From: an uncultured Verrucomicrobiota bacterium
Lineage (GTDB): Bacteria > Verrucomicrobiota > Verrucomicrobiia > Chthoniobacterales > JACTMZ01
Assembly: GCA_903953565.1 (NCBI GenBank)
Contig: CAJBKE010000037.1
Span: 1-64,000 of the forward strand
Direction: 5' to 3'
DNA: 64,000 bases
How positions within the stretch are numbered: the first letter of the stretch is position 1; every line of letters starts with the position of its first letter. Below, one piece after another: positions 1 to 64,000 of this stretch. Under the pieces are notes generated by a model. That model ran no database searches. It was not told the DNA's origin and was given only the letters and a program-made list of their open reading frames with translations. Made by a program: the position numbers and the translations under genes.

Positions 1-141
1 CTCTAAAAGAGCTTTGTGCGTCATAGCGCCCGAAGGGCGCAGACCAAAAGACCAAGAGGTTAAAAGTGCGAAAGTAGAAAAGTGGAAAAGTAGACAGTGG
101 ACAGACTTCAGTTGTCAGACAGCAGAAGACTGAATGCGCAT

Positions 142-170
142 TTGCGAGATCCGATCTCGCGGGTTAATAT
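142..170 (+). promoter_or_regulatory. Predicted TA promoter: TTGCGA (142-147), N17, TAATAT (165-170); ATG at 177
   Basis: Same -35/17-nt/-10 layout as four other TA promoters in the window. Confidence 0.6.
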
Positions 171-176
171 CCGCCT

Positions 177-476
177 ATGAGCACGATTACGGCCATTTTG
201 GAGCCGGATGTGGATGGAACTCTCCATCTGCCGATTCCTGCTGAGATGCGCTCGGCCAAAGTGAAAGTCACGGCGACGCTCGAGAGTGTTGGCTCACGTC
301 CTTCTCAGACGGAAGCCATCGAGGCGTTGCGGACGCTTTCACGCCTTGGCACGTTCGGAGACATCGAAGACCCCGTGGCATGGCAACGGGAGACGCGCGA
401 GGATCGGCGCGAGGATTTCGAAAAATTTCTCGCCTCGGTGCCCGATGTGCCGCCGATGCCGGGCGACGAAATCTGA
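177..476 (+). CDS. Antitoxin-like protein (paralogue of the VapB-like ORF at 4946); no toxin ORF follows
   Basis: MSTITAILEPDVDGTLHLPIP.. aligns with MSTITAVLDACPDGTLHLPLP.. at 4946; shared promoter. Confidence 0.6.
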   Translation: MSTITAILEPDVDGTLHLPIPAEMRSAKVKVTATLESVGSRPSQTEAIEALRTLSRLGTFGDIEDPVAWQRETREDRREDFEKFLASVPDVPPMPGDEI

Positions 477-604
477 ATCAGGCAGCTCGGTGCTTTTCCC
501 GGGCCGCGTCGATCTTGGCTTGGATCTTACCTTCGGTCGGAGCCGCGCCCTTGCTGCCACGGCGTGAACTCATTTACAGCCCGATTCTCCCCAAATCCCC
601 CGGC

Positions 605-642
605 TGACACTCCAACATTCTTAAGAATGTTGGAGTATTGTC
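605..642. repeat. Palindromic hairpin CTCCAACATTC-TTAA-GAATGTTGGAG, possible terminator of the minus-strand operon; second copy at 4228
   Basis: Perfect 11-bp inverted repeat, related copy at 4228-4265. Confidence 0.6.
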
Positions 643-684
643 AGAAGCGGGCGGGCGCATACCCAAGCCGAAGTCGGACAAAAG

Positions 685-936
685 CTAATCCTCATCGTCC
701 AGAGCGGCGGCCAAGGTGAATTCATTCTCCAGAAGCTCTTTGATCCCGTGGAGCTGCGCGATGGTGACGCCGTCGCAGCCGCCGCTGCGGTCGATGGCTT
801 GCGCGATCATCGTGTTGAGGATGGCTTCCTGCGTTTTGTTGTAGGCACGGGAGTGGATCTCCGGACTGAAAACTTTCAGAATCCGTCCGAGCAACCGCTC
901 GTAGGCCTCATCTTCAGCGCGTTCGAGGTCGATCAT
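685..936 (-). CDS. Conserved hypothetical protein (83 aa, MIDLERAEDEAYERLLGRIL..)
   Basis: ATGA overlap with upstream gene at 933. Confidence 0.6.
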   Translation of the reverse strand: MIDLERAEDEAYERLLGRILKVFSPEIHSRAYNKTQEAILNTMIAQAIDRSGGCDGVTIAQLHGIKELLENEFTLAAALDDED

Positions 937-1580
937 TTGACGATGACGATCTTGGTGGATTCGCCGAGCTCGCGCAGACGGTGTTGCAGGGCGGTGAGGA
1001 CTTCGCGACCTTCGGCGTTGACGAAATGCCAATCCGCTCCCGGCATGGTGCCGTAGTAGAACTTCAAGTCGCCGAGCGGATCGCCGGCGCCGGTGCCGTT
1101 GGAAAGCGGGAGCGCATCCAAGTAATGCAAGGCGCGGGCCTCGGGTGAGTTGTAAACGGCGTAGGGACCTTCGAGGTAGTTCTCCCAAATGCGATCGTCG
1201 ACCTGATCGTCGAGGAAATGCAGATGGCGGTAGGCATAACGGAGGTTGTCGCGGTCGAAGTAGAACGCGCCTTCGTCGCGCAGCCATTTGCGCACGTCGA
1301 GATGATCATCCGGATCGATGTAAACGTGGTCGCTGAAGTATTCGCGCCAGGTGAATTGCGCCGGCAACTCGTCGGTGCGTCCGTTCAGGGCGAACTGGAA
1401 GTGATAGTCCTGATCGACGGCGTAGAGGATATTGCGCGCGGATTCCGGCGGATCGATGAAGATGCCGCCGGTCGTCTTCTCGTAATCGGCCGCACGACGC
1501 AGGAGCCACGAGGGGACAAAGCAGGAACCCAGTGCTGCGGCTCCGCTGATGATGAAGGTTCTTCGGGTGATCTCGCTCAC
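933..1580 (-). CDS. Hypothetical exported protein, twin-arginine-like signal (ITRRTFIISGAAALGS)
   Basis: GTG start overlapping upstream stop (GTGA); RR motif plus hydrophobic segment. Confidence 0.6.
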   Translation of the reverse strand: MSEITRRTFIISGAAALGSCFVPSWLLRRAADYEKTTGGIFIDPPESARNILYAVDQDYHFQFALNGRTDELPAQFTWREYFSDHVYIDPDDHLDVRKWLRDEGAFYFDRDNLRYAYRHLHFLDDQVDDRIWENYLEGPYAVYNSPEARALHYLDALPLSNGTGAGDPLGDLKFYYGTMPGADWHFVNAEGREVLTALQHRLRELGESTKIVIVK

Positions 1581-2227
1581 AAAAGTTCCTCCTCCGTTTC
1601 GAGTTCCTCTTGGTGCCACTCATCGAAGATGTGCTCACAGTGCCGGGCCAGCTGCGAGTAGAACTCGGAGCTGATGGAGGTGAAGTGGCGCAGGGTGCTG
1701 CGCCCGATGTATTCGGCATTGTGGTTGTTGAAGCCGACGATGAGGTTGCCGGGCGCCCCGCGCTGCTTGCTCGTTTCGAGCAGCTCCGCCAGCTCCCCCA
1801 AAGTGAGCGGAAGCGCGGAGGATGTGAGCGAGAGGTCGAAGGCGAACATGCCTTGGTATTCATCGGCGACGCTGTAGCTGATGGTGCCGTCCTGCTGCGG
1901 CGCCGCCCGCAGACTGATGATGTCGTGAGTCGTGGAATCCAGCGATATGCGGGCGATCTCGACCTCGCCATTGGTGAAGTCCGGGAGGTATTCGCCGCCC
2001 ATAAGGTGCGGGTGGATGCGGCCGGCGAACTGCCGCACATTTTCCGAAACGGCTTCTTGGAGGATTTCCTCGGGAATGTCTTCGACCGATCCCTCCGCCA
2101 AGGCGCGACGGATCTGCCTGCGCCGAAACTCTCCTTTGATGTTCTTGAGGATTGCCTGCGTCAGGGTTTCGTCGTGCCAGTAGGAAACAGGACGGTAGCT
2201 GTAATCGATCTCTGGATAGCGTTTCAC
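1577..2227 (-). CDS. Conserved hypothetical protein (VKRYPEIDYSYRPVSYW..)
   Basis: GTG start at 2225-2227 overlapping stop of the 93-aa ORF; protein-like composition. Confidence 0.6.
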   Translation of the reverse strand: MKRYPEIDYSYRPVSYWHDETLTQAILKNIKGEFRRRQIRRALAEGSVEDIPEEILQEAVSENVRQFAGRIHPHLMGGEYLPDFTNGEVEIARISLDSTTHDIISLRAAPQQDGTISYSVADEYQGMFAFDLSLTSSALPLTLGELAELLETSKQRGAPGNLIVGFNNHNAEYIGRSTLRHFTSISSEFYSQLARHCEHIFDEWHQEELETEEELL

Positions 2228-2505
2228 GCGGCCTCCTTTCTGAGCGCTTGGCTCCATGCTCCTCGCTCCTCGCTCCATGCGCCGAGCACGGCATCGCGAC
2301 GTGCCCGGGCGAGGCCCACGTTTTTGGTCTCCAGCGGCAACCGGAGTCGCTGCTTGGTGTAGTCGGGACGGTGGACGGTGGCGTGGAGCCACCAGGTGCC
2401 GTTGTTCCACCAGAGATGGTGGTTGGGGTTGCGGTGATGCGTGCGCAGGGAAAGTGCGCAGCCTTGCGGTAACGCCGCGAGGGCGGCGGGGATGTTTTTG
2501 CTCAT
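2224..2505 (-). CDS. Small protein (93 aa) resembling the N-terminal arm-binding domain of tyrosine recombinases, no catalytic domain; copy A
   Basis: NHHLWWNNGTWWLHATVHRPDYTKQRLRLPLETKNVGLARARRD; about 90% nt identical copy at 16837-17118. Confidence 0.7.
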   Translation of the reverse strand: MSKNIPAALAALPQGCALSLRTHHRNPNHHLWWNNGTWWLHATVHRPDYTKQRLRLPLETKNVGLARARRDAVLGAWSEERGAWSQALRKEAA

Positions 2506-2669
2506 TTGTGCGTTTCCTTAAACGCACCAAGGGAGATTTTGCTTTCCGGTCGATCCGATCGACCAGCGCATTGGCACGGAAGAGTCTCGCTCTCCCGCAC
2601 CAAGCCACCGTGGGTTCTCCTCCTCGGTTGGCAGCCCTGCCTTTTACGGCAGGACGTTCTTGATGCTGG
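2506..2669 (-). ncRNA. Predicted structured RNA leader, copy A
   Basis: Four or more hairpins incl. GGUGCGGGAGAG/CUCUUCCGUGCC with G.U pairs; 4 substitutions in 164 nt versus copy B. Confidence 0.55.
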
Positions 2670-2710
2670 GGTTACTCATACATCGGGGCGGCCCGGCGCT
2701 CAATGACGTT

Positions 2711-2770
2711 GTGCGTCATAGGCGGCCGAGCCGCTGTGACGAGTCACTTGTGGCGAGTAACGAGAGCGGG
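2711..2770. repeat. 60-bp intergenic repeat, copy at 4771-4830
   Basis: GTGCGTCATAGGCGGCCGAGCCGCTGTGACGAGTCACTTGTGGCGAG vs GTGTGTCATAAGCGGCAAAGCCGCTGTGGCGAGTCACTTGTGGCGAG. Confidence 0.8.
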
Positions 2771-2838
2771 AGGAACGGAGTGGACAGTCTGCCTCGCAGG
2801 GGATCCTGCTGCTAATCCTCATCTCCGAGCCGGGCGGA

Positions 2839-3642
2839 TCAATCGCCCTTGGCAATGCGTTCGGCATCGAACTTGGATAGCCCGGCTTTTTTGAAGCGGG
2901 CTTGCGCTTTCTTGATGTCATAGGTCACGCGGCGGAATTCCACGCGGTCGAGGCCGGGTTGGTAGATCACATAGCAGGCGCGCGGATCATCGTCGCGGGG
3001 CTGGCCCACGCTGCCGACGCCGATGGCGTAACGGCAATCCGGATCCAGGGTGATCGGATCTTCGCCCGGGGTGTAGCAGGTGATCTTTTTACCCCTCTCC
3101 TCCCAGATGGCGGGAATGTGGGTGTGACCGTAGAAGCTGATGCGGGTGGTCTGCTTGGCGAAGTGTTCTTTGGCCAGGCTCTTGTTGATGATGTAGCCGA
3201 AGCTCGGTGGTTCGTGCAGGGAGCCGTGGACCAATTCCATCTCGGCAACGGGAACAACGAGCGGAAGCTCGGAAATCCACTGGGCTTCGTCTGCGGCGAG
3301 TTGCCGGTGGCAGAGTTCGAGCGGCGGCCAGAGATCGCCGAGTTCTTCCGGATCGAGGTGCGTTTTGCCTTTGGGTTTCGTCGCCAGATACATCGCTTCG
3401 TGGTTGCCCATGAGATTGATGGGGGCGAATTCCCGCATGTATTTCACGCAGGCGGCCGGCTCGGGTCCGTAGCCAATCGTGTCGCCCAAACAAAACACGC
3501 TGAAGCAGCGTTCCGCAGCGAGGTCGGTCAGGACGGCGCCGAGTGCATCGATGTTGGCGTGGATGTCGGAGAGGATGGCGATGCCGCCGGTGGAGGCGGC
3601 TGTGACGGGTGACGAGTGACGGGTGGCGGGTTTGGTTGGCAT
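2839..3642 (-). CDS. Metallophosphoesterase family protein
   Basis: ILSDIHANIDAL..GDTIGYGPEP..LMGNHEAM..GHTHIPA. Confidence 0.9.
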   Translation of the reverse strand: MPTKPATRHSSPVTAASTGGIAILSDIHANIDALGAVLTDLAAERCFSVFCLGDTIGYGPEPAACVKYMREFAPINLMGNHEAMYLATKPKGKTHLDPEELGDLWPPLELCHRQLAADEAQWISELPLVVPVAEMELVHGSLHEPPSFGYIINKSLAKEHFAKQTTRISFYGHTHIPAIWEERGKKITCYTPGEDPITLDPDCRYAIGVGSVGQPRDDDPRACYVIYQPGLDRVEFRRVTYDIKKAQARFKKAGLSKFDAERIAKGD

Positions 3643-3675
3643 GAGTGGTTGCGGGTTGGGACGGTAAATGTGGCG

Positions 3676-3924
3676 TCAAGCGGGGCGGTCGTTTTTGAAA
3701 AGGCCTTTGTCGCGGAACATCTGGATGACGCGCTCGGTGAAATCATCCAAGGATTCGGTTTCGCGTTTGGAGGCGAGGCCGAGGGAGATCTTGGCGTTGA
3801 GCTCGGCCGCGGCTTGGTCGAACCGGGCCAGCGCCTCTTCCTCGGGTGAAGGCGGGGTTTTCTCTGACGGAGTATCGGCATCGTTCATAAAATGTCTCTC
3901 TACCCTTAAGGGGCCAGCACTCAC
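3676..3924 (-). CDS. Hypothetical protein
   Basis: ORF between minus-strand genes. Confidence 0.45.
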   Translation of the reverse strand: MSAGPLRVERHFMNDADTPSEKTPPSPEEEALARFDQAAAELNAKISLGLASKRETESLDDFTERVIQMFRDKGLFKNDRPA

Positions 3925-3934
3925 CGAAACGGGC

Positions 3935-4171
3935 TCATTCCCCGGGTCGGCGAGGATCCAGGATGAGGTGGTTGCTTTTGTAGAGCTCGACGGCTTTGCG
4001 GAGGTATTCGCCCTTCCACATGGCTTCGATCATGGACGGAGGCCGCCACTCCTCGACGCGGCGGTAACCACCCATGACGAGCTCACTGAGCGCGATCTCG
4101 GGATCTTTGTGGAACCAGGTCGGGCGCGGCGGGATGCGGCTGCAGAAGGGGTCGAATTCCATGCCTTCCAT
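3935..4171 (-). CDS. Hypothetical protein
   Basis: ORF, plausible composition. Confidence 0.5.
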   Translation of the reverse strand: MEGMEFDPFCSRIPPRPTWFHKDPEIALSELVMGGYRRVEEWRPPSMIEAMWKGEYLRKAVELYKSNHLILDPRRPGE

Positions 4172-4227
4172 TTTACCCGCCGGCCCCCCACCCCACCAAA
4201 CCGCCCCTGCGTCATAGCAGCGCGGAT

Positions 4228-4265
4228 TGACACTCCAACATTCCTAGGATTGTTGGAATATTGTC
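4228..4265. repeat. Second copy of CTCCAACATTC palindrome, downstream of a minus-strand gene
   Basis: TGACACTCCAACATTCCTAGGATTGTTGGAATATTGTC. Confidence 0.6.
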
Positions 4266-4299
4266 GGAAGCGGATGAGCCCTGAGGCAGCGGGCAGACC

Positions 4300-4707
4300 T
4301 CACGCGGCGGAATTCCAGGCGCGGTGCCGATGGTTGAGGATGTGCTCGATGGCGGAATCCGTGCGATCGAGGCCCGCACTGCAGTGCACGAGGACGGGTT
4401 TCGGCAGTTCCCGCCAGGCCTCAAGCACGGCGGCAAGCTGCTGCTGGTTCAACGGCGGACGCCGCCCTTTTTCCACCGGAATGTGACGGACGTGAAATCC
4501 CGCGACTTCATAGAACTCGATCAAGGTGGCTCCCGGGTACAAGTGGATCTGATCTTCGGTGCAGAGGCAGATGATGGACTCGATGCCGATGGCGCGAACG
4601 GCGTCCAGCCAGAGCTGCAATCGACCCATGGGAACAGGCAGGGGTTGGCCGCCGGCGTAACCGGGCCGCGCCGAGCGGTAGAGGGATTGGGGAATAACGG
4701 GAGTCAT
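4300..4707 (-). CDS. Protein tyrosine / dual-specificity phosphatase-like
   Basis: VLVHCSAGLDRTDS (HCxxGxxRT P-loop). Confidence 0.8.
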   Translation of the reverse strand: MTPVIPQSLYRSARPGYAGGQPLPVPMGRLQLWLDAVRAIGIESIICLCTEDQIHLYPGATLIEFYEVAGFHVRHIPVEKGRRPPLNQQQLAAVLEAWRELPKPVLVHCSAGLDRTDSAIEHILNHRHRAWNSAA

Positions 4708-4770
4708 GAGAGCCCGCCACGGCGGGCAGTTCGCAGTTTCCGGTATTCAATTGTCAGCCGGAAGGGGTTT

Positions 4771-4830
4771 GTGTGTCATAAGCGGCAAAGCCGCTGTGGC
4801 GAGTCACTTGTGGCGAGTGGCGAGAGAGGA
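4771..4830. repeat. 60-bp intergenic repeat, second copy
   Basis: See 2711-2770. Confidence 0.8.
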
Positions 4831-4910
4831 AAAAGCAAACTGGAGACACCGGCTGACAGTTCGACAGTTGGCAGGGGTCAGACATCACAGGTCAGAAGCC
4901 GGAATACGGT

Positions 4911-4939
4911 TTGCGGGAGGAAGTCTTGCAGGTTAATAT
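4911..4939 (+). promoter_or_regulatory. Predicted TA promoter TTGCGG-N17-TAATAT; ATG at 4946
   Basis: Shared architecture. Confidence 0.7.
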
Positions 4940-4945
4940 ACGCAG

Positions 4946-5200
4946 ATGAGTACGATTACGGCCGTCTTGGACGCCTGTCCCGATGGAACGCTGCACTTGC
5001 CGTTGCCGCCGGACTTGCGTGGCACCCGCGTGCGGGTCGAGGCCAAGCTCGAAGCTGCTCCTTCCGCGGCAAAGAGCCCTGTCGAACTTCGCGCCATCAT
5101 GCAGAAACTCCGCGACCGCAATCCATTCCGTGGCATCAAAGATCCCGTGGCATGGCAGCGCGATGCGCGTGAAGATGTGCGCTTGCCGGGACGTGATTAA
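4946..5200 (+). CDS. Antitoxin (VapB-like)
   Basis: Immediately upstream of a PIN toxin; paralogue at 177. Confidence 0.75.
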   Translation: MSTITAVLDACPDGTLHLPLPPDLRGTRVRVEAKLEAAPSAAKSPVELRAIMQKLRDRNPFRGIKDPVAWQRDAREDVRLPGRD

Positions 5201-5203
5201 GGC

Positions 5204-5578
5204 ATGGCCCGATTGCTGGACAGCAATATCCTAATCTACGCGGCCCAACCGGAACACGCATTCCTCGACGAATGGCTCGAGGCTCCGGGCACGACGCTTT
5301 CCGCCATCAGCATCACCGAGGTCCTTGGTTACGAAGGGATCACTTCCGATGATGAGGAGTTGTTCGAAGCCATGTTTGCGCAACTAATCATGCAGCCCGT
5401 GAGCGAGACGATTTTGCGACGGGCTGCCGGCCTGCGCCGCGTCCGGAAGATAAAGCTCGGCGATGCCATCGTCGCCGCCACCGCCCTGGAAACGGACAGT
5501 GAACTGGTCACGCGCAACGAGCAGGACTTCCGCGGAATCTATGGACTGCGCGTCATCAATCCCTTTGCTGGGCGTTAG
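5204..5578 (+). CDS. vapC: PIN-domain toxin (VapC family)
   Basis: MARLLDSNILIYAA..GDAIVAATALE..VTRNEQDF. Confidence 0.9.
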   Translation: MARLLDSNILIYAAQPEHAFLDEWLEAPGTTLSAISITEVLGYEGITSDDEELFEAMFAQLIMQPVSETILRRAAGLRRVRKIKLGDAIVAATALETDSELVTRNEQDFRGIYGLRVINPFAGR

Positions 5579-5741
5579 CTGGGGGGAAACTTAGAGGCGA
5601 AGAGACGAAAAGAGTTGGCAGTATTCAGTGGACAGAGGTCAGAGGGCGGAATCCGGTTTGCGGCGGCTGATTCACCGACTTTGTCGGAGGATTCACCGAT
5701 TCGGCGGTGCGCGCTCCGCCGTGATGTGTCAATGGGCAGGT

Positions 5742-7988
5742 ATGAACTCCACCCTCCTCCGGAACATCTTCATGGCCGCCGCGGCCGTCCTGCTTCATTG
5801 CCAGAATGCGTCGGCAACCATCACCGCCACCACGCGTGTCGATAACGACTGGGGATCCGGACTCACCGGAACCGTCGTGCTGCGCAACACGGGCAGTGCG
5901 CCCGTCAGTAATTGGTCGGCCACGGTGACCATGCCGGCGACCATCGCCTCGATCTGGAATGCCGCCATCGTCTCGCGCAGCGGGAACAGCAACGTGGTGA
6001 AGCCGGCAAGTTGGAATGCAACGATCCCCGCCGGCGGGACGGTGGAGTTCGGCTTCACGGTCAAGCCCGGTGGCTTCGCCGCCAACCGCATCATTGTGTC
6101 GGTGAATGGCCAAACCCCCGTGCCCACCCCGACCCCGGTTCCCACGCCGACGCCAACTCCAACACCGAGCCCGAGTCCCACGCCGACTCCGCCGCCAGCC
6201 TCCTCGCCGAACGCCGATGTCACGGTGAATGGCGTGCGCGTGGAGTTTCGCGCGGTCTCCGATTGGGGAAGTGGCATGACGGCAAGCGTGAAGCTGGTCA
6301 ATACCACCGCGGCGGTCATCTCCGGTTGGACGCTCGGCATGGATCTGCCGGTCGTTCCCAACAACGTGTGGGATGCGGGGCATACACGCACCGGTGCGCG
6401 CTCGGTATTCACGCCGGTGGCTTGGAACAGATCCATCCCCGCGGGAGGAAGCGTCACGCTCGGCTTCAATGCGTCTCCCGGCAACCTGCGGACTCCGCCC
6501 TCCAATGTGACGTTGACCGCCGCCGCGGCCACGCCTGCACCCACACCCACGCCCACACCAGCGCCGACGCCGCAACCGACACCGACCCCGACGCCACAGC
6601 CCACGCCTACGCCCATACCCACGCCGACTCCGACACCAACACCCGGCGGGACGACGGGCTATGACAAAATGCCGACGGTCGAGCAGCGGAAAATCGTCGG
6701 GTATTATCCGAACTGGGGGATTTACCAGAAGAAGTTTCCGGTGACGAAAATCCGGGGCAACCGGGTCAATGTGATCAACTACGCGTTCTTGATGGCGCTC
6801 GATCGCACCATGCCGTCGGCTTGGAACAGCGTTGTCTCCACCTACCGGGGATGGCGCTACAGCAATTACTATCCGTTCATCCAGCAACCTGCGGGCAGCA
6901 ACCTGACCGCCGGCGTTGCCCTCTTCGACGAGTATGCCGATGTGGGTGCCAACTCTCCCGCGGAAGCGCTGACCATGGTGCCGGCTTTTCGGGAAACCTC
7001 GAACTTCGCCCAGCTGCGGAATCTGAAACGCGACAACAGCAAGCTGCGCACGATGATTTCGCTCGGAGGGTGGACCTTGTCTTCGCCTTTCTTCTCGATC
7101 GCGAGGGACGCGCAGAAGCGTGCGGATTTTGCCAAGTCGGCGGTCTATGTCATGGCCCGCTACGGCTTCGATGGCATCGATATCGATTGGGAATATCCGG
7201 GCGGCGGAGGGCTCGAACAATCGGCCATGGCCAACCCGGCGTCTGATGGCGCGAACTTCCTCCTGCTGTTGCAGGCGCTGCGAGACGAGTTGGATCGCCA
7301 AGAAACAAAGGACGGGCGCGGCTACTACTTGAGCATCGCGGGACCGGGCGGGGATGAAAAAATCGCCAACTTCGATCCGGCGGCGGTGGCCGGGATCGTC
7401 GATTGGATCAATGTGATGACTTATGACTTCCAAGGGGGATGGGACAATTACACCGGACACCAGTCTCCCATGGTCAGCACCGACACATCGGCAGCGCGCA
7501 AAAATTGGTCCGTCTCCGGAGCGATCGGTTTGTATCTCAATGGCCTCAACGGGAAGAGAGGCGTGCCGGCTTCTCAACTCGTGGTTGGCATCCCATTCTA
7601 CGGACGCGGCTGGGATTCCGTGCCGCCGGGGCCGCGCAATGACGGGTTGGGCCAGAGCGGCACCGGGGCGTTGTCGTCCTTGGGCGAGACGGAATTTCCT
7701 TACGACCGTCTCTACGCCGACGGCTACCTGTCCTTCGGCAATGGGCGGAGCGTGGGCATCAATGGCTACACCAGATTCTGGGATGCGGTCGCACAGGTGC
7801 CATACTTGTACTCGGCGGCCGCGCGGCGGATGGTCACCTTCGAGGACCCGGAGTCGATTGGCATCAAGATGAACTACGTCAACCAAACGGGCTTGGGCGG
7901 CGCGATGTTCTGGGAACTGAGTGAGGACGAACTCATCGCGGAGCGCTCTCTCTTGGAAACAATCTACAACAAGCTCCGCCTACCCTGA
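5742..7988 (+). CDS. Secreted GH18 chitinase with two CBM2-like domains joined by Pro/Thr linkers
   Basis: Signal peptide; DWGSGLTGTVVLRNTG repeats; YGFDGIDIDWEYPGG (DxxDxDxE). Confidence 0.9.
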   Translation: MNSTLLRNIFMAAAAVLLHCQNASATITATTRVDNDWGSGLTGTVVLRNTGSAPVSNWSATVTMPATIASIWNAAIVSRSGNSNVVKPASWNATIPAGGTVEFGFTVKPGGFAANRIIVSVNGQTPVPTPTPVPTPTPTPTPSPSPTPTPPPASSPNADVTVNGVRVEFRAVSDWGSGMTASVKLVNTTAAVISGWTLGMDLPVVPNNVWDAGHTRTGARSVFTPVAWNRSIPAGGSVTLGFNASPGNLRTPPSNVTLTAAAATPAPTPTPTPAPTPQPTPTPTPQPTPTPIPTPTPTPTPGGTTGYDKMPTVEQRKIVGYYPNWGIYQKKFPVTKIRGNRVNVINYAFLMALDRTMPSAWNSVVSTYRGWRYSNYYPFIQQPAGSNLTAGVALFDEYADVGANSPAEALTMVPAFRETSNFAQLRNLKRDNSKLRTMISLGGWTLSSPFFSIARDAQKRADFAKSAVYVMARYGFDGIDIDWEYPGGGGLEQSAMANPASDGANFLLLLQALRDELDRQETKDGRGYYLSIAGPGGDEKIANFDPAAVAGIVDWINVMTYDFQGGWDNYTGHQSPMVSTDTSAARKNWSVSGAIGLYLNGLNGKRGVPASQLVVGIPFYGRGWDSVPPGPRNDGLGQSGTGALSSLGETEFPYDRLYADGYLSFGNGRSVGINGYTRFWDAVAQVPYLYSAAARRMVTFEDPESIGIKMNYVNQTGLGGAMFWELSEDELIAERSLLETIYNKLRLP

Positions 7989-8079
7989 GCGCTCGCGAAG
8001 CAAGGCCCGGCCGCAGGCTCCACCAAGATGGAGCCTGCGGCCTGCCTGCAGAACCATGGCGGGTCGCCATCGCGACCAA

Positions 8080-8151
8080 AAAGACCAAGAGCCGGAGTCC
8101 GCGGCAGCGGACGTAGACAGCGCGAGGCATAGCCGAGGGCAAACCAAGAGA
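8080..8151. repeat. About 72-bp intergenic repeat, copy at 11090-11165
   Basis: AGAGCCGGAGTCCGCGGCAGCGGACGTAGACAGCGCGAGGCAKAGCCGAGGGCAAACCAAGAGA. Confidence 0.85.
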
Positions 8152-8191
8152 TCAGGAACCAGGTGACAGAGGGCGGAGGGTGGAATGCGGT

Positions 8192-8220
8192 TTGCGGGGG
8201 CAGAATTTCTTAGTTAATGT
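8192..8220 (+). promoter_or_regulatory. Predicted TA promoter TTGCGG-N17-TAATGT; ATG at 8227
   Basis: Shared architecture. Confidence 0.65.
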
Positions 8221-8226
8221 CTGGCC

Positions 8227-8412
8227 ATGAGCACTGCGGTTCTTGAACTGAAGGAGAAGGTCGAGCGCCTCACTTCCGAGGAGCGCTATGAACTCATGCA
8301 GATTCTCGAGGACATCGAGGACAATACCTTGGCCGACAAAGCAGAGGCCGAGGGCAAATTCATCTCCCTCGACGAATACAAGAAGCTATCCAGCGAAGAG
8401 CAGCTCGCGTGA
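8227..8412 (+). CDS. RelB-like antitoxin
   Basis: Small ORF overlapping RelE-like toxin (GTGA). Confidence 0.75.
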   Translation: MSTAVLELKEKVERLTSEERYELMQILEDIEDNTLADKAEAEGKFISLDEYKKLSSEEQLA

Positions 8413-8672
8413 AATACGCAGTCTTGCTCGAGAAATCGGCGGCAAGGTTCCTTCTGCGGCTCCGCGACGCCAAACTTAAGTCGCGCCTGGATGAAGCTAT
8501 CGAGTCTTTGGCAGGCGATCCGCGGCCTTCGGGGTGTCGAAAGCTCGCTGGCACATCTGACCGCTACCGAGTTCGCGTCGGCGACTACAGGATCGTCTAC
8601 CGTATCGATGACGGAAAAGTGACCGTGCTTGTGCTGGTGATTGGTCACCGCCGCGAGGTTTACGACGGATAG
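8409..8672 (+). CDS. RelE/ParE superfamily toxin
   Basis: YRVRVGDYRIVYRIDDGKVTVLVLVIGHRREVY. Confidence 0.9.
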   Translation: MKYAVLLEKSAARFLLRLRDAKLKSRLDEAIESLAGDPRPSGCRKLAGTSDRYRVRVGDYRIVYRIDDGKVTVLVLVIGHRREVYDG

Positions 8673-8805
8673 AGTGGGGGCGGACGGCGAGATAGCTGGC
8701 AGAGGTCGGTCGTCAGTCGGCAGTTGTCGGAGGGACTAAAAGACCAAGAGACTAAGAGACGAAGAGCCGGCGGGATTTGGCAGAGGTCAGAAGCCGGAAT
8801 CCGGT

Positions 8806-8834
8806 TTGCGGGGACAAAACCCGTGGGCTAATAT
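8806..8834 (+). promoter_or_regulatory. Predicted TA promoter TTGCGG-N17-TAATAT; ATG at 8843
   Basis: Shared architecture. Confidence 0.7.
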
Positions 8835-8842
8835 CTGGATCA

Positions 8843-9070
8843 ATGAGCACGTTGGCCGAAATCGAACAAGCCGCTAAGGTCTTGCCTGTTGACCAGAAGC
8901 AGCGACTGATTGCCACCCTGCAAGCCGGATTGCCCAAGCGCGGCAACTCAAGTGGCTCAAGTGGAACTTCCGACGAGGCTGTCCATGCCAGCCTGCTTCC
9001 TTTGGCCGCCACATCTTGGTCGCAGGACTGGGATTCTGCCGAGGAGGACGAGGCGTGGCGCGATTTGTAG
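8843..9070 (+). CDS. Antitoxin of a PemK/MazF-type module
   Basis: Small ORF overlapping a PemK-like frame. Confidence 0.6.
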   Translation: MSTLAEIEQAAKVLPVDQKQRLIATLQAGLPKRGNSSGSSGTSDEAVHASLLPLAATSWSQDWDSAEEDEAWRDL

Positions 9071-9393
9071 CCGGCGACGTGGTCGTCGTCCCCTTTCCAT
9101 TCACCGATCTGGCCAGCAGCAAAGTCAGGCCGGCGGTGGTTCTCGCCACATCCACGCGTGACGACATTCTGCTCTGCCAGGTTACGAGCTAAGACACGGG
9201 TCATCCGGAAGCCGTTACAGTCAAGATGACCGACTTCGCCAGTGCGGAAAAATTGCCCCGCGACAGTTTTGCCCTGCCGCATCGTTTGGTGACGGCCAAC
9301 GAATCATGCGTTCGCCGCAAGGCCGGGCATCTGCTGGATGCCAAATTGCGCGAGATCCGCGATCGGGTCTGCGCTTTTGTCGTGGCGGCTTAG
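9055..9393 (+). pseudogene. PemK/MazF-family toxin interrupted by in-frame TAA at 9190-9192
   Basis: VARFVAGDVVVVPFPFTDLASSKVRPAVVLATSTRDDILLCQVTS*DTGHPEAVTVKMTDFASAEKLPRDSFALPHRLVTANESCVRRKAGHLLDAKLREIRDRV. Confidence 0.8.
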
Positions 9394-10985
9394 CTAATCT
9401 TTCCGTTCTTTCGCGCGACGCGCTTTCGATACATCTCGAGCTGGCAGTCGAATCCGCCCAGATCGACCGGCTGGCGGTATTCCAACTTGAGCGAGGGCGA
9501 GCTTGGTCCATCGCGCAGCGGGTTGGTGAAAATGAGCAGGCCCCCCGGCTCCAGCGCTTTGGTGGCGGCGAGGAGGAGGTCGGCAATGAGTCCGCGCATG
9601 TCCTTCACCCGGACCCGTCGACCGAGGGGAGGATTGGTGATGACCAGCGTGATGCTTCCCGGGGCGATGCCTGCCACTTGTTCCGCATCCCGGAAATCGC
9701 ATGGAGTGAACATCGCGGAAATATTTTCCAGGTCGGCAGCTTGGAAGTTGGCGCGGGCGATCGCGATTGCCGCCGGGTCGAGATCTGTGCCATGCACGGT
9801 GAGGACACCGCCGAGCATGGAGCGCTCGATCAGTTCCAGTCCCGAGCCACAAAACGGATCCCAAACCACCTGCCGGGGTTCCTCGGTGTGAGGGCTGGCT
9901 TGCGCCGCCAACCGCGCCATGCAGGCGGCTAATGGTGGGTGCGAGGCCGCGGGGATATCATCCTGACGATACGCAAGGCGCGGATCGGGGTAGAGTCGAG
10001 GGCGCAGCTCGACGATGGCGTCCCTCTGTTTCTTCGGTCCGCTGCCGACGGGTATAACATCTACGGACCACGGAGCTTGACGCGCATCATTGAGGAGTTC
10101 GGGCGCGAGTGCGTGGGCTTGCTGCACTACGTTGCGGATGGCGCCCCGCTGATGACCGCGCGCAGGGAAATCCAAGCGGTAACGAGGCGCTCCATCGGTC
10201 GCCGCCCTCATGATCTTTCGGCTCGTCGGGGAAGCGATGCAGCCCGCGAGGGCATCCTCCCACTCGGAACCGGAGCTGTTCTCGATCAGACCGATGCGTA
10301 TGCCCACGGTAGCAAAGCAACGCAATTCATAGAGCATCGCTAAGGAGAAAGGCCTCAGTGGACTTACCGTCACACATCCTGGGCGGACTTGTCCGAGACG
10401 GAAAATGCTTGGATCGAGTTGCTCTTCGGCCTCCTCCTTGAGGATCTTCTCCAAGCCGCGTCGGCAGCGGAGATTGATATGCATCGAGGGTTTGCCCGGG
10501 AGCAGTGCCTCGAGTTCCACCGTGCCGGGGTTTTCACGCCGGGCGATGGCCGCCTGCACCTTCTGCTGCGTCAGCTCCGGGAGCGATTCCCCTTGCGCCA
10601 TGAACGAGAGCGTCGCGCTCCCTCCGATCTTCTCGAGCGCGCGGCCAAGATGGCGTCGCTCTCTCTCGCCGTCGTTCTCCTTGAGCAGACTCAACATCTG
10701 CGCCTCCGCATTTTCATCCGCGCCGATCTTCGGCAGCGCCGCCATGGCGTAGCGCCGGATTTTTTCCTGCGGATCCTTCAGCAGTGCAGTGAGCCACGCG
10801 CGCACAGCCGCCTTTTCCTCATCGGTCCCGAAACGTGAGAAAATTGTACCAAGCGCGCGGATCAGGGCCACCCCCTGCATTCGCTCGCGCGGGGAGGCGG
10901 CATCGAATCGCGGCACCTCCGAGTTCCAGAGGCGCTCCTTCGGCAGATCGCGCAGCCGCTTGTAGAGATCCTGATCCGATTTCAT
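9390..10985 (-). CDS. HEAT-repeat-like N-terminus fused to RlmL/Trm-like RNA methyltransferase
   Basis: WDPFCGSGLELIE..LVITNPPLGRRV; alpha-helical repeats at N-terminus. Confidence 0.7.
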   Translation of the reverse strand: MKSDQDLYKRLRDLPKERLWNSEVPRFDAASPRERMQGVALIRALGTIFSRFGTDEEKAAVRAWLTALLKDPQEKIRRYAMAALPKIGADENAEAQMLSLLKENDGERERRHLGRALEKIGGSATLSFMAQGESLPELTQQKVQAAIARRENPGTVELEALLPGKPSMHINLRCRRGLEKILKEEAEEQLDPSIFRLGQVRPGCVTVSPLRPFSLAMLYELRCFATVGIRIGLIENSSGSEWEDALAGCIASPTSRKIMRAATDGAPRYRLDFPARGHQRGAIRNVVQQAHALAPELLNDARQAPWSVDVIPVGSGPKKQRDAIVELRPRLYPDPRLAYRQDDIPAASHPPLAACMARLAAQASPHTEEPRQVVWDPFCGSGLELIERSMLGGVLTVHGTDLDPAAIAIARANFQAADLENISAMFTPCDFRDAEQVAGIAPGSITLVITNPPLGRRVRVKDMRGLIADLLLAATKALEPGGLLIFTNPLRDGPSSPSLKLEYRQPVDLGGFDCQLEMYRKRVARKNGKIS

Positions 10986-11089
10986 GACATGAAGTATGCC
11001 CTTCCGGGGCGGATAAGACATTGGTTTTCCGGAAAGCAGGGAGAGGCGAAGAGAGTTCGCAGTAGTCAGTGGACAGGAGACAGGGGGAC

Positions 11090-11165
11090 AAAAAGACTAA
11101 GAGCCGGAGTCCGCGGCAGCGGACGTAGACAGCGCGAGGCAGAGCCGAGGGCAAACCAAGAGACG
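11090..11165. repeat. About 72-bp intergenic repeat, second copy
   Basis: See 8080-8151. Confidence 0.85.
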
Positions 11166-11283
11166 AGAGACGAAGAACCGGAGGGAGTTGGCAGCTGGCA
11201 GTTTGCAGTTGGCAGCGGGCGAAGGACGTAGATGGAGAGGGGCAAGACGTCAGTTGGCAGCCGACAGATGCCACAGGGCGGAT

Positions 11284-12522
11284 TTACGGCTGGATGATCC
11301 GCGCGCCGCGCTGCCAGGTGAAGTAGGACCACACCCAGTGGATGAAGACGCTGATGCGGTTCCTCATGTGCATGAGGAAAATGAGGTGCACGAAGAGCCA
11401 CATCATCCAAGCGGAGAAGCCGCGTATCTTAAGTCCGGATATGCTGACTACGGCGGCGCTGCGCCCGATCGTCGCCATGCTGCCCTTGTCCCAGTAAACG
11501 AACGCGGGACGCTGCCCGGCCTGAGCCTCGGCGGTGACGAGCTTGGCGATGAATTGGCCCATTTGGATGGCGGCCGGTGACACACCCGGCACGACCACAC
11601 CCTTCGGGTCGGTCAAGGCGACGAGATCGCCGGCGGCAAAAACCTCGGGATGCCCCGGCAGACTGAGATCAGGCAGCACCTGGATGCGACCACTGCGATC
11701 GAGCGGAATGCCGGCCAAGGTGCGCGTGATTTCACTGGCCTCGACCCCGGCGGCCCAAATGATGATGTCGGACGCGATACGCTCGTGGGGCATTTGCACG
11801 AAGCCCGGCCCCACTTCTTGCACCGGTGAGTTCAAGTGCACGTGGACGCCCATGTGGGTCAGCCGCTCGAGCGTGTAGTCGGGCAGATTTCCGGGGAACA
11901 TGGGCAGAAGTTTCGGTCCGGCCTCAATGAGGTGCACTTTGGCGCAAGAAGGGTCGATGCGGCGGAAGTCATCTTTGAGAACCCTGCGCGATAACTCGGC
12001 CAGCGATCCCGCCATTTCCACGCCGGTCGGTCCACCTCCCACCACCACCATGGTGAGGAGCCGTTCGGTTTCCGCCGCGTCGGCCGCCGATTCCGCGCGC
12101 TCGAAGGCGAGCAAGACTTCGCGGCGAATGCCCATGGCGTCCTTCAAACTTTTCAGCCCGTGGGTGTGTTTTTCCCACTCGGGGTGACCGAAGTAGCCCG
12201 TCTTGGCCCCGAGCCCGATGACCAGGTAGTCGTAATCGAGCACGCGATCTTTGAGGTGCACCTGCCGCGAATCCAAATCGATGCGGGTCACTTCATCCAT
12301 CAAGGTGGTGACGTTTTTCTGCGCGGACAAGATGCCGCGCAGCGGTTGCGCGATTTCCGACATGGTCAAACCCGCGGTGGCCACCTGATAGAGCAAAGGC
12401 TGGAAGAGGTGATGGTTCCAGCGATCGACCAGGGTCACCCGGAAACGCTCGTCGGCCAGCTTCTGGGCGCAGGCCAGGCCGGCGAAACCACCACCAAGAA
12501 TGAGAACATGTTTTGTCGCCAT
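11284..12522 (-). CDS. ndh: Type II NADH dehydrogenase / FAD-dependent pyridine nucleotide oxidoreductase
   Basis: HVLILGGGFAGLACAQKL; VVVGGGPTGVEMAGSLAEL. Confidence 0.85.
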   Translation of the reverse strand: MATKHVLILGGGFAGLACAQKLADERFRVTLVDRWNHHLFQPLLYQVATAGLTMSEIAQPLRGILSAQKNVTTLMDEVTRIDLDSRQVHLKDRVLDYDYLVIGLGAKTGYFGHPEWEKHTHGLKSLKDAMGIRREVLLAFERAESAADAAETERLLTMVVVGGGPTGVEMAGSLAELSRRVLKDDFRRIDPSCAKVHLIEAGPKLLPMFPGNLPDYTLERLTHMGVHVHLNSPVQEVGPGFVQMPHERIASDIIIWAAGVEASEITRTLAGIPLDRSGRIQVLPDLSLPGHPEVFAAGDLVALTDPKGVVVPGVSPAAIQMGQFIAKLVTAEAQAGQRPAFVYWDKGSMATIGRSAAVVSISGLKIRGFSAWMMWLFVHLIFLMHMRNRISVFIHWVWSYFTWQRGARIIQP

Positions 12523-12632
12523 GGAATCCAGTCATCTTAACGTCTGTCGATCGGATAAGGGTGGAATATTTCGGATGGGATGAATTTATCGGGCTCCTGT
12601 CGCTTTGGCCTCGGGCCAATTCGGAGTGAAAT

Positions 12633-14096
12633 TTGGAAACGAGGACGGCGGGAGTTCAGGGGCTCGGACTCTTGGATAAGTTCGTGATTGCTGCGACTGC
12701 GCACTGGTGTTTTTTAGATGTCGTGATTTTGACGCGGCGTAGGTTTTTGCGGACGACGACGTTGGCCGGCGCTTACCTGTGTCTCCCAAGGGGGGCAACC
12801 GCAGGCCAGCTTGCGACGGATGTGATCGTTGTCGGTGCCGGTCTGAGTGGTTTGTCCGCTGCGAGGGAATTGACCAAGGCCGGCCTTGCTGTGGTGGTTT
12901 TGGAAGCAGCTGACTCCGCGGGCGGACGTACAAAACTCATGAATCTTGGCGGTGTGTTGCCGGTCGATATGGGCGGCATGTGGATACATGGCCCGCAGGG
13001 AAATCCGCTTGCCGTCGTCGCGCGCGCGGCGGGAGCGCGATTGCAGCCGTTTGATTGGGACGAAGGACCAACCTATGCGTCGGAGAAATCTGTCCTCAGC
13101 CAAAAAGAACTCGCGGACGATGAACGTCGACTCGCTCGTGCCCTGTCTTTCTCGCGCAGTTGGTCGGAAAAATTGTCGCACGATGCTCCGCTGTCCGGAG
13201 GCCTCGATGCTTTCGCTATTGATAGCGGGCTGGGTGAGAGCGAGCGGCGCGCTCTTGCCTGCGAGGTTTATTCAAACGTGACGCTTGATTATGGTGCGCC
13301 GCCTGCGGAGTTGTCCGCATGGTGGTGGGACGAAGGCGAGGAGTTCGGAGGAGGCGATTGCCTTGTGCGAGGAGGACTTGGCGGGTTGGCCGCTTATCTC
13401 GCCCACGGTCTGGAGATCAGAACAAATTCCTTCGTGGAGCAAATCGACTGGTCCGCACAACCCAATCGCGTCGTCTTGCGCGGCGGCGAGGAACTGCAAA
13501 GCCGCGCCGTTCTTGTTACCATCCCGCTCGGTGCCCTCAAGGCCGAATCTGTGCGTTTTGTTCCGTCTCTTCCTGCGCGCAAGACGAAGGCCATCAACCG
13601 TCTCGGTTTTGGTTCGTACCACAAAGCTTTCTTTCTTTTTGACGAGGGTGCCGGGCTTCCTCCCGGTCCGATCATTCGCCTGCACAACGAGGGCGGACTT
13701 TGGTCCGAGTGGTGCAACTTGTCGGGCTATCTCGGAAAACCTGTTTTGATGGCGTTGAACGGGGGACCGGCCGCCAGGCAAGCGGAAGGAATGTCCGACG
13801 GCGAGATCGCGCAATCGGCCTGCGGGTTTTTGCAGCGTTTCACGGGAGTGCGTATCCCCAAGCCACGCGCCGTGATGAGCACGCGTTGGGGTCGCGATCC
13901 GCTCACGCACGGGGCTTACTCGTTCTCGACCGTAGGCTCCGGTCCACGCGACCGGCGTGCCTTGGCCGAGGTTTTACCCGGCGGGGTTTACTTCGCGGGC
14001 GAGGCTGCTTCGGTCGATTACCCCGCAACGGCGCACGGCGCATTGTTAAGCGGCCGAGAAGCCGCCGGCCGCATCCTCCGCGACATTGGCAGCTGA
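12633..14096 (+). CDS. Flavin amine oxidase, Tat-like signal; true start probably downstream of 12633
   Basis: DVIVVGAGLSGLSAARELTKAG; YFAGEAASVDYPATAHGALLSGREAA. Confidence 0.85.
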   Translation: METRTAGVQGLGLLDKFVIAATAHWCFLDVVILTRRRFLRTTTLAGAYLCLPRGATAGQLATDVIVVGAGLSGLSAARELTKAGLAVVVLEAADSAGGRTKLMNLGGVLPVDMGGMWIHGPQGNPLAVVARAAGARLQPFDWDEGPTYASEKSVLSQKELADDERRLARALSFSRSWSEKLSHDAPLSGGLDAFAIDSGLGESERRALACEVYSNVTLDYGAPPAELSAWWWDEGEEFGGGDCLVRGGLGGLAAYLAHGLEIRTNSFVEQIDWSAQPNRVVLRGGEELQSRAVLVTIPLGALKAESVRFVPSLPARKTKAINRLGFGSYHKAFFLFDEGAGLPPGPIIRLHNEGGLWSEWCNLSGYLGKPVLMALNGGPAARQAEGMSDGEIAQSACGFLQRFTGVRIPKPRAVMSTRWGRDPLTHGAYSFSTVGSGPRDRRALAEVLPGGVYFAGEAASVDYPATAHGALLSGREAAGRILRDIGS

Positions 14097-14402
14097 GCTT
14101 TTCACGGAGCGCGTCAGGCCCAGAGTCGCCATCAAGCCAATCCGGAGGGCGAGATCAACATAAGCGATAAAAAGAGTGAGAGACGAAGAGGTTAAAGGTC
14201 AGAAAGTTTGAAAGTGGGAAGGTGAAAAGAGGAAGAACCGGAGGGCGGTGGGCAGGTGGCGGGTGGGAAAGTAGAACAGTGGGCAGAAGACAGCCGAGCG
14301 GAGCCGCACCCGGTTGCCGGCGGGAACGCTTGGCATTCGGCTGCGCAAGGGTTACGGAAACGTCGGCGGTTTTCTTTCACGGCCGTCGTTTGTTGATCAT
14401 TT

Positions 14403-16127
14403 ATGTGGCTCATTGCCTTTCTAGTTTCCTCCGGGATCTTCTTCTTTTTCGCGTATCGCATTCTCGGGCGAAAGTTGACGGCGTATTTCGCGCTCGATCC
14501 GGACGTCCGGACGCCTGCGCATGAGCATCGGGACGGTCTGGATTTCGAGGCGGCCAAGACGTCGTATTTGCTGCCGCAGCATTTCTCGGCCATCGCCGCG
14601 GCCGGACCGATTGTCGGTCCCATCCTCGCCGGAACGCTCTTCGGTTGGTTCCCAACGTGGATCTGGATTCTTGTCGGGTCGGTTCTCATCGGCGGCATCC
14701 ATGATTTCACCACGCTGATCGCCTCGGTGCGGCACGGCGGGCGGTCGATCGCGGAGGTGGTGCGGCAATACATGAACGGGCGCTCCTTCACGCTCTTTCT
14801 CCTCTTCATCTGGGTCTCGCTCGTTTACGTGCTCATCGCCTTCACCGATGTGACGGCGGGAACCTTCGTCCAAGCGGCGGCATCGGCAGGCGGCGCGGCA
14901 CCGGGTCCGGCGGTGGCCACTTCGTCGATGGTCTATCTGCTGTTGGCCCTGCTCATGGGCCTCGCCCTGCGCTTTACCGGGATGTCCGCTCTCCAGGCAA
15001 AACTCGTTTTTCTGCCGCTCGTCTTTGCCGCGATCTTGCTCGGGCCGCTGGCGCCGCTCGATCTTTCGGGTGTGGCGGGAGGCAATCCGCAGCGGCTTTG
15101 GAATTATATTCTGATCGCCTATTGCTTTTTTGCGTCGATCGCGCCGCTCTGGCTGCTTCTGCAACCGCGCGGCTATCTCGGAGGCTACTTCCTTTATCTC
15201 GTTCTCATCGCCGGCCTGGCGGGAATCGTCATCGGTGGATTCACGGGAGCCTTTGATGTGGTCGCACCACCCATCATGGCGGGGAGCGTGCTGCTCGGTC
15301 CGGCGGCCGGACCCGGTGTCGCGGCTCCGATGCTGCCGATTCTTTTCATCACCGTGGCCTGCGGTGCTTGCTCCGGTTTTCACAGCATCGTGGCCAGTGG
15401 CACCACTTCCAAACAACTCGATCGCGAAACGGACGCCACGCCGGTCGCTTACGGCGGAATGTTGCTCGAGGGATTCTTTGCCTGCCTGAGTCTGGCCACC
15501 GTGATGATCTTGGCCAACCCCTCCGGGAAACCGGATGCCATCTTCGCCGGCGGCATCGCGCGCTTTGTCGAACAGGCAACGTTCGGGTTGGTCAGCCCGC
15601 AGATTGCTTTCCAATTCGCGCTGCTTTGCTTTGCCACTTTTGTTTTCGACACGCTGGACGCCTGCACGCGATTGGCGAGGTATGTCTTGATGGAGTTGAC
15701 CGGATGGAAAGGGCGGGCGGGGGCGGCGGCCGCGACGGCGCTGACGCTCATTTTTCCGCTCATCGTTCTCAGCATTCCGCCTCTGGTCATTGATGGCAAA
15801 ACGATCCCGGCCTGGCGGGTTTTCTGGAATCTTTTCGGCATGTCGAACCAACTCCTTGCCGCACTCGCCTTGCTCGGCGTGGCCGTGTGGCTGCACAAGA
15901 CCGGACGCAATCCGTGGCTCGGCCTCGCACCCGCGCTCTTCATGGGGGGCATCTCGCTTTGGGCTCTCGGACTGACGCTCCACAACATCCTCACAGTTCC
16001 GATTATCGCCGGAGTCCTTTGGGTCGAGGCGGGAGTCGCGGCCGTCCTCGCCGCGATGGCGCTCTGGTTGCTGGTGGAAGCCGTCCTCATTCTCCGGGAC
16101 AAGACGCAAAGTCCGGCCGCGGCGTAG
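14403..16127 (+). CDS. cstA: Carbon starvation protein CstA family transporter
   Basis: IAAAGPIVGPILAG.. ACGACSGFHSIVASGTTSKQL. Confidence 0.92.
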   Translation: MWLIAFLVSSGIFFFFAYRILGRKLTAYFALDPDVRTPAHEHRDGLDFEAAKTSYLLPQHFSAIAAAGPIVGPILAGTLFGWFPTWIWILVGSVLIGGIHDFTTLIASVRHGGRSIAEVVRQYMNGRSFTLFLLFIWVSLVYVLIAFTDVTAGTFVQAAASAGGAAPGPAVATSSMVYLLLALLMGLALRFTGMSALQAKLVFLPLVFAAILLGPLAPLDLSGVAGGNPQRLWNYILIAYCFFASIAPLWLLLQPRGYLGGYFLYLVLIAGLAGIVIGGFTGAFDVVAPPIMAGSVLLGPAAGPGVAAPMLPILFITVACGACSGFHSIVASGTTSKQLDRETDATPVAYGGMLLEGFFACLSLATVMILANPSGKPDAIFAGGIARFVEQATFGLVSPQIAFQFALLCFATFVFDTLDACTRLARYVLMELTGWKGRAGAAAATALTLIFPLIVLSIPPLVIDGKTIPAWRVFWNLFGMSNQLLAALALLGVAVWLHKTGRNPWLGLAPALFMGGISLWALGLTLHNILTVPIIAGVLWVEAGVAAVLAAMALWLLVEAVLILRDKTQSPAAA

Positions 16128-16220
16128 TTTCGGTAGGGGCTGGGAAGGTAAAGCGTAAGAAGTAGGAAGGGAGGCAGAGCCCAGTAGTCAGGTGACAGAG
16201 GTTGGAAGGTGGAATCCGGT

Positions 16221-16249
16221 TTGCGGGGGAGGCGTGGAAGGGCTAGTAT
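16221..16249 (+). promoter_or_regulatory. Predicted TA promoter TTGCGG-N17-TAGTAT; ATG at 16262
   Basis: Shared architecture. Confidence 0.6.
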
Positions 16250-16261
16250 CCGGAAAGATCC

Positions 16262-16489
16262 ATGAATTACTCGAAGATCATCACTATGGAACCGGGCAAG
16301 CGCTCGGGCAAACCGTGCATCCGCGGTTTGCGCATCACCGTGCATGATGTGCTCGAGTATCTGGCTTCGGGCATGTCGCACGAGGACATCCTCCGCGACT
16401 TTCCTTATCTCACAGAGGAAGACATCCGCGCCTGTCTCGCTTACGCCGCAGACGCTGGGCGCCGCACGGCCCACGCCGTTGCCGCGTGA
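16262..16489 (+). CDS. DUF433-family antitoxin
   Basis: GKPCIRGLRITVHDVLEYLASGMSHEDILRDFPYLTEEDIRACLAYAA. Confidence 0.88.
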   Translation: MNYSKIITMEPGKRSGKPCIRGLRITVHDVLEYLASGMSHEDILRDFPYLTEEDIRACLAYAADAGRRTAHAVAA

Positions 16490-16818
16490 AACTGCTCTAC
16501 GACGAGAATCTATCACCGGCCCTCGTCGCGCAGTTGGCTGATGTTTATCCGGACTCGGCACATGTCCACGATATCGGCTTGGGCATGGCTGATGACTCAG
16601 AAGTTTGGAGGCGGGCCAAGGACGAAGGCTACTGCATCGTGTCAAAGGATTCGGATTACTATGACTTGAGCGTGCTGCATGGTCATCCGCCAAAAGTAAT
16701 CTGGCTGCGTTTGGGTAACTGCAGCACAGACACCATCTTTGACTGTTTGCGAAACAATCGGGCAACGATCGAGGAATTCGGCGCCGACGCCGAGGAGTCG
16801 GTGCTGCTGATTCCGTGA
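16486..16818 (+). CDS. DUF5615-family PIN-like toxin
   Basis: MKLLYDENLSPALVAQLADVYPDSAHVHDIGL..KDSDYYDL. Confidence 0.88.
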   Translation: MKLLYDENLSPALVAQLADVYPDSAHVHDIGLGMADDSEVWRRAKDEGYCIVSKDSDYYDLSVLHGHPPKVIWLRLGNCSTDTIFDCLRNNRATIEEFGADAEESVLLIP

Positions 16819-16836
16819 CGTTTTGATGCGGCGCTG

Positions 16837-17118
16837 TCACGCGGCCTCCTTTCGGAGCGCTTGGCTCCATGCTCTTTGCTCCTCGTTCCATGCACCGAGC
16901 ACGGCATCGCGGCGCGTGCGAGCGAGGCCCACACTTTTCGTTTCCAGCGGCAACCGAAGGCGCTGCTTGGTGTAGTCGGGTCGGTGCACGGTGGCGTGGA
17001 GCCACCAGGTGCCGTTGTTCCACCAAAGATGGTGGTTGGGATTGCGGGGATGCGTGCGCAGGGAGAGCGCGCTGCCTTGCGGCAACGCCGCAAGTGCGGC
17101 GGGGATGTTTTTGCTCAT
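16837..17118 (-). CDS. Small arm-domain-like protein (93 aa), copy B
   Basis: 7 aa differences from copy A. Confidence 0.7.
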   Translation of the reverse strand: MSKNIPAALAALPQGSALSLRTHPRNPNHHLWWNNGTWWLHATVHRPDYTKQRLRLPLETKSVGLARTRRDAVLGAWNEEQRAWSQALRKEAA

Positions 17119-17282
17119 TTGTGCGTTTCTTCAAACGCACCAAGGGAGATTTTGCTTTCCGGTCGATCCGATCGACCAGCGCATTGGCACGGAAGAGACT
17201 CGCTCTCCCGCACCAAGCCACCGTGGGTTCTCCTCCTCGGTTGGCAGCCCCGCCTTTTACGGCAGGACGTTCTTGATGCTGG
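17119..17282 (-). ncRNA. Predicted structured RNA leader, copy B
   Basis: As copy A; substitutions fall in loops or keep pairing. Confidence 0.55.
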
Positions 17283-17383
17283 TAAGACCAATACACCAAA
17301 ACGACCCGAGCCTCAAACTCCGAATGCGTCATAGCACCGGCCTTCTATCCATTGATGAAGCGGGGGCATGGGGATGACCTCCC

Positions 17384-17827
17384 TTGTGGCTGCCGAGAAC
17401 GATTGCCGTGGTTCCGCCCGGTTGCCGTGTGACTCCCGGACTTGTCCTCGAGCCAATCTGGCGGGAAGGTCGCGGGATGCGCGTGTGGCGGCCAGATGAA
17501 GTCGAGGAAGTCTTCTGCCGGTCGGGCGGACCGGGCGGCCAGCACGTCAACAAGGTCTCAACCGCCGTCACGCTCCGACACGTCCCAACGGGAATCTCCG
17601 TGCGGGTAAGCGCATCGCGATCCCAAGCGCGCAACCGGGCCGAGGCGAACCGCTTGTTGGCGGCCAAACTGGAGGCCGCTGCGGTTGCCGCGCGCCAGTC
17701 ACACCTTGCCGAGGTTTCCAAAAATCGCCGGCGCAAGGCGAAGCGCTCGAGGGCGACCAAACGCCGTTTGGTTGAATCGAAGCGACGGCGCGGCGAAACG
17801 AAGCAACTGAGGAAGAAGGTATCGTGA
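17384..17827 (+). CDS. GGQ-motif release-factor-like protein (ArfB/RF-H type)
   Basis: CRSGGPGGQHVNKVSTAVTLRHVPTGI, basic C-terminus. Confidence 0.85.
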   Translation: MWLPRTIAVVPPGCRVTPGLVLEPIWREGRGMRVWRPDEVEEVFCRSGGPGGQHVNKVSTAVTLRHVPTGISVRVSASRSQARNRAEANRLLAAKLEAAAVAARQSHLAEVSKNRRRKAKRSRATKRRLVESKRRRGETKQLRKKVS

Positions 17828-17950
17828 CGGACAGTATCGCGGGGGGCGGCCCGGGGTTTTTCCGCGGTCTCCGCGTCTTGGTGAGAGACATCTGCCCAGC
17901 GCGGCGCTAATTTACTCGCCCACGCACTTCACTTTGCCACTGCACCATTT

Positions 17951-18109
17951 ATGAAACACATCGCCATCATCCTCGCTGCCACGTTCCTCGCCGGCTGTGC
18001 CGCTCCGCCTCCGGTCAAAATCGCTTCGAAATTGCTCGGCCGAAACGTGCTGCAGCAAGCCAAGAACAACGTCTTCGACTCGGACGACGATCAAGACGAC
18101 GACCGGTAG
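17951..18109 (+). CDS. Small lipoprotein (52 aa)
   Basis: MKHIAIILAATFLAGCAAPPPVK; below ORF-track length cutoff. Confidence 0.55.
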   Translation: MKHIAIILAATFLAGCAAPPPVKIASKLLGRNVLQQAKNNVFDSDDDQDDDR

Positions 18110-18128
18110 CCGCACCGGCGCGATGCGT

Positions 18129-18917
18129 TCAGCCGATGCGGCGCACGGCAACTTTTCGCCAGAAAGCCCGGTCGGCGGCTTCCGCGAATGCGGCGTCCCA
18201 CTTGCGCAGGTGCCGGGTCGTGGCCACAGCATGGCCGGCAACGAGGACTTCGTTCATCGCCCGGGGTGATGTGACCGTGCGCACTTCGGCAAAGGCCTCA
18301 CGCAAGATGCGGCGCGTCGCGGACTGCGTGGTGCGATGCGCAGGGCCGGTGACAAGGTTCACGGCCAGGACACCGCCCGGTGCAACGCAGCGCTGGAGAC
18401 TAGCGAGCAGGCGGCGGTCCATAGCCTGTGGACGGAACACATCGGTGCGTCCGGCGAGATAGATATCATCGATGACGACATCGAAGGTTCGGCGGTTCTT
18501 GCGCAGCCACTGATAAGCATCACCGATGACCACCTCGACCCCGGTGGCGTCGAGCGCCATATGACGGCGGGCGAGACGGACGATTTGGCCGTCGATATCG
18601 ATGGCGGTGAAACGGCATGCCGGCAGCAGATGGCGAAGGGTACGCAAGCTCGTCCCGCCGGCCAGACCGAGCATGAGAACCGAGCGCGGTTCATCCCGTG
18701 TTCCCAGGAGAGCCGCGCCCGCCAACATGTCCCAGACCAATCCGGTGAGGAAACGACGGCGATGATGGAAGGCGTGCACGGCACCGGCCACGCGGAACTC
18801 CGTGGCGAGGCGTGACTTCCAAATTTCCAAATCCTGATGCGCGGTGCGCACCACCGCGATACGACGAAGCCGAGCGCGACTTGCCACGTCGGACAGAGGA
18901 CGGCGGGCGGGGATCAT
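18129..18917 (-). CDS. Spermidine synthase-like methyltransferase
   Basis: VLMLGLAGGTSLRTLRHLLP..FDVVIDDIY. Confidence 0.75.
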   Translation of the reverse strand: MIPARRPLSDVASRARLRRIAVVRTAHQDLEIWKSRLATEFRVAGAVHAFHHRRRFLTGLVWDMLAGAALLGTRDEPRSVLMLGLAGGTSLRTLRHLLPACRFTAIDIDGQIVRLARRHMALDATGVEVVIGDAYQWLRKNRRTFDVVIDDIYLAGRTDVFRPQAMDRRLLASLQRCVAPGGVLAVNLVTGPAHRTTQSATRRILREAFAEVRTVTSPRAMNEVLVAGHAVATTRHLRKWDAAFAEAADRAFWRKVAVRRIG

Positions 18918-18929
18918 CGAGCGGTGCGC

Positions 18930-19259
18930 TCAGTGCGCGATGCTCTTCGAGAAAATGTTGATCACCGCAACGCCGCCGATGATCAGGGCCATGCCGAGGA
19001 TGGCGGGCAGATCGAGTTGCTGACCGAAGACCAACCAGGCGATGAGGGCGACGAGCACGATGCCTGCGCCGCACCAAATGGCATAGACAATGCCGACGGA
19101 CATGGCTTTGAGGGTGAGGGAAAGAAAGTAGAACGCCGTGGCGTAGCCGCAGATGACCACGATGGAGGGAGCCAGTCGGGTGAATCCATCGGTGGATTTG
19201 AGGAACGATGTGGCGACGACTTCGGACACGATGGCGATGGCGAGGTAGAGGTAGGTCAT
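18930..19259 (-). CDS. SMR-family multidrug efflux transporter
   Basis: MTYLYLAIAIVSEVVATSFLKSTDGFTRLAPS..YAIWCGAGIV. Confidence 0.92.
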   Translation of the reverse strand: MTYLYLAIAIVSEVVATSFLKSTDGFTRLAPSIVVICGYATAFYFLSLTLKAMSVGIVYAIWCGAGIVLVALIAWLVFGQQLDLPAILGMALIIGGVAVINIFSKSIAH

Positions 19260-19444
19260 GAAGAGGGAAAGTGGCGGGTGGCGCGCGACTGGTTGATAGC
19301 CGCGATGCGGCGTGGGCATCTAGCATCGCGCTTTATTCGCTGAGAACAAAGAACGACAGGATGCTAGCAATCCATCCCTGGGGACGGCGATGCTAAGTTG
19401 ATGTAGCGGCGCCGTCCGCGGCGCCGAAAACCAGCGCAGCATGC

Positions 19445-19807
19445 TCAGAGCCGCGGCCAGAAGACGAGCAGGCCGACGACGAGGGCGATGATGGAGGCGA
19501 AGAGCACGGAGGCGGCGGCGAGGTCTTTCAGTTTTTTCACTTCGGGGTGCTCGTCGGGGTGTGCGAGGTCGGCGACGTATTCGATGGCGGTGTTGAGCGC
19601 TTCGGCCACCCAGACGAGACCGATGGCGAGGACGACGGCGATCCATTCGCCGGGTGTGATGGCAAACCACCAGCCGAGGATCAGGACCACAATGGTGGCG
19701 ACCAGATGGATGCGCGCGTGGACTTCGCTTTTGAGCAACGCAGCGATGCCCCGGAAGGCGCAGGCGAAGCTTTCGGCTTCGCGGGAGAAGAATCCGCGCC
19801 GGTTCAT
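19445..19807 (-). CDS. dgkA: Diacylglycerol kinase
   Basis: ALNTAIEYVADL; three TM helices. Confidence 0.9.
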   Translation of the reverse strand: MNRRGFFSREAESFACAFRGIAALLKSEVHARIHLVATIVVLILGWWFAITPGEWIAVVLAIGLVWVAEALNTAIEYVADLAHPDEHPEVKKLKDLAAASVLFASIIALVVGLLVFWPRL

Positions 19808-19853
19808 GTTGTAGGAATATACCAAACCAGAGAGAAATCTCGACATTCGTTAA

Positions 19854-19919
19854 GGTGGATCGCGCCGTCCCGGCGCGATTCTTCAGTAAATAAATCGCGA
19901 TGGGACATCGCGATCCACC
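19854..19919. repeat. 66-bp double-hairpin repeat, copy 1
   Basis: GGTGGATCGCGCCGTCCCGGCGCGAT..ATCGCGATGGGACATCGCGATCCACC. Confidence 0.9.
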
Positions 19920-19963
19920 CGATGAACAAGAGCAACTCCCGCGCAAACAGCGCCGCTACAGGG

Positions 19964-20149
19964 TTACTCTTGACCCTGCGCCGGGAAAAACTCCGGCGGG
20001 TTTTCCGCGGAGCCGAGAGGTTTGCTTTCGGTTTTTACCTCGGCGGCTTTTTTCTCGCCGTAGCCGGGGATACTGACCGAAGGCGGAATGCGTTGGCAGG
20101 AGACGGCGCCCAGCGCGAGGGCGGAGAGAAGGGCGTAGAAATATTTCAC
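19964..20149 (-). CDS. Small lipoprotein
   Basis: MKYFYALLSALALGAVSCQ lipobox-like. Confidence 0.6.
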   Translation of the reverse strand: MKYFYALLSALALGAVSCQRIPPSVSIPGYGEKKAAEVKTESKPLGSAENPPEFFPAQGQE

Positions 20150-20154
20150 GATGG

Positions 20155-20385
20155 TTAGTCGGGAATGACCAAGCGCACTTTGCCGCCATGCTTGGCGGCG
20201 CCGGCGTCGAGCAGGCTGCGGATGGAGTGGATGGTCTGTCCGCGTTTGCCGATGATACGCGGCAGGTCGGTCTGCCGGGCCTGCACGGTGTAGACGTCTT
20301 TGCCGTCGACGGCGGCGTGGGTGAGGAAGACCTCGTCGGGATGACCGGCCAGCTTGCGGAGGACGAAGTTGAGAAATTCCTCCAT
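20155..20385 (-). CDS. KH-domain RNA-binding protein (KhpA/YlqC-like)
   Basis: LPRIIGKRGQTIHSIRSLL; adjacent to rpsP. Confidence 0.88.
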   Translation of the reverse strand: MEEFLNFVLRKLAGHPDEVFLTHAAVDGKDVYTVQARQTDLPRIIGKRGQTIHSIRSLLDAGAAKHGGKVRLVIPD

Positions 20386-20399
20386 GACCGGTCGCGTTA

Positions 20400-20645
20400 T
20401 CAGGCGGTTTTGCGCGCCTTTTTGACGATGCTGCGAACCGTGTCGGACATCTGCGCGCCGTTTTTGACCCAATGGTCGATGCGGACGAGATCGATCCTGT
20501 AGTTCGTGCCTTTTTTCTTCGGATCGTAGTTACCGATGATCTCGATGAATTTGCCGTCGCGCGGACTGCGTTTGTCCGCGACCACGACTTTGTAGTAGGG
20601 AGCGTTGCGCGTTCCCTCCCTGCGGAGTCTGATTGCCACTGCCAT
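20400..20645 (-). CDS. rpsP: 30S ribosomal protein S16
   Basis: MAVAIRLRREGTRNAPYYKVVVADKRSPRDGKFIEIIGNYDP. Confidence 0.97.
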   Translation of the reverse strand: MAVAIRLRREGTRNAPYYKVVVADKRSPRDGKFIEIIGNYDPKKKGTNYRIDLVRIDHWVKNGAQMSDTVRSIVKKARKTA

Positions 20646-20658
20646 ATTTGATTTTTTC

Positions 20659-21990
20659 CTAGTTGCGGCCGAGCATGCCCATGGAGCCGGCCCTTGCCAT
20701 CATTTTTTTCAGTTTGCCGGGGCTCTTCATGAGTTTCCTCATGTCGGAGAACCTCAGCAGGAGGTTGTTCACCTCCGAGACCGTCGTGCCACTCCCGCGG
20801 GCGATGCGTTGGCGACGGCGGGCATTGAGAATGTCCGGTCGCGCCCGCTCGCCGGGCGTCATGGAGAGGACGATGGCCTCTACCCGGCGCATCTGTTTTT
20901 CATCAACACCGGGGTTTTTCATCTTATCCATGCCCGGAATGAGGCCAAGGAGATTCTCCAAGGGACCCATTTTCCGGAGCATTTTGAACTGTTCGAGGAA
21001 GTCGCTGAGGTCGAAACGGCCGCCGCGCAGGCGTGCCTCCATGCGGCTGGCATCCTCCAGCTCGAAACTCGCGGCCGCCTTCTCGACCAGGCTGACCACG
21101 TCGCCCATCCCGAGGATGCGGCTGGCCAGGCGGTCGGGATAAAAGACCTCGAAGGCCTCCACTTTCTCGCCGGTGCCGGTGAATTTGACCGGCCGGCCGG
21201 TCACCTCGCGGAGGGACAGCGCCGCACCGCCGCGCGCATCGCCGTCGAGTTTGGTCAGGATCAGTCCGGTGACACCGACCGCGCCGTGAAATTTCTCGGC
21301 CACGCCGACGGCCTGTTGTCCGGTGGCCGCGTCGCAGACGAGCAGGCTTTCGTTCGGTTGCACCATGTCCTTCACTTTGCGCAATTCGTCGATGAGGTCG
21401 CCGTCAAGATCCTGGCGGCCTGCGGTGTCATAAATCTCGACATTGCACGATTGGTCTTTGGCCCATGCCATGCCGTCCTTGACCACGCGGAGGACGTTCT
21501 TCTCGCCGGCGGCCGGACGATATACGGGCACGTCGATCTGCGCGGCAAGAGTGGCGAGCTGGTCGATGGCGGCTGGCCTTTGCAAATCGCAGGCGATGAG
21601 CACGGGGCTGCGTCCGAGTTTTTTCAAATGCAGGGCGAGTTTCGCGCAGGTCGTCGTCTTGCCGGCACCGTTGAGGCCGACAATGAGAATGCGGGCCTGC
21701 GGTCCGAGTTCGAGCGGAGCCGCGTCGCCACCGAGGAGCGCGGCGAGTTCATCGTGGAAAATTTTGACGATCTGCTGTCCGGGCGTGACGCTGCGCAGAA
21801 CCTCTTCGCCGAGGGATTTTTCTTTGATCCGCGCGATGAAATCCTTGGCGACTTTGAAATGCACATCGGCCTCGAGTAGGGCAAGGCGCACCTCCCGCAA
21901 CGCATCGTTGATGTTCGACTCGCTAATGCGTCCATGCCCGCGGAGGTCTTTGAAGACGTCCTGCAATTTGTCGGAGAGGCGGGAAAACAT
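20659..21990 (-). CDS. ffh: Signal recognition particle protein
   Basis: GLNGAGKTTTCAKLA..DTAGRQ; M-domain. Confidence 0.97.
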   Translation of the reverse strand: MFSRLSDKLQDVFKDLRGHGRISESNINDALREVRLALLEADVHFKVAKDFIARIKEKSLGEEVLRSVTPGQQIVKIFHDELAALLGGDAAPLELGPQARILIVGLNGAGKTTTCAKLALHLKKLGRSPVLIACDLQRPAAIDQLATLAAQIDVPVYRPAAGEKNVLRVVKDGMAWAKDQSCNVEIYDTAGRQDLDGDLIDELRKVKDMVQPNESLLVCDAATGQQAVGVAEKFHGAVGVTGLILTKLDGDARGGAALSLREVTGRPVKFTGTGEKVEAFEVFYPDRLASRILGMGDVVSLVEKAAASFELEDASRMEARLRGGRFDLSDFLEQFKMLRKMGPLENLLGLIPGMDKMKNPGVDEKQMRRVEAIVLSMTPGERARPDILNARRRQRIARGSGTTVSEVNNLLLRFSDMRKLMKSPGKLKKMMARAGSMGMLGRN

Positions 21991-22052
21991 GGATGGTCAA
22001 CAAGTTAGCAGAAAGCGGGGCATGATACCAACTGTAGCGGCGGCGCTACAAA

Positions 22053-22118
22053 GGTGGATCGCGCCGTCCCGGCGCGATTTTCGGGTTAAATTATCGCGAT
22101 GGGACATCGCGATCCACC
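22053..22118. repeat. 66-bp double-hairpin repeat, copy 2, preceded by TGTAGCGGCGGCGCTACA
   Basis: As copy 1. Confidence 0.9.
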
Positions 22119-23410
22119 TAGATGCCCAAATCCTTGAACACCTTGTCGACGTGCCGGAAGTGGCGGTCGAGGCCGCAGGCGTCTTGCAGTTCGGCGGCGG
22201 ATAGGACGGAGCTGATTTCCGGTTCGGCGGAGAGGTTGGCCAGAAATTCGCCGTCGCCGGCCCATGTTTTCAACGCGGCGCGTTGCACGGCTTCGTAGGC
22301 GTTTTGGCGTTCGAGACCTTTTTCGGTCAGTTTGAGCAGGACGGCTTGGCTGGCGAAGAGGCCTCGAGATTTGTCCATATTGGCCCGCATGTTTTCGGGA
22401 TAGACCTGCAAGCCGCGCACGAGCTTGGTCGCGATGGCCAACATGTAATCGAGCAAGGTGCAGCCATCGGGAAAGATGATGCGTTCGGCGCTGCTGTGGC
22501 TGATGTCCCGTTCGTGCCAGAGTGCGACATTTTCCATCGCGGTGACGGCGTAACCGCGGATGACGCGGGCCAATCCGCTGAGTCGTTCGCCGGTGATCGG
22601 GTTGCGCTTGTGCGGCATGGCCGAGCTGCCTTTCTGGCCCTTGGCGAAAAATTCTTCCACCTCAAGGACCTCGGTGCGCTGCAGATGGCGGAACTCGGTG
22701 GCCCAGCGGTCGAGCGAGCTGGCGGCCAAGGCGAGCACAGTCATGAATTCCGCATGGCGGTCGCGCTGGACAATCTGGGTGGAAAGCGTGGCGGGCTTGA
22801 GCCCGAGCTTGGCGCAGACTTCCTCTTCGACGCGCGGATCGAGGTGGGCGCGTGTGCCGACGGCACCGCTCAATTTTCCCACGGCGATGCGCTTGCGCAT
22901 TTCCACGAGACGCTCGCGCACGCGGCCGAATTCGTCATACATCAGCGCCATCTTGAGACCGAAGGTGATCGGTTCGGCATGGATGCCGTGGCTGCGGCCC
23001 ATCATGGGCGTGAGTTTGTGCGCACGGGCCTGCTCCGCGGCGGCGGCGCGGACTTCGTCGACGCCCTTGATCAGCAGATCGGTGGCTTCGGACATTTGCA
23101 CCGCGAGCGTGGTGTCGAGGACATCGGAAGAGGTCAGCCCCTGGTGCATCCAACGGGCGGCGGGACCGACCGAGGCGGCAACATTTTCGAGGAAGGCAAT
23201 GACGTCATGGTTGGTGCGCTTCTCGATCTCCAAGATCTCGGGGAGGGAAAACTTGGCTTTTTCGCGGATAGCTTCGGCATCGGCGACCGGGATTTGTCCA
23301 AGCCGGGCCATGGCCTCGCAGGCGAGGGTTTCGATCTCGAGCCAGATCTCGTATTTGCGCTGGTCGGACCAGAGGGCGCGCATCTCCGGCCGGGAATAAC
23401 GGTCAATCAT
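22118..23410 (-). CDS. purB: Adenylosuccinate lyase
   Basis: GSSAMPHKRNPITGERLSGLAR. Confidence 0.95.
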   Translation of the reverse strand: MIDRYSRPEMRALWSDQRKYEIWLEIETLACEAMARLGQIPVADAEAIREKAKFSLPEILEIEKRTNHDVIAFLENVAASVGPAARWMHQGLTSSDVLDTTLAVQMSEATDLLIKGVDEVRAAAAEQARAHKLTPMMGRSHGIHAEPITFGLKMALMYDEFGRVRERLVEMRKRIAVGKLSGAVGTRAHLDPRVEEEVCAKLGLKPATLSTQIVQRDRHAEFMTVLALAASSLDRWATEFRHLQRTEVLEVEEFFAKGQKGSSAMPHKRNPITGERLSGLARVIRGYAVTAMENVALWHERDISHSSAERIIFPDGCTLLDYMLAIATKLVRGLQVYPENMRANMDKSRGLFASQAVLLKLTEKGLERQNAYEAVQRAALKTWAGDGEFLANLSAEPEISSVLSAAELQDACGLDRHFRHVDKVFKDLGI

Positions 23411-23513
23411 CGGCGCAGACTAACCGATCGGCAGCCACGGACAAACCCGGAAAACAAGAAGGGCCGGAAGCCACCCGGCCCCGGCCCTGCTTGCCATGAA
23501 AAAATAGGATCGT

Positions 23514-23753
23514 TTACGCGCAGACTCGCACTCTTTTGAGGTGACCGTGGTCGCGCAGTTGCACGCGGCCGGTCTGGAAGAGGTCGACAAGGGCGGCGAC
23601 GGCCTCGCGGCTGTCTGCCGTGGCCGATCCGACGGCCGCGACGAGTTCGCCCAAAGAATGGCGGGTTTTGTTGAATTTCCGGTAGGGGTTGTAGGATTTG
23701 TCCTTCATGAAAACATAGACCCCGGCCGGGGGCGGACGTTCAAAAGAATTCAA
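23514..23753 (-). CDS. Hypothetical protein
   Basis: ORF. Confidence 0.5.
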   Translation of the reverse strand: MNSFERPPPAGVYVFMKDKSYNPYRKFNKTRHSLGELVAAVGSATADSREAVAALVDLFQTGRVQLRDHGHLKRVRVCA

Positions 23754-23773
23754 ACGCCTGTTTGGACTTTTTT

Positions 23774-24460
23774 TCAGGCCTGTCCAGGGCCAACCGAAAG
23801 GGGCCGGCCGGGCATGATGAGACCGCCCGAGACGAGCATCTTGGTGGCTTCCTCCATGGAGAGGTCGCAGTCACGGACCTGGTCGGAGGGAACAGCGAAG
23901 ATCAGGCCCGTGGTCGGATTCGGAGCGGTGGGCACAAAAACGGTGGTCATTTCGCGTCCGGTCCCCGCCTCCGTGAAATGACCCGTGGCGTAACCGAAGA
24001 GGTAGCTGCCGGGCACGACGTATTCGACGACGACGGCACGTTTGGGCTTCGCGCTGGTGCCCATGCCTTGGATGGTCTGCAGCACCTGCTTGGCCCCGGA
24101 GTAAATCGATCCGACGACTGGAATGCGCAGCATGAAAGCTTCGAAGCGGTCGAGCATGCGGCGTCCTATGACATGGGTGGCCATGAAACCGAGGCCGATG
24201 AAAGCGAGGATGGTGATGAGGAATCCCGCGCCGGGGAAATCGACCCCGAAAGCTTCGAGCCAGGGGTCGCTCAGGCCGGTGACCAGACCGTATCCGAAGG
24301 AGAGCACCCAATAGGTGACGACAAGAGGGATGGCGAAGAGTATGCCGGTGAAGAGGCGGTTGCCGAGGGCGCGGACGAAGCGCGCGAAACGGCGACGGGC
24401 CGGGCGAGCAGGTTCCGATGTTTCGCCAGCGCTCATACCCCAAGACATAGCACGGCCCAC
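23774..24460 (-). CDS. DUF502-family membrane protein
   Basis: Two TM segments; GSIYSGAKQVLQTI. Confidence 0.8.
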   Translation of the reverse strand: MGRAMSWGMSAGETSEPARPARRRFARFVRALGNRLFTGILFAIPLVVTYWVLSFGYGLVTGLSDPWLEAFGVDFPGAGFLITILAFIGLGFMATHVIGRRMLDRFEAFMLRIPVVGSIYSGAKQVLQTIQGMGTSAKPKRAVVVEYVVPGSYLFGYATGHFTEAGTGREMTTVFVPTAPNPTTGLIFAVPSDQVRDCDLSMEEATKMLVSGGLIMPGRPLSVGPGQA

Positions 24461-24511
24461 CTCATCGAGGCAAAGCCCGGGCAGATCGACGGGTCGACTT
24501 TTGACCGGTCG

Positions 24512-25204
24512 TTACGCGCTGCCAGACAAGCGCAGGAACAACTCCCGGATCGCCGCACCCCCGCCGACAATCAGCACGGTGAAATAAATCACGGTCAAAA
24601 CATTGCCGAGGTGGCCGAGAACAACGAAAAGGCCGTCGCGCTGCAGAAGCCCGATGGCAAAAAAGAGGAGGGCAAGGGCGGGCAATGTATTGCTGAAAGG
24701 AATCAGTCCGAAGGGCGCCATCAAAAGGACCGCAGCGGCGATCAGCGCGAGGTTGTTGATGGTGTCCATCAGCCCCGGAGAGGCGAGCCAGGGCATGCGG
24801 TGCGGGCGGCTGATGCGCTCCAGACGGTGGACCCAGACACCGCCCTTATCCAGTGCGGCGTGCAGTTTTTCCGACGGCAAAACTTTCCGGGCGATGCGCT
24901 GCGGCAGCCAAAGATTGACGCCGAAGAGACGGGTGATGCCGATGAGCAGGATCGCGGCGCCGAACACCGTGCTGACACCGGGGATGGAAACCGGGACCAG
25001 GAAAACTATGGTGAGGAAAGCGGTGAGAATCAAAAGACCGTCCTGACCGACAATGTCGCGGATCTCGGCCAAAGTCACCCCGCCGGGCGGTAGGCTGGCG
25101 GTGATCGTTTTGATTTTTTCGCCGAGCGATTCGGTTTTGAGGAGATCTTCCGACACATGCAAGTGGGAGTCCGGTTGCGGTGGGTTGGTGGATATGTCGC
25201 TCAT
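24512..25204 (-). CDS. ExoD-family exopolysaccharide synthesis membrane protein
   Basis: TM-rich; PVSIPGVSTVFGAAILLIGITRLFG. Confidence 0.75.
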   Translation of the reverse strand: MSDISTNPPQPDSHLHVSEDLLKTESLGEKIKTITASLPPGGVTLAEIRDIVGQDGLLILTAFLTIVFLVPVSIPGVSTVFGAAILLIGITRLFGVNLWLPQRIARKVLPSEKLHAALDKGGVWVHRLERISRPHRMPWLASPGLMDTINNLALIAAAVLLMAPFGLIPFSNTLPALALLFFAIGLLQRDGLFVVLGHLGNVLTVIYFTVLIVGGGAAIRELFLRLSGSA

Positions 25205-25335
25205 TCTGAAGTTTTCTCCGATGTGATCTGTGAGCGGCTTGCGCCGCGGGAAGCCGCCTCTCCTAGCAGGCCGTCCGTCCCGGCGCAAACGCCTTCCTTG
25301 TCGCAAGACATGCCCCTCTGTTAGAAGATGACCCC

Positions 25336-27780
25336 TTGGCCCGCGGTAAAACATCAGAAGAAGGCAGCAGCAAAGCGTGGAGTGAAGTGCTGGGGCTCGT
25401 GCTGCTCGGAGCCGGCACGTTGCTTTTCCTCGCCCTCGTTTCCTATTCGCCGGCGGACGTTCCTTCCTGGCTCTTTTTCAGCAAGCAGGGCGCAGCGGAA
25501 GCGGTGACGGAAAATTTCATCGGTCCGGTCGGCGCGGTTGTCGCCGGCTTTACTTATTTCGTGCTCGGCGCGGCGGCGTATCTGCTGGCGGTCGTCCTCA
25601 TCGGATTCGGCGGCGCCAAGTTTCTCACCTCGGATCTCATCCTGAAAAAACGCCTCTGGTGGATGGCCGCCTTCATCCTCTCCGGCGCCTGCCTGGCCGG
25701 AATCCAGCCGTGGTTTCTCCAATCTTGGAAAGCGCACTTCAACATTCTGGGTCCGGGTGGCTGGATCGGATTGGCCCTGGGCAAGACTGTTCTCGCCGGC
25801 CTGCTCGGCGTCATCGGGGCGACGATCCTGCTGAGCCTGTTTTATCTCGCGAGCCTGATCTTCATGACCGGAATGCATCCGGTCAAATTCTGCAAAGCGG
25901 TGATGGTCGAGGTGCCGGCATGGTTCCGCGCGCGCCGCGAAGCCGCGCTGGAAAAGAAACGTCTCGAGCAGGAAGCCGCCGTGGAGGAAGCGCTGGCCGC
26001 CGTGCCCCGGACCAAACGCACCGCCACCGCACGACCGCGCAAAAAACCGGCCGCCGCCCTGGACGAGGAAGAGGACACCTCCGAAGAGGAAGAGGAGGAG
26101 GAAGAAATCATTCCGGAACCGCCCCTGCCCGAGCCGAAGATCATCGATACCGGCGCAGCTCCGGTAAAAAAACCGCCCGCTCCCGCGCCGCCCAAGAAAA
26201 AAGAAACCGGCCCCCTCGGTGCGGTGCCCGACATCCACATCGAGAACTACCAGATGCCGCCGCTCGATCTGCTCGACTCGCCCGATATCGCAGGACGGCA
26301 GAGTGCCGATCCCGCCGAGTTGCTGGCCATGCAGAGCAGTATCCTTGATACGCTGAAACAATTCGGACTCGAAGCCAGCGCGGGTGACATCACCCGCGGA
26401 CCGACCGTCACCCGTTTCGAGGTCTATCCCGCACGCGGCGTGCGCGTCGATCGCATCGTCAGCCTCGAAAAAGACATCGCCCGCGCCACCCGCGCGGAAA
26501 AAATCAACATCCTCGCACCCATTCCCGGCAAAGACACCGTGGGCATCGAGATCGCCAACAGCAAAAAAATCAAAGTCGTCTTCCGCGAGTTGCTCGAGAG
26601 CGACGAATGGGTCAACAGCAAGGCTAAGATTCCCCTCGCCCTCGGCAAAGACGTCTACGGCCGCACGATCATTGCCGACCTCGCGCAGATGCCGCACCTC
26701 CTCATCGCCGGCACCACGGGCAGCGGCAAGAGCGTGTGCGTCAACGCGATCATCGCGAGCATGCTCTACAAGTTTTCCCCCGAGGAACTGCGCTTCATCA
26801 TGATCGACCCGAAGGTCGTCGAGATGCAGCACTACGGGAAGTTGCCCCACCTCGCCGCCAACGTGGTGACGGAACCAAAGAAGGTTCTCCTCGCCCTGCG
26901 CTACGTCATCGATGAGATGGAGCGTCGCTACCGCATCTTCGCCAAATGCGGACTGCGCAATATCCACGGTTTCAACACACGGCCGATCGCTGCAAAGACC
27001 CCCGAACCGGCGCCACCCGAACCGGAAGCGGAATCGGCGGAGGGCGAGGAGGAGGGTATCGAGGACGCCGTTCTCGAAGCGGTCAAGCCCAAGAAAGGCG
27101 AGGAACTCGTCATCCCCGACCGCCTCCCCTACATCGTCGTCATCATCGACGAGTTGGCCGACCTCATGCAGACCGCGCCGGCCGATGTGGAAAGCTCCAT
27201 TGCCCGCATCACCCAAATGGCGCGCGCCGCCGGCATCCACATGATCGTCGCCACGCAGACTCCGCGCGCCGATGTCGTCACCGGCGTGATCAAAGCCAAC
27301 ATCCCGAGCCGTATCGCTTTCCAGGTCGCTTCGAAACTCGACAGCCGCGTCATCCTCGACGCCAACGGCGCGGACAAACTTCTCGGACAAGGCGACATGC
27401 TTTACCTCCCTCCCGGCACCTCGACCCTTGTCCGCGCACAAGGCGTGCTGGTCACCGACGAGGAAATCCACCGCGTGGTCGATTATGTCGGCGCCCAGGC
27501 CGAACCGGCTTTCGATCCGGGTTTCCACGAAGCCATGACCTCGACCTCGGGCGGCGACGACGATGTCACCGAGGAAGACGAGGAACTGGTGGCCAAATGC
27601 CTCGGCATCATCAAGCAAGAGGGCAAAGCCTCCACCTCCATGCTGCAACGCCGTTTGCGGCTCGGTTACACCCGCGCCGCCCGCGTGGTCGATATTCTCG
27701 AGCAACGCGGCATCGTCGGACCCAAGGACGGCTCGAAGGACCGTGAAATTCTCGTGGACTTGGACAGCCTGCCCGATTGA
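25336..27780 (+). CDS. ftsK: DNA translocase FtsK
   Basis: N-terminal TMs; LLIAGTTGSGKSVCVNAII; C-terminal winged helix. Confidence 0.96.
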   Translation: MARGKTSEEGSSKAWSEVLGLVLLGAGTLLFLALVSYSPADVPSWLFFSKQGAAEAVTENFIGPVGAVVAGFTYFVLGAAAYLLAVVLIGFGGAKFLTSDLILKKRLWWMAAFILSGACLAGIQPWFLQSWKAHFNILGPGGWIGLALGKTVLAGLLGVIGATILLSLFYLASLIFMTGMHPVKFCKAVMVEVPAWFRARREAALEKKRLEQEAAVEEALAAVPRTKRTATARPRKKPAAALDEEEDTSEEEEEEEEIIPEPPLPEPKIIDTGAAPVKKPPAPAPPKKKETGPLGAVPDIHIENYQMPPLDLLDSPDIAGRQSADPAELLAMQSSILDTLKQFGLEASAGDITRGPTVTRFEVYPARGVRVDRIVSLEKDIARATRAEKINILAPIPGKDTVGIEIANSKKIKVVFRELLESDEWVNSKAKIPLALGKDVYGRTIIADLAQMPHLLIAGTTGSGKSVCVNAIIASMLYKFSPEELRFIMIDPKVVEMQHYGKLPHLAANVVTEPKKVLLALRYVIDEMERRYRIFAKCGLRNIHGFNTRPIAAKTPEPAPPEPEAESAEGEEEGIEDAVLEAVKPKKGEELVIPDRLPYIVVIIDELADLMQTAPADVESSIARITQMARAAGIHMIVATQTPRADVVTGVIKANIPSRIAFQVASKLDSRVILDANGADKLLGQGDMLYLPPGTSTLVRAQGVLVTDEEIHRVVDYVGAQAEPAFDPGFHEAMTSTSGGDDDVTEEDEELVAKCLGIIKQEGKASTSMLQRRLRLGYTRAARVVDILEQRGIVGPKDGSKDREILVDLDSLPD

Positions 27781-27792
27781 TGCATAATACAA

Positions 27793-28353
27793 GTGTCGAT
27801 GAATCTGCGTCCCGGCCAAGAGCTCAAAAAAATCCGCGAATCCAAGGGTATCACCCTTGAGAAAGCGGCGGCCGACACCTGCCTGCGCAAGGACCTGCTG
27901 CGGCAATTGGAAGACGAGGAGACGGTCGACGCCATGCCGGAAATCTACCGCAAGCTTTCCCTGCGCATGTATGCCCGATACCTGGAAGTGCCCGTGACCC
28001 AAAGCCGGACCGTCGCCCGCGAGTCCGGCGAAGTTGCCCTCTCACCCATCGATGGCTGCGTGGAGTTGGCTTACAGCGAATCGATGCGCGGCGAATCCGA
28101 ACCTAAAAAACACCGCACCGTGGGACCCGGCACCGTTCTTGCCGTGTCGACCTCGCTCATTCTCACCATCGGCCTGTGGTCCCTGAACGCGAAGATATCG
28201 CGCCTCAACTTCGACGAGCCAAGGGAGGTTCCGGTCGTGGTGGAAAAAGTTTCCTTGGTGCCGCCAGCCTCGGCCGATCCCATGCGCTTGGAGAATGCGG
28301 TCACCCTGACGCTGGAAACGAAAAAGCAGGCACCGGAATCGCCGGTTCCTTGA
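27793..28353 (+). CDS. RodZ-like helix-turn-helix/TM protein
   Basis: LKKIRESKGITLEKAAADTCLRKDLLRQLE; one TM. Confidence 0.75.
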   Translation: MSMNLRPGQELKKIRESKGITLEKAAADTCLRKDLLRQLEDEETVDAMPEIYRKLSLRMYARYLEVPVTQSRTVARESGEVALSPIDGCVELAYSESMRGESEPKKHRTVGPGTVLAVSTSLILTIGLWSLNAKISRLNFDEPREVPVVVEKVSLVPPASADPMRLENAVTLTLETKKQAPESPVP

Positions 28354-28390
28354 TCCGTCCCCCGGGTTGTCCACCCGCATTTACCGCCTC

Positions 28391-29785
28391 ATGGCTACCG
28401 CGCGTCCCAAGATCGGCATGGTCAGCCTCGGCTGCGCCAAAAATCTGGTCGACGCCGAGATCATGCTGGGTGGTGCGGCGAAAGATAATTTCGACCTGAC
28501 GCGCGAGCCGGAAGAGGCCGATGTTCTTGTCATCAACACGTGCGGCTTCATCGATCAGGCCAAGGAGGAATCGATCGACACCATCCTCGAAATGCACCAG
28601 CGGCGCCTGGCCTCGCGGCCCGGACAAAAGATCGTGGTCAGCGGATGTCTCGCCCAGCGCTACCACGAGGAACTCAAACGCGAGATTCCCGAGGTGGATG
28701 CCTTCATCGGGCTCGACCAGATTGCCGAGTTTCCGCGCATCGTGCGCGAAGTCCTGGCCCGTCCCGCCACGGAAAATATCCCACTCGATATCGTTTCGCG
28801 GCGTTCCCAATACATTCCCGATTACGACACGCCGCGCTTCCGTCTCACACCGAAGCACAGCGCCTACGTGAAAATCGCCGAGGGCTGCAATCACCCGTGC
28901 AGCTTCTGCGTCATCCCGCAAATGCGCGGACGCCACCGCAGCCGGACGATCGAATCCGTCGTGGCCGAGGCGCGAGATCTCGTCGATCAGGGTGTGAAGG
29001 AACTCAATCTCATCAGCCAGGACACGACCTATTTCGGGATGGATCTCTGGGAGCAAAAAGCCGGACCACGTCAACCGGTCGATTCGTCACGTGGTCCGAC
29101 GCTCTGCCGTTTGTTGGAGGAACTCGACCAGATCGAAGGCGATTTTTGGATCCGGCTGCTCTACACGCATCCCGCCCACTGGAGCGATGAAGTGGTCAAG
29201 ACCATCGCGCAGAGCAAACACGTCGCCCGCTACGTCGACATGCCACTGCAGCATATCCACGAAGAAATGCTGCGACTGATGCGGCGCGAGACGTCGCGGC
29301 AGCATATCGAGGACCTCATCGTCCGCATGCGCGAAGGAATTCCGGGGCTGGCCATCAGAACGACCTTCATCACGGGATTTCCAGGCGAGACCGATGAACA
29401 TTTCGAATCGCTGCTGGAATTCATCGATCGCGTCCGCTTCGAACGCCTCGGGGTTTTCAAATATTCTCAGGAAGAGGGTTCGCGCGCCGCGAAGATGGAC
29501 GGACAAATCCCCGCCTCGGTGAAAAACAAGCGCCACGCCCGCGCCATGAAGCTGCAGCAAAAGATCGCCCGCGAACTGGCCGAGGGGCAAAAGGGCCAAA
29601 CGATCAAAGTCCTCGTCGAGCAACCGCAAGTGGCCCGCAGCGAACACGACGCTCCCGATGTCGATTGCCGCGTGCTGCTGGAGTCCCCTCTCCCTTTCAA
29701 TGAGTTTGCCACGGTCACCGTGACCGGTTCGCAGGTCTACGACTTGGTCGCGAAACCCCTCCCTGTTTGTAGCGGCGGTCGGTGA
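28391..29785 (+). CDS. rimO: Ribosomal protein S12 methylthiotransferase
   Basis: MVSLGCAKNLVDAE..EGCNHPCSFCVIPQMRG. Confidence 0.95.
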   Translation: MATARPKIGMVSLGCAKNLVDAEIMLGGAAKDNFDLTREPEEADVLVINTCGFIDQAKEESIDTILEMHQRRLASRPGQKIVVSGCLAQRYHEELKREIPEVDAFIGLDQIAEFPRIVREVLARPATENIPLDIVSRRSQYIPDYDTPRFRLTPKHSAYVKIAEGCNHPCSFCVIPQMRGRHRSRTIESVVAEARDLVDQGVKELNLISQDTTYFGMDLWEQKAGPRQPVDSSRGPTLCRLLEELDQIEGDFWIRLLYTHPAHWSDEVVKTIAQSKHVARYVDMPLQHIHEEMLRLMRRETSRQHIEDLIVRMREGIPGLAIRTTFITGFPGETDEHFESLLEFIDRVRFERLGVFKYSQEEGSRAAKMDGQIPASVKNKRHARAMKLQQKIARELAEGQKGQTIKVLVEQPQVARSEHDAPDVDCRVLLESPLPFNEFATVTVTGSQVYDLVAKPLPVCSGGR

Positions 29786-29837
29786 CCGTCGGTGCCTTTC
29801 CTCCTTTTGTTCCGGCGGTCGCAGACCGCCGCTACAA
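29767..29837. repeat. Palindrome TTGTAGCGGCGGTC..GACCGCCGCTACAA
   Basis: Perfect 14-bp arms. Confidence 0.9.
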
Positions 29838-29852
29838 CATCAGTCGAATTCG

Positions 29853-31313
29853 CTACGCCTTGTACGATTCCTCGACACGCTGGGCCACGTCGCGGTAGGT
29901 GCAGTCTTTTTTGTAAATCCGCTTCATGCACTCGAGAGACTTGTCATTGCTGCCGCAAAGTCCGTAGACAACCCCAAGATTATAGAGCGTCTCTTTCTTG
30001 GCCGGGCTCATCTCTGGGATCTGTTCCTCCGTCTCGGTCAGAACGTCAATCGCCAAGTCAAACATCTGCAATTCGGTGAAACAGTTTGCGAGAAGAATCA
30101 TCGCATCGATGTGGGCAGAAGGATGGTCACCAGCCCGCTGCAACTCAGGTATGGCCTCTTTGTAACGGCGCGCTTCGACAAGGCACTTTCCCAAGTCCAA
30201 ACGATGCTTCAGGTCGGTGGGATTTCGTTCGACTCGTTGTCTGGCATCGGAGTGAATCCAGTCCACTTTGGCTCTCTCCAAACCGCTAATTTGCTGCTGT
30301 AACTGCTCTGCTGAGGCATCACCCGGTTTCAGGCCATCCAAGGTCGCTCGGAGGCTGGCTATTTCGGACTCGAATTGACGGGCGCGCGATTTCCTCGCGA
30401 GCTCAAGAAGACCCGCATCCGTATGAGCTGCATGTTCGGAAAGATAGTTATACCACTCCCAGGCAGACTGGAATCGACCTTCTTTGAAATAAAGGTCTGC
30501 CAGCTGCCGTATCGGCACCAAATCAGGCGGCTCCCTTTTCAATGCTTCCCTCACTTCCATTTCGACTGCTTCCAGAGTCTCCTTCTTAGGAGCCGTCTCC
30601 CTCTTGGGATTCATCGGCGCATCCATTTCGTCCAGGGCGCGCCGCGCCTCAACCTCTTTCAACTTACGTGTCGCTTCACCATCCTTTGCATCGATTTTAA
30701 GAATCTCCCTGAAAACCGCGGACGCTGCATCGTATTCTTTAATGCGAAGCAGGTAGTCGCCCAATTCATGACGTGGCTGAATGTTCTTTTTATCAAACGG
30801 AACAGTTTCCAAGGCAAACCTCGCAATAGCTTCGTAGGTGCGAAGTTTCTCCTGCAGGTCTTCCAACTGGCGGGAGATTTCCGCTTTCTCAGCCTCATCT
30901 GCTGCAGACAAAGTTTCACTGAGCGACGCCAAGTTCCGACGAGTAGCGGCGGCGGCACCTTCAGCTATCTCATGAAGATCTTTGTTCGAATTCGCACCGG
31001 TTGGGTTATTCGCTAAAACTTTTTCTACTTCGGCGAGAGCTGTTTTGAAATCGCCTGACTCAATCAAACTCTTGACCTTGTTGCGCCCCAGAGAACTTCC
31101 GCTGCCAGGCAGGCTGAGAAATGTCGTTTTTCCAGTCGACCCCAGGATCTGTGCCTGACGTAGATGCTTTCGGGCGGCGAAAAACTCCGGCTCCTCAGCC
31201 ACGAGCGGTCCGAGGAGTGATGTGGCCAAGCCGTATTGCTTCGTCTCGAGTGCGTGCAACGCCTTGAGATAGGTGTTGCGTTGGGCCGGGGTGAGATGCT
31301 TTTCGGTCTTCAA
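29853..31313 (-). CDS. TPR-type protein, paralogue of next
   Basis: Shared N-terminal GPLV..PEF..GSGSSLGRNKV. Confidence 0.8.
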   Translation of the reverse strand: MKTEKHLTPAQRNTYLKALHALETKQYGLATSLLGPLVAEEPEFFAARKHLRQAQILGSTGKTTFLSLPGSGSSLGRNKVKSLIESGDFKTALAEVEKVLANNPTGANSNKDLHEIAEGAAAATRRNLASLSETLSAADEAEKAEISRQLEDLQEKLRTYEAIARFALETVPFDKKNIQPRHELGDYLLRIKEYDAASAVFREILKIDAKDGEATRKLKEVEARRALDEMDAPMNPKRETAPKKETLEAVEMEVREALKREPPDLVPIRQLADLYFKEGRFQSAWEWYNYLSEHAAHTDAGLLELARKSRARQFESEIASLRATLDGLKPGDASAEQLQQQISGLERAKVDWIHSDARQRVERNPTDLKHRLDLGKCLVEARRYKEAIPELQRAGDHPSAHIDAMILLANCFTELQMFDLAIDVLTETEEQIPEMSPAKKETLYNLGVVYGLCGSNDKSLECMKRIYKKDCTYRDVAQRVEESYKA

Positions 31314-31454
31314 GTGGGGGTATATTGGTTCATAGCACCCGGCCTCGAACGAGGCAACTCAACCCGACATCGTTTGCCAGGCGCTTGTTGGAGGCTCCTC
31401 TCCTTATTGGTGACTTCGTGCAGGCTTACGAAGTGATAGCGAAGCCCCTTAATT

Positions 31455-31522
31455 TGTAGCGGCGGGCTATGTCCGTCGGAACCTTTTGTTACTTCACCGG
31501 CGGACATAGTCCGCCGCTACAT
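31455..31522. repeat. Palindrome TGTAGCGGCGG..CCGCCGCTACA, between the two TPR paralogues
   Basis: Inverted repeat. Confidence 0.9.
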
Positions 31523-31531
31523 TTGAAACAG

Positions 31532-33073
31532 TTAGGAGCTGTACGAGCTCTCAACGCGTGCGGCGACGTCGCGGTAGCCGTAATCGACTTCGTAAATCTC
31601 TTTCATGCAATCGAGGGATTTGTCCGCGTTGCCCATGCGTCCGTAGACCAGGCCGAGGTCATAGACGATGTCTTTCTTGATCCCGTCCATGCCGGGGATT
31701 TCCGATGACGCGTCGGTGAGGGTCTTGGCGGCGAGATCGAGCATGTTGAGTTCGGTGTAGCACTTGCCGAGCATGTAGAGGGCCTTGGTGCGCGTGTTCG
31801 GGTTGGAGCGCGCTTTCTGCAACTCGGGGATGCCGTCTTTGTAGTGACCGGCGAGGAAAAGCTGCTGACCCAAATCGAACCGGTATTGCAAATCGGTCGG
31901 GTTACGTTCGACCCGCTTGCGCGCTTCGCCCAACATCTGCTCGGCTTTGCCGCGCTTCAATTCCTCCAACTCGGCCTGGAGGGCGGCCGCAGCCTCGTCG
32001 CCCGGCGCCACGGCGGAGAGTTCCTGTTCTTTGTTCGTGATCAGCTTCGTCTGACGCCGCACCTCGGTATCACTGATTTTGCGCAGCAACCCGGGATCTG
32101 TCTCGTTGGCCAGGGCGGAGAGATAGCGGTAATACTCGAGCGCATTGTCATAGTCATCCCGGTTGAAATAAATGTCCGCGAGTATGCGGGCCGACTCACG
32201 GTCGGGAGATCCGGCCTCATGGGCCTCGTAAACCTTTCGCGCCAGTTCTTCGGCCGACTCTTCTGCTCCGACGACCTTGCCCCCCGATTCCTGCACTTCC
32301 TGGCGTCGCTTCTCGACGTCTTCCTGGAAAGTTTTTCCCTTGCCCCGCATGGAGCGGAGGGCGGCAGCCTGTTTGGCTTTGTCGCGTGCGTCGAGGTCCT
32401 TCGGACCGAGCTTCTCGAAGAACGTCGTGGCGTCGTCGTATTCCTCGATGCGCATCAGATAGTCGCCCAACTCGTGGCGCGCCTTCAAATTCTTCGCATC
32501 GATATCGATGGTCGTCTGCAAAGCGAAGCGGGCGATCGCTTCGAAAGTTTTGGTTTTGTGCTCTGCCGCCTGCACCGTCTGTAACATCCCGGGATCAGCG
32601 GCGGCCGCGCTGTGACTGCGGATAAAATTCAGCTTTTTCCAAAGAGCGCCCTCGAGCTTTTCGTTGCCGCCAAGTTGCTTGTGGATTTCGCCGATGATCT
32701 TGCGACCGGAATCGGCGGCCGCTTCGGCCGCGGTGAAGAGTTCTTTATTTTCGGCCGCGCCGGCCGGATTGGCATCGAGGGCTTTTTCCGCTTCGGCCAG
32801 CGCCGCGGCAAAGTCCCCTGCGTCGATGAGTTTGCCCACCTTGCTGCGGCCAAGGCTCATACCGCTCCCGGAGAGACCGAGAAAACTGGATTTTCCCTTG
32901 GAGCGGGCGATCTGGGCCTCGCGCAGCCGTTTGCGACCTTCGAGAAACTCCGGACGCTTGGTGACCAAGGGTCCGAGCAGCGCGACAACGAGTCCGTAAT
33001 TGCGCAACTCCAGGGCCGCCAGCGCCTTGAGGTAAATATTGCGATCGTCGGGGGGGAGTTCTTTTTCGCTCAT
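31532..33073 (-). CDS. TPR-type protein
   Basis: Paralogue of 29853-31313. Confidence 0.8.
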   Translation of the reverse strand: MSEKELPPDDRNIYLKALAALELRNYGLVVALLGPLVTKRPEFLEGRKRLREAQIARSKGKSSFLGLSGSGMSLGRSKVGKLIDAGDFAAALAEAEKALDANPAGAAENKELFTAAEAAADSGRKIIGEIHKQLGGNEKLEGALWKKLNFIRSHSAAAADPGMLQTVQAAEHKTKTFEAIARFALQTTIDIDAKNLKARHELGDYLMRIEEYDDATTFFEKLGPKDLDARDKAKQAAALRSMRGKGKTFQEDVEKRRQEVQESGGKVVGAEESAEELARKVYEAHEAGSPDRESARILADIYFNRDDYDNALEYYRYLSALANETDPGLLRKISDTEVRRQTKLITNKEQELSAVAPGDEAAAALQAELEELKRGKAEQMLGEARKRVERNPTDLQYRFDLGQQLFLAGHYKDGIPELQKARSNPNTRTKALYMLGKCYTELNMLDLAAKTLTDASSEIPGMDGIKKDIVYDLGLVYGRMGNADKSLDCMKEIYEVDYGYRDVAARVESSYSS

Positions 33074-33123
33074 TGTGTGGGACAGGGGAAGTTACCAGCA
33101 GGCCTCCCGGCGTGCAATCCGCC

Positions 33124-34191
33124 TCAGGAAGCAGCTGTGTCAGGATAGCTCCCGAGAATCCGGGTGAAGGCGCAGACGCCGGACAATTCCCCGAGGGCGG
33201 CGGCCACTTTGGCATCTTCGGCGTGTCCGGCGAAGTCGGCGAAGAAGTAATATTCCCAAGCCTGACGTTTGGACGGACGGCTCTCGATACGGGTCAGGCT
33301 GATGCCCGATTTCTCAAAAGGTGCGAGCGCCTTGGCCAAGGCGCCGGGTTGATCCTTTACTGCGAACATGACCGAAGTTTTATCGCGGCCGGATGGACGT
33401 GCGGGTTGCCGTCCGATGACAAAAAAGCGGGTGACATTGCTGGCCGAGTCCTGGATCGCGCGGGCGAGGATGGGCAGGCCGAATTCCTCGCCAGCCAAAC
33501 CGCCGGCCAGCGCGGCGGTATTTTCCTCCGCAGCAGCCATTTCCGCGGCACGGGCCGTGCTGGAAACTTCGATGCATTCGGCACCCGGCATGTGCTCGGC
33601 CAACCAACGGCGGCACTGGCCGAACGGTTGCGGATGCGAGTAAACCTTGCGCACTTGGTCGAGCGGACCGCGGCCGAGCAGGTTGAGTTCGACCGGGAGG
33701 AAAATCTGGGCACAGATGCGCGCCTCGCTGTCCATGAAACGATCGAGCGTCGCATTGACCGCTCCCTCCTGCGAATTCTCGATCGGGACGACACCATAGT
33801 GGGCGCGTCCGCGTTCCACCGCCTCGAAGACATCGGCTATGGTGCGTTCCGGCAGCAATTCGACCGCGTTGCCGAAATGACGCGCGGCGGCCTGATGACT
33901 GAACGTCGAGCGCGGACCGAGGTAAGCCACCTTGATGGTTTGCTCGAGGGCGCGCATGGAAGAGACGATTTCGCGGTAGATGGCGCGCAGGGAGGATTCG
34001 GGCAAGCGACTGCGGTTCGCGGCCGCCAAGCGGCGCAGGAGCGCTTCTTCGCGTTCCGGCGCGTAATAAGGATCCCCGCTTTTATCTTTGACCTGCCCCA
34101 CCTTCTCGACGAGTTCGGCCCGCTCGCGCAGTAGGTCGAGAATACGGTCATCGATGCCGTCAATCGCCCCGCGCAACTCTTCGAGTGTCAT
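33124..34191 (-). CDS. pheA: Bifunctional chorismate mutase/prephenate dehydratase
   Basis: VAYLGPRSTFSHQAA; ALAKALAPFEKSGISLTRIESRP. Confidence 0.95.
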   Translation of the reverse strand: MTLEELRGAIDGIDDRILDLLRERAELVEKVGQVKDKSGDPYYAPEREEALLRRLAAANRSRLPESSLRAIYREIVSSMRALEQTIKVAYLGPRSTFSHQAAARHFGNAVELLPERTIADVFEAVERGRAHYGVVPIENSQEGAVNATLDRFMDSEARICAQIFLPVELNLLGRGPLDQVRKVYSHPQPFGQCRRWLAEHMPGAECIEVSSTARAAEMAAAEENTAALAGGLAGEEFGLPILARAIQDSASNVTRFFVIGRQPARPSGRDKTSVMFAVKDQPGALAKALAPFEKSGISLTRIESRPSKRQAWEYYFFADFAGHAEDAKVAAALGELSGVCAFTRILGSYPDTAAS

Positions 34192-34874
34192 GGCGCCTCC
34201 TCCGCGGGCACGGGATCACCGGCGGGTTCTTCCGCGCCATTCGCACCGGGTGCGTTTTCGTCGAGCGGCAGAACGGCTTGTTCGTCGGTCTTCGGCGCCA
34301 CCGGCAACTCGACGCGGCGCAGTTCGGCACAGTTGGGCAATTCGTCGAGCGAGCGCAAACCGAAATGCTCGAGGAAAAATTCCGTGGTGCCGTAAAGCAA
34401 AGGACGACCGGGAACATCGGCCCGTCCGGCGATGCGGATGACACCGCGCTCCAACAAGGTCTGCATCACGCCGTCCACATTGACCCCGCGAACAGCCTCG
34501 ATGTCCGCGCGGGTGATCGGCTGGCGGTAGGCGACAATGGCGAGGGTTTCCAGAGCGGACGGACTCAACCGAGCCGGACGGTTCTCGGGGAAAAGCTGGC
34601 GCACCCACGGGGCAGCGTCGGGCGTGGTGGCCACTTTCCAACCCGCTCCGCTTTCGATGAGACGGAACCCGCGCTGCTGCTCCTCGTATTCGCTGGCCAA
34701 GGCCTGTATTCCGGCCATGATCTCGTCCTGTTTGCTTTTGGCCAGGGCCGCGACTTCCAAGTCTTCCGGGGCGGCATCGACCGCGCTCTTCAGATACTTG
34801 ACGCACTCGGCTGCAGTCAGCGGTTTGTCAGAGGCAAAAAGCAGGGCTTCGATAACACGGGCAAGCGGACTCAT
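34188..34874 (-). CDS. scpB: Segregation and condensation protein B
   Basis: ETLAIVAYRQPITRADIEAVRGVNVDGVMQTLLERG. Confidence 0.95.
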   Translation of the reverse strand: MSPLARVIEALLFASDKPLTAAECVKYLKSAVDAAPEDLEVAALAKSKQDEIMAGIQALASEYEEQQRGFRLIESGAGWKVATTPDAAPWVRQLFPENRPARLSPSALETLAIVAYRQPITRADIEAVRGVNVDGVMQTLLERGVIRIAGRADVPGRPLLYGTTEFFLEHFGLRSLDELPNCAELRRVELPVAPKTDEQAVLPLDENAPGANGAEEPAGDPVPAEEAP

Positions 34875-35041
34875 AAAACGGGCGGAGAGGATTTGCCATT
34901 TGCCTCGGGTCATCAACCTCGAAAAATCCCCGCTGACCGGAGAACGTCGGATTTTTCGTTGGTGGACCCGTGATATCTCCGGCCCGATTCCGGCTCAAAT
35001 GACCACTCCAAGGCTGTTATCGGCCCCTTTCGACCTTTGCC

Positions 35042-35107
35042 GGTGGATCGCGCCGTCCCGGCGCGATCTTTGCTTAAGAAATCGCGGTAGGGACATCGCG
35101 ATCCACC
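35042..35107. repeat. 66-bp double-hairpin repeat, copy 3
   Basis: As copy 1. Confidence 0.9.
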
Positions 35108-35134
35108 GAAAGACAGCCTTTGGCAAAGCCTGCT

Positions 35135-35887
35135 TTATTCCGGCACGACCGGGATACCCCTGCGACGGAGCAGAATATCCCCGAACGCCCCGTCCTGCTC
35201 GACCTGGACATGGCGGAGACGGACAAGTTCGAGGAGGGCGAGGAATGTCGCGACGAGTTCGCCGCGGGTGGTCTGTCCGGCGAAAAGTTCCTCGAATTTG
35301 AGGGGTTCACTTTCGGGAAGGATCTTCAGCACGTATTCGATCTTTTCCGAAACAGTGAAGCGGTCGGCTTCGATTTCCCGCTCCGCTCCCTTGCGCTTTT
35401 CGAGGCGCTCGAGCACGCGCTGGAAGGCGGAGATCAGGTCCAAGGCACCCACCTCGCCGGCGAGCAAAGTCGCACCTCCGTCCGGAGGCGGAGCCGAGGG
35501 AGTGCGTCCGAAAAGTTTTGTCCGCAGCTCCTCACGGTCGCGCAGATCGCCCGCGGCTTCCTTGAATTTTTTGTATTCGATGAGCTGGCGGATCAGTTCC
35601 CAGCGCGGATCTTCCTCTTCGCCCTCGTCTTCGACAGGTCCCTGCAGATCGACCGGCAACAGCGTGCGGCTTTTGATGTAGAGAAGATTCGCAGCCATGA
35701 CGATGAACTCGCCGCCGATCTCGACGTCGATGGACTCCATCGCCTCAAGGTATTCGAGGTATTGTTTGGTGATCCGCTCGATCGAAATGTCATAAATATC
35801 CACCTCATCCTTGCGGACAAGGTAGAGAAGGAGATCGAGCGGTCCCTCGAAGACGTCGAGTTTGACCTTGTAAGCCGCGTCGGCCAC
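35135..35887 (-). CDS. scpA: Segregation and condensation protein A
   Basis: VKLDVFEGPLDLLLYLVRKDEVDIYDISI. Confidence 0.95.
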   Translation of the reverse strand: MADAAYKVKLDVFEGPLDLLLYLVRKDEVDIYDISIERITKQYLEYLEAMESIDVEIGGEFIVMAANLLYIKSRTLLPVDLQGPVEDEGEEEDPRWELIRQLIEYKKFKEAAGDLRDREELRTKLFGRTPSAPPPDGGATLLAGEVGALDLISAFQRVLERLEKRKGAEREIEADRFTVSEKIEYVLKILPESEPLKFEELFAGQTTRGELVATFLALLELVRLRHVQVEQDGAFGDILLRRRGIPVVPE

Positions 35888-35896
35888 GGCGCTGGA

Positions 35897-36244
35897 TCAA
35901 AGACCGCGCTTACGGCGCTCGGTCGCTTTTTGCACTTTGTGTTTCTTGCCGGTGACAAGGCGCGTTTTGCGTTTGCGCAACTGGCGGGCCAGCTTGTCCA
36001 TCACCAGATCGATGGCTGTATAGAGATCGGCCTCGCGGTCTTCGGCATGGATGTCGGGGCCCGGCACGGCAATGTGGATCTTGACCACATAGTTGCTCTT
36101 CTTTTTCGCCTCGTCGTGCATCAGGACAACATGGGCCGCGATGATACGGTCGGCTTCGTGGTCGAGGTGGGCCAGTTTGTTCACCACGTAGGAATTGATG
36201 GCCCCGGTGAGCACCAGATGGCGCGGACTCAGATGGATGTGCAT
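35897..36244 (-). CDS. hpf: Ribosome hibernation promoting factor / sigma-54 modulation protein
   Basis: HIHLSPRHLVLTGAINSYVVNKL..DLYTAIDLVMDKLARQL. Confidence 0.9.
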   Translation of the reverse strand: MHIHLSPRHLVLTGAINSYVVNKLAHLDHEADRIIAAHVVLMHDEAKKKSNYVVKIHIAVPGPDIHAEDREADLYTAIDLVMDKLARQLRKRKTRLVTGKKHKVQKATERRKRGL

Positions 36245-36293
36245 ACTCTTCCAATAAACCACCGTCGCTGTCCGCAGCCAACCCAAATAGGAA

Positions 36294-36788
36294 TCACGCG
36301 GGGGGACTTTCCCCCATGAGCAGTCGCGCGGCGGTTGCGAATTTCACACGGTTCTTTTTGCCCTTGATGGATAGCAGGGCGTTGTCGCGGATGGTTTGCG
36401 CGGCGGCTGGATCGCGGTAAGCACGCAACCAGATTTCCATCATGCGCAGGTGCGGGGCGATTTCCCGCGGATGCTCCGCAGCCAGAGCGGCGTAGGCCGC
36501 CAGCGCGCCGGCGTAATCCTCGGCTGCCATGCGGGACTCGGGGATGCTGTACATCGGTTGCGGACGCGCGTGGCGCTCGCCCGGCATGAAGAGATTCGAC
36601 ATGAGATCGCCCGCAAAGCCGGCAATGGGTTTGGCCAGAAGGATGGCGCCCGCGATCAATAGGACGTGGGCGGCCAGCACGAGCGGCATGCCGCCGGCAA
36701 TCCCCTGCTCCTGGCCTTTGGCCGAAAGCCACCACCAAGCCGCGCCGCAAAGCAGCAACCCCGCCACCCGCAGGACAATGCCGATCAT
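36294..36788 (-). CDS. Hypothetical membrane protein
   Basis: Two TM segments. Confidence 0.6.
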   Translation of the reverse strand: MIGIVLRVAGLLLCGAAWWWLSAKGQEQGIAGGMPLVLAAHVLLIAGAILLAKPIAGFAGDLMSNLFMPGERHARPQPMYSIPESRMAAEDYAGALAAYAALAAEHPREIAPHLRMMEIWLRAYRDPAAAQTIRDNALLSIKGKKNRVKFATAARLLMGESPPA

Positions 36789-36873
36789 GAAGGCACCATG
36801 GCACCAAGATTCACCCTTGGGCAAAATATTCCGTTTGCATCCGGGCGGGTCTTTTGATGGCGTGACGCCCCTC

Positions 36874-38091
36874 ATGCGTATCCGTGCTTTCCAAGGTCTT
36901 GTGCCCCGGGCTGATCTCGCGTCCGAACTGGCATCACCCCCCTACGACGTCCTCGATACCGCCGAAGCGCGGCAAATCATCGCGGCCCAACCGCACAGCT
37001 TCCTGCGGGCGGTGCGCGCGGAAGCCACCATGCCGGAGGGTGTCGATCCCTACTCGGGAGAAGTCTACGAGCAGTCGCGAAAAAATTTCGTCCGCATGCA
37101 GGAAGAAGGCGAACTGGTCCGCGAGGCCTCGCCGCAGATTTATCTCTACCGACAGGTCATGGGCGATCATGCGCAGACCGGAATCACCGCCGTCTGCCAT
37201 GCCGACGAATACGCTTCGGGTCTGATCAGGAAGCACGAAAAGACACGGCCGGAAAAAGAAGATGATCGCGTCCGTCTCAACACCGCGCTGTCCGCGCACA
37301 TCGAACCGGTCTTCCTCGCCTTCGAATCAACTCCGCAGATCGACGCGTTGATGAAGGCCGCGGCGGCAAGCGCGCCCCTCTTCGATTTCACCGCGCCGGA
37401 CGGCGTGCAACACACCATGTGGCGCATGCCGGATAGCGCGGCAGTAACCGCGGCTTTCGCTTCCGTTCCCCATTCCTACATTGCCGACGGTCACCACCGT
37501 TCAGCCGGGGCGGCACGTGTGGGACTGGCCAGGCGCGAAGCGAACCCGGGTCACACGGGCGAGGAGGATTACAATTGGTTTCCGGCAGTGCTCTTTCCGC
37601 AGGACCAGCTGAAAATTCTCCCCTACAACCGGCTCGTCACGGATCTGAACGGACTGCATCCCGAAGAATTTCTGGTTCGCGTGAGCCATGTTTGCCGGCT
37701 CCAACCCTCCGCCCCGCCCTCGCCGGCCAAACCGGGGCATGTGTCGATGTATTTGGGCGGAAACTGGCTCGGTCTCGAATTCGATGTTCCGGCCGGTGCT
37801 GACCCGGTCTCGCGCCTCGATGTCAGTCTCTTGCAGGACAATATCCTCGCCCCGATTCTCGGCATCGACGATCCGCGCACGAGCAAGCGCATCGATTTTG
37901 TCGGCGGCATCCGCGGCACGGATCACCTGCGCGCGCAGGTCGATGCGAAACGCGCGGCCGTCGCTTTTTCCATGCACCCCGTCACCATGCGGCAGCTCAT
38001 GGATATCGCGGATGCCGGTCAAATCATGCCGCCGAAAAGCACATGGTTCGAACCGAAGCTCCGCTCCGGGTTGTTCATCCACACATTCTAA
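36874..38091 (+). CDS. DUF1015 family protein
   Basis: MRIRAFQGLVPR..SPPYDVLDTAEAR; YIADGHHRSAGAA. Confidence 0.9.
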   Translation: MRIRAFQGLVPRADLASELASPPYDVLDTAEARQIIAAQPHSFLRAVRAEATMPEGVDPYSGEVYEQSRKNFVRMQEEGELVREASPQIYLYRQVMGDHAQTGITAVCHADEYASGLIRKHEKTRPEKEDDRVRLNTALSAHIEPVFLAFESTPQIDALMKAAAASAPLFDFTAPDGVQHTMWRMPDSAAVTAAFASVPHSYIADGHHRSAGAARVGLARREANPGHTGEEDYNWFPAVLFPQDQLKILPYNRLVTDLNGLHPEEFLVRVSHVCRLQPSAPPSPAKPGHVSMYLGGNWLGLEFDVPAGADPVSRLDVSLLQDNILAPILGIDDPRTSKRIDFVGGIRGTDHLRAQVDAKRAAVAFSMHPVTMRQLMDIADAGQIMPPKSTWFEPKLRSGLFIHTF

Positions 38092-38148
38092 AGGTAGGGC
38101 GGGGCCTCCGGACCTGCCGTGAGTTTGCGTCCTATCTCTCGCGGCGCA

Positions 38149-38718
38149 TCAATTCAACCGTCCGTAGGCGACGATCTTCCCCTTCTTTTTGAAGAGCCCG
38201 AGGAAGCCGCCGTGTCCGCCGTAGGGAACACGCGGCTTCAATTTGTAAATCCCTACCCCGCGCGAGTTTTGCGAGCCGGCCATGAGAAGTTCGCCGCGTT
38301 CGCCTCGCCCGAGGTAGACCATGACATGCGTGACCGGCGGTTTGCGCTGTGGTCTGTAGGTGTGCTCCCAAAAAATAAGATCACCCGCCCGCAATCTCTT
38401 CGCCCACCAATCGGTATCGGGGACTCCTCCGAAAATCCCCCCGACCCGTTTGAGCCGCCCGTGACGCTTCACGAAATTGTATTGCTCGGATGCCGTGCGC
38501 GGCAATTCGACGCCCCGGGTCTGGCGCAGAAGATAACGCGCCGCGTTCGAGCAATCCATGCGCCACGGGGAGCCCTCGCCGGGAGGAGTGAATGACCCCC
38601 CGTAGCCGATACCTTGGGCCTGCAGAGCCTGCGCCTCCGCCATGAGCGCGGGTTCGCTGACAGCCCAAGCCATGGCCGGAAATACGGCCGTCAAGATGAG
38701 CATCGCCCGCCGGACCAT
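38149..38718 (-). CDS. NlpC/P60-like secreted peptidase
   Basis: MDCSNAARYLLRQT..GDLIFWEHTY..THVMVYLG. Confidence 0.75.
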   Translation of the reverse strand: MVRRAMLILTAVFPAMAWAVSEPALMAEAQALQAQGIGYGGSFTPPGEGSPWRMDCSNAARYLLRQTRGVELPRTASEQYNFVKRHGRLKRVGGIFGGVPDTDWWAKRLRAGDLIFWEHTYRPQRKPPVTHVMVYLGRGERGELLMAGSQNSRGVGIYKLKPRVPYGGHGGFLGLFKKKGKIVAYGRLN

Positions 38719-38789
38719 GACGCCACCTTAACGGGACAGGCCGGTTTGTCCAACGGCCTGCGAATGACCTTCGCGCGGATGCCCGAACT

Positions 38790-39452
38790 GTGCTAAAGAT
38801 CCCGCTAATGCCGAATCCGATCCTCAAGGCGCGTCGCTTGCTGGCCTGTGCTCTCATCTGCCTCGCTGTGGCCGGTTGCGAAACCATGCAACCGCTCGCT
38901 CCATCTCCGGATTTTGTCGATGATACGGTGATCGTGAGCGACTTCGCGCAGTTTTTCCGTCTCGGGCCCCAGCAGGCCGGAGGGGCCGATCTGAGCCTGC
39001 GCACCGGCGAGCGCGTCATGCTGCAACGCAAGGAATTCGGCTACAGCCGCGTGCAGTTAGAGGATGGCCAGGTCGGATACATGGCCAACGAGGACCTGCA
39101 ACCCGCTCCTCCCGAACCCCGCCGCAAGTTCGGCTTGCGCGAAAAACCGGGGAGCCGCGGAGATGATTCCACCCCACGGCGCAAACAACGAGGAACGGCA
39201 TCAGAGGAAGATTTCATCGACGCAGACATCGCTCTGCCCGATCCCAACCTCGACATCATGCCCGAGGAAATTCCCCTCGAGCCCCTGCCCGAAGTTCCGC
39301 CTCCACCACCGCTTGAGCCCCCGAATCAACCGAAACGCGAACCGGTGAAAATTCCAGTGCCAGGACCCGCACCGGATGCCGCGCCGGTCGGACCGCCCTC
39401 CATCACTCCTCCGCAAGAGGCCCCCGCGCCTCCCGTTTCCACTTCGACCTGA
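38790..39452 (+). CDS. Lipoprotein with SH3-like domain and Pro-rich tail
   Basis: LAVAGCE lipobox; Pro-rich C-terminus. Confidence 0.65.
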   Translation: MLKIPLMPNPILKARRLLACALICLAVAGCETMQPLAPSPDFVDDTVIVSDFAQFFRLGPQQAGGADLSLRTGERVMLQRKEFGYSRVQLEDGQVGYMANEDLQPAPPEPRRKFGLREKPGSRGDDSTPRRKQRGTASEEDFIDADIALPDPNLDIMPEEIPLEPLPEVPPPPPLEPPNQPKREPVKIPVPGPAPDAAPVGPPSITPPQEAPAPPVSTST

Positions 39453-39522
39453 CGGCAAACACTCGAGATTTTTCGGAGTGTGGTTCTGCCAGACCTCAAT
39501 AGTTTTTAGACTTTGATCGGCA

Positions 39523-39589
39523 GGTGGATCGCGATGTCCCTATCGCGATTTCCTCACACAAGTATCGCGCCGGGACGGCGCGATCCACC
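39523..39589. repeat. 67-bp double-hairpin repeat, copy 4 (inverted orientation)
   Basis: GGTGGATCGCGATGTCCCTATCGCGAT..ATCGCGCCGGGACGGCGCGATCCACC. Confidence 0.9.
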
Positions 39590-39608
39590 CGTTCCGGAAC
39601 GATTGCCG

Positions 39609-40883
39609 CTACGTCTTGCGCCCGAGCACGCTCTTGACGAATTTTTCCTCTTCGTCGAGCAGCGCCGTCCATTTGGCGCGATACTCCGGATCGTAACGCT
39701 GATCCATCAAGTCGGATAATGCGCGTCGCCGCGCCACGAGTTCCTCGAGGGCGGGTTGCAATTCCTCATGCGTGTCGCGCAGCACGCGCATGGCCGAAGC
39801 ATCGCGATCCCACAAGCCGCCGAAAGATCCGGCGAATTCGACAGCTCCGTGCGACTCATCGCGCTCGCTCGGCTGATAAATATCATCGGGCGGCGGACGT
39901 TCGCCGAGCAAACGCGGTGCGAGATAGATATTCGCCATCATGCCCTCGCGGTATTTTTGCCTCGCTCCCTGATCGTCGCCTTCAAGGCAAAGCGTCAGGG
40001 CCCACGCGAAACTGAGCCAAGCGTTGGGCATGTCGCCGGGATAATGCTTCGCGTAGTGACGGAAAAACAGCGACGCCTCCTCGTGTTCGCCGGACAAAAG
40101 GTGGAAGAGCGGGACGTAGAAACGCGCGCCCATGTGATCCTGCGGATCAGTTTCGAGCAGAAATTGTCCGGCCTCCGCCGCGTCGGTCGCGCGGCCAAGA
40201 TGCCACTGGCAAAGCATGATGCCGAACAAGGCCCTCAGCATCGGCCGCGTCTCGCGGTCAATCCACCATTGGATCCCGGGCCGACGCAGCAAGGGGCGGT
40301 CGATCTCCTCGGCCAGGCGCGCGAGTTCCAAGCTGCGCTCGTAGTGACCTGAATGAAATTCCAATTCTGCCAACTCCACGCGCGCCGCACTGCACGATGG
40401 ATCGATTTCCGCGGCCTTTTCCAGCGTGGCGCGCCGCTTGGCGGGAGAACGCAGACGCAGGAAGTTGCGCATGAGACCCTCTGCCACATCGCTCTTCGCA
40501 ACCGTTGGCACGCGCTTCGTGCCTTTGAAATTGGCGAGTTCCGACTGCAACCGCGCTTCGTGCGGCGGCGGATTGACCAGCTTCACCTTCGTTTTCCAAT
40601 CGCGCGCGAAATATTTCCATTCCTCCGGAACCCACTCGGGGGATTTCCAGACCAACAACTGGTCCGGCACACCGAGGTCGTCGAAGTGCCGCGCCACCCA
40701 CTCCTCGGCCTGCACTTGATCGATCTCGGAAAAAATTTCCGGCGCGACCAGCGGCTCGAACAAGGGGCCCACCAACATGAGAATGGTCGGCAGGAAAAAA
40801 TCCTGATCGATCGGCAGCGGGCCGCTCAAATCCACCCAGCACAACGACCAGACGGACGGTTCGCTTTTCAGCGGTTGGATCAT
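39609..40883 (-). CDS. TPR-containing hypothetical protein
   Basis: AARVELAELEFHSGHYERSLELARLAEE; ATGA overlap with upstream gene. Confidence 0.7.
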   Translation of the reverse strand: MIQPLKSEPSVWSLCWVDLSGPLPIDQDFFLPTILMLVGPLFEPLVAPEIFSEIDQVQAEEWVARHFDDLGVPDQLLVWKSPEWVPEEWKYFARDWKTKVKLVNPPPHEARLQSELANFKGTKRVPTVAKSDVAEGLMRNFLRLRSPAKRRATLEKAAEIDPSCSAARVELAELEFHSGHYERSLELARLAEEIDRPLLRRPGIQWWIDRETRPMLRALFGIMLCQWHLGRATDAAEAGQFLLETDPQDHMGARFYVPLFHLLSGEHEEASLFFRHYAKHYPGDMPNAWLSFAWALTLCLEGDDQGARQKYREGMMANIYLAPRLLGERPPPDDIYQPSERDESHGAVEFAGSFGGLWDRDASAMRVLRDTHEELQPALEELVARRRALSDLMDQRYDPEYRAKWTALLDEEEKFVKSVLGRKT

Positions 40884-41443
40884 GCCGCGGCACGCTCCCG
40901 CGCAGGACGCGACCAGTCGACACCGACACGCTGCTTGCGACCTAGCCGGTCGTGGTAAAACACTTCTCCGTTGGCCATGCCATGCTCGTGGACGAGACGC
41001 GTCACTTTGACGTCGAAGCAGCAATAACGCGCCACCTCGACCTTACGCCCCTGCCGCCACCATTTGATCGCGTCGAGTCCGTCCGCCGTCTTGCCGCAAC
41101 CGATGGTGGACTGAGCCACGGAATCCAAACCGATGCGGTGACCTATTTTTTCCTCCAGCGAAACCATCAGATCGAGCGTCGGCACGCTGTGCGCGAGGTC
41201 GATCACGGTATAACCCATGAGGACCTCGTAATCGAAATTGATCACATTGAAACCGACCACCAAGTCGGCGCGCTGAAGCTGCCCGACCAGATCATGCACC
41301 CGGTCCTCGCCGTAAACCGTATACCGTCCCGCGCCCGTGCTGTAGGTGGCTCCCACGGTCATGCCCATGGCCGCCTTTTTGTCCCACCCCCCCGCGTCAT
41401 TGGCCGTCCGCTGCGTTTCCAGATCGAAATAAACAATATCCAT
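40880..41443 (-). CDS. Ribonuclease H-like / 3'-5' exonuclease domain protein
   Basis: MDIVYFDLETQRTA..LVVGFNVINFDYEVL. Confidence 0.75.
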   Translation of the reverse strand: MDIVYFDLETQRTANDAGGWDKKAAMGMTVGATYSTGAGRYTVYGEDRVHDLVGQLQRADLVVGFNVINFDYEVLMGYTVIDLAHSVPTLDLMVSLEEKIGHRIGLDSVAQSTIGCGKTADGLDAIKWWRQGRKVEVARYCCFDVKVTRLVHEHGMANGEVFYHDRLGRKQRVGVDWSRPARERAAA

Positions 41444-41537
41444 CGCCGTGACCGTCCTTTGTATCCGCCGCCGCGCCGCGCGGCAATCGCCGCTTGAGCC
41501 CGGGCCTTCCCTGCGCTTTAGTGCCGGATCACGTTGC

Positions 41538-41611
41538 GCACCCGTAGCTCAACTGGATAGAGCGTCGGCCTCCGAAGCCGAAGGTTGTGGGTTCGACCCC
41601 CGCCGGGTGCA
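41538..41611 (+). tRNA. tRNA-Arg (anticodon CCG)
   Basis: GCACCCG..CGGGTGC acceptor, loop CTCCGAA, GGTTCGACCCC T-arm. Confidence 0.95.
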
Positions 41612-41617
41612 AATTTC

Positions 41618-41815
41618 TCAGGAAAGGGACGGCAGATAGCGGTAGGGCTGATCGATGTAGGGCTGGTGCCAGGTATCTTCCGTCTCGCCGCTGTCTTGGA
41701 TCTCCTGATCGGGCATAACCATGACAAGCACGCGATGTTTGCGGCTGAAGTGCGCGGGTTGGGTCAACCTAACGTCACCTTTCTCGTCGATCTCCGCCTC
41801 GAGGGTTTGAATCAT
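41618..41815 (-). CDS. Hypothetical protein (65 aa)
   Basis: ORF. Confidence 0.5.
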
Positions 41816-41903
41816 GCCTGAAAACTAAGCAGGAAGCGTGCCGCGTCAAATGGGAGGCAGCGAAACCATAGGTGCCGCGGACCACATTCAGAGGCTTCGG
41901 ACT

Positions 41904-42638
41904 CTAGCGAGGTGCCAGATAGACAGTGCTGGAGGATTCCTCTTCGAGCAGCGGGTTGGGAAAGCGGACGGTTTCGGCGCGGGCGGCGGGGAACACTTCG
42001 TGCAGGGATTGTAGAAATTCTTCGTCGGGCGGACCATCGGACCACATGGCGAAGATGCCGCCGGGGTGAAGTTGGGCGGCGAGACGGAGCAGTCCTTCGG
42101 GGCGGTAGAAGGCGGCGTTGGTTTCGTCGAGCAGGTTGCTCGGGGAATGATCGATATCGAGCAGCACGGCATGCCATTTTGCGCCGGGCATGGCCGGATC
42201 GAAACCTGTGGCGGGATCCGCGGCTCTCGCGAAAAAATCCCCGTGCAAAAAACGGCAGCGCGGATCGGCGGTGAGAACCGGTCCGAGCGGCACCAAGCCA
42301 CGGCTATGCCATTCGATGACCGGCGACAGCACTTCGACCACGGCGAGCGAGCGGACGGCGGGATACCTCAACGCGGCTTGGGCGGTGTAGCCGAGACCGA
42401 GTCCGCCGACCACGACATCGAGCGGGCCTTCGCGTCCGTTCAGGGCGAGATCGGCCAGTGCGATTTCCACGGCGGTGAACAAACTCGACATGAGGAAGCC
42501 TCCACCGAGCGTGATCTCGTAGACTTCGGTGTCTTCCAATGACGCGACGATCCGCCGGCGCAGAGCGAGATCGCCGAGCGGGGTGGGTTGAAAATCTATT
42601 TCCTCGAAAAAGGGACGCTGAGGTTTGTCGGCGGGCAT
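41904..42638 (-). CDS. Spermidine synthase-like methyltransferase
   Basis: VVGGLGLGYTAQAALRYPAVRSLAVVEVLSPVI. Confidence 0.75.
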   Translation of the reverse strand: MPADKPQRPFFEEIDFQPTPLGDLALRRRIVASLEDTEVYEITLGGGFLMSSLFTAVEIALADLALNGREGPLDVVVGGLGLGYTAQAALRYPAVRSLAVVEVLSPVIEWHSRGLVPLGPVLTADPRCRFLHGDFFARAADPATGFDPAMPGAKWHAVLLDIDHSPSNLLDETNAAFYRPEGLLRLAAQLHPGGIFAMWSDGPPDEEFLQSLHEVFPAARAETVRFPNPLLEEESSSTVYLAPR

Positions 42639-42684
42639 GTGTGTTGTCGAGGGGCTTCGACGCCGGGGACGGCGCCGCTACATT

Positions 42685-45600
42685 TTATGGCAGTGTTGGC
42701 TTTTGCGTCGACGATTGGACGGAGATCGCGGTGGCAGATACTTGGGTGAGATCGAGGCCGAGAAGTTTGGCTGCCGCCGTGCGGTAGGATTCGAGTTGGT
42801 CTTGGTATTTTTTTGAAAGATCAAAGTCTGGGGGCTCGTTTTTGAAATCGTAGATCTGCGCCGCGACGGGCTGTCCGTTGTTCAGTTTGACGAACACGCG
42901 ATCGAAGGTTCCTGTGTGGATTTGGCCGTCGATTTCCACGTCGTAGGTGCGTTCGCGCCAGAGAAGAAATTCGCCTTCGGGACGGATGAATACTTTACCG
43001 GCATCCGATGTGGCAAGGAAGTGGCTCACTATTTCGGCGGCCGCGTTATCACCGGAAATTTCCGGCGGCTCACCATCAAACCACTCGATGGCGGCAAGAA
43101 GACGGTGCACTTCAGTGCCGAGTTCGCGGGCTTCGCGGTTGGTGATGATGGATTCGAGGCGACGGGGTTGGCGGCGGGAAGGAGAAGAGGAGGAGCGAGG
43201 ACTGATACCTGAAACCTGAGGGCTGAGTGAAAGGGTATCCGAAGGCGACGGGAGGTCAGAGAAGGGCGGCTCGGTCTTGGGGTATTCGTTGAACCACTTT
43301 GGATTGCCGATTTCGCGGTGGTCGGTATCGCCGGGGAAGGTGTTTTCCAGCCACTTGCCGGCGTGTTTCACATTACGGCCAGCGGCAGTGACGCAGTAGA
43401 GCGCTTTTTTGGCACGGGTCATGGCCACGTAGAGAACGCAGAGAGACTCGTAGGATTGGCGGGCACGGATTTCTTCCCGGGCGGACTTGAGGACCGGATC
43501 GGCTTCGCAGAATTCTTTGCGCGGCAGGGCGAGTCCCCATTGGACAGTGCCATGTTCGTCGCGATGCAGGGAAATGCGGGCATCGTCACGGAATTCGCTC
43601 ATCGCCTTGCCGCCCAACTCGGGAAGAATAACGACATCAACACCGAGCCCTTTGGCCTGATGAACGGTCATGACACGGATCGCGCCGGGCGTTTCATTTT
43701 CCTCGAGGGTGCGGTGCTCGAGGGTGCGGACAAGACCGGCCCAGTCCCCGGCCCCACCGCGGGAGGAATCAAAAGCGGCGGTCGTGGCCGCGAAAGCATC
43801 AAGTTCGTGCGGGGTGATAATGCCGACGGTGACGGCACTTTGGATCCATCCGCGGACAACTGGCGCAAACCCGGTTCGGGCAGCAAGGCGGGCGGCGGCG
43901 GTGAAGGCTCCTACATCATGTCTTATGACATATCGCCAAGGCGAAGCCAGGACATGATCGCGGGAAATAAGGTCCGCCGGCGAGGCGATGAAGCGGATGA
44001 GAGAAACCAATGCAATGCCGGCCGGGGTAGCGAGGCAGGGATTCACTTTGCCTTCGGCCGCGGCGGGGATACCGGCTTTTTTCAAGATGCCGACATAGCG
44101 GGCGAGTTCGTCATTGGTGCGGACGAGGATGGCGCAATCGAGTCCGCGGGCCAGCGGTTCGACTTCGCGGAGAATACTCAGGGCCTGACGCGAGAGGGCT
44201 TCGTCCGAGGATTCATCGTCCGCGGGACTGACCACATCGAGGCAGGCATATCCCTCGGGGGCATCCGGGCGCGCGCGATGGGAGACCCAGGCTTGGGTCC
44301 AGGCGCGGACAGTTGGTGCGGAGAAGCGGAAGTCTCCGGCGTGACGATCGAGCGTTTCCGGATTGAGGACGCTTTCCACCGCGCGGACGACGGCCTGCGA
44401 GGAGCGGTGGGAAACTTCCAGTTCCTCTTTTTGGACCACTTCGGTTTTGCCGTGGTTGTAGCGGGATTGGATTTCCCAGAAGAGTCGTGCGTCGCCGCCG
44501 CGCCATCCGTAAATGGCCTGCTTGGTGTCGCCGACATAGAAAAAGGTGCGGGCGCCTGAAGTATCTTGGATGATTTCGTCGGCGAGCGAATCAAGGATGC
44601 GCCACTGGGTGCGGCTGGTGTCCTGGAATTCGTCGAGCAGCCAGTGGTCATGGCGACCGTCGAGACGGTAGTCGAGATCTCGCCGCCAGGAGTCCTGCGC
44701 GCTGTGGGCGAGGAAGAGGGCGACGTCGGCAAAAGTGAGCGCTCCGGTTTCGCGCACAGTGGCGTCATAGACGGACTCGTAGCGGGCCAGCAGGGCGTGG
44801 AGTGCGCGGGACGAGTCGAGCTTTGCTTGGACTTCGAGTTTGATCAAAGACCGGCGGAGATTTTCGCGGAGTTCGGGGAGGCGTCCCCTTAGGTAGAGGC
44901 GGTCTTCGATTTTGCCACCGACGGGAATGTAGGGTTCGCCGGTGGCGGTATCCTCGCTGTGGCCGGCGAGCTTTCCAGCGAGAAATTTTTCCAGCTTTTC
45001 ATCCATGCGGCGCGGCGGACGATGGGCGAGGGCGAGTTCGAACCACGCGTTCCACTGGTCTTTTGCTTTGGCGCCGAGGTCGGGATGAGTCGCGGCCATT
45101 TCCTCGCGCAAAGCGCGGACGGCTTCCTCCACCGAGCTAGCGGTGAGTATACCATCGTGGCCGGGCCAGATGCGGTCCGCATCTCCCCACGCGATGCCGG
45201 ACGGTGTATCGAGATAATTTTGTTGGAGGCCGGCTGCGGCGGATTCGATCGTGCCGAGAACGGAGCGATCGGAGCGGTTGCGACTTTCCTGGCGGAGCAG
45301 TTCCACGAGTTGGTCGAGTCCCCCCTTGGTGCCAGCGGCGGCGGCGAAGAGACGGTCGAGGGCAAGGCGGCGGTATTCCTCGAGTCCGGCCTCGTCGAGA
45401 AGGTGAAACTCGCGGCCGAGTCCGAGTTCGAAGGGAAAAGCGCGCACGATGCGCCCGAAAAAACCGTCCATCGTACCCATGGAAAGGCGCGGGAGCGCGG
45501 CGGTGAGTTGTCGGAGCCATGCGCGGCATTGGACGGCGGTAAGATCCGGGTCACCAAGTTCGATGCGCAACCGATCGAGTTCGGCGGTGTTGCGGGAGGC

Positions 45601-45786
45601 GACGGCGAGGCGTCCGAAAAGTTTCTGCAAAAACTCGGCAGCGGCTTTGCGAGTGAAGGTTAGAGCGAGGATGCGATCCGGGGACTCGCCGCGGGCGAGG
45701 AGTTCGAGACAGCGGGTGACGAGGCGGTAAGTTTTGCCGCTGCCGGCATTGGCCACGATGAGGAGGACGCGGGCGATGTCTTTCAT
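42685..45786 (-). CDS. addA: UvrD/AddA-type helicase-nuclease
   Basis: VANAGSGKTYRLVTRCLELL; HWLLDEFQDTSRTQW; RVMTVHQAKGLG. Confidence 0.88.
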   Translation of the reverse strand: MKDIARVLLIVANAGSGKTYRLVTRCLELLARGESPDRILALTFTRKAAAEFLQKLFGRLAVASRNTAELDRLRIELGDPDLTAVQCRAWLRQLTAALPRLSMGTMDGFFGRIVRAFPFELGLGREFHLLDEAGLEEYRRLALDRLFAAAAGTKGGLDQLVELLRQESRNRSDRSVLGTIESAAAGLQQNYLDTPSGIAWGDADRIWPGHDGILTASSVEEAVRALREEMAATHPDLGAKAKDQWNAWFELALAHRPPRRMDEKLEKFLAGKLAGHSEDTATGEPYIPVGGKIEDRLYLRGRLPELRENLRRSLIKLEVQAKLDSSRALHALLARYESVYDATVRETGALTFADVALFLAHSAQDSWRRDLDYRLDGRHDHWLLDEFQDTSRTQWRILDSLADEIIQDTSGARTFFYVGDTKQAIYGWRGGDARLFWEIQSRYNHGKTEVVQKEELEVSHRSSQAVVRAVESVLNPETLDRHAGDFRFSAPTVRAWTQAWVSHRARPDAPEGYACLDVVSPADDESSDEALSRQALSILREVEPLARGLDCAILVRTNDELARYVGILKKAGIPAAAEGKVNPCLATPAGIALVSLIRFIASPADLISRDHVLASPWRYVIRHDVGAFTAAARLAARTGFAPVVRGWIQSAVTVGIITPHELDAFAATTAAFDSSRGGAGDWAGLVRTLEHRTLEENETPGAIRVMTVHQAKGLGVDVVILPELGGKAMSEFRDDARISLHRDEHGTVQWGLALPRKEFCEADPVLKSAREEIRARQSYESLCVLYVAMTRAKKALYCVTAAGRNVKHAGKWLENTFPGDTDHREIGNPKWFNEYPKTEPPFSDLPSPSDTLSLSPQVSGISPRSSSSPSRRQPRRLESIITNREARELGTEVHRLLAAIEWFDGEPPEISGDNAAAEIVSHFLATSDAGKVFIRPEGEFLLWRERTYDVEIDGQIHTGTFDRVFVKLNNGQPVAAQIYDFKNEPPDFDLSKKYQDQLESYRTAAAKLLGLDLTQVSATAISVQSSTQKPTLP

Positions 45787-48560
45787 GGTCGCCCCTCCAA
45801 ATGAGCGATGCTGGCTTGGTCGAATATTTGCCGCGGATCCTCGCCGCCGAACCATTCGGCAAAGTTGTCATATTTAACCTTTTCGGCTGGCGGCCAAAAA
45901 TTCCCGCGGCCCACACGTTCCGCGATGGCGGTGGCACAAATTTCGGCTGCGCTTTGCGTTATTTCGTCGAGACCGAGCAGCGCTATCTGGGTGTCATCGG
46001 GGTCGCCGGGTAAGAGGAGGTAACCGGTGGCCAGTCCTTTCTTGGCGTGGTTGGGCCATATCTTCGCCGCAAGGCGGCGGTAAAGAGGGAGTTGCAGATC
46101 GGTCCATGATTTAACGACCGGGCGGTCGCGACTGTCGGTGCGCGTGATGGCGGCTTCGGGCAGTTCGTTATCTTCACAAGGCGGACCAAAATGGGTGTCT
46201 TCCGGAGTTTGGGTTTTGGCGAAGGTTTTGTAGTCGAGAACGCGCAAACCGTGTTCCTCGTGCGTTTCGACCCGATCCATCGTGCCGGTGAGCGCGAGCG
46301 GTCCGATGGTGAACCCGTCTTCTTTTTTCACAGCATATTCACTTTCAATGAGGCGCCAACCGGCGCGGCGCTCGGCGGCCTGCACGGCGGCAAGGTGGCG
46401 GAGGCGCACGCGCATCGATTCGGTTTGCACGAGAACAACGGGTGCGGGGTGGCGGCCGTAGTGACGGGCCACGACTCGCTCGAGTTCTTTTCCGAGGTAA
46501 GCGGAGATCAGCTTTTCGTCCGTGCTGTCATGCGGTCCGTCCTTGTGAAAATTCTCGAGCACGCGATGAAGGAGAGTTCCGTAGTCGGAGGCGCCGATTT
46601 CGCGCTGGTCGGGATCGAAGGGCTGTAACTTTTTGACCTGCGAAAGATAAAAACGGAGGGGACATTCGAGGTAGTGTTTGAAACCGGTGACGCGGATGGC
46701 GGTGACGGGATCCGGTTTTTCAAGATGAAGCTGCCACGAGAGAGATGGTTGATGGACGCGCGGGCGCGCGGGTGATGGTTGGAAAATTTTCGTAATGCGC
46801 TCGGCCAATTCGTCGTCCGGACAACCGAAGAGGAGACGCGACGGGCGGTTGGGTTCGCCTTCGGGGCGGAAACGACTGAAGCCGAGGCGAAGTCGGTCCG
46901 GTCCGTGGGCACGGATAAGACACGAGAGGAGATAAGCATCGCGGGCGTAGCGCGTTGCTTGGGAGGCAAGACCGAGGCGGGCGCGGATGGCATCGGGCAG
47001 GAAAGCATCCTCACTCACTCCCGAAGGCAACGCACCTTCGCGGCAGCCGGCGAGACAGAGAACCGCCGCGTCCGACCATGGGGCTTCGAGCCAACCGAGG
47101 ATTTCCACGGCGCCCTCCGTGGCGGGGATGAAGAGGCGACGGTCTTCAATCTGATGTTGATGCAGTGCTTGCTGCCAATCGGGCGGAAAATCGCGGAGCA
47201 GTGGGGAGCTGGCGGAATCGTCGAGAGCCTCGACCAAGGATTCGAGAGCGGAGGCGGTGGATGGCTCACTGTCTTCAACATCTTTGTAGAGTGCAGCGAG
47301 AAGTTCGCGGCCTTGGAGTTTTCGTCCGGTGAAATTATCGAGGAGGGCGATGAATTGGCGGAGTTGTTCGGTGTCCGCATGGTCGGAGGATTGCCAGGCG
47401 GCAGACCAGTCGCGGGCGGCATCGAGCGATTGGCAAAGTTTTTCCGCCAGCAGACGATCGCAAGCTGCGGCGGCCTCGTCCGCGACGAGGTCGGATCCGG
47501 CGACGAGCAACTCCGCGAAAACGGGCAATTGAAGTAGCGGACGCAGGGTACGCAGGCGTTGGTGGCTCAGGAAATCATCCCATAGGGTGAGAATGGTGGC
47601 GGCCTCCGTTTGGGCAAGTGATCGACCTTCGGGCAGATAAGGCACCGCTCCGCGGAGAACAACTTCGGCTTCGAGTGCGCTGGTCGATTCGGGTGCGGCG
47701 GAGACGAGGGCGAACCCTTTTTGTCCATGGCGCGCGGCGAATTCCAGGAGGGCGGAGGCTTCCCCGTCGACATCATTTTCTATAACAAGCAAAACTTCCG
47801 GAACTTGCACCGGATGCGTGGCCCACCATTCCTGATCAGGGCGCCCCCAGGGATCAAGGCGCGCGTCTTTATCCCCCGCGGTGGCGCAAAGGATTTCCAC
47901 GGCAATACCTTGGCCTTGCGCCGCCATGAGCCACTCGATGGTGATGGTCGGTAGATCGGGAACGGCGGCAACAACAATGCGGCGGAGATGGGGAGCGAGT
48001 GATGGTTTGACCGATTGCTGCACGCGCACCGCATTCGGGTCGGGACGACCGGCGCGTTCGAGAATTTGTCGATACGTGATGTAAAGTTTGCCGAACTCCT
48101 GCCAACGCGGGGAATCCTGCGGACAAAGTTCCGGCAGGCGGGCGGATGAAGGGTCGAGTCCTGCTTCGGCGAGTGTATTGCCGACACCGATGAGGCGGGT
48201 GGCCACACCGATCCAGTCTTCGGGGGTGGAGAGTTTGACCGCGGAAGGAATGAGGGAGGCGAATTTTGCTCGGGATGTTTCTTGAAGAACTTTGACCCAT
48301 GCGGCCAAACGTTCGAGGGAGGTTGCGGTTTTGATGTCGTCCGGCAGGAGAGCTTCCATCGGGAGCCGGAAACGGGGTGAAAGCACGCCGGATGACTGAT
48401 GGGCCAGTTCGGCGCGAATGGCGCGGGCTGCGCCGGCGGTAGGGACGATGACAAGGGTGTCTCCCAAATCCGGCGGGGTGCCGGAACGTCCCGCGAGAAG
48501 ATGTGCCGCGACTTGAGCAGACAGAGGTTCGGGACCGGTGAGAAAAGCGGGCGGATTCAA
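45783..48560 (-). CDS. addB: AddB-like nuclease subunit (PD-(D/E)XK)
   Basis: Overlap with addA; VTGFKHYLECPLRFYL; VLDYKT. Confidence 0.82.
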   Translation of the reverse strand: MNPPAFLTGPEPLSAQVAAHLLAGRSGTPPDLGDTLVIVPTAGAARAIRAELAHQSSGVLSPRFRLPMEALLPDDIKTATSLERLAAWVKVLQETSRAKFASLIPSAVKLSTPEDWIGVATRLIGVGNTLAEAGLDPSSARLPELCPQDSPRWQEFGKLYITYRQILERAGRPDPNAVRVQQSVKPSLAPHLRRIVVAAVPDLPTITIEWLMAAQGQGIAVEILCATAGDKDARLDPWGRPDQEWWATHPVQVPEVLLVIENDVDGEASALLEFAARHGQKGFALVSAAPESTSALEAEVVLRGAVPYLPEGRSLAQTEAATILTLWDDFLSHQRLRTLRPLLQLPVFAELLVAGSDLVADEAAAACDRLLAEKLCQSLDAARDWSAAWQSSDHADTEQLRQFIALLDNFTGRKLQGRELLAALYKDVEDSEPSTASALESLVEALDDSASSPLLRDFPPDWQQALHQHQIEDRRLFIPATEGAVEILGWLEAPWSDAAVLCLAGCREGALPSGVSEDAFLPDAIRARLGLASQATRYARDAYLLSCLIRAHGPDRLRLGFSRFRPEGEPNRPSRLLFGCPDDELAERITKIFQPSPARPRVHQPSLSWQLHLEKPDPVTAIRVTGFKHYLECPLRFYLSQVKKLQPFDPDQREIGASDYGTLLHRVLENFHKDGPHDSTDEKLISAYLGKELERVVARHYGRHPAPVVLVQTESMRVRLRHLAAVQAAERRAGWRLIESEYAVKKEDGFTIGPLALTGTMDRVETHEEHGLRVLDYKTFAKTQTPEDTHFGPPCEDNELPEAAITRTDSRDRPVVKSWTDLQLPLYRRLAAKIWPNHAKKGLATGYLLLPGDPDDTQIALLGLDEITQSAAEICATAIAERVGRGNFWPPAEKVKYDNFAEWFGGEDPRQIFDQASIAHLEGRP

Positions 48561-48746
48561 GGCACTGGGAGCTTGGTTGAAACGGATAGATTAGACGAGG
48601 ATGGAGGCTGTCATAGTCAGAAAAGAAGGATGATACTTAAGTTCGAGGTTGGAATGGCGGCGGTGCATTAAAATTACAGAGTGTGTTTTTGATGTCATAA
48701 ATGGATTGCTTTGGGGCGCGGGGCGGGTTATATTTGCCGTCTTGCT

Positions 48747-48980
48747 ATGAAGAACAAACTTGTTGAGCTGCCGGACCGTAAATACGGGGCGAACCATCAC
48801 ATTTGGGACAACAACGGCACCTGGTGGTGTCACTTGAGCTTGGATCGCCGGAGCGGTCCGGCCAAGCGGATCCGTTTTTCGCTGCGCACGAACAATGTGC
48901 GCGAGGCGCGCAAGCGCCGGGATCTGATCATGAACGCCAACGAGGCCAAGGCCAAGGCGTTGATCAAGTCCTGGAAGTAA
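48747..48980 (+). CDS. Small arm-domain-like protein, divergent paralogue of 2224/16837, no conserved leader
   Basis: NHHIWDNNGTWWCHLSLDRRSGPAKRIRFSLRTNNVREARKRRD. Confidence 0.7.
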   Translation: MKNKLVELPDRKYGANHHIWDNNGTWWCHLSLDRRSGPAKRIRFSLRTNNVREARKRRDLIMNANEAKAKALIKSWK

Positions 48981-49045
48981 AGCTCCGAGACAGGGTCTCG
49001 TATACCGCTTGACTCGCACAACTGCCGGCGCAAGATGATTTTGAT

Positions 49046-49252
49046 ATGAAAATCATCCTCACCCTAGTGGCGGCGACCGTGCTCGCGGCCAGTCAAATCT
49101 TCGCGCATTGCGGCACCTGCGGTTCCGGCGGCGCGCATGTGGACAAAGACGGCTGCGTCAAAGGCCAGCCGTGCAGGTGTGTCGATTGCGGAAAGACCTG
49201 CGGTTCGAAGGCCTGCAAAGCGACCGAGGCCTGCAAGGACGACGGTTGCTAA
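49046..49252 (+). CDS. Small secreted Cys-rich protein (metallothionein-like composition)
   Basis: Signal peptide; CGTCGSGGAHVDKDGCVKGQPCRCVDCGKTCGSKACKATEACKDDGC. Confidence 0.7.
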   Translation: MKIILTLVAATVLAASQIFAHCGTCGSGGAHVDKDGCVKGQPCRCVDCGKTCGSKACKATEACKDDGC

Positions 49253-50049
49253 ATCACAAGATATTCACCAAAGCCGGTTCCTTCGGGAGCCGGCTTTTTT
49301 CGTGAAGCTAAGGTTCGGTGACGATGCGGTAGTAGGCTTCGCGGGCTGGCGCGTTGGTATCGTTGGACGCGCACTGGCGTATTGGAGGAAAGCTGAGCCC
49401 AGCGGATTTTTAGCACGTCGGCGTCGCGCATGAGATTCGTGATGGCGAATTGCTCCACGCGGATGTCCGAAAAGACAATGAGGCTATTGCCCTCGAGGGG
49501 GAGTTCCGAAAATACCGGGCCGAGTTGGTCTGTTGCGTCAACAACTTCGGCCGACCCGATGCGGTCGACGATGTTCATCCCCTGACCCAGAACGCCGCCA
49601 AACACGGCGTAACCTCCGGTCGGCGTGCCGGGGTTAAGCGCATTGTTGTCGGCCAAATTGAAGAACCACTGACTGGTGGCGCTATTCGGTTGCGATGTGC
49701 GCGCCATGGCAATGGTGCCCCGCACATTGCTTCTATTGGTCTCGAGCACAATGGGTGCCTGCGCGGGTATGTTGTAAATTGTGTTTCCCTCCAGCATGAA
49801 TCCCCCGCCCTGCACAATCTGAATACTCGCCGGGTTGTAGGTCGTGCTGCGGTGGATGAAAGTGCCGGCGTAATCGCCGCGGTTGGCGTAGGCCGCGAAA
49901 TTGGCCACGGACATGGGCGCCGCCTCGGGATCGAGAAGGACATCGAAGTCGCCTAAAGCCGATTGGAAGCGGGCGATGGGCGGTCCGGCGGTGGCAGACC
50001 CGCACAGCAGGGTGCAAAACGCGAGGATCGAGGCCAGCCAGCGAAACAT
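49249..50049 (-). CDS. Cyclophilin-type peptidyl-prolyl isomerase, likely frameshifted near C-terminus
   Basis: GTFIHRSTTYNPASIQIVQGGGF; alternate-frame C-terminus ASNDTNAPAREAYYRIVTEP* ending 49308. Confidence 0.8.
   Translation of the reverse strand: MFRWLASILAFCTLLCGSATAGPPIARFQSALGDFDVLLDPEAAPMSVANFAAYANRGDYAGTFIHRSTTYNPASIQIVQGGGFMLEGNTIYNIPAQAPIVLETNRSNVRGTIAMARTSQPNSATSQWFFNLADNNALNPGTPTGGYAVFGGVLGQGMNIVDRIGSAEVVDATDQLGPVFSELPLEGNSLIVFSDIRVEQFAITNLMRDADVLKIRWAQLSSNTPVRVQRYQRASPRSLLPHRHRTLASRKKPAPEGTGFGEYLVI
49272..49300 (+). terminator. Rho-independent terminator (UUCG tetraloop)
   Basis: AGCCGGTTCC-TTCG-GGAGCCGGCT-TTTTT. Confidence 0.9.
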
Positions 50050-50151
50050 GCGGAAAAATTGCCTGCGCTTCGCCCGCTGGTCAACCTAGCTTGCCTCGAT
50101 ACCTTGGATTTGAAATTCCAGATTGGAGATTTCAAGGCCGGAAGGTTTTTC

Positions 50152-50390
50152 TTTTCCACAAACATTGTCGGTGCTTTGTGAATAGGGCGCGAGTGGTGTG
50201 GACAAGTTGTTGTTCCACGTTGTTCCGCGGAAACCGTGCGCAGGGTGCCGACAATTTCTCACATCCGTAAACGGGCGTGGAACCTGCATGAATGCTGCGT
50301 GGAGCATGGATCGCGGAAGTTGTTCACAGCTTTATGATTGATGGTTTAGTTGGGCTCTAAGAATTCCCAAACATCAGAGTGTGTGAACAA
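50152..50390. promoter_or_regulatory. Cluster of DnaA-box-like 9-mers (candidate origin or DnaA-regulated region)
   Basis: TTTTCCACA 50152, rc TTGTCCACA 50197, TTGTTCACA 50320, rc TTGTTCACA 50382. Confidence 0.4.
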
Positions 50391-50500
50391 CATGCCTGCC
50401 GAGGCGGGCTTTAATTGGAAATTTGGCTGAGGGCCGTCTCGCCAGCGCTCGGCTCAAATTGGGGATTTCAGATGGAGGAGGTGGTAGTAAGATCGGATGG

Positions 50501-51583
50501 ATGAATTCTTTGTTTCCGCTTTTCGAGCCGTTGCGCGTGGGCGCGATGGAGGTGCCCAACCGCGTGTTCATGGCTCCCCTCACCCGGTGCCGGGCAGGAG
50601 CGGGGCATGTGCCGGGTGAGCTGATGGCGGAATACTACGCGCAGCGGGCCACGGCGGGGTTGATCATTGCCGAGGCGACGATGGCCATGGAGGGGAATTC
50701 GGCGTTTTATGCCGAGCCAGGAATCTACAGCGAGGCGCAGGTGGCGGGATGGAAACTGGTGACAGATGCGGTGCATGGCGCGGGCGGACGTATTTTCCTG
50801 CAGATCTGGCACGGGGGGCGGGCGTGTCATCCGTTGTTCAACAACGGTTCGCAGCCGGTGGCGCCGAGCGCGATTGCCATCACGAATGACGAAGTGCATA
50901 CGCCGGAGGGCAAGAAGCCGTATGTCGTGCCGCGGGAGTTGAGCGATGACGAGCTGCCGGGGATCGTCGCGGGATTCAAGAAGGCGGCGACAAACGCCAA
51001 GGCGGCGGGATTCGACGGCGTGGAGGTGCACGGCGCGAACGGGTATTTGCTCGATGAATTTCTGCGCGATGGAGCGAACAAACGGACGGGGCCCTATGGG
51101 GGTTCGCTGCCGAACCGCGCGCGTTTGCTGCTTGAGGTGATCGAGGCGGCTGCGGGTGTGTGGGGTGCGGACCGGGTCGGTGTGCGCAATTCGCCGTTGA
51201 ACAGTTTCAACAGCATGAGCGACGGCGACCCGATCAGATTGGTGACATGGCTTGGGGAAAAGCTGAGCGGTTACGGGCTGGCTTATTGGCACATGATGCG
51301 TGCGGATTTTCTGGGTCAGCAAAGTGGTGATGTGATGACCGCGGCGCGCGCTGCGTATCGAGGGGTGCTGGTCGGCAATATGGGGTATTCAGCCCAGGAA
51401 GCAGCCGAGGCGATTGCTGCGAAGAAGCTCGATGCGGTGGCTTTCGGGACGCCGTTTTTGGCGAATCCGGATTTGCCGGCGCGGGTTAAGGCCGGTGCGG
51501 CACTGAATGCGCCGGACGCGGCGACGTTTTATTCGCCGGGGGCGAAGGGGTATACGGATTATCCCGCGATGAACGCGGCATAA
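50501..51583 (+). CDS. Old yellow enzyme / NADH:flavin oxidoreductase
   Basis: NRVFMAPLTRCRAGAGHVPGELMAEYYAQRATAGLIIAEAT. Confidence 0.93.
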   Translation: MNSLFPLFEPLRVGAMEVPNRVFMAPLTRCRAGAGHVPGELMAEYYAQRATAGLIIAEATMAMEGNSAFYAEPGIYSEAQVAGWKLVTDAVHGAGGRIFLQIWHGGRACHPLFNNGSQPVAPSAIAITNDEVHTPEGKKPYVVPRELSDDELPGIVAGFKKAATNAKAAGFDGVEVHGANGYLLDEFLRDGANKRTGPYGGSLPNRARLLLEVIEAAAGVWGADRVGVRNSPLNSFNSMSDGDPIRLVTWLGEKLSGYGLAYWHMMRADFLGQQSGDVMTAARAAYRGVLVGNMGYSAQEAAEAIAAKKLDAVAFGTPFLANPDLPARVKAGAALNAPDAATFYSPGAKGYTDYPAMNAA

Positions 51584-51600
51584 TCCGATTAAGATTTGGT

Positions 51601-51670
51601 GTAGCGGCGCTCTATGAGCGTCGGTGCATAAATGAAAACAGGGTCCGACGGTCACAGACCGCCGCTACAA
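51601..51670. repeat. GTAGCGGCG..CGCCGCTAC palindrome
   Basis: Same family as 29767. Confidence 0.85.
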
Positions 51671-51679
51671 CTAGGCGGA

Positions 51680-53056
51680 CTAAATATGGATCGCGTGGCC
51701 GCGGGATTGTTCGGCGGCTTCGTGGATGGATTCGCTCAGCGTGGGGTGCGCGTGGATGGTGGCGATGAGTTCCTCGTGGGTGGCCTCCATTTCGATGGCG
51801 AGTCCGAGCTCGGCGATCATTTCCGTGGCGTGGGCGCCGATGATATGCGCGCCGAGGATTTCGCCATGCGGTTCGCCGAAGATGATCTTCACAAAGCCTT
51901 CGCTTTCGCCGACGGCCAAGGCTTTGCCGCTGGCCATGAAGGGGAATTTGCCGACTTTGTATTTGAGGCCTTTTTCCTTCGCGGCGCGTTCGGTCAGTCC
52001 GACGCTGGCCACTTGCGGTTCGCAGTAGGTGCAGCCGGGGAAGACGGTAACTTTTCGCGGTGATTTGCCGGCGAACATGCCTTCGACGGCCTGGATGGCT
52101 TCGAAGCTGGCCACGTGGGCGAGCCACGGGGGTCCGATGATGTCGCCCGCGGCGAAGACGCCTTTGACCGAGGTTTCGTAGCGGTCGTTGGTCTGGATCC
52201 AGCCTTTCGGGTCGAGGTTGACCTTGAGTCCTTCGGGCATGAGCGGGGCGACGCCGATGGCGACGAGCGCAATAGGTGCCTCGAGGGTTTCGTTGGCTTT
52301 TCCGCTGACGGTCAGTTTGACCCCTTTGTGGGTGGACTCGGCTTTTTCCACTTTGGTGCCGGTTAGGAGACGGATGCCTTGTTTGGTCAGGGATTTTTCC
52401 AGGGCGACGGAGACATCGGTGTCTTCGACCGGAAGGATGTTGGGCAGCATTTCGACCACGGTGACCTTCGTACCGAAGGCATTGAAGAAGTAGGCAAACT
52501 CGATGCCGATGGCGCCGGCGCCAATGATGATGATTTCCTTGGGCTGCTCGGGCAGAACCATGGCCTGCTTGCTGCCGATGACGCTTTTGCCGTTGAAGGG
52601 GAAGCCGGGCATTTCGCGCGAGACGACGCCGGTGGTGACGAGGATTTTCGACGACGTGTGCGTGGTCTTTTTGCCGTCCGCGTCGGTGACTTCGACGACA
52701 CCGGCTTTCGGGATGGCGGCAGTGCCGCGGATGTAATCGACTTTGTTCTTTTTGAAGAGCATTTCGATGCCGCCGGCCAGTTTGTCGGCCACGCCGCGGC
52801 TGCGGCTAATGACTTTGGGCCAATCGAAGGAAAGTTTGTCGAAGGTCATGCCGAAGTCGCCGGCATGTTTGGACATCAATTGGTAGAGTTCGGCGTTGCG
52901 GAGGAGAGATTTGGTCGGGATGCAACCCCAGTTGAGGCAGGTGCCACCGGCGCGTTCCATTTCGACGCAGGCCACTTTTTTGCCGAGTTGCGCGGCGCGG
53001 ATCGCGCCGACATATCCGGCGGGTCCGCCGCCGACCACGATGAGATCGTATGCCAT
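51680..53056 (-). CDS. lpdA: Dihydrolipoamide dehydrogenase
   Basis: GGTCLNWGCIPTKSLL. Confidence 0.96.
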   Translation of the reverse strand: MAYDLIVVGGGPAGYVGAIRAAQLGKKVACVEMERAGGTCLNWGCIPTKSLLRNAELYQLMSKHAGDFGMTFDKLSFDWPKVISRSRGVADKLAGGIEMLFKKNKVDYIRGTAAIPKAGVVEVTDADGKKTTHTSSKILVTTGVVSREMPGFPFNGKSVIGSKQAMVLPEQPKEIIIIGAGAIGIEFAYFFNAFGTKVTVVEMLPNILPVEDTDVSVALEKSLTKQGIRLLTGTKVEKAESTHKGVKLTVSGKANETLEAPIALVAIGVAPLMPEGLKVNLDPKGWIQTNDRYETSVKGVFAAGDIIGPPWLAHVASFEAIQAVEGMFAGKSPRKVTVFPGCTYCEPQVASVGLTERAAKEKGLKYKVGKFPFMASGKALAVGESEGFVKIIFGEPHGEILGAHIIGAHATEMIAELGLAIEMEATHEELIATIHAHPTLSESIHEAAEQSRGHAIHI

Positions 53057-53251
53057 AGCCCTCCATCTTGGGGGATTTTCGGGTGGGATTGAAGCAGATT
53101 AAAGCTGGCGGGGAGGTAGGGATGAGACTTGAGTTGGAGACCTGAGTGAAGGGGCAGGATTGGAAATTTGAGATTTCAGAAAATATCGATCGAAGCGGCG
53201 GTGTGGATTTCAGATTGGAGATTTGAGCTTCCAAACAGATAGAAAGAAGGC

Positions 53252-54043
53252 ATGCCGGAGCTTGCCGAGGTGGCTTTTTATTCCAAGAAATGGGCGCCGG
53301 GGCTGGGCGACCGGGTGGTCGAGGTGATTTGCCGGGAGCGGGCGCGGATCTACCGGACAGCCGAGCCGGGAACAATCCGGCGGGGGTTGAAAGGGAAGAA
53401 ACTTACGGGCATCGAGACCAAGGGGAAGCAAATGCGGTTCGTGTTCGAGGAGGCCAGCCTCGGGCTCCACCTCGGGATGACGGGAAAGCTTTTGGTCAAA
53501 GGCAAGGAGCACGAGCCCGGGCGTCATGATCATTTGGTCATCCGGCAGACAAAACGTTCGCTGGTTTTTCGCGATGCGCGGATGTTTGGTGCGCTGAAGT
53601 TCGATTCATCGGCCGAGCCCGATTGGTGGGTGAAGCTGCCGCCGGAAGTGGTGTCACGCTCGTTCACGCTCAAGGCGGTGAGCGAATATTTGCGGCGGCG
53701 CAAGGGTAGTCCGCTCAAGGCGGTGCTGCTACAGCAGGAGCGCTTTCCGGGCGTGGGGAATTGGATGGCGGATGAAATTCTTTGGCGTTGCCGGCTGCAT
53801 CCCGGACGTAGGGCGGGAACGCTGGGTGATGACGAGGTGGAAATTTTCTTTCGGGAAACGAAACAGCTTTGCCGCGATGCGCTGCGGATTATCGGGACGA
53901 AATACGGGCGTCCCCCAGCCTCTTGGCTGTTCCGCCATCGTTGGCGGCGCGGAGGTAAATGTCCGTGTGATGGTGCAATGCTCGAGCGCGCGACGATCGG
54001 CGGTCGGACGACGGCGTGGTGTCCGAAGTGTCAAAGAGAGTGA
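53252..54043 (+). CDS. mutM: Fpg/Nei family DNA glycosylase
   Basis: MPELAEVAFYSKKW; GVGNWMADEILWRCRLHP; C-terminal zinc finger CPCDG..CPKCQ. Confidence 0.88.
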   Translation: MPELAEVAFYSKKWAPGLGDRVVEVICRERARIYRTAEPGTIRRGLKGKKLTGIETKGKQMRFVFEEASLGLHLGMTGKLLVKGKEHEPGRHDHLVIRQTKRSLVFRDARMFGALKFDSSAEPDWWVKLPPEVVSRSFTLKAVSEYLRRRKGSPLKAVLLQQERFPGVGNWMADEILWRCRLHPGRRAGTLGDDEVEIFFRETKQLCRDALRIIGTKYGRPPASWLFRHRWRRGGKCPCDGAMLERATIGGRTTAWCPKCQRE

Positions 54044-54092
54044 GCAGAGGGAAACGAAGTAACGAAGAATTTCAGATTTGAAATTGGAGATT

Positions 54093-54668
54093 TCAGAGGA
54101 TTTTGGAGCGGTCGGATTCAGTGAGTTTGCGCCAGTGGCCGGGGGTGAGGTCTGAGGGGAGATGGAATTGACCGATGACTACTCGGAGGAGGCGGAGAGT
54201 TGGGAAGCCGACAGCGGCGGTCATTTTGCGGACTTGGCGGTTACGGCCTTCGTGAAGGGTGAGTTCGAGCCAGCTGGTGGGGATGTTTTGACGGTGGCGG
54301 ATGGGAGGGTCGCGGGGAGGAAGGTCGGGGTGGATGCGCTTGGCTTCGGCAGGCAGTGTCATTTTGCCTTCGATGACGACACCCGCGCGCAGTTTTTGCA
54401 GCGCTTCTTCGGTCACCTCACCCTCGACTTGCGCCCAATAAGTGCGGGGATGGGCGTTTTTTGGATCGAGAAGTTTGGTGTTTAGGCCGGGTTCGTCGGA
54501 GAGAAGGAGAAGGCCTTCGCTGTCGCGGTCGAGGCGGCCGAGGGGGTAGACGCCGGGGGGAAGTTGGAATTCGGACAGGGTGCGCTGTCCGGGGTGGTCC
54601 GGCGTGAATTGCGAGAGGACGCCGTAGGGTTTGTTGAGGGCGAGGAGCATGAATGCTCCGGCGGTCAC
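54093..54668 (-). CDS. RsuA/RluE-type 23S/16S pseudouridine synthase
   Basis: [33 protein letters not shown]. Confidence 0.93.
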
Positions 54669-54693
54669 AGGCCGCCGCTACAAGCAGACGATG

Positions 54694-55938
54694 TCAGAGC
54701 AGGAGCAGCGCCGGTTTTTCGACGTAGCGGCGGAGGGCGTTCATGTATTCCGCACCTACGGCGCCGTCGATAACTCTGTGGTCACCGCTGCCGGAGATGA
54801 CGAGGCGATGGCCTACGACGATTTGGTCGTGTTCGTTGACCACCGGTTGTTTGGTGATGGCGCCGACGCCGAGAATGAAGGACTGCGGCGGATTGATGAT
54901 GGCGAGGAAGCTATCGATGCCGTAGCCGCCGAGGCTGGAAAGGGTGATGGTGCCGCCCTGGTATTCCTCGGGTTTGAGTTTTTTGCCGCGGGCTTTCGCC
55001 GCGAGGTCTTTCATCGCGATGCTGATTTCGCGCAGTGTGAGGGAGTTGGCTTTTTTGATCACCGGCGTGATGAGTCCGTCCTCGATGGCCACGGCAACGG
55101 CGAGATTGATGTCCGCGTATTCGATGATGGTATCGCCGTCATAGGCCGCGTTGATCTTTGGAACTTCGGCGGCGGCGCGGGCGGTAGCGAGGAGGATGAA
55201 GTCGTTGACGGTGAGTTTTTGTCCGCCGTCCTTTTCGGCCATGGCATTGAGCTCCTTGCGCAGGGCCATGAGCGGTCCGCCGTCCATCGAGACACTGAGA
55301 TAGAAATGCGGAATCTGGGTTTTGCTGGCGAGGAGACGTTCGGCGATCGTCTTGCGCATGCCGGTGAGGGCAATACTCTTCTCTTCGCCGGCGATGCCGT
55401 GGGCGGCGCGAATAGCCGGCGCAGCGGAGGCAGTTCCCCCACCCCCACCAACGGGCGCGGATTCGACATCCTTCTTCACGATGCGTCCGGCGGGACCGGT
55501 GCCGGTGAGGGTGGAAAGATTGACTCCGCGGGTGACGGCGATTTTACGGGCGAGCGGGGAGGCTTTGATGCGTCCGGTGGCGGCAGGCGCGGCGGCGCGG
55601 GGTGCGGGGGCAACGGGAGTTTTGCCAGCAGGTGCGGTGGCTTTGGGTTTGTCCGGTGTTGCCGCGGCGGGTGTCGGTGAGGCCGCGGTGTCGGCGCTTT
55701 CGCCATCGGCGAGAATGAGGGCGATTTTGTCGCCGACTTTGATGATGCCGCCTTCTTCGACGTAGAGTTCGGTCAGTTTGCCTTCGTCGAAGGACTCCAT
55801 TTCCATCGTCGCCTTGTCGGTTTCAACTTCGGCCAAGATGTCGCCGACTTCGACGTTGTCACCGGCTTTTTTGCGCCATTTGACGAGGGTGCCCTCGAGC
55901 ATGGTGTCGCTCAGTTTGGGCATGGTGACGATAGGCAT
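54694..55938 (-). CDS. pdhC: Pyruvate dehydrogenase E2
   Basis: Lipoyl ETDKATMEMESFDEG; E3-binding; catalytic domain. Confidence 0.95.
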   Translation of the reverse strand: MPIVTMPKLSDTMLEGTLVKWRKKAGDNVEVGDILAEVETDKATMEMESFDEGKLTELYVEEGGIIKVGDKIALILADGESADTAASPTPAAATPDKPKATAPAGKTPVAPAPRAAAPAATGRIKASPLARKIAVTRGVNLSTLTGTGPAGRIVKKDVESAPVGGGGGTASAAPAIRAAHGIAGEEKSIALTGMRKTIAERLLASKTQIPHFYLSVSMDGGPLMALRKELNAMAEKDGGQKLTVNDFILLATARAAAEVPKINAAYDGDTIIEYADINLAVAVAIEDGLITPVIKKANSLTLREISIAMKDLAAKARGKKLKPEEYQGGTITLSSLGGYGIDSFLAIINPPQSFILGVGAITKQPVVNEHDQIVVGHRLVISGSGDHRVIDGAVGAEYMNALRRYVEKPALLLL

Positions 55939-56005
55939 GGGACGAAGTGAAAAGTTAAAAGTTGGAAGTTAAAAGTGGAATTCGACGCGGACCGGGGCCC
56001 GCGGA

Positions 56006-56983
56006 TCAGCTGCAGACGGCGAGGACTTTTTGGATGATGCGGTCGGCGGTGGGGAGTTGCTGGATTTCGAGAGGTGGACTGTAGATAGCGGGGGCGTCGA
56101 GCGAGCAGACGCGTTGCACGGGAGCGTCGAGATCGTCGAACGCTTTTTCCTGGATCATGGTGGCGATTTGCGCGGAGACGCCGCAGAAGGGTTTGTTTTC
56201 GTCCACGAGGACGGCGCGGTGGGTTTTGCGCACGCTATCGAGAACGGTTTCCTCGTCGAGCGGTCGGATGCTGCGAAGGTCGACGACTTCGGCGGAGATA
56301 TTGAATTCTTCGTGGAGGCGGTGGGCGGCAGCGAGGCAGGTGAGGACGGCGCGTCCGTGGGCGATGAGCGAGACGTCGGTGCCCTCGCGTTTGACGTCGG
56401 CCACACCGATGGGAATGACATAGTCGCCTTCGGGCACTTCGCCTTGGTCGCCGTAGAGGAGGGTGTTTTCCATGACGCAGACGGGGTCGTTGTCGCGGAT
56501 GGCGGCTTTCATCAGGCCCTTGGCGTCGGCCGGGGTGGCGGGGCAGACGACTTTGAGTCCGGGTGTGTTGGCCAGGAAATTTTCCGGCGTGTGAGAGTGG
56601 GTGGCGCCGACATTGGTGCCGCCGTTGGCCGGTCCGCGGATGACGAGCGGGCAGTTGATCAGTCCGCCCGACATGTAGCGCACGCAACCGGCGTTGTTGA
56701 TGATCTGGTCGTAGGCGACGTAGGCAAAGCTCCAGAACATGAGTTCCATGACGGGACGCAGGCCCATCATGGCTGCCCCCACCCCGAGGCCGATGAAGCC
56801 GGCTTCGCTGATCGGAGTGTCGATGACGCGTTTGTCACCGAAGCGTTTCCATAGGCCCTCGGTGATTTTGTAGGCGCCATTGTATTCGGCGACCTCCTCG
56901 CCCATGAGGAAGACGGATTCGTCGCGCTCGAGTTCTTCGGCGAGGGCGTCGTTGAGGGCTTGGCGGTAGGTAATGACGGGCAC
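56006..56983 (-). CDS. pdhB: Pyruvate dehydrogenase E1 beta
   Basis: ITYRQALNDALAEELERDESVFLMGEEV. Confidence 0.96.
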   Translation of the reverse strand: MPVITYRQALNDALAEELERDESVFLMGEEVAEYNGAYKITEGLWKRFGDKRVIDTPISEAGFIGLGVGAAMMGLRPVMELMFWSFAYVAYDQIINNAGCVRYMSGGLINCPLVIRGPANGGTNVGATHSHTPENFLANTPGLKVVCPATPADAKGLMKAAIRDNDPVCVMENTLLYGDQGEVPEGDYVIPIGVADVKREGTDVSLIAHGRAVLTCLAAAHRLHEEFNISAEVVDLRSIRPLDEETVLDSVRKTHRAVLVDENKPFCGVSAQIATMIQEKAFDDLDAPVQRVCSLDAPAIYSPPLEIQQLPTADRIIQKVLAVCS

Positions 56984-57038
56984 GGCGGAGAGATTACAGA
57001 TTTGAAATTTGAGATTTCAGATGATTTCAGAGGGCGAA

Positions 57039-58139
57039 CTAGTCGTTGAAGAAGTGGCGGCCGGTTTGGCCTGACTCGGTGCCCATGTCGACTTCGTAGT
57101 AGATGTCGTCGAAGATGGATTCCAATTCGGGGAACGGGCTGTCTTCGGCGAATTGCACGGCTGCTGCGGCTTCTTTCTTGGCGGCGTCATCGAGTTTTTT
57201 GATGACGGCTTCGTCGGCGATCCCCTCTTCTTTCAGGCGATTCTCCCAGAGGTTGATGGGATCGTGGTTTTGTTTGTAGAACTCGATCTCTTCGGGCTTG
57301 CGGTATTTCTTGGCGTTGGCGTCGGCCACGGAGTGTCCGTAGTAACGGTATGTGTCGATCTCGAGGATGGCCGGCCGGCATTTTTCGTGGGCGCGTTGCA
57401 TGGCGTCCCAGGTTTTGGCGCGGACTTCGTAGAGGTTCTCGCCGTTGACGATGTCCCAATCCATGTCATAGCCGGTGGCCCGTTCGGCGAGGCAGGATTT
57501 GATGGCGGAGGAGCGGGCCAGACTGGTGCCCATGGAATACTGGTTGTTTTCGATGATGTAGACGACCGGGATGTCCCAGAGGGCGGCAATGTTGAGGGAC
57601 TCGTGGAAGACGCCCTGGTTGACCGCGCCGTCGCCGAGGTAGGTGAGGCAGCAGCCTTTGAGGCCTTTGTATTTCAAGGCGAAAGCGATACCGAGGCCGA
57701 GCGGGGTTTGTCCGGCGACGATGCCGTGTCCGCCCCAGAAGTTTTTGTCCGGTGCAAAGAAGTGCATCGAGCCCCCCTTCCCTTTCGAGCAGCCGGTGGC
57801 TTTGCCGAGGAGTTCCGCCATGCATTCGTTCATCGACATGCCGACGACGAGCGCGTGGCCGTGGTCGCGGTAGGCGGTGATGGCGTGGTCGTTTTCGCCC
57901 ATGAGCGCGAGGGTGCCGACGGCGACGGATTCTTGTCCGATGTACAGATGCAGGAAGCCGCCCATTTTCCCCTGCTGGTAGAGCTTGAGCGAGGCCTGCT
58001 CGAAGCGGCGGATGCGGAGCATGTCGGCAAGGAAGCCGAGTTTTTGCTTGGGGGTGAGGTCGGCGTTGATGGGGGCCTTGGCGTAGTCGACCGGACTCTT
58101 TCCGGTTTTTTTTGGCTTTTCGGCTCGGGTGACGCTCAC
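57039..58139 (-). CDS. pdhA: Pyruvate dehydrogenase E1 alpha
   Basis: GSMHFFAPDKNFWGGHGIVAGQ; GDGAVNQGVFHESLN. Confidence 0.96.
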   Translation of the reverse strand: MSVTRAEKPKKTGKSPVDYAKAPINADLTPKQKLGFLADMLRIRRFEQASLKLYQQGKMGGFLHLYIGQESVAVGTLALMGENDHAITAYRDHGHALVVGMSMNECMAELLGKATGCSKGKGGSMHFFAPDKNFWGGHGIVAGQTPLGLGIAFALKYKGLKGCCLTYLGDGAVNQGVFHESLNIAALWDIPVVYIIENNQYSMGTSLARSSAIKSCLAERATGYDMDWDIVNGENLYEVRAKTWDAMQRAHEKCRPAILEIDTYRYYGHSVADANAKKYRKPEEIEFYKQNHDPINLWENRLKEEGIADEAVIKKLDDAAKKEAAAAVQFAEDSPFPELESIFDDIYYEVDMGTESGQTGRHFFND

Positions 58140-58461
58140 GTTTGGGTAGATCGGATGTGTTTACGGGTTGCGGTTGGACCGTGGATGCGAACGGCGATTC
58201 GGCGCGTTCGCACGAAAGGGAAAGAGTGGGGAAATTTGCGCGTTTTGGCAAACCGAAATGGAGGGGGAAAGAGAAGGAGGAGACTTGAGTGAGAGGGTGT
58301 GGAGTGGGAGGAGTTGGGGACTGGAGATTTAAAATTTGAAGTTTAAGATGACAAAGGTTCGACTATGACATTCTTTGGCGGTCTTGCTTGCGGGTCGGGT
58401 TGGAATTAGGGTGGTGAATCCTTGGTGGCAATAGATAAGTCACTGAGCTTCAATATTTTAT

Positions 58462-58863
58462 ATGCAATATACTGATCAACAACTAGTTACGCAAGCGATA
58501 GAGGTAGCAGGGCGGGCTTATGCGCCTTACTCGCGTTTTCATGTCGGGGCGGTGTTGGTCGGGAAGGACGGGCGGACGTTTGCCGGGTGCAATGTGGAGA
58601 ATATCAGCTATGGGCTGACCATTTGCGCAGAGCGCAATGCGGTCTTTGCGGCGGTGGCGGCGGGGTGTCGGGAGTTCGAGCGGATTGTCATTGTGGCGGA
58701 TACCGAGGTGCCCGCGTCGCCTTGCGGGGCTTGCCGGCAGGTGCTGGCGGAATTCAATCCGGACCTTGAGGTGGTGCTGTCGAATTTTCGGGGCTTGAGT
58801 GAGACGTTCCGGTTGTCGGAGTTACTCCCCCGCCCCACCGCCGGTATTTTGGATCGTCCCTGA
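58462..58863 (+). CDS. cdd: Cytidine deaminase
   Basis: GCNVENISYGLTICAERNAVF; SPCGACRQVLAEF. Confidence 0.96.
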   Translation: MQYTDQQLVTQAIEVAGRAYAPYSRFHVGAVLVGKDGRTFAGCNVENISYGLTICAERNAVFAAVAAGCREFERIVIVADTEVPASPCGACRQVLAEFNPDLEVVLSNFRGLSETFRLSELLPRPTAGILDRP

Positions 58864-58879
58864 CGTTCCACGTGGAACA
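58864..58879. promoter_or_regulatory. parS-like site 1 CGTTCCACGTGGAACA
   Basis: 14-bp perfect palindrome GTTCCACGTGGAAC. Confidence 0.75.
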
Positions 58880-60771
58880 TGGCGAGCATGTACGAATATC
58901 CGGAGACGTTTGACGTCTTGGTTTTGGGGGCTGGGCATGCGGGGGTGGAGGCTGCTTTGGCGGCGGCGCGTTTGGGGGCGAACACGGGGATTCTGACCCA
59001 GAATTTGGACACGATCGGGCAGATGTCCTGCAACCCGGCGATCGGCGGACTGGCCAAGGGGCACATGGTAAGGGAGATCGATGCGTTGGGAGGGGTGATG
59101 GGTCAGAACACGGACGCGACAGGGATCCAGTTCCGCATGCTGAATGCGCGGAAAGGTCCGAGCGTGCAGGCCCCGCGGGCGCAATGCGACAAGAAGGCGT
59201 ATCAGTTCCGGCTGAAGTGGGTATTGGAGCACTCCCCTCGCCTGCACTTGCTGCAAGGAAATGCGGTGCGGATATTGGTCGAGAATGGTGCGGTGGCGGG
59301 GGTGGAAACCAACCTTGGGCTTTGCTATCGGGCGCGTTCCGTGGTGGTGACCACGGGGACATTTATGCGTGGGTTGATGCATGTGGGGCTGCAGAGCACG
59401 GTGGGCGGGAGGATGGGTGATGCGGTGTCGACTCTGAGCGATTCGCTGAAGGAAATGGGGTTGGCGGTGGAGAGGTTCAAGACTGGGACTCCGTGCCGGT
59501 TGTTGGGGCGGACGATCGATTTTGCGAAATGTCAGCGTCAGGATGGGGACTCCCCTGCCCCGATGTTCAGCTTTGCCCCGGAGGAATGGGCGGGTGGTGA
59601 AGGGGGTCCGTTTACTTTGAATCGCTGGGATGGCGAGTCGTTCCACGTGGAACAAATGCCTTGTTGGGTCACTTATACCAATGAGCGGACGCATGATTTG
59701 ATCCGGGCCAACCTCGACAAGTCGCCGATGTACGCCGGGATCATCGAGGGAGTTGGGCCACGGTATTGTCCATCGATCGAAGACAAGGTGGTGCGCTTTG
59801 CCGACAAGGACCGGCACCAGCTTTTCCTTGAACCCGAGGGACGTCAGACCGGCGAATATTATGTGAATGGGGTGTCTACGAGTCTGCCGTTCGAGGTGCA
59901 GTTGGCTTTTATTCGGTCCGTGCCCGGGTTGGAAAACGCGCATATTCTGCGGGCAGGCTATGCGGTGGAGTATGATTATTGTCCGCCAACCCAGCTTCAG
60001 CCGACCTTGGAGACTAAGGCGGTTGGCGGGTTGTATTTGGCTGGGCAGATCAATGGGACATCCGGTTATGAGGAGGCGGCGGCCCAGGGGTTGATTGCGG
60101 GGGCGAATGCGGCGTTGAAGCTGGATGCCAAGCCGGCGTTCCACGTGGAACGTTCGGAGGGATATATGGGGGTGCTCATTGATGATCTGGTCACGCGCGG
60201 GACACTGGAGCCGTATCGGATGTTCACCAGCCGGGCGGAGTTCCGGTTGTTGCTGCGGCAAGACAATGCAGATCTTCGACTGGCGGAGAAGGCGAGGGGA
60301 GCAGGGTTGATTTCGTCAGAGCGTGCCGCCAAAACGGCGGCAAAAGCAGCTGCTATTGAGGAACTTAAAGAAAAATTACAAGTGGTTCGCTATGATAGTA
60401 TTACGCTGGCACAATGGATCCGGCGTCCGGAGAATTTTGTTTCAGCTCTACCGGAGGAGATGCGGCGGTTGGCTTCGGAGGAGATTTGGTCGCAGGTGGA
60501 GACCGACCTGAAATACGAAGGGTATATTCGCCGCGAGATGGAGTCGGTCGCGCGTCAGCAACGTCAGGAGGAGCATCCGGTGCCCATGGATCTTGATTAC
60601 GCGAGCATTCCCGGGTTGCGCAATGAGTCGCGGCAGAAGTTGGCGCAGGTGCGCCCGGTCACGCTTGGCCAAGCGTCTCGCATCAGTGGGGTGACGCCGG
60701 CGGATGTGGCGTTGTTGTCAGTTTGGATCCGCAAGCAGCGGGGAGGGGAACGCAAGCTGGAGGTTCTATGA
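58879..60771 (+). CDS. mnmG: tRNA uridine-5-carboxymethylaminomethyl modification enzyme MnmG
   Basis: [42 protein letters not shown]. Confidence 0.97.
59639..59654. promoter_or_regulatory. parS-like site 2 CGTTCCACGTGGAACA
   Basis: Identical to site 1. Confidence 0.75.
60137..60152. promoter_or_regulatory. parS-like site 3 CGTTCCACGTGGAACG
   Basis: 14-bp core identical. Confidence 0.75.
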
Positions 60772-61046
60772 CACGGGTAGCGATCATGGTGGCCTTGGTT
60801 TTGGCCGGGTGCGGGGAGGCGCGTGTGGATCGATCGGGAGAAGCAGACCAATGGGACCAATGGGCGCGCGGGGTGGAGGCGCGGTATCCGGTGGGTGATG
60901 GGCAGGGACACGGGCCGGACGTGGGATCAGACGAATGGGCGCGGGCTTTGCAGTGGAAGCTGGGGATTGTCGATGGGGAGGGACACGGGCCGGATATCGG
61001 CTCGGCGGAATGGCGCGGGGCGGTGGAGCAGAAGATAGGGAAATGA
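60768..61046 (+). CDS. Small lipoprotein with two GHGPDxGSxEWxxA repeats
   Basis: LVLAGCGEA lipobox; overlaps mnmG stop. Confidence 0.65.
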
Positions 61047-61092
61047 CTTCTTTCTCCCTTTCGGACGACGAGGTTTGGAGTAAATTCAAACG

Positions 61093-62466
61093 ATGTCCTC
61101 CTTCATCAATTTAAAAACTCCGGTGCCTGGGCCGCGGAGTCAGGCGGTGTTTGCCGAGCGGGCCAAGCATGTGGCGCCGGGGCCTTTTCATACGACGCCG
61201 ATCGTGGCGGCGCGGGCGGAGGGGGCGACGATCACGGATGTGGACGGGAATACCTTCCTTGATTTCGCCTGTGGGATCGGGGTGACGAACTTGGGGCATG
61301 CGGAGCCCTCCATCGTCGCGGCCGCCAAGGCGCAGGCGGACAAATTTTTCCACACGAGCATTAATGTGGTGGCTTACGAGGGCTACGTCGAAGTGGCCAA
61401 GCGGCTGAATGCGCGCGCACCGGGGGATTTTGCGAAGAAGACGTTTTTGGCCAGTGCCGGGGCGGAGGCCGTGGAGAATGCGATCAAGTTTGCCCGAGCG
61501 TATACGAAGCGTCAGGCGGTGATTTGCTTCGAGCATGCGTTCCACGGGCGCACTTACATGGCCATGGCGCTCACCGGAAAGGCGAATCCTTACAAGAGCG
61601 GTTTTGGTCCGTTCCCGTCGGAAATTTATCGTGCGCCTTTTCCCGATTTTTATCGCTGGCCTGGGGTCGACGGCGCAGCACCGGTGTGTCCGGGCAAGCT
61701 GCCATGCTCGTTGCCGCGCTGTTTGTGTCGCGAGGCGTTCGGGCAGTTCGAGGAAATGGCGCGGGCCGATATCGGCGAGACGAATGTCGCCGCAGTGATT
61801 ATCGAACCCGTGACGGGCGAGGGAGGATTCATTCCCGCGCCACCGCCGTTTTTGCGCATGTTGCGCGAGTGGTGCGATAAACATGGGGCGGTGCTCATCT
61901 TCGATGAGATTCAAACGGGGTTCGGGCGCACGGGAACTCTCTTTGCCTGCGAGCAATCCGGCGTGGCGCCGGATCTGCTTGTGCTGGCCAAAGGCTTGGC
62001 CAACGGATTGCCGCTCTCCGCGGTGGTGGGTAAATCAGAGGTGATCGATGCGGTGGGCATCGGGGGCGTGGGGGGCACTTACGCCGGAAACCCGGTGGCC
62101 TGCGCCGCCGCGTTGGCCGTGATGGATAAATTCGACGATCCCAAGACTCTGGAGCAGGCGCAGAAGCTGGGGAGACTTTTGGAAGACCGTTTGGAGTCTT
62201 GGTTCAAAAAATTCCCCAAAATCGGACAGGTCCGGGGCTTGGGTCCGATGCGGGCGATGGAGTTGGTCAAGGACCGTGCCACGAAAGAACCGGATAAACC
62301 GGCAGCGGCCGCGCTGGTGAAGCACAACTACGAAAATGGGGTGATCACCCTATCCTGCGGCACGCATGGCAATGTGCTCCGGTTTTTGATCCCGCTGATC
62401 GCCACCGAGGCGCAGTTGAACGAAGGATTGGATGTGATCGAGGCGGGGTTGGCCAAACTGGGATAA
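61093..62466 (+). CDS. Class III aminotransferase (4-aminobutyrate/ornithine type)
   Basis: FDEIQTGFGRTG; LAKGLANGLPLSAVVGK. Confidence 0.93.
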   Translation: MSSFINLKTPVPGPRSQAVFAERAKHVAPGPFHTTPIVAARAEGATITDVDGNTFLDFACGIGVTNLGHAEPSIVAAAKAQADKFFHTSINVVAYEGYVEVAKRLNARAPGDFAKKTFLASAGAEAVENAIKFARAYTKRQAVICFEHAFHGRTYMAMALTGKANPYKSGFGPFPSEIYRAPFPDFYRWPGVDGAAPVCPGKLPCSLPRCLCREAFGQFEEMARADIGETNVAAVIIEPVTGEGGFIPAPPPFLRMLREWCDKHGAVLIFDEIQTGFGRTGTLFACEQSGVAPDLLVLAKGLANGLPLSAVVGKSEVIDAVGIGGVGGTYAGNPVACAAALAVMDKFDDPKTLEQAQKLGRLLEDRLESWFKKFPKIGQVRGLGPMRAMELVKDRATKEPDKPAAAALVKHNYENGVITLSCGTHGNVLRFLIPLIATEAQLNEGLDVIEAGLAKLG

Positions 62467-62487
62467 TACTGAACATTTGAACAGTAT
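62466..62487. promoter_or_regulatory. 22-bp dyad ATACTG-AACATTTGAA-CAGTAT upstream of the polymerase fusion ORF
   Basis: 6-bp perfect outer arms; contains TGAAC-N4-GAACA. Confidence 0.4.
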
Positions 62488-62512
62488 CCGGCGGATATGG
62501 TAAATCCGCGGG

Positions 62513-64000
62513 GTGAAGCGGACGGAACAGCGGGCGGCGGTGCATCTGGATGCGGATGCATTTTTTGTCGGTTGCGAGGTGGCGTCCGAGCCGTGCCTGC
62601 GCGGGAAGGCGGTGGCGGTCGGGGGGATGAAGCGCGGGATCATTGCCTCGGCGAGCTACGAGGCGCGGCGGCTTGGCATTTACACGCCGATGTCAACGGC
62701 GCGGGCGCTGAAGATTTGTCCGCACTTGGTCGTGCTGCCGGGGGATTACGAGAAGTATGAGCATTTTTCGCGGCTGATGTTTTCGCTGGTCCACGATTAC
62801 ACGCCGGTGGTGGAGGTCGGGTCGATCGACGAGGGCTACGGGGATTTGTCGGGGGTAACGAAATGGAGTCCGCGCACGGCGGCCGAGAGGTTGCGCAAAA
62901 ATATCCGCGACCATTTGCGGCTGTCCGTCTCGCAGGGTCTGGGCACGAACAAGTTGGTGGCGTCGGTGGCGTCGAAGCTGCGCAAGCCGGACAATTTTCT
63001 CGAAGTGCCGGCGGGGACGGAGCGGGAATTTCTCGCGCCGCTCGAGGTGAAGTGGCTGCCGGGAGTGGGGGCGAAGATGGAGCGTATTTTTTTGGCGGCG
63101 GGCTTGCACCGCATCGCGCAGGTGGCGGAGACGACGGTAGAGAGTCTGGAATTGATCGCGGGCTCGGGGGCGGGGCAGTTGCGGGAATTCGCGCTCGGCA
63201 TCGACGAACGTCTGATCGTGACCGAGCGCGAGGATGCGCAGTCTTACGGCAAGCAGGAGACGTTCGACGAGGACACGACAGACGAGGAGTTCGTGCGGCG
63301 CGTGCTGCGCGGGATGGCGGATCATTTGATGGCCAAGGTGCGGGCCGACGGGAAGATGATCCGCTGCGTCGAGGTGCGGCTGCGTTACAATGACATGGAG
63401 CAGAGCCGGCGAAGCGAGAGTCTCGACGAGCCGACGGATTTGGAGACGGATGTCTATGGCCTAATCGACCGGCTGGCGCGGCGCGCGTGGGATCGGCGGG
63501 TGAGTTTGCGTCTGGTCGGGTTGAAACTATCGCGCGTCTATGACGGCGGAGGGTGGCGTCAGGCAGGGTTGGATTTGCCAGGGACGGGGTATGACAAAGA
63601 GACGCGGCGGGTGTTGGCGCGTGTCATGGATGAGGCAAAAATTCGTTATGGGAGCGGGGCTGTGGTTCGGGCGCACCAGCTTCCGATGCGGCAGAGTTGT
63701 CAGTCGTCAGTTGTCAGTCGTCAGCGAAAACCGTCCGTAGGGCGGTGCCACTTCACTCACACTCAAACTCAAGTTTCAGCCGTTCTTAATGTGAAAAGCT
63801 GCTTCAGTTTCATGGATTCGTTGCTGCGGCCGGACGATATCGCACGGCTGGCGGCGGAGCGGGGGGCGAAGGCAGTGGCGATGACGGATCCGAATTTGCA
63901 CGGGGCGGTGGACTTTTGCACGGCGGCGAAAGAAGCGGGGATCAAGCCGGTCGTGGGGGCGGAGGTGAAGATTGGGGGAATTCGGTATTTGGCTTATGTG
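62513..64000 (+). CDS. Y-family DNA polymerase fused in frame to DnaE-type PHP domain (ORF continues past window)
   Basis: VHLDADAFFVGCE, SIDEGYGDLSG, HhH LPGVGAKM; then SAVLNVKSCFSFMDSLLRPDDIARLAAERGAKAVAMTDPNLHGAVDFCTAAKEAGIKPVVGAEVKI; no stop in frame. Confidence 0.85.
   Translation, partial: MKRTEQRAAVHLDADAFFVGCEVASEPCLRGKAVAVGGMKRGIIASASYEARRLGIYTPMSTARALKICPHLVVLPGDYEKYEHFSRLMFSLVHDYTPVVEVGSIDEGYGDLSGVTKWSPRTAAERLRKNIRDHLRLSVSQGLGTNKLVASVASKLRKPDNFLEVPAGTEREFLAPLEVKWLPGVGAKMERIFLAAGLHRIAQVAETTVESLELIAGSGAGQLREFALGIDERLIVTEREDAQSYGKQETFDEDTTDEEFVRRVLRGMADHLMAKVRADGKMIRCVEVRLRYNDMEQSRRSESLDEPTDLETDVYGLIDRLARRAWDRRVSLRLVGLKLSRVYDGGGWRQAGLDLPGTGYDKETRRVLARVMDEAKIRYGSGAVVRAHQLPMRQSCQSSVVSRQRKPSVGRCHFTHTQTQVSAVLNVKSCFSFMDSLLRPDDIARLAAERGAKAVAMTDPNLHGAVDFCTAAKEAGIKPVVGAEVKIGGIRYLAYV

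Follow-up and report, generated by a model that had tools for sequence, protein, structure and literature searches.

A duplicated SAM-I/IV-like riboswitch leader precedes the gene of a small arm-domain-like protein in a Verrucomicrobiota genome

The window, meaning the 64,000-nucleotide stretch analysed here as a whole, lies within a 2.86-Mb draft genome of an uncultured Verrucomicrobiota bacterium and carries two copies (A and B) of a 446-bp unit, each composed of a 164-nt leader and a 282-nt ORF (Table 1). Both equal-length copies were located where the original prediction had placed them, and a scripted count reproduced its hand count of 4 substitutions in the leader versus 27 in the ORF. 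Nineteen of the 27 ORF changes fall at third codon positions, and 7 amino acids differ. The resulting values (dS = 0.384, dN = 0.034, omega = 0.09) support the proposed purifying selection on the small protein. Leader divergence is 0.025 per site, which differs from that of the synonymous sites (Fisher p = 6e-9), in line with the stronger constraint proposed for the leader. The proposed unit boundaries hold only in part: the copies are equal in length, but the leader end is not sharp, since homology to other species extends ~70 nt further upstream (window positions 16837-17352 align to genome G004). No co-directional gene is seen directly behind the small ORF of copy B. A probable toxin-antitoxin type gene pair (DUF433/DUF5615, window 16263-16818) converges on this copy.

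Table 1 Features of the window, with the parts of the leader given for copy A.
Feature	Position	Strand	Evidence or remark
Copy A unit	2224-2669	minus	446 bp
Copy A leader, probable SAM-I/IV riboswitch with expression platform	2506..2669	minus	RF01725, 34.2 bits, E 0.0015
Copy A aptamer	2530-2671	minus	Rfam RF01725
Copy A small protein, 93 aa	2224..2505	minus	arm-binding-domain-like, DUF6538 relative
216-aa orphan gene	1577..2227	minus	GTG start and the TGA that ends the small ORF overlap (GTGA)
Copy B unit	16837-17282	minus	446 bp
Copy B leader, probable SAM-I/IV riboswitch with the same expression platform as copy A	17119..17282	minus	RF01725, 34.7 bits, E 0.0011
Copy B aptamer	17143-17284	minus	RF01725
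Copy B small protein, 93 aa	16837..17118	minus	7 differences from copy A
Third family member, 77 aa	48747..48980	plus	tblastn E 1.7e-11; subfamily without riboswitch
P1, GCAU (2666-2663) with AUGC (2571-2568)	2568..2666	minus	sequence, RF01725 alignment, P1 covariation
J1/2, CAAGAA, after P1 5' strand		minus	sequence, RF01725 alignment
P2, uninterrupted stem GUCCUGCC/GGCAGGGC	2634..2655	minus	MFE fold; in relatives, both partners differ at 7/7 pairs
P3, GCCAACCG...CGGUGGC, contains SAM-contact nucleotides	2604..2632	minus	alignment, covariation
P3 loop GGAGA, pseudoknot 5' strand	2620-2616	minus	
P4, UUGGUGCGGGAGAG/CUCUUCCGUGCCAA	2570..2603	minus	MFE fold
P5, GGUCGAU/AUCGACC	2548..2564	minus	MFE fold
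Pseudoknot 3' strand UCUCC, partner of P3 loop GGAGA	2532..2536	minus	conserved, covarying partner in relatives
Expression platform	2508..2531	minus	alternative pairing p <= 0.005, recurring in 33/35 relatives
Anti-P1 element CUUGGUGC	2531-2524	minus	overlaps 5' arm of start-site hairpin
Start-site hairpin GUGCGUUU/AAACGCAC	2527-2508	minus	AAGG in loop

Compared with shuffled sequence, the leader has a folding z-score of -6.2 on the minus strand versus -3.0 on the plus strand, and hence the minus-strand assignment of its transcript holds. All helices proposed by eye are present in the minus-strand minimum-free-energy (MFE) fold and correspond to P2, P3, P4, P5 and a hairpin at the start site. 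The four leader differences comprise one U-A to U.G change in P2 and three changes in loops, again as predicted.

When Rfam was run on the whole window at the gathering threshold, one tRNA and no riboswitch were detected; the riboswitch surfaces only with relaxed thresholds or through homologues. Under relaxed thresholds, the SAM-I/IV family RF01725 aligns to both copies over its full length, at scores under the 41.1-bit gathering cut-off. It is also the best Rfam match in 20 of the 20 homologous leaders scanned in this way, 8 of them above the gathering score. Homologous leaders reach 41.3-48.5 bits with RF01725, the maximum of 48.5 being found in whole genomes of the same order. Our own model (R1, built from 34 leaders) gives 102.8 bits for copy A, which is in its training set, and 103.7 bits for copy B. 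The match to an Rfam family, an outcome that the original prediction had itself listed as refuting, sets aside the earlier view of the leader as an RNA of unknown kind.

PMC2864571 and PMC6890682 define the SAM-I/IV class by a P2 that is not split by an internal loop and by the presence of P4. Both are found in the window copies (MFE fold and alignment), together with the P1-P4 junction containing the conserved J1/2 and the P3 core CAACC...GGUG, the P5 hairpin and the pseudoknot between P3 loop and 3' tail (GGAGA/UCUCC). The SAM-proximal pocket positions, taken with their numbering from PMC6890682, are likewise kept in the alignment of both copies (A6 U7 C8, G11 A12, C44 A45 A46 C47, U57 G58). 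On architecture, pocket and covariation we file the RNA as SAM-I/IV, an assignment made by sequence comparison in which the window copies alone fall below the curated score. The leader of both copies very probably is such a riboswitch and acts as an OFF switch, with SAM as its presumed ligand.

Covariation is strong in two alignments and exceeds that of shuffled and slid controls. In the first, 96.2% of cells are paired and 15 of 20 pairs have changed on both sides, compared to 8.8 ± 1.0 when shuffled and 4-8 when slid. The second, of 54 named or viral matches, consists mostly of sequences outside the model-building set, yet fitted to the model's structure; 97.6% of its cells are paired, with a score of 0.469 versus 0.159 for shuffled sequence. 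A compensatory change in P3 converts GCCAACC/GGUGGC to GGCAACC/GGUGCC, and the pseudoknot partners covary (GGAGA/UCUCC, GAGCG/CGCUC, GUGAGA/UCUCAC, CGGGAU/AUCCCG). Of 68 cases, only 24 reached p <= 0.05 when the pseudoknot was examined with a tail-shuffle test. This test is weak because the strands are short, low-complexity and purine- or pyrimidine-rich, and the case for the pseudoknot rests on the covarying partners.

Comparison to the known classes shows which elements are shared. SAM-I/IV RNAs (RF01725; Weinberg et al. 2010), described in PMC2864571 as typically found in metagenome sequences, have the P1 to P5 layout of the window RNA, with uninterrupted P2, P4 and pseudoknot between P3 loop and 3' tail, as well as the AUCA(A/G)GA junction and the CAACC...GGUG core with its SAM-contact bases. 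The window copies depart from the RF01725 norm in their sub-cut-off scores and in the last P1 pair, which is C.A rather than C-G. SAM-I (S-box, RF00162) has a common ligand-binding core, but its P2 is interrupted with a kink-turn and it lacks a pseudoknot of the window type. SAM-IV shares the P5 hairpin and pseudoknot PK-2 but has PK-1 and no P4 (PMC6890682), whereas the window RNA contains P4 and an uninterrupted P2. A canonical SAM-I riboswitch was rejected as the identity of the leader following a genome scan with RF00162, which found members in 53 of 97 relatives and none in the window's genus (11 genomes).

In the window leaders, the P1 5' strand GCAUCAAG has an alternative partner in CUUGGUGC, with which the start-codon hairpin begins. 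When the best downstream partner of P1 was sought in the 35 leaders with an assigned start, 33 gave a significant pairing; in 34 of the 35, the leader's own P1 strand paired better than strands taken from other lineages. This alternative pairing follows lineage-specific sequence changes. A leader from the same genus with a different P1 (G003) combines GCAUCAGG with CCUGGUGC, a double change that preserves pairing, while in the f10 lineage the partner CUCUUcGAUGC also lies within a hairpin at the start codon. For copy A, the exclusive folds are 1.5 kcal/mol apart, at -78.9 (open) versus -77.4 kcal/mol (closed, without pseudoknot or ligand). In the window copies, the minus-strand interval from aptamer to start codon contains no intrinsic terminator, hence a translational model is proposed for these; no sigma-70-like promoter was found upstream. 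The alternative pairing recurs across relatives and tracks lineage-specific changes, which makes a translational OFF switch the most likely reading of the window leader. The arrangement of P1 and start-site hairpin is that expected of an OFF switch responding to SAM, the putative ligand.

In the proposed mechanism, SAM would bind the leader and, when abundant, stabilise P1. This would free CUUGGUGC and allow the hairpin GUGCGUUU/AAACGCAC to close over the ribosome-binding site and start codon. At low SAM, GCAUCAAG would instead pair with CUUGGUGC and open the start. Plentiful SAM should thereby repress the small putative DNA-binding protein and, for copy A, the translationally coupled 216-aa protein. 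The start-site hairpin leaves part of the Shine-Dalgarno sequence exposed in its loop, which makes the degree of repression uncertain. In several lineages, an intrinsic terminator also carries the P1-strand partner in its loop (the terminator was scanned in one), and pairing there would place related families under at least partly transcriptional control.

The protein encoded behind the leader had been described as arm-domain-like and devoid of a catalytic domain, and both parts of this description are supported, the first through weak profile matches. Within the family, 25 of 29 members match DUF6538 (best E 1.4e-5) and 5 of 29 match Arm-DNA-bind_3, all weakly and below threshold; the 93-aa window protein itself matches neither profile. 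The tyrosine-recombinase catalytic domain (R-H-R-Y) is absent, the protein ending before any such domain. An AlphaFold model (pLDDT 81) predicts a beta-beta-beta-alpha arrangement. The family has invariant residues, and the pattern R-x-R-x-x-L-x-T and AR-x-x-RD is common to it and the DUF6538 and Arm-DNA-bind_3 N-terminal domains of tyrosine integrases. Unlike these domains, the family members are stand-alone proteins of 70-100 aa. Foldseek and VIA-align searches with the model gave weak, unrelated matches only and no significant PDB fold, a result that does not exclude an arm-domain fold. Searches of PHROGs, NCBIfam and PDB sequences gave nothing meaningful, and phage and plasmid records contained no relative. 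Six IMG/VR viral contigs (L281-L286) encode close relatives (NKNPNHHLWLNNG...) with no riboswitch match. The invariant residues, predicted fold and weak profile matches fit an integrase arm domain, and the protein is probably a stand-alone DNA-binding domain. It may act in trans as a DNA-binding regulator or accessory factor when SAM or methionine is low; this is the weakest step of the mechanism, and we put it forward tentatively, at somewhat less than even odds.

Counting that of the window, 33 of 97 genomes encode the small protein, often in several copies. Sequence resembling the leader stands upstream at many of these loci. A scan of named genomes identified 469 encoding stretches. Among the best 80 of these, almost all are labelled Verrucomicrobiota, the closest are labelled Chthoniobacterales or Chthoniobacter, and 52 have the riboswitch upstream (one cut off, one weak). 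Of 97 relatives, RF01725 detects members in 16 at E <= 0.1 and in 8 over the cut-off, while R1 finds 44 riboswitches in 32. At its gathering score RF01725 therefore misses most members in the window's order. No R1 match occurs near the third family member of the window, and Verrucomicrobiales retain the small protein without the leader. A literature search on SAM riboswitches in Verrucomicrobiota found nothing relevant and no account of a regulon in this phylum. The RNA class is known; the small-protein target and its wide use are undescribed in the sources searched, and the available text of PMC2864571 names no such target. The SAM-I/IV class can thus be assigned a home clade and a likely expression platform. 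Its main target here is a small conserved protein, probably a SAM-regulated DNA-binding protein, and is unexpected and widespread for a known riboswitch class. The function of this protein thereby becomes directly testable.

The small ORF is the main riboswitch target; remaining copies precede unrelated genes, and most targets are not classical methionine genes. The 216-aa orphan of copy A has no Pfam or PDB fold match; 5 of 9 genomic members of its family lie close behind a riboswitch, in five taxonomic families (relatives so placed occur in G024, G032, G072 and G096). Among the neighbours, SAM and methionine genes recur. In genome G003, the small ORF is directly followed by a second metK (TIGR01034, 447 bits, cut-off 309) that differs from the housekeeping copy. 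Here riboswitch, small ORF and the divergent metK form one overlapping operon (L185:18494-19934). Fragments of a second metK lie at contig edges in two further genomes (L163, G004:C37; L162, G006:C22), so this gene may be wider within the genus than observed. Opitutae loci have mtnA as the upstream gene (above cut-off in two), and a Cys/Met PLP enzyme is encoded upstream at riboswitch-free Verrucomicrobiales loci. Neighbour conservation within one clade was counted as one event throughout. A MoxR-type AAA ATPase gene is directly next in f7 members L097, L102 and L087 and in L268, and several f7 and f13 loci encode a MetK-like protein further downstream. It is doubtful, although conceivable, that these elements form a phylum-wide Verrucomicrobiota circuit in which the SAM riboswitch controls an integrase-arm-type DNA-binding protein that acts on SAM and methionine genes in trans, with some MoxR-operon aptamers retuned to another ligand. 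A TonB receptor gene is transcribed away from the unit, with a similar C-terminus at nine loci (L206, L213, L223, L235, L246, L256, L260, L261, L277); the L206 receptor, the only one scanned, is B12-receptor-like below the family cut-off.

That these leaders are SAM-clan aptamers now recognising another ligand, such as S-adenosylhomocysteine or another SAM derivative, is improbable even for part of the family. The pocket base equivalent to A45 (SAM-I numbering) is U in L097 and L102 and G in L087, all before MoxR operons. This hints at altered ligand recognition there, so that members of the wider family may not all share one ligand specificity. J1/2 reads CAUCAGGAA in several lineages versus the Rfam consensus CAUCAAGAG, and many targets are genes without known function. 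Against such a shift, the window copies retain the pocket bases listed above, which are among the positions reported to lie near SAM, and having a second metK or mtnA as neighbour fits SAM. Co-occurrence of leader and protein in many genomes would also be expected if the protein bound its own leader in the manner of ribosomal proteins, the riboswitch likeness being incidental. The protein without leader in Verrucomicrobiales, and riboswitches that control other genes where the protein is missing (G024, G043, G066, G093), make this extremely unlikely. Conservation of the leader as peptide-coding sequence or gene overlap is the least credible of the alternatives. A frame beginning VAWCGRA from a leader GTG is open through both copies (window 1577-2608, minus strand), but the length differences among riboswitches of relatives (120 to 173 nt) are not multiples of three, and base pairs rather than codons are conserved.

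The original prediction left open a mobile or a regulatory RNA-protein unit, and the riboswitch with its downstream ORF supports the latter. The mobile alternative (IS-like, integron cassette or group II-like) would pair a structured nucleic acid with a DNA-binding protein. It could draw on the two dispersed copies with differing 3' flanks, the several copies in some genomes and the change of the gene behind the unit from one sister species to another at a shared locus. We nevertheless regard it as very unlikely: the unit is leader and 93-aa ORF alone, with no transposase or recombinase catalytic domain; neither terminal repeats nor target-site duplications were noticed in the flanks that were read; riboswitch fold and expression platform account fully for the structure; phage and plasmid records lack a match; and the association of protein and riboswitch is phylum-wide. 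Copy A moreover has a positional counterpart in a sister species (G005, contig C70), and the upstream flank of copy B borders a unit on another G005 contig (C75), hence the duplication probably predates the split from G005. Five leader sites nevertheless group together the copies of one genome, and no site groups those of one locus. These few sites suggest concerted evolution of the leaders, e.g. by gene conversion, which could account for some of their low divergence.

Variants of the riboswitch arrangement were also observed. In G065, two riboswitches stand in series, each followed by its own short gene (L181:396-528 and 974-1108). An apparently decaying riboswitch in G076 (L307:6604-6733) has disrupted pairs in P1 and P3, is followed by no clear ORF and adjoins a tRNA-like sequence. 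Elsewhere in the window, a large ORF (5628-7988) resembles a secreted enzyme of the chitinase type, in which proline-threonine linkers recur and two modules near the N-terminus are similar to each other.

Follow-up and report, generated by a model that had tools for sequence, protein, structure and literature searches.

A Y-family polymerase with conserved catalytic residues joined in one reading frame to a DnaE2-type polymerase in Verrucomicrobiota, a candidate single-chain mutasome

The DNA analysed here (the window) is the stretch of 64,000 nt at positions 1–64000 of contig C37 in a draft genome of 2.86 Mb (70 contigs, 96% complete). The window truncates a gene, polY::dnaE2, whose frame goes on along the contig, running on the + strand from a GTG at 62513 to a stop ending at 66676 (window numbering) and encoding a protein of 1387 aa (P0001). 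The original prediction had described an uninterrupted frame leading from a Y-polymerase into a DnaE polymerase and looked past 64000 for the DnaE palm and tail; the frame is indeed open from the GTG through the window end, and palm, fingers, HhH and OB parts were found up to its stop. The motifs also lie where they had been placed, with HLDADAFF at aa 11, SIDE at aa 104, LNVKSCFSF at aa 425, and TDPNLHG. The fused protein consists of a Y-family polymerase, a RecA-N-terminus-like (RecA-NT) motif, a variable linker, and a complete DnaE-type polymerase, in that order (Table 1). Pfam matches above cut-off are IMS (12–155), IMS_C (243–351), PHP (425–515), DNA_pol3_alpha (614–873), DNA_pol3_finger (900–1038), and HHH_6 (1140–1205), and a C-terminal OB fold scores below threshold; the NCBIfam models matched are DNA polymerase IV on the Y half and DNA polymerase III alpha and error-prone polymerase on the DnaE half. 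The fusion is the sole Y-family polymerase of the window genome. A second DnaE (1140 aa, contig C59) groups on a tree with verrucomicrobial and E. coli DnaE1, and the presence of this separate DnaE1 rules out the DnaE half as the replicative polymerase. Downstream of the window, on contig C37 (6609–8329 of locus L003), an EpsI/exosortase-like pair was noted by eye on the opposite strand.

Table 1. Positions of the features at the polY::dnaE2 locus, in window numbering
Feature	Position	Strand	Remarks
Palindrome TACTGAACATTTGAACAGTA, candidate LexA-box-like operator	62467..62486		26 nt before start codon
polY::dnaE2, 5' part	62513..64000	+	in-frame continuation to 66676 on contig
Y-family polymerase	62543..63547	+	aa 11-345; Pfam IMS + IMS_C; PolIV/Dbh structural matches
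QAGLDL, candidate sliding-clamp motif	63560..63577	+	aa 350-355; resembles QxxLxL, weak
RecA-NT motif	63608..63673	+	aa 366-387 (RRVLARVMDEAKIRYGSGAVVR...); profile match
Variable flexible linker	63674..63784	+	aa 388-424, about 36 aa; low pLDDT, dN/dS
TCAGTNN heptad repeat, short	63692..63724	+	inside linker, read in frame
DnaE half start, PHP-type domain	63785..64000	+	aa 425 onward; Pfam PHP

The one-frame protein recurs at 76–89% identity in several genus members among 59 related genomes, and other members hold fragments of the fusion cut by contig ends. Scanning the genus alignment against 85,488 species genomes gave 47 loci, nearly all labelled Verrucomicrobiota. Full-length one-frame fusions in distinct records number 34 with the window gene and form 13 clusters at 70% identity; the 33 others come from other assemblies, one of them the single-cell genome KB911979.1, and are 47–89% identical. 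The labels of the homologue records include Spartobacteria, Limisphaerales/Pedosphaera, and Opitutaceae, and related MAG records are labelled Chthoniobacter, Chthoniobacterales, or Verrucomicrobia; several of the MAG species labels (e.g. Akkermansia muciniphila) are probably wrong. The same six polymerase domain families (Pfam) are present in all 27 fused members scanned. The distribution is rare and patchy: in a phylum-wide sample of 394 genomes, about 4 have the fusion. Apparent frameshifts or rearrangement interrupt three loci (L082, L083, and L086). L082 has the appearance of a frameshifted fusion and not of an ancestral two-gene state, because its RecA-NT-like segment and its DnaE half share a frame. 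At L012/L042/L069 (G010:C12:102050-106802), the HhH/OB junction has received in-frame insertions of long dispersed repeats (GIGILPMMGGGHRQDADAT...), which are duplicated there and lengthen the fused polymerase to 1584 aa with the frame unbroken.

The catalytic residues of the Y half (Asp-13, Asp-106, and Glu-107) and the aspartates of the DnaE half (Asp-717, Asp-719, Asp-721, and Asp-870) are identical in all 34 fused homologues, and the steric gate Phe-18 is Phe in 33 of them and Tyr in one. Comparison of seven species of the genus resulted in dN/dS values of 0.07–0.21 for the Y domain and 0.07–0.13 for the catalytic part of DnaE, indicating that both polymerase halves are under strong purifying selection. 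An AlphaFold model of aa 1–1116 (mean pLDDT 74.5) has structural matches to Pol III alpha (PDB ID 4iqj and 2hpi) and Pol IV/Dbh (PDB ID 7yll and 4irc). Both polymerases are complete and apparently active. The PHP site is disrupted: LNVKS stands in place of the HxH-like pair, and TDH has become TDP. These substitutions had been pointed out in the original prediction and are present, but they are no special feature of the fusion, because a disrupted PHP active site is the rule among DnaE2 proteins (PMC12926913).

The main rival reading is that the protein works in the manner of ImuB and DnaE2, with the Y domain serving mainly as a scaffold and an adaptor for clamp and RecA while the DnaE2 half carries out synthesis. 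The mycobacterial mutasome does operate in this way, with an inactive ImuB and an active DnaE2 (PMC11791113 and PMC12926913), and the order PolY, RecA-NT, DnaE2 fits the contacts between ImuB and DnaE2. We nevertheless consider a scaffold role unlikely, as the Y-domain Asp, Asp, and Glu together with the steric gate are kept in practically all 34 homologues, whereas the ImuB/iPolY groups lost theirs, and as the dN/dS of the Y domain is about 0.08.

Between the two polymerases, the sequence contains two short motifs followed by the linker. In the QAGLDL site, Leu-353 is invariant in 27 fused proteins; the Gln is not retained outside the genus, where the site reads ELxL. The RecA-NT segment matched a profile of 30 verrucomicrobial RecA N-termini with an E-value of 5.4e-5 and a score of 23.7 (67% probability), compared with scores of 17.8 for the best of 60 column shuffles and 17.2 for the highest-scoring of 51 stretches taken elsewhere in the protein. 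A plain pairwise comparison of the junction segment with the N terminus of the genome's own RecA was not significant, so the assignment rests on the profile test. On this basis, we identify the junction motif as the RecA-NT motif described for Y-family polymerases in PMC6511836, the match being a moderate one. In ImuB, the RecA-NT motif is essential for binding of ImuA' (PMC11791113). The AlphaFold model places a helix at residues 360–379 and disorder at residues 378–418 (pLDDT <50), after which the PHP fold begins.

The linker varies from 32 to 79 aa in length across the 34 full-length homologues, and within the genus it evolves near-neutrally (dN/dS 0.5–0.85 in seven species). In each of these seven species the linker is free of stops in the coding frame and both other frames contain stops. 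A near-neutral segment that stays open in frame has the look of selection for reading through the junction. The TCAGTNN repeat recurs in frame at a second inter-domain site (contig 65898–65915), and the fusion gene holds three of the genome's six exact matches to it.

The same linker is the place where two separate proteins could arise, through translation from a start inside the gene close to the DnaE half or through proteolysis, in which case the fusion would not be the working form. Disorder and near-neutral evolution of the linker are compatible with such processing, and GTG 63791 as well as other GTG or TTG codons lie in or near some linkers. GTG 63791, which had been named beforehand as a possible independent dnaE start, is codon 427; two species of the genus (L009 and L010) have Ala at this residue, and this start was rejected for its lack of conservation. 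Within the 15 residues before the DnaE half, no Met is present in 32 of the 34 homologues. If two products were the working form, the linker could take up stops or frame changes without harm; the 34 full-length homologues contain none, and we regard this explanation as quite improbable. That an error of assembly or sequencing conceals a stop (the region 63660–63800 had been singled out) or joins two genes is rejected as exceedingly improbable, since the draft state of the 70-contig genome and the apparent frameshifts in a few homologues (L082, L083, and L086) are outweighed by the dN/dS pattern and by 33 other full-length one-frame homologues from separate assemblies, the single-cell genome KB911979.1 among them.

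The gene neighborhood points to a DNA damage response. In 20 of the 34 full-length loci, lexA is located directly upstream on the same strand, overlapping the fusion gene or within about 45 nt of it. The LexA box of Verrucomicrobia is reportedly TGTTC-N4-GAACA, from a study of LexA in this group. Of the 15 loci that lack an adjacent lexA, 6 have this exact palindrome at the start of the gene, in three lineages, where shuffled sequences give an expectation of 0.0. By its context, LexA control of the fusion family is well supported. In the window's genus the fusion gene is unlinked from lexA. The palindrome TACTGAACATTTGAACAGTA upstream of the window gene is two mismatches away from TGTTC-N4-GAACA, is the sole TACTG-N10-CAGTA site in the 2.86-Mb genome, and is found exactly in four further loci of the genus (L044, L047, L048, and L069). 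LexA control of the window's own copy through this candidate variant palindrome is plausible. By linkage to lexA or by a LexA-box-like palindrome, the fusion is a putative member of the SOS regulon. TACTG-N10-CAGTA was also considered as a genome-wide LexA box and was rejected because it occurs only once. The promoter of the window genome's own lexA contains TACTGGACATATGTCCAGCA, and the recA promoter has no site of the TGTTC-N4-GAACA type. In the Limisphaerales-like loci L057, L058, L060, L080, and L083, an inverted repeat of the GGACAG-N-TTGTCC type recurs in the spacer between lexA and the fusion; it resembles GGACATATGTCC of the lexA promoter in the window genome and may be a LexA site particular to that lineage.

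The fused proteins come together as one clade (100/100) on the DnaE tree, and this clade is adjoined by the unfused verrucomicrobial proteins of genomes G022 and G062. Next out are the DnaE of Bacteroidota dinB-dnaE operons (100/99) and the DnaE of a Desulfosarcina plasmid operon, and both DnaE1 and the ImuB-associated DnaE2A are set apart from the fused clade. Streptomyces DnaE2B lies elsewhere on the tree, on a long branch and outside the group of the fused clade, so that a formal DnaE2B label for the fusion is provisional. The tree of the Y half is less resolved; it places the unfused PolY of G022 beside the fused clade and supports a single origin weakly (82/64), and the relation of the fused Y half to Bacteroidota dinB did not resolve in it. 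These trees point to a single origin of the fusion, in a clade to which unfused DnaE2B partners belong as well. The dinB and dnaE genes of Emticicia share one base, dinB ending on the base at which dnaE begins, and from such an overlap the loss of a stop would be an easy route to a fusion. The fusion thus probably arose through stop loss between translationally coupled dinB and dnaE genes, overlapping as they do in Bacteroidota. The unfused PolY gene of G022 overlaps lexA. The DnaE2-like polymerase of this genome is apparently divided between a free-standing PHP gene (281 aa; L036, G022:C100:7260-8102) and a gene for a PHP-less polymerase (801 aa; L037, G022:C59:5345-7747) on a different contig.

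We favor, as reasonably likely on the sequence data, the reading that the protein is a single-chain mutasome, in which an active Y-family polymerase is followed by a RecA-NT helix and connected through a flexible tether to a DnaE2B-type polymerase devoid of PHP proofreading. Such a protein is probably the single-chain version of the published mutasome of DnaE2B, active PolY, and RecA, induced in the SOS response and activated by RecA. DNA damage would lift LexA repression and thereby induce the fusion, a RecA protomer would recruit and activate it through the RecA-NT helix, and the sliding clamp may also take part in recruitment. The Y domain would then carry out insertion across from the lesion, and extension of the distorted or mismatched primer end would fall to the tethered DnaE2 domain, so that inserter and extender would arrive together at a fixed ratio of 1:1. 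The division of work between the two active sites, with the Y half as inserter and the DnaE2 half as extender, is inferred, and a translesion polymerase switch within one chain, as originally proposed, is plausible. For the full proposal, a RecA-gated polymerase in which a Y-family inserter and a C-family extender are covalently coupled with intramolecular hand-over, in an architecture undescribed before, we put the chances at about even.

No published description of a PolY-DnaE2 fusion was found in the open-access literature searched, and the searched text of PMC6511836 and PMC12926913 does not mention one. The published mutagenesis systems that were found all make the two polymerases as separate proteins. 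According to PMC12926913, no bacterial multi-subunit Y-family complex has an experimentally determined structure. The composition, ratio, and hand-over of DnaE2 mutasomes are open questions, with complexes reconstructed from gene neighborhood and modelling. A natural fusion offers direct evidence of an active PolY and a DnaE2 acting together, the ratio being fixed at 1:1. It also provides one purifiable chain for biochemistry and cryo-EM, in which the idea of an inserter plus an extender becomes testable in a single protein, one active site at a time.

Comparison with the ImuA-ImuB-DnaE2 systems of Mycobacterium, Caulobacter, and Pseudomonas shows a common set of elements, namely a LexA-linked error-prone DnaE2 together with a RecA-NT-bearing Y-family protein, which in those systems contacts RecA/ImuA. 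In contrast to them, the Y catalytic residues are kept here and the polymerases are fused. An ImuB-type inactive Y domain was rejected, as the Y active site is invariant. Pfam gave no match to the ImuB-C domain in the fused protein, and the ImuA model (NF033429) matched in the genome at the RecA locus only, with 45.8 bits against a cut-off of 150; within the genus, too, no ImuA exceeded the cut-off. The original prediction had set the fusion against separately encoded ImuB and DnaE2; its point that an apparently active Y-polymerase is joined to DnaE holds, but the closest comparison is with the PolY/DnaE2 pairs of the DnaE2B type, which have already been described. The RecA-NT motif, the linkage to lexA, and the conservation of the fusion lay beyond what that prediction could see. 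In the plasmid operon of Desulfosarcina ovata (NZ_AP021877.1), lexA likewise lies upstream of PolY and DnaE, but the genes are separate, the PolY is divergent, and a DUF72 gene stands between lexA and polY; the plasmid DnaE groups with the Bacteroidota dnaE. In that locus (L121, NZ_AP021877.1 57624-66764) lexA, DUF72, PolY, and DnaE follow in a row, and the DUF72 gene may be a further damage-response partner. The fusion is also comparable to E. coli Pol V (UmuD'2C-RecA-ATP), in which a RecA protomer controls a Y-family polymerase via a RecA-NT-like tail (PMC6511836); unlike the fusion, Pol V has a UmuD' dimer and is without a C-family polymerase.

The closest likeness is to the DnaE2B systems, in which, according to PMC6511836 and PMC12926913, an active PolY and DnaE2 are encoded as neighboring genes. 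A PolY-DnaE2-RecA pairing of separate genes is predicted there for Bacteroidetes and is described as unusual in that both polymerases appear to be active. Like this putative Bacteroidetes mutasome, the fusion combines an apparently active PolY with a DnaE2-type polymerase without ImuA or ImuB, carries the RecA-NT motif in PolY, and stands in a damage-response context; the DnaE of the Bacteroidota dinB operons is also the closest named group to the fused DnaE on the tree. It differs in that two genes (e.g. Emticicia dinB and dnaE) are replaced by one chain with a tether of 32–79 aa, and in that the host belongs to Verrucomicrobiota rather than Bacteroidota. The pairing as separate genes was thus already known, and what is new is the covalent, single-chain form of a DnaE2-PolY mutasome, a form that has become fixed within a single verrucomicrobial clade.
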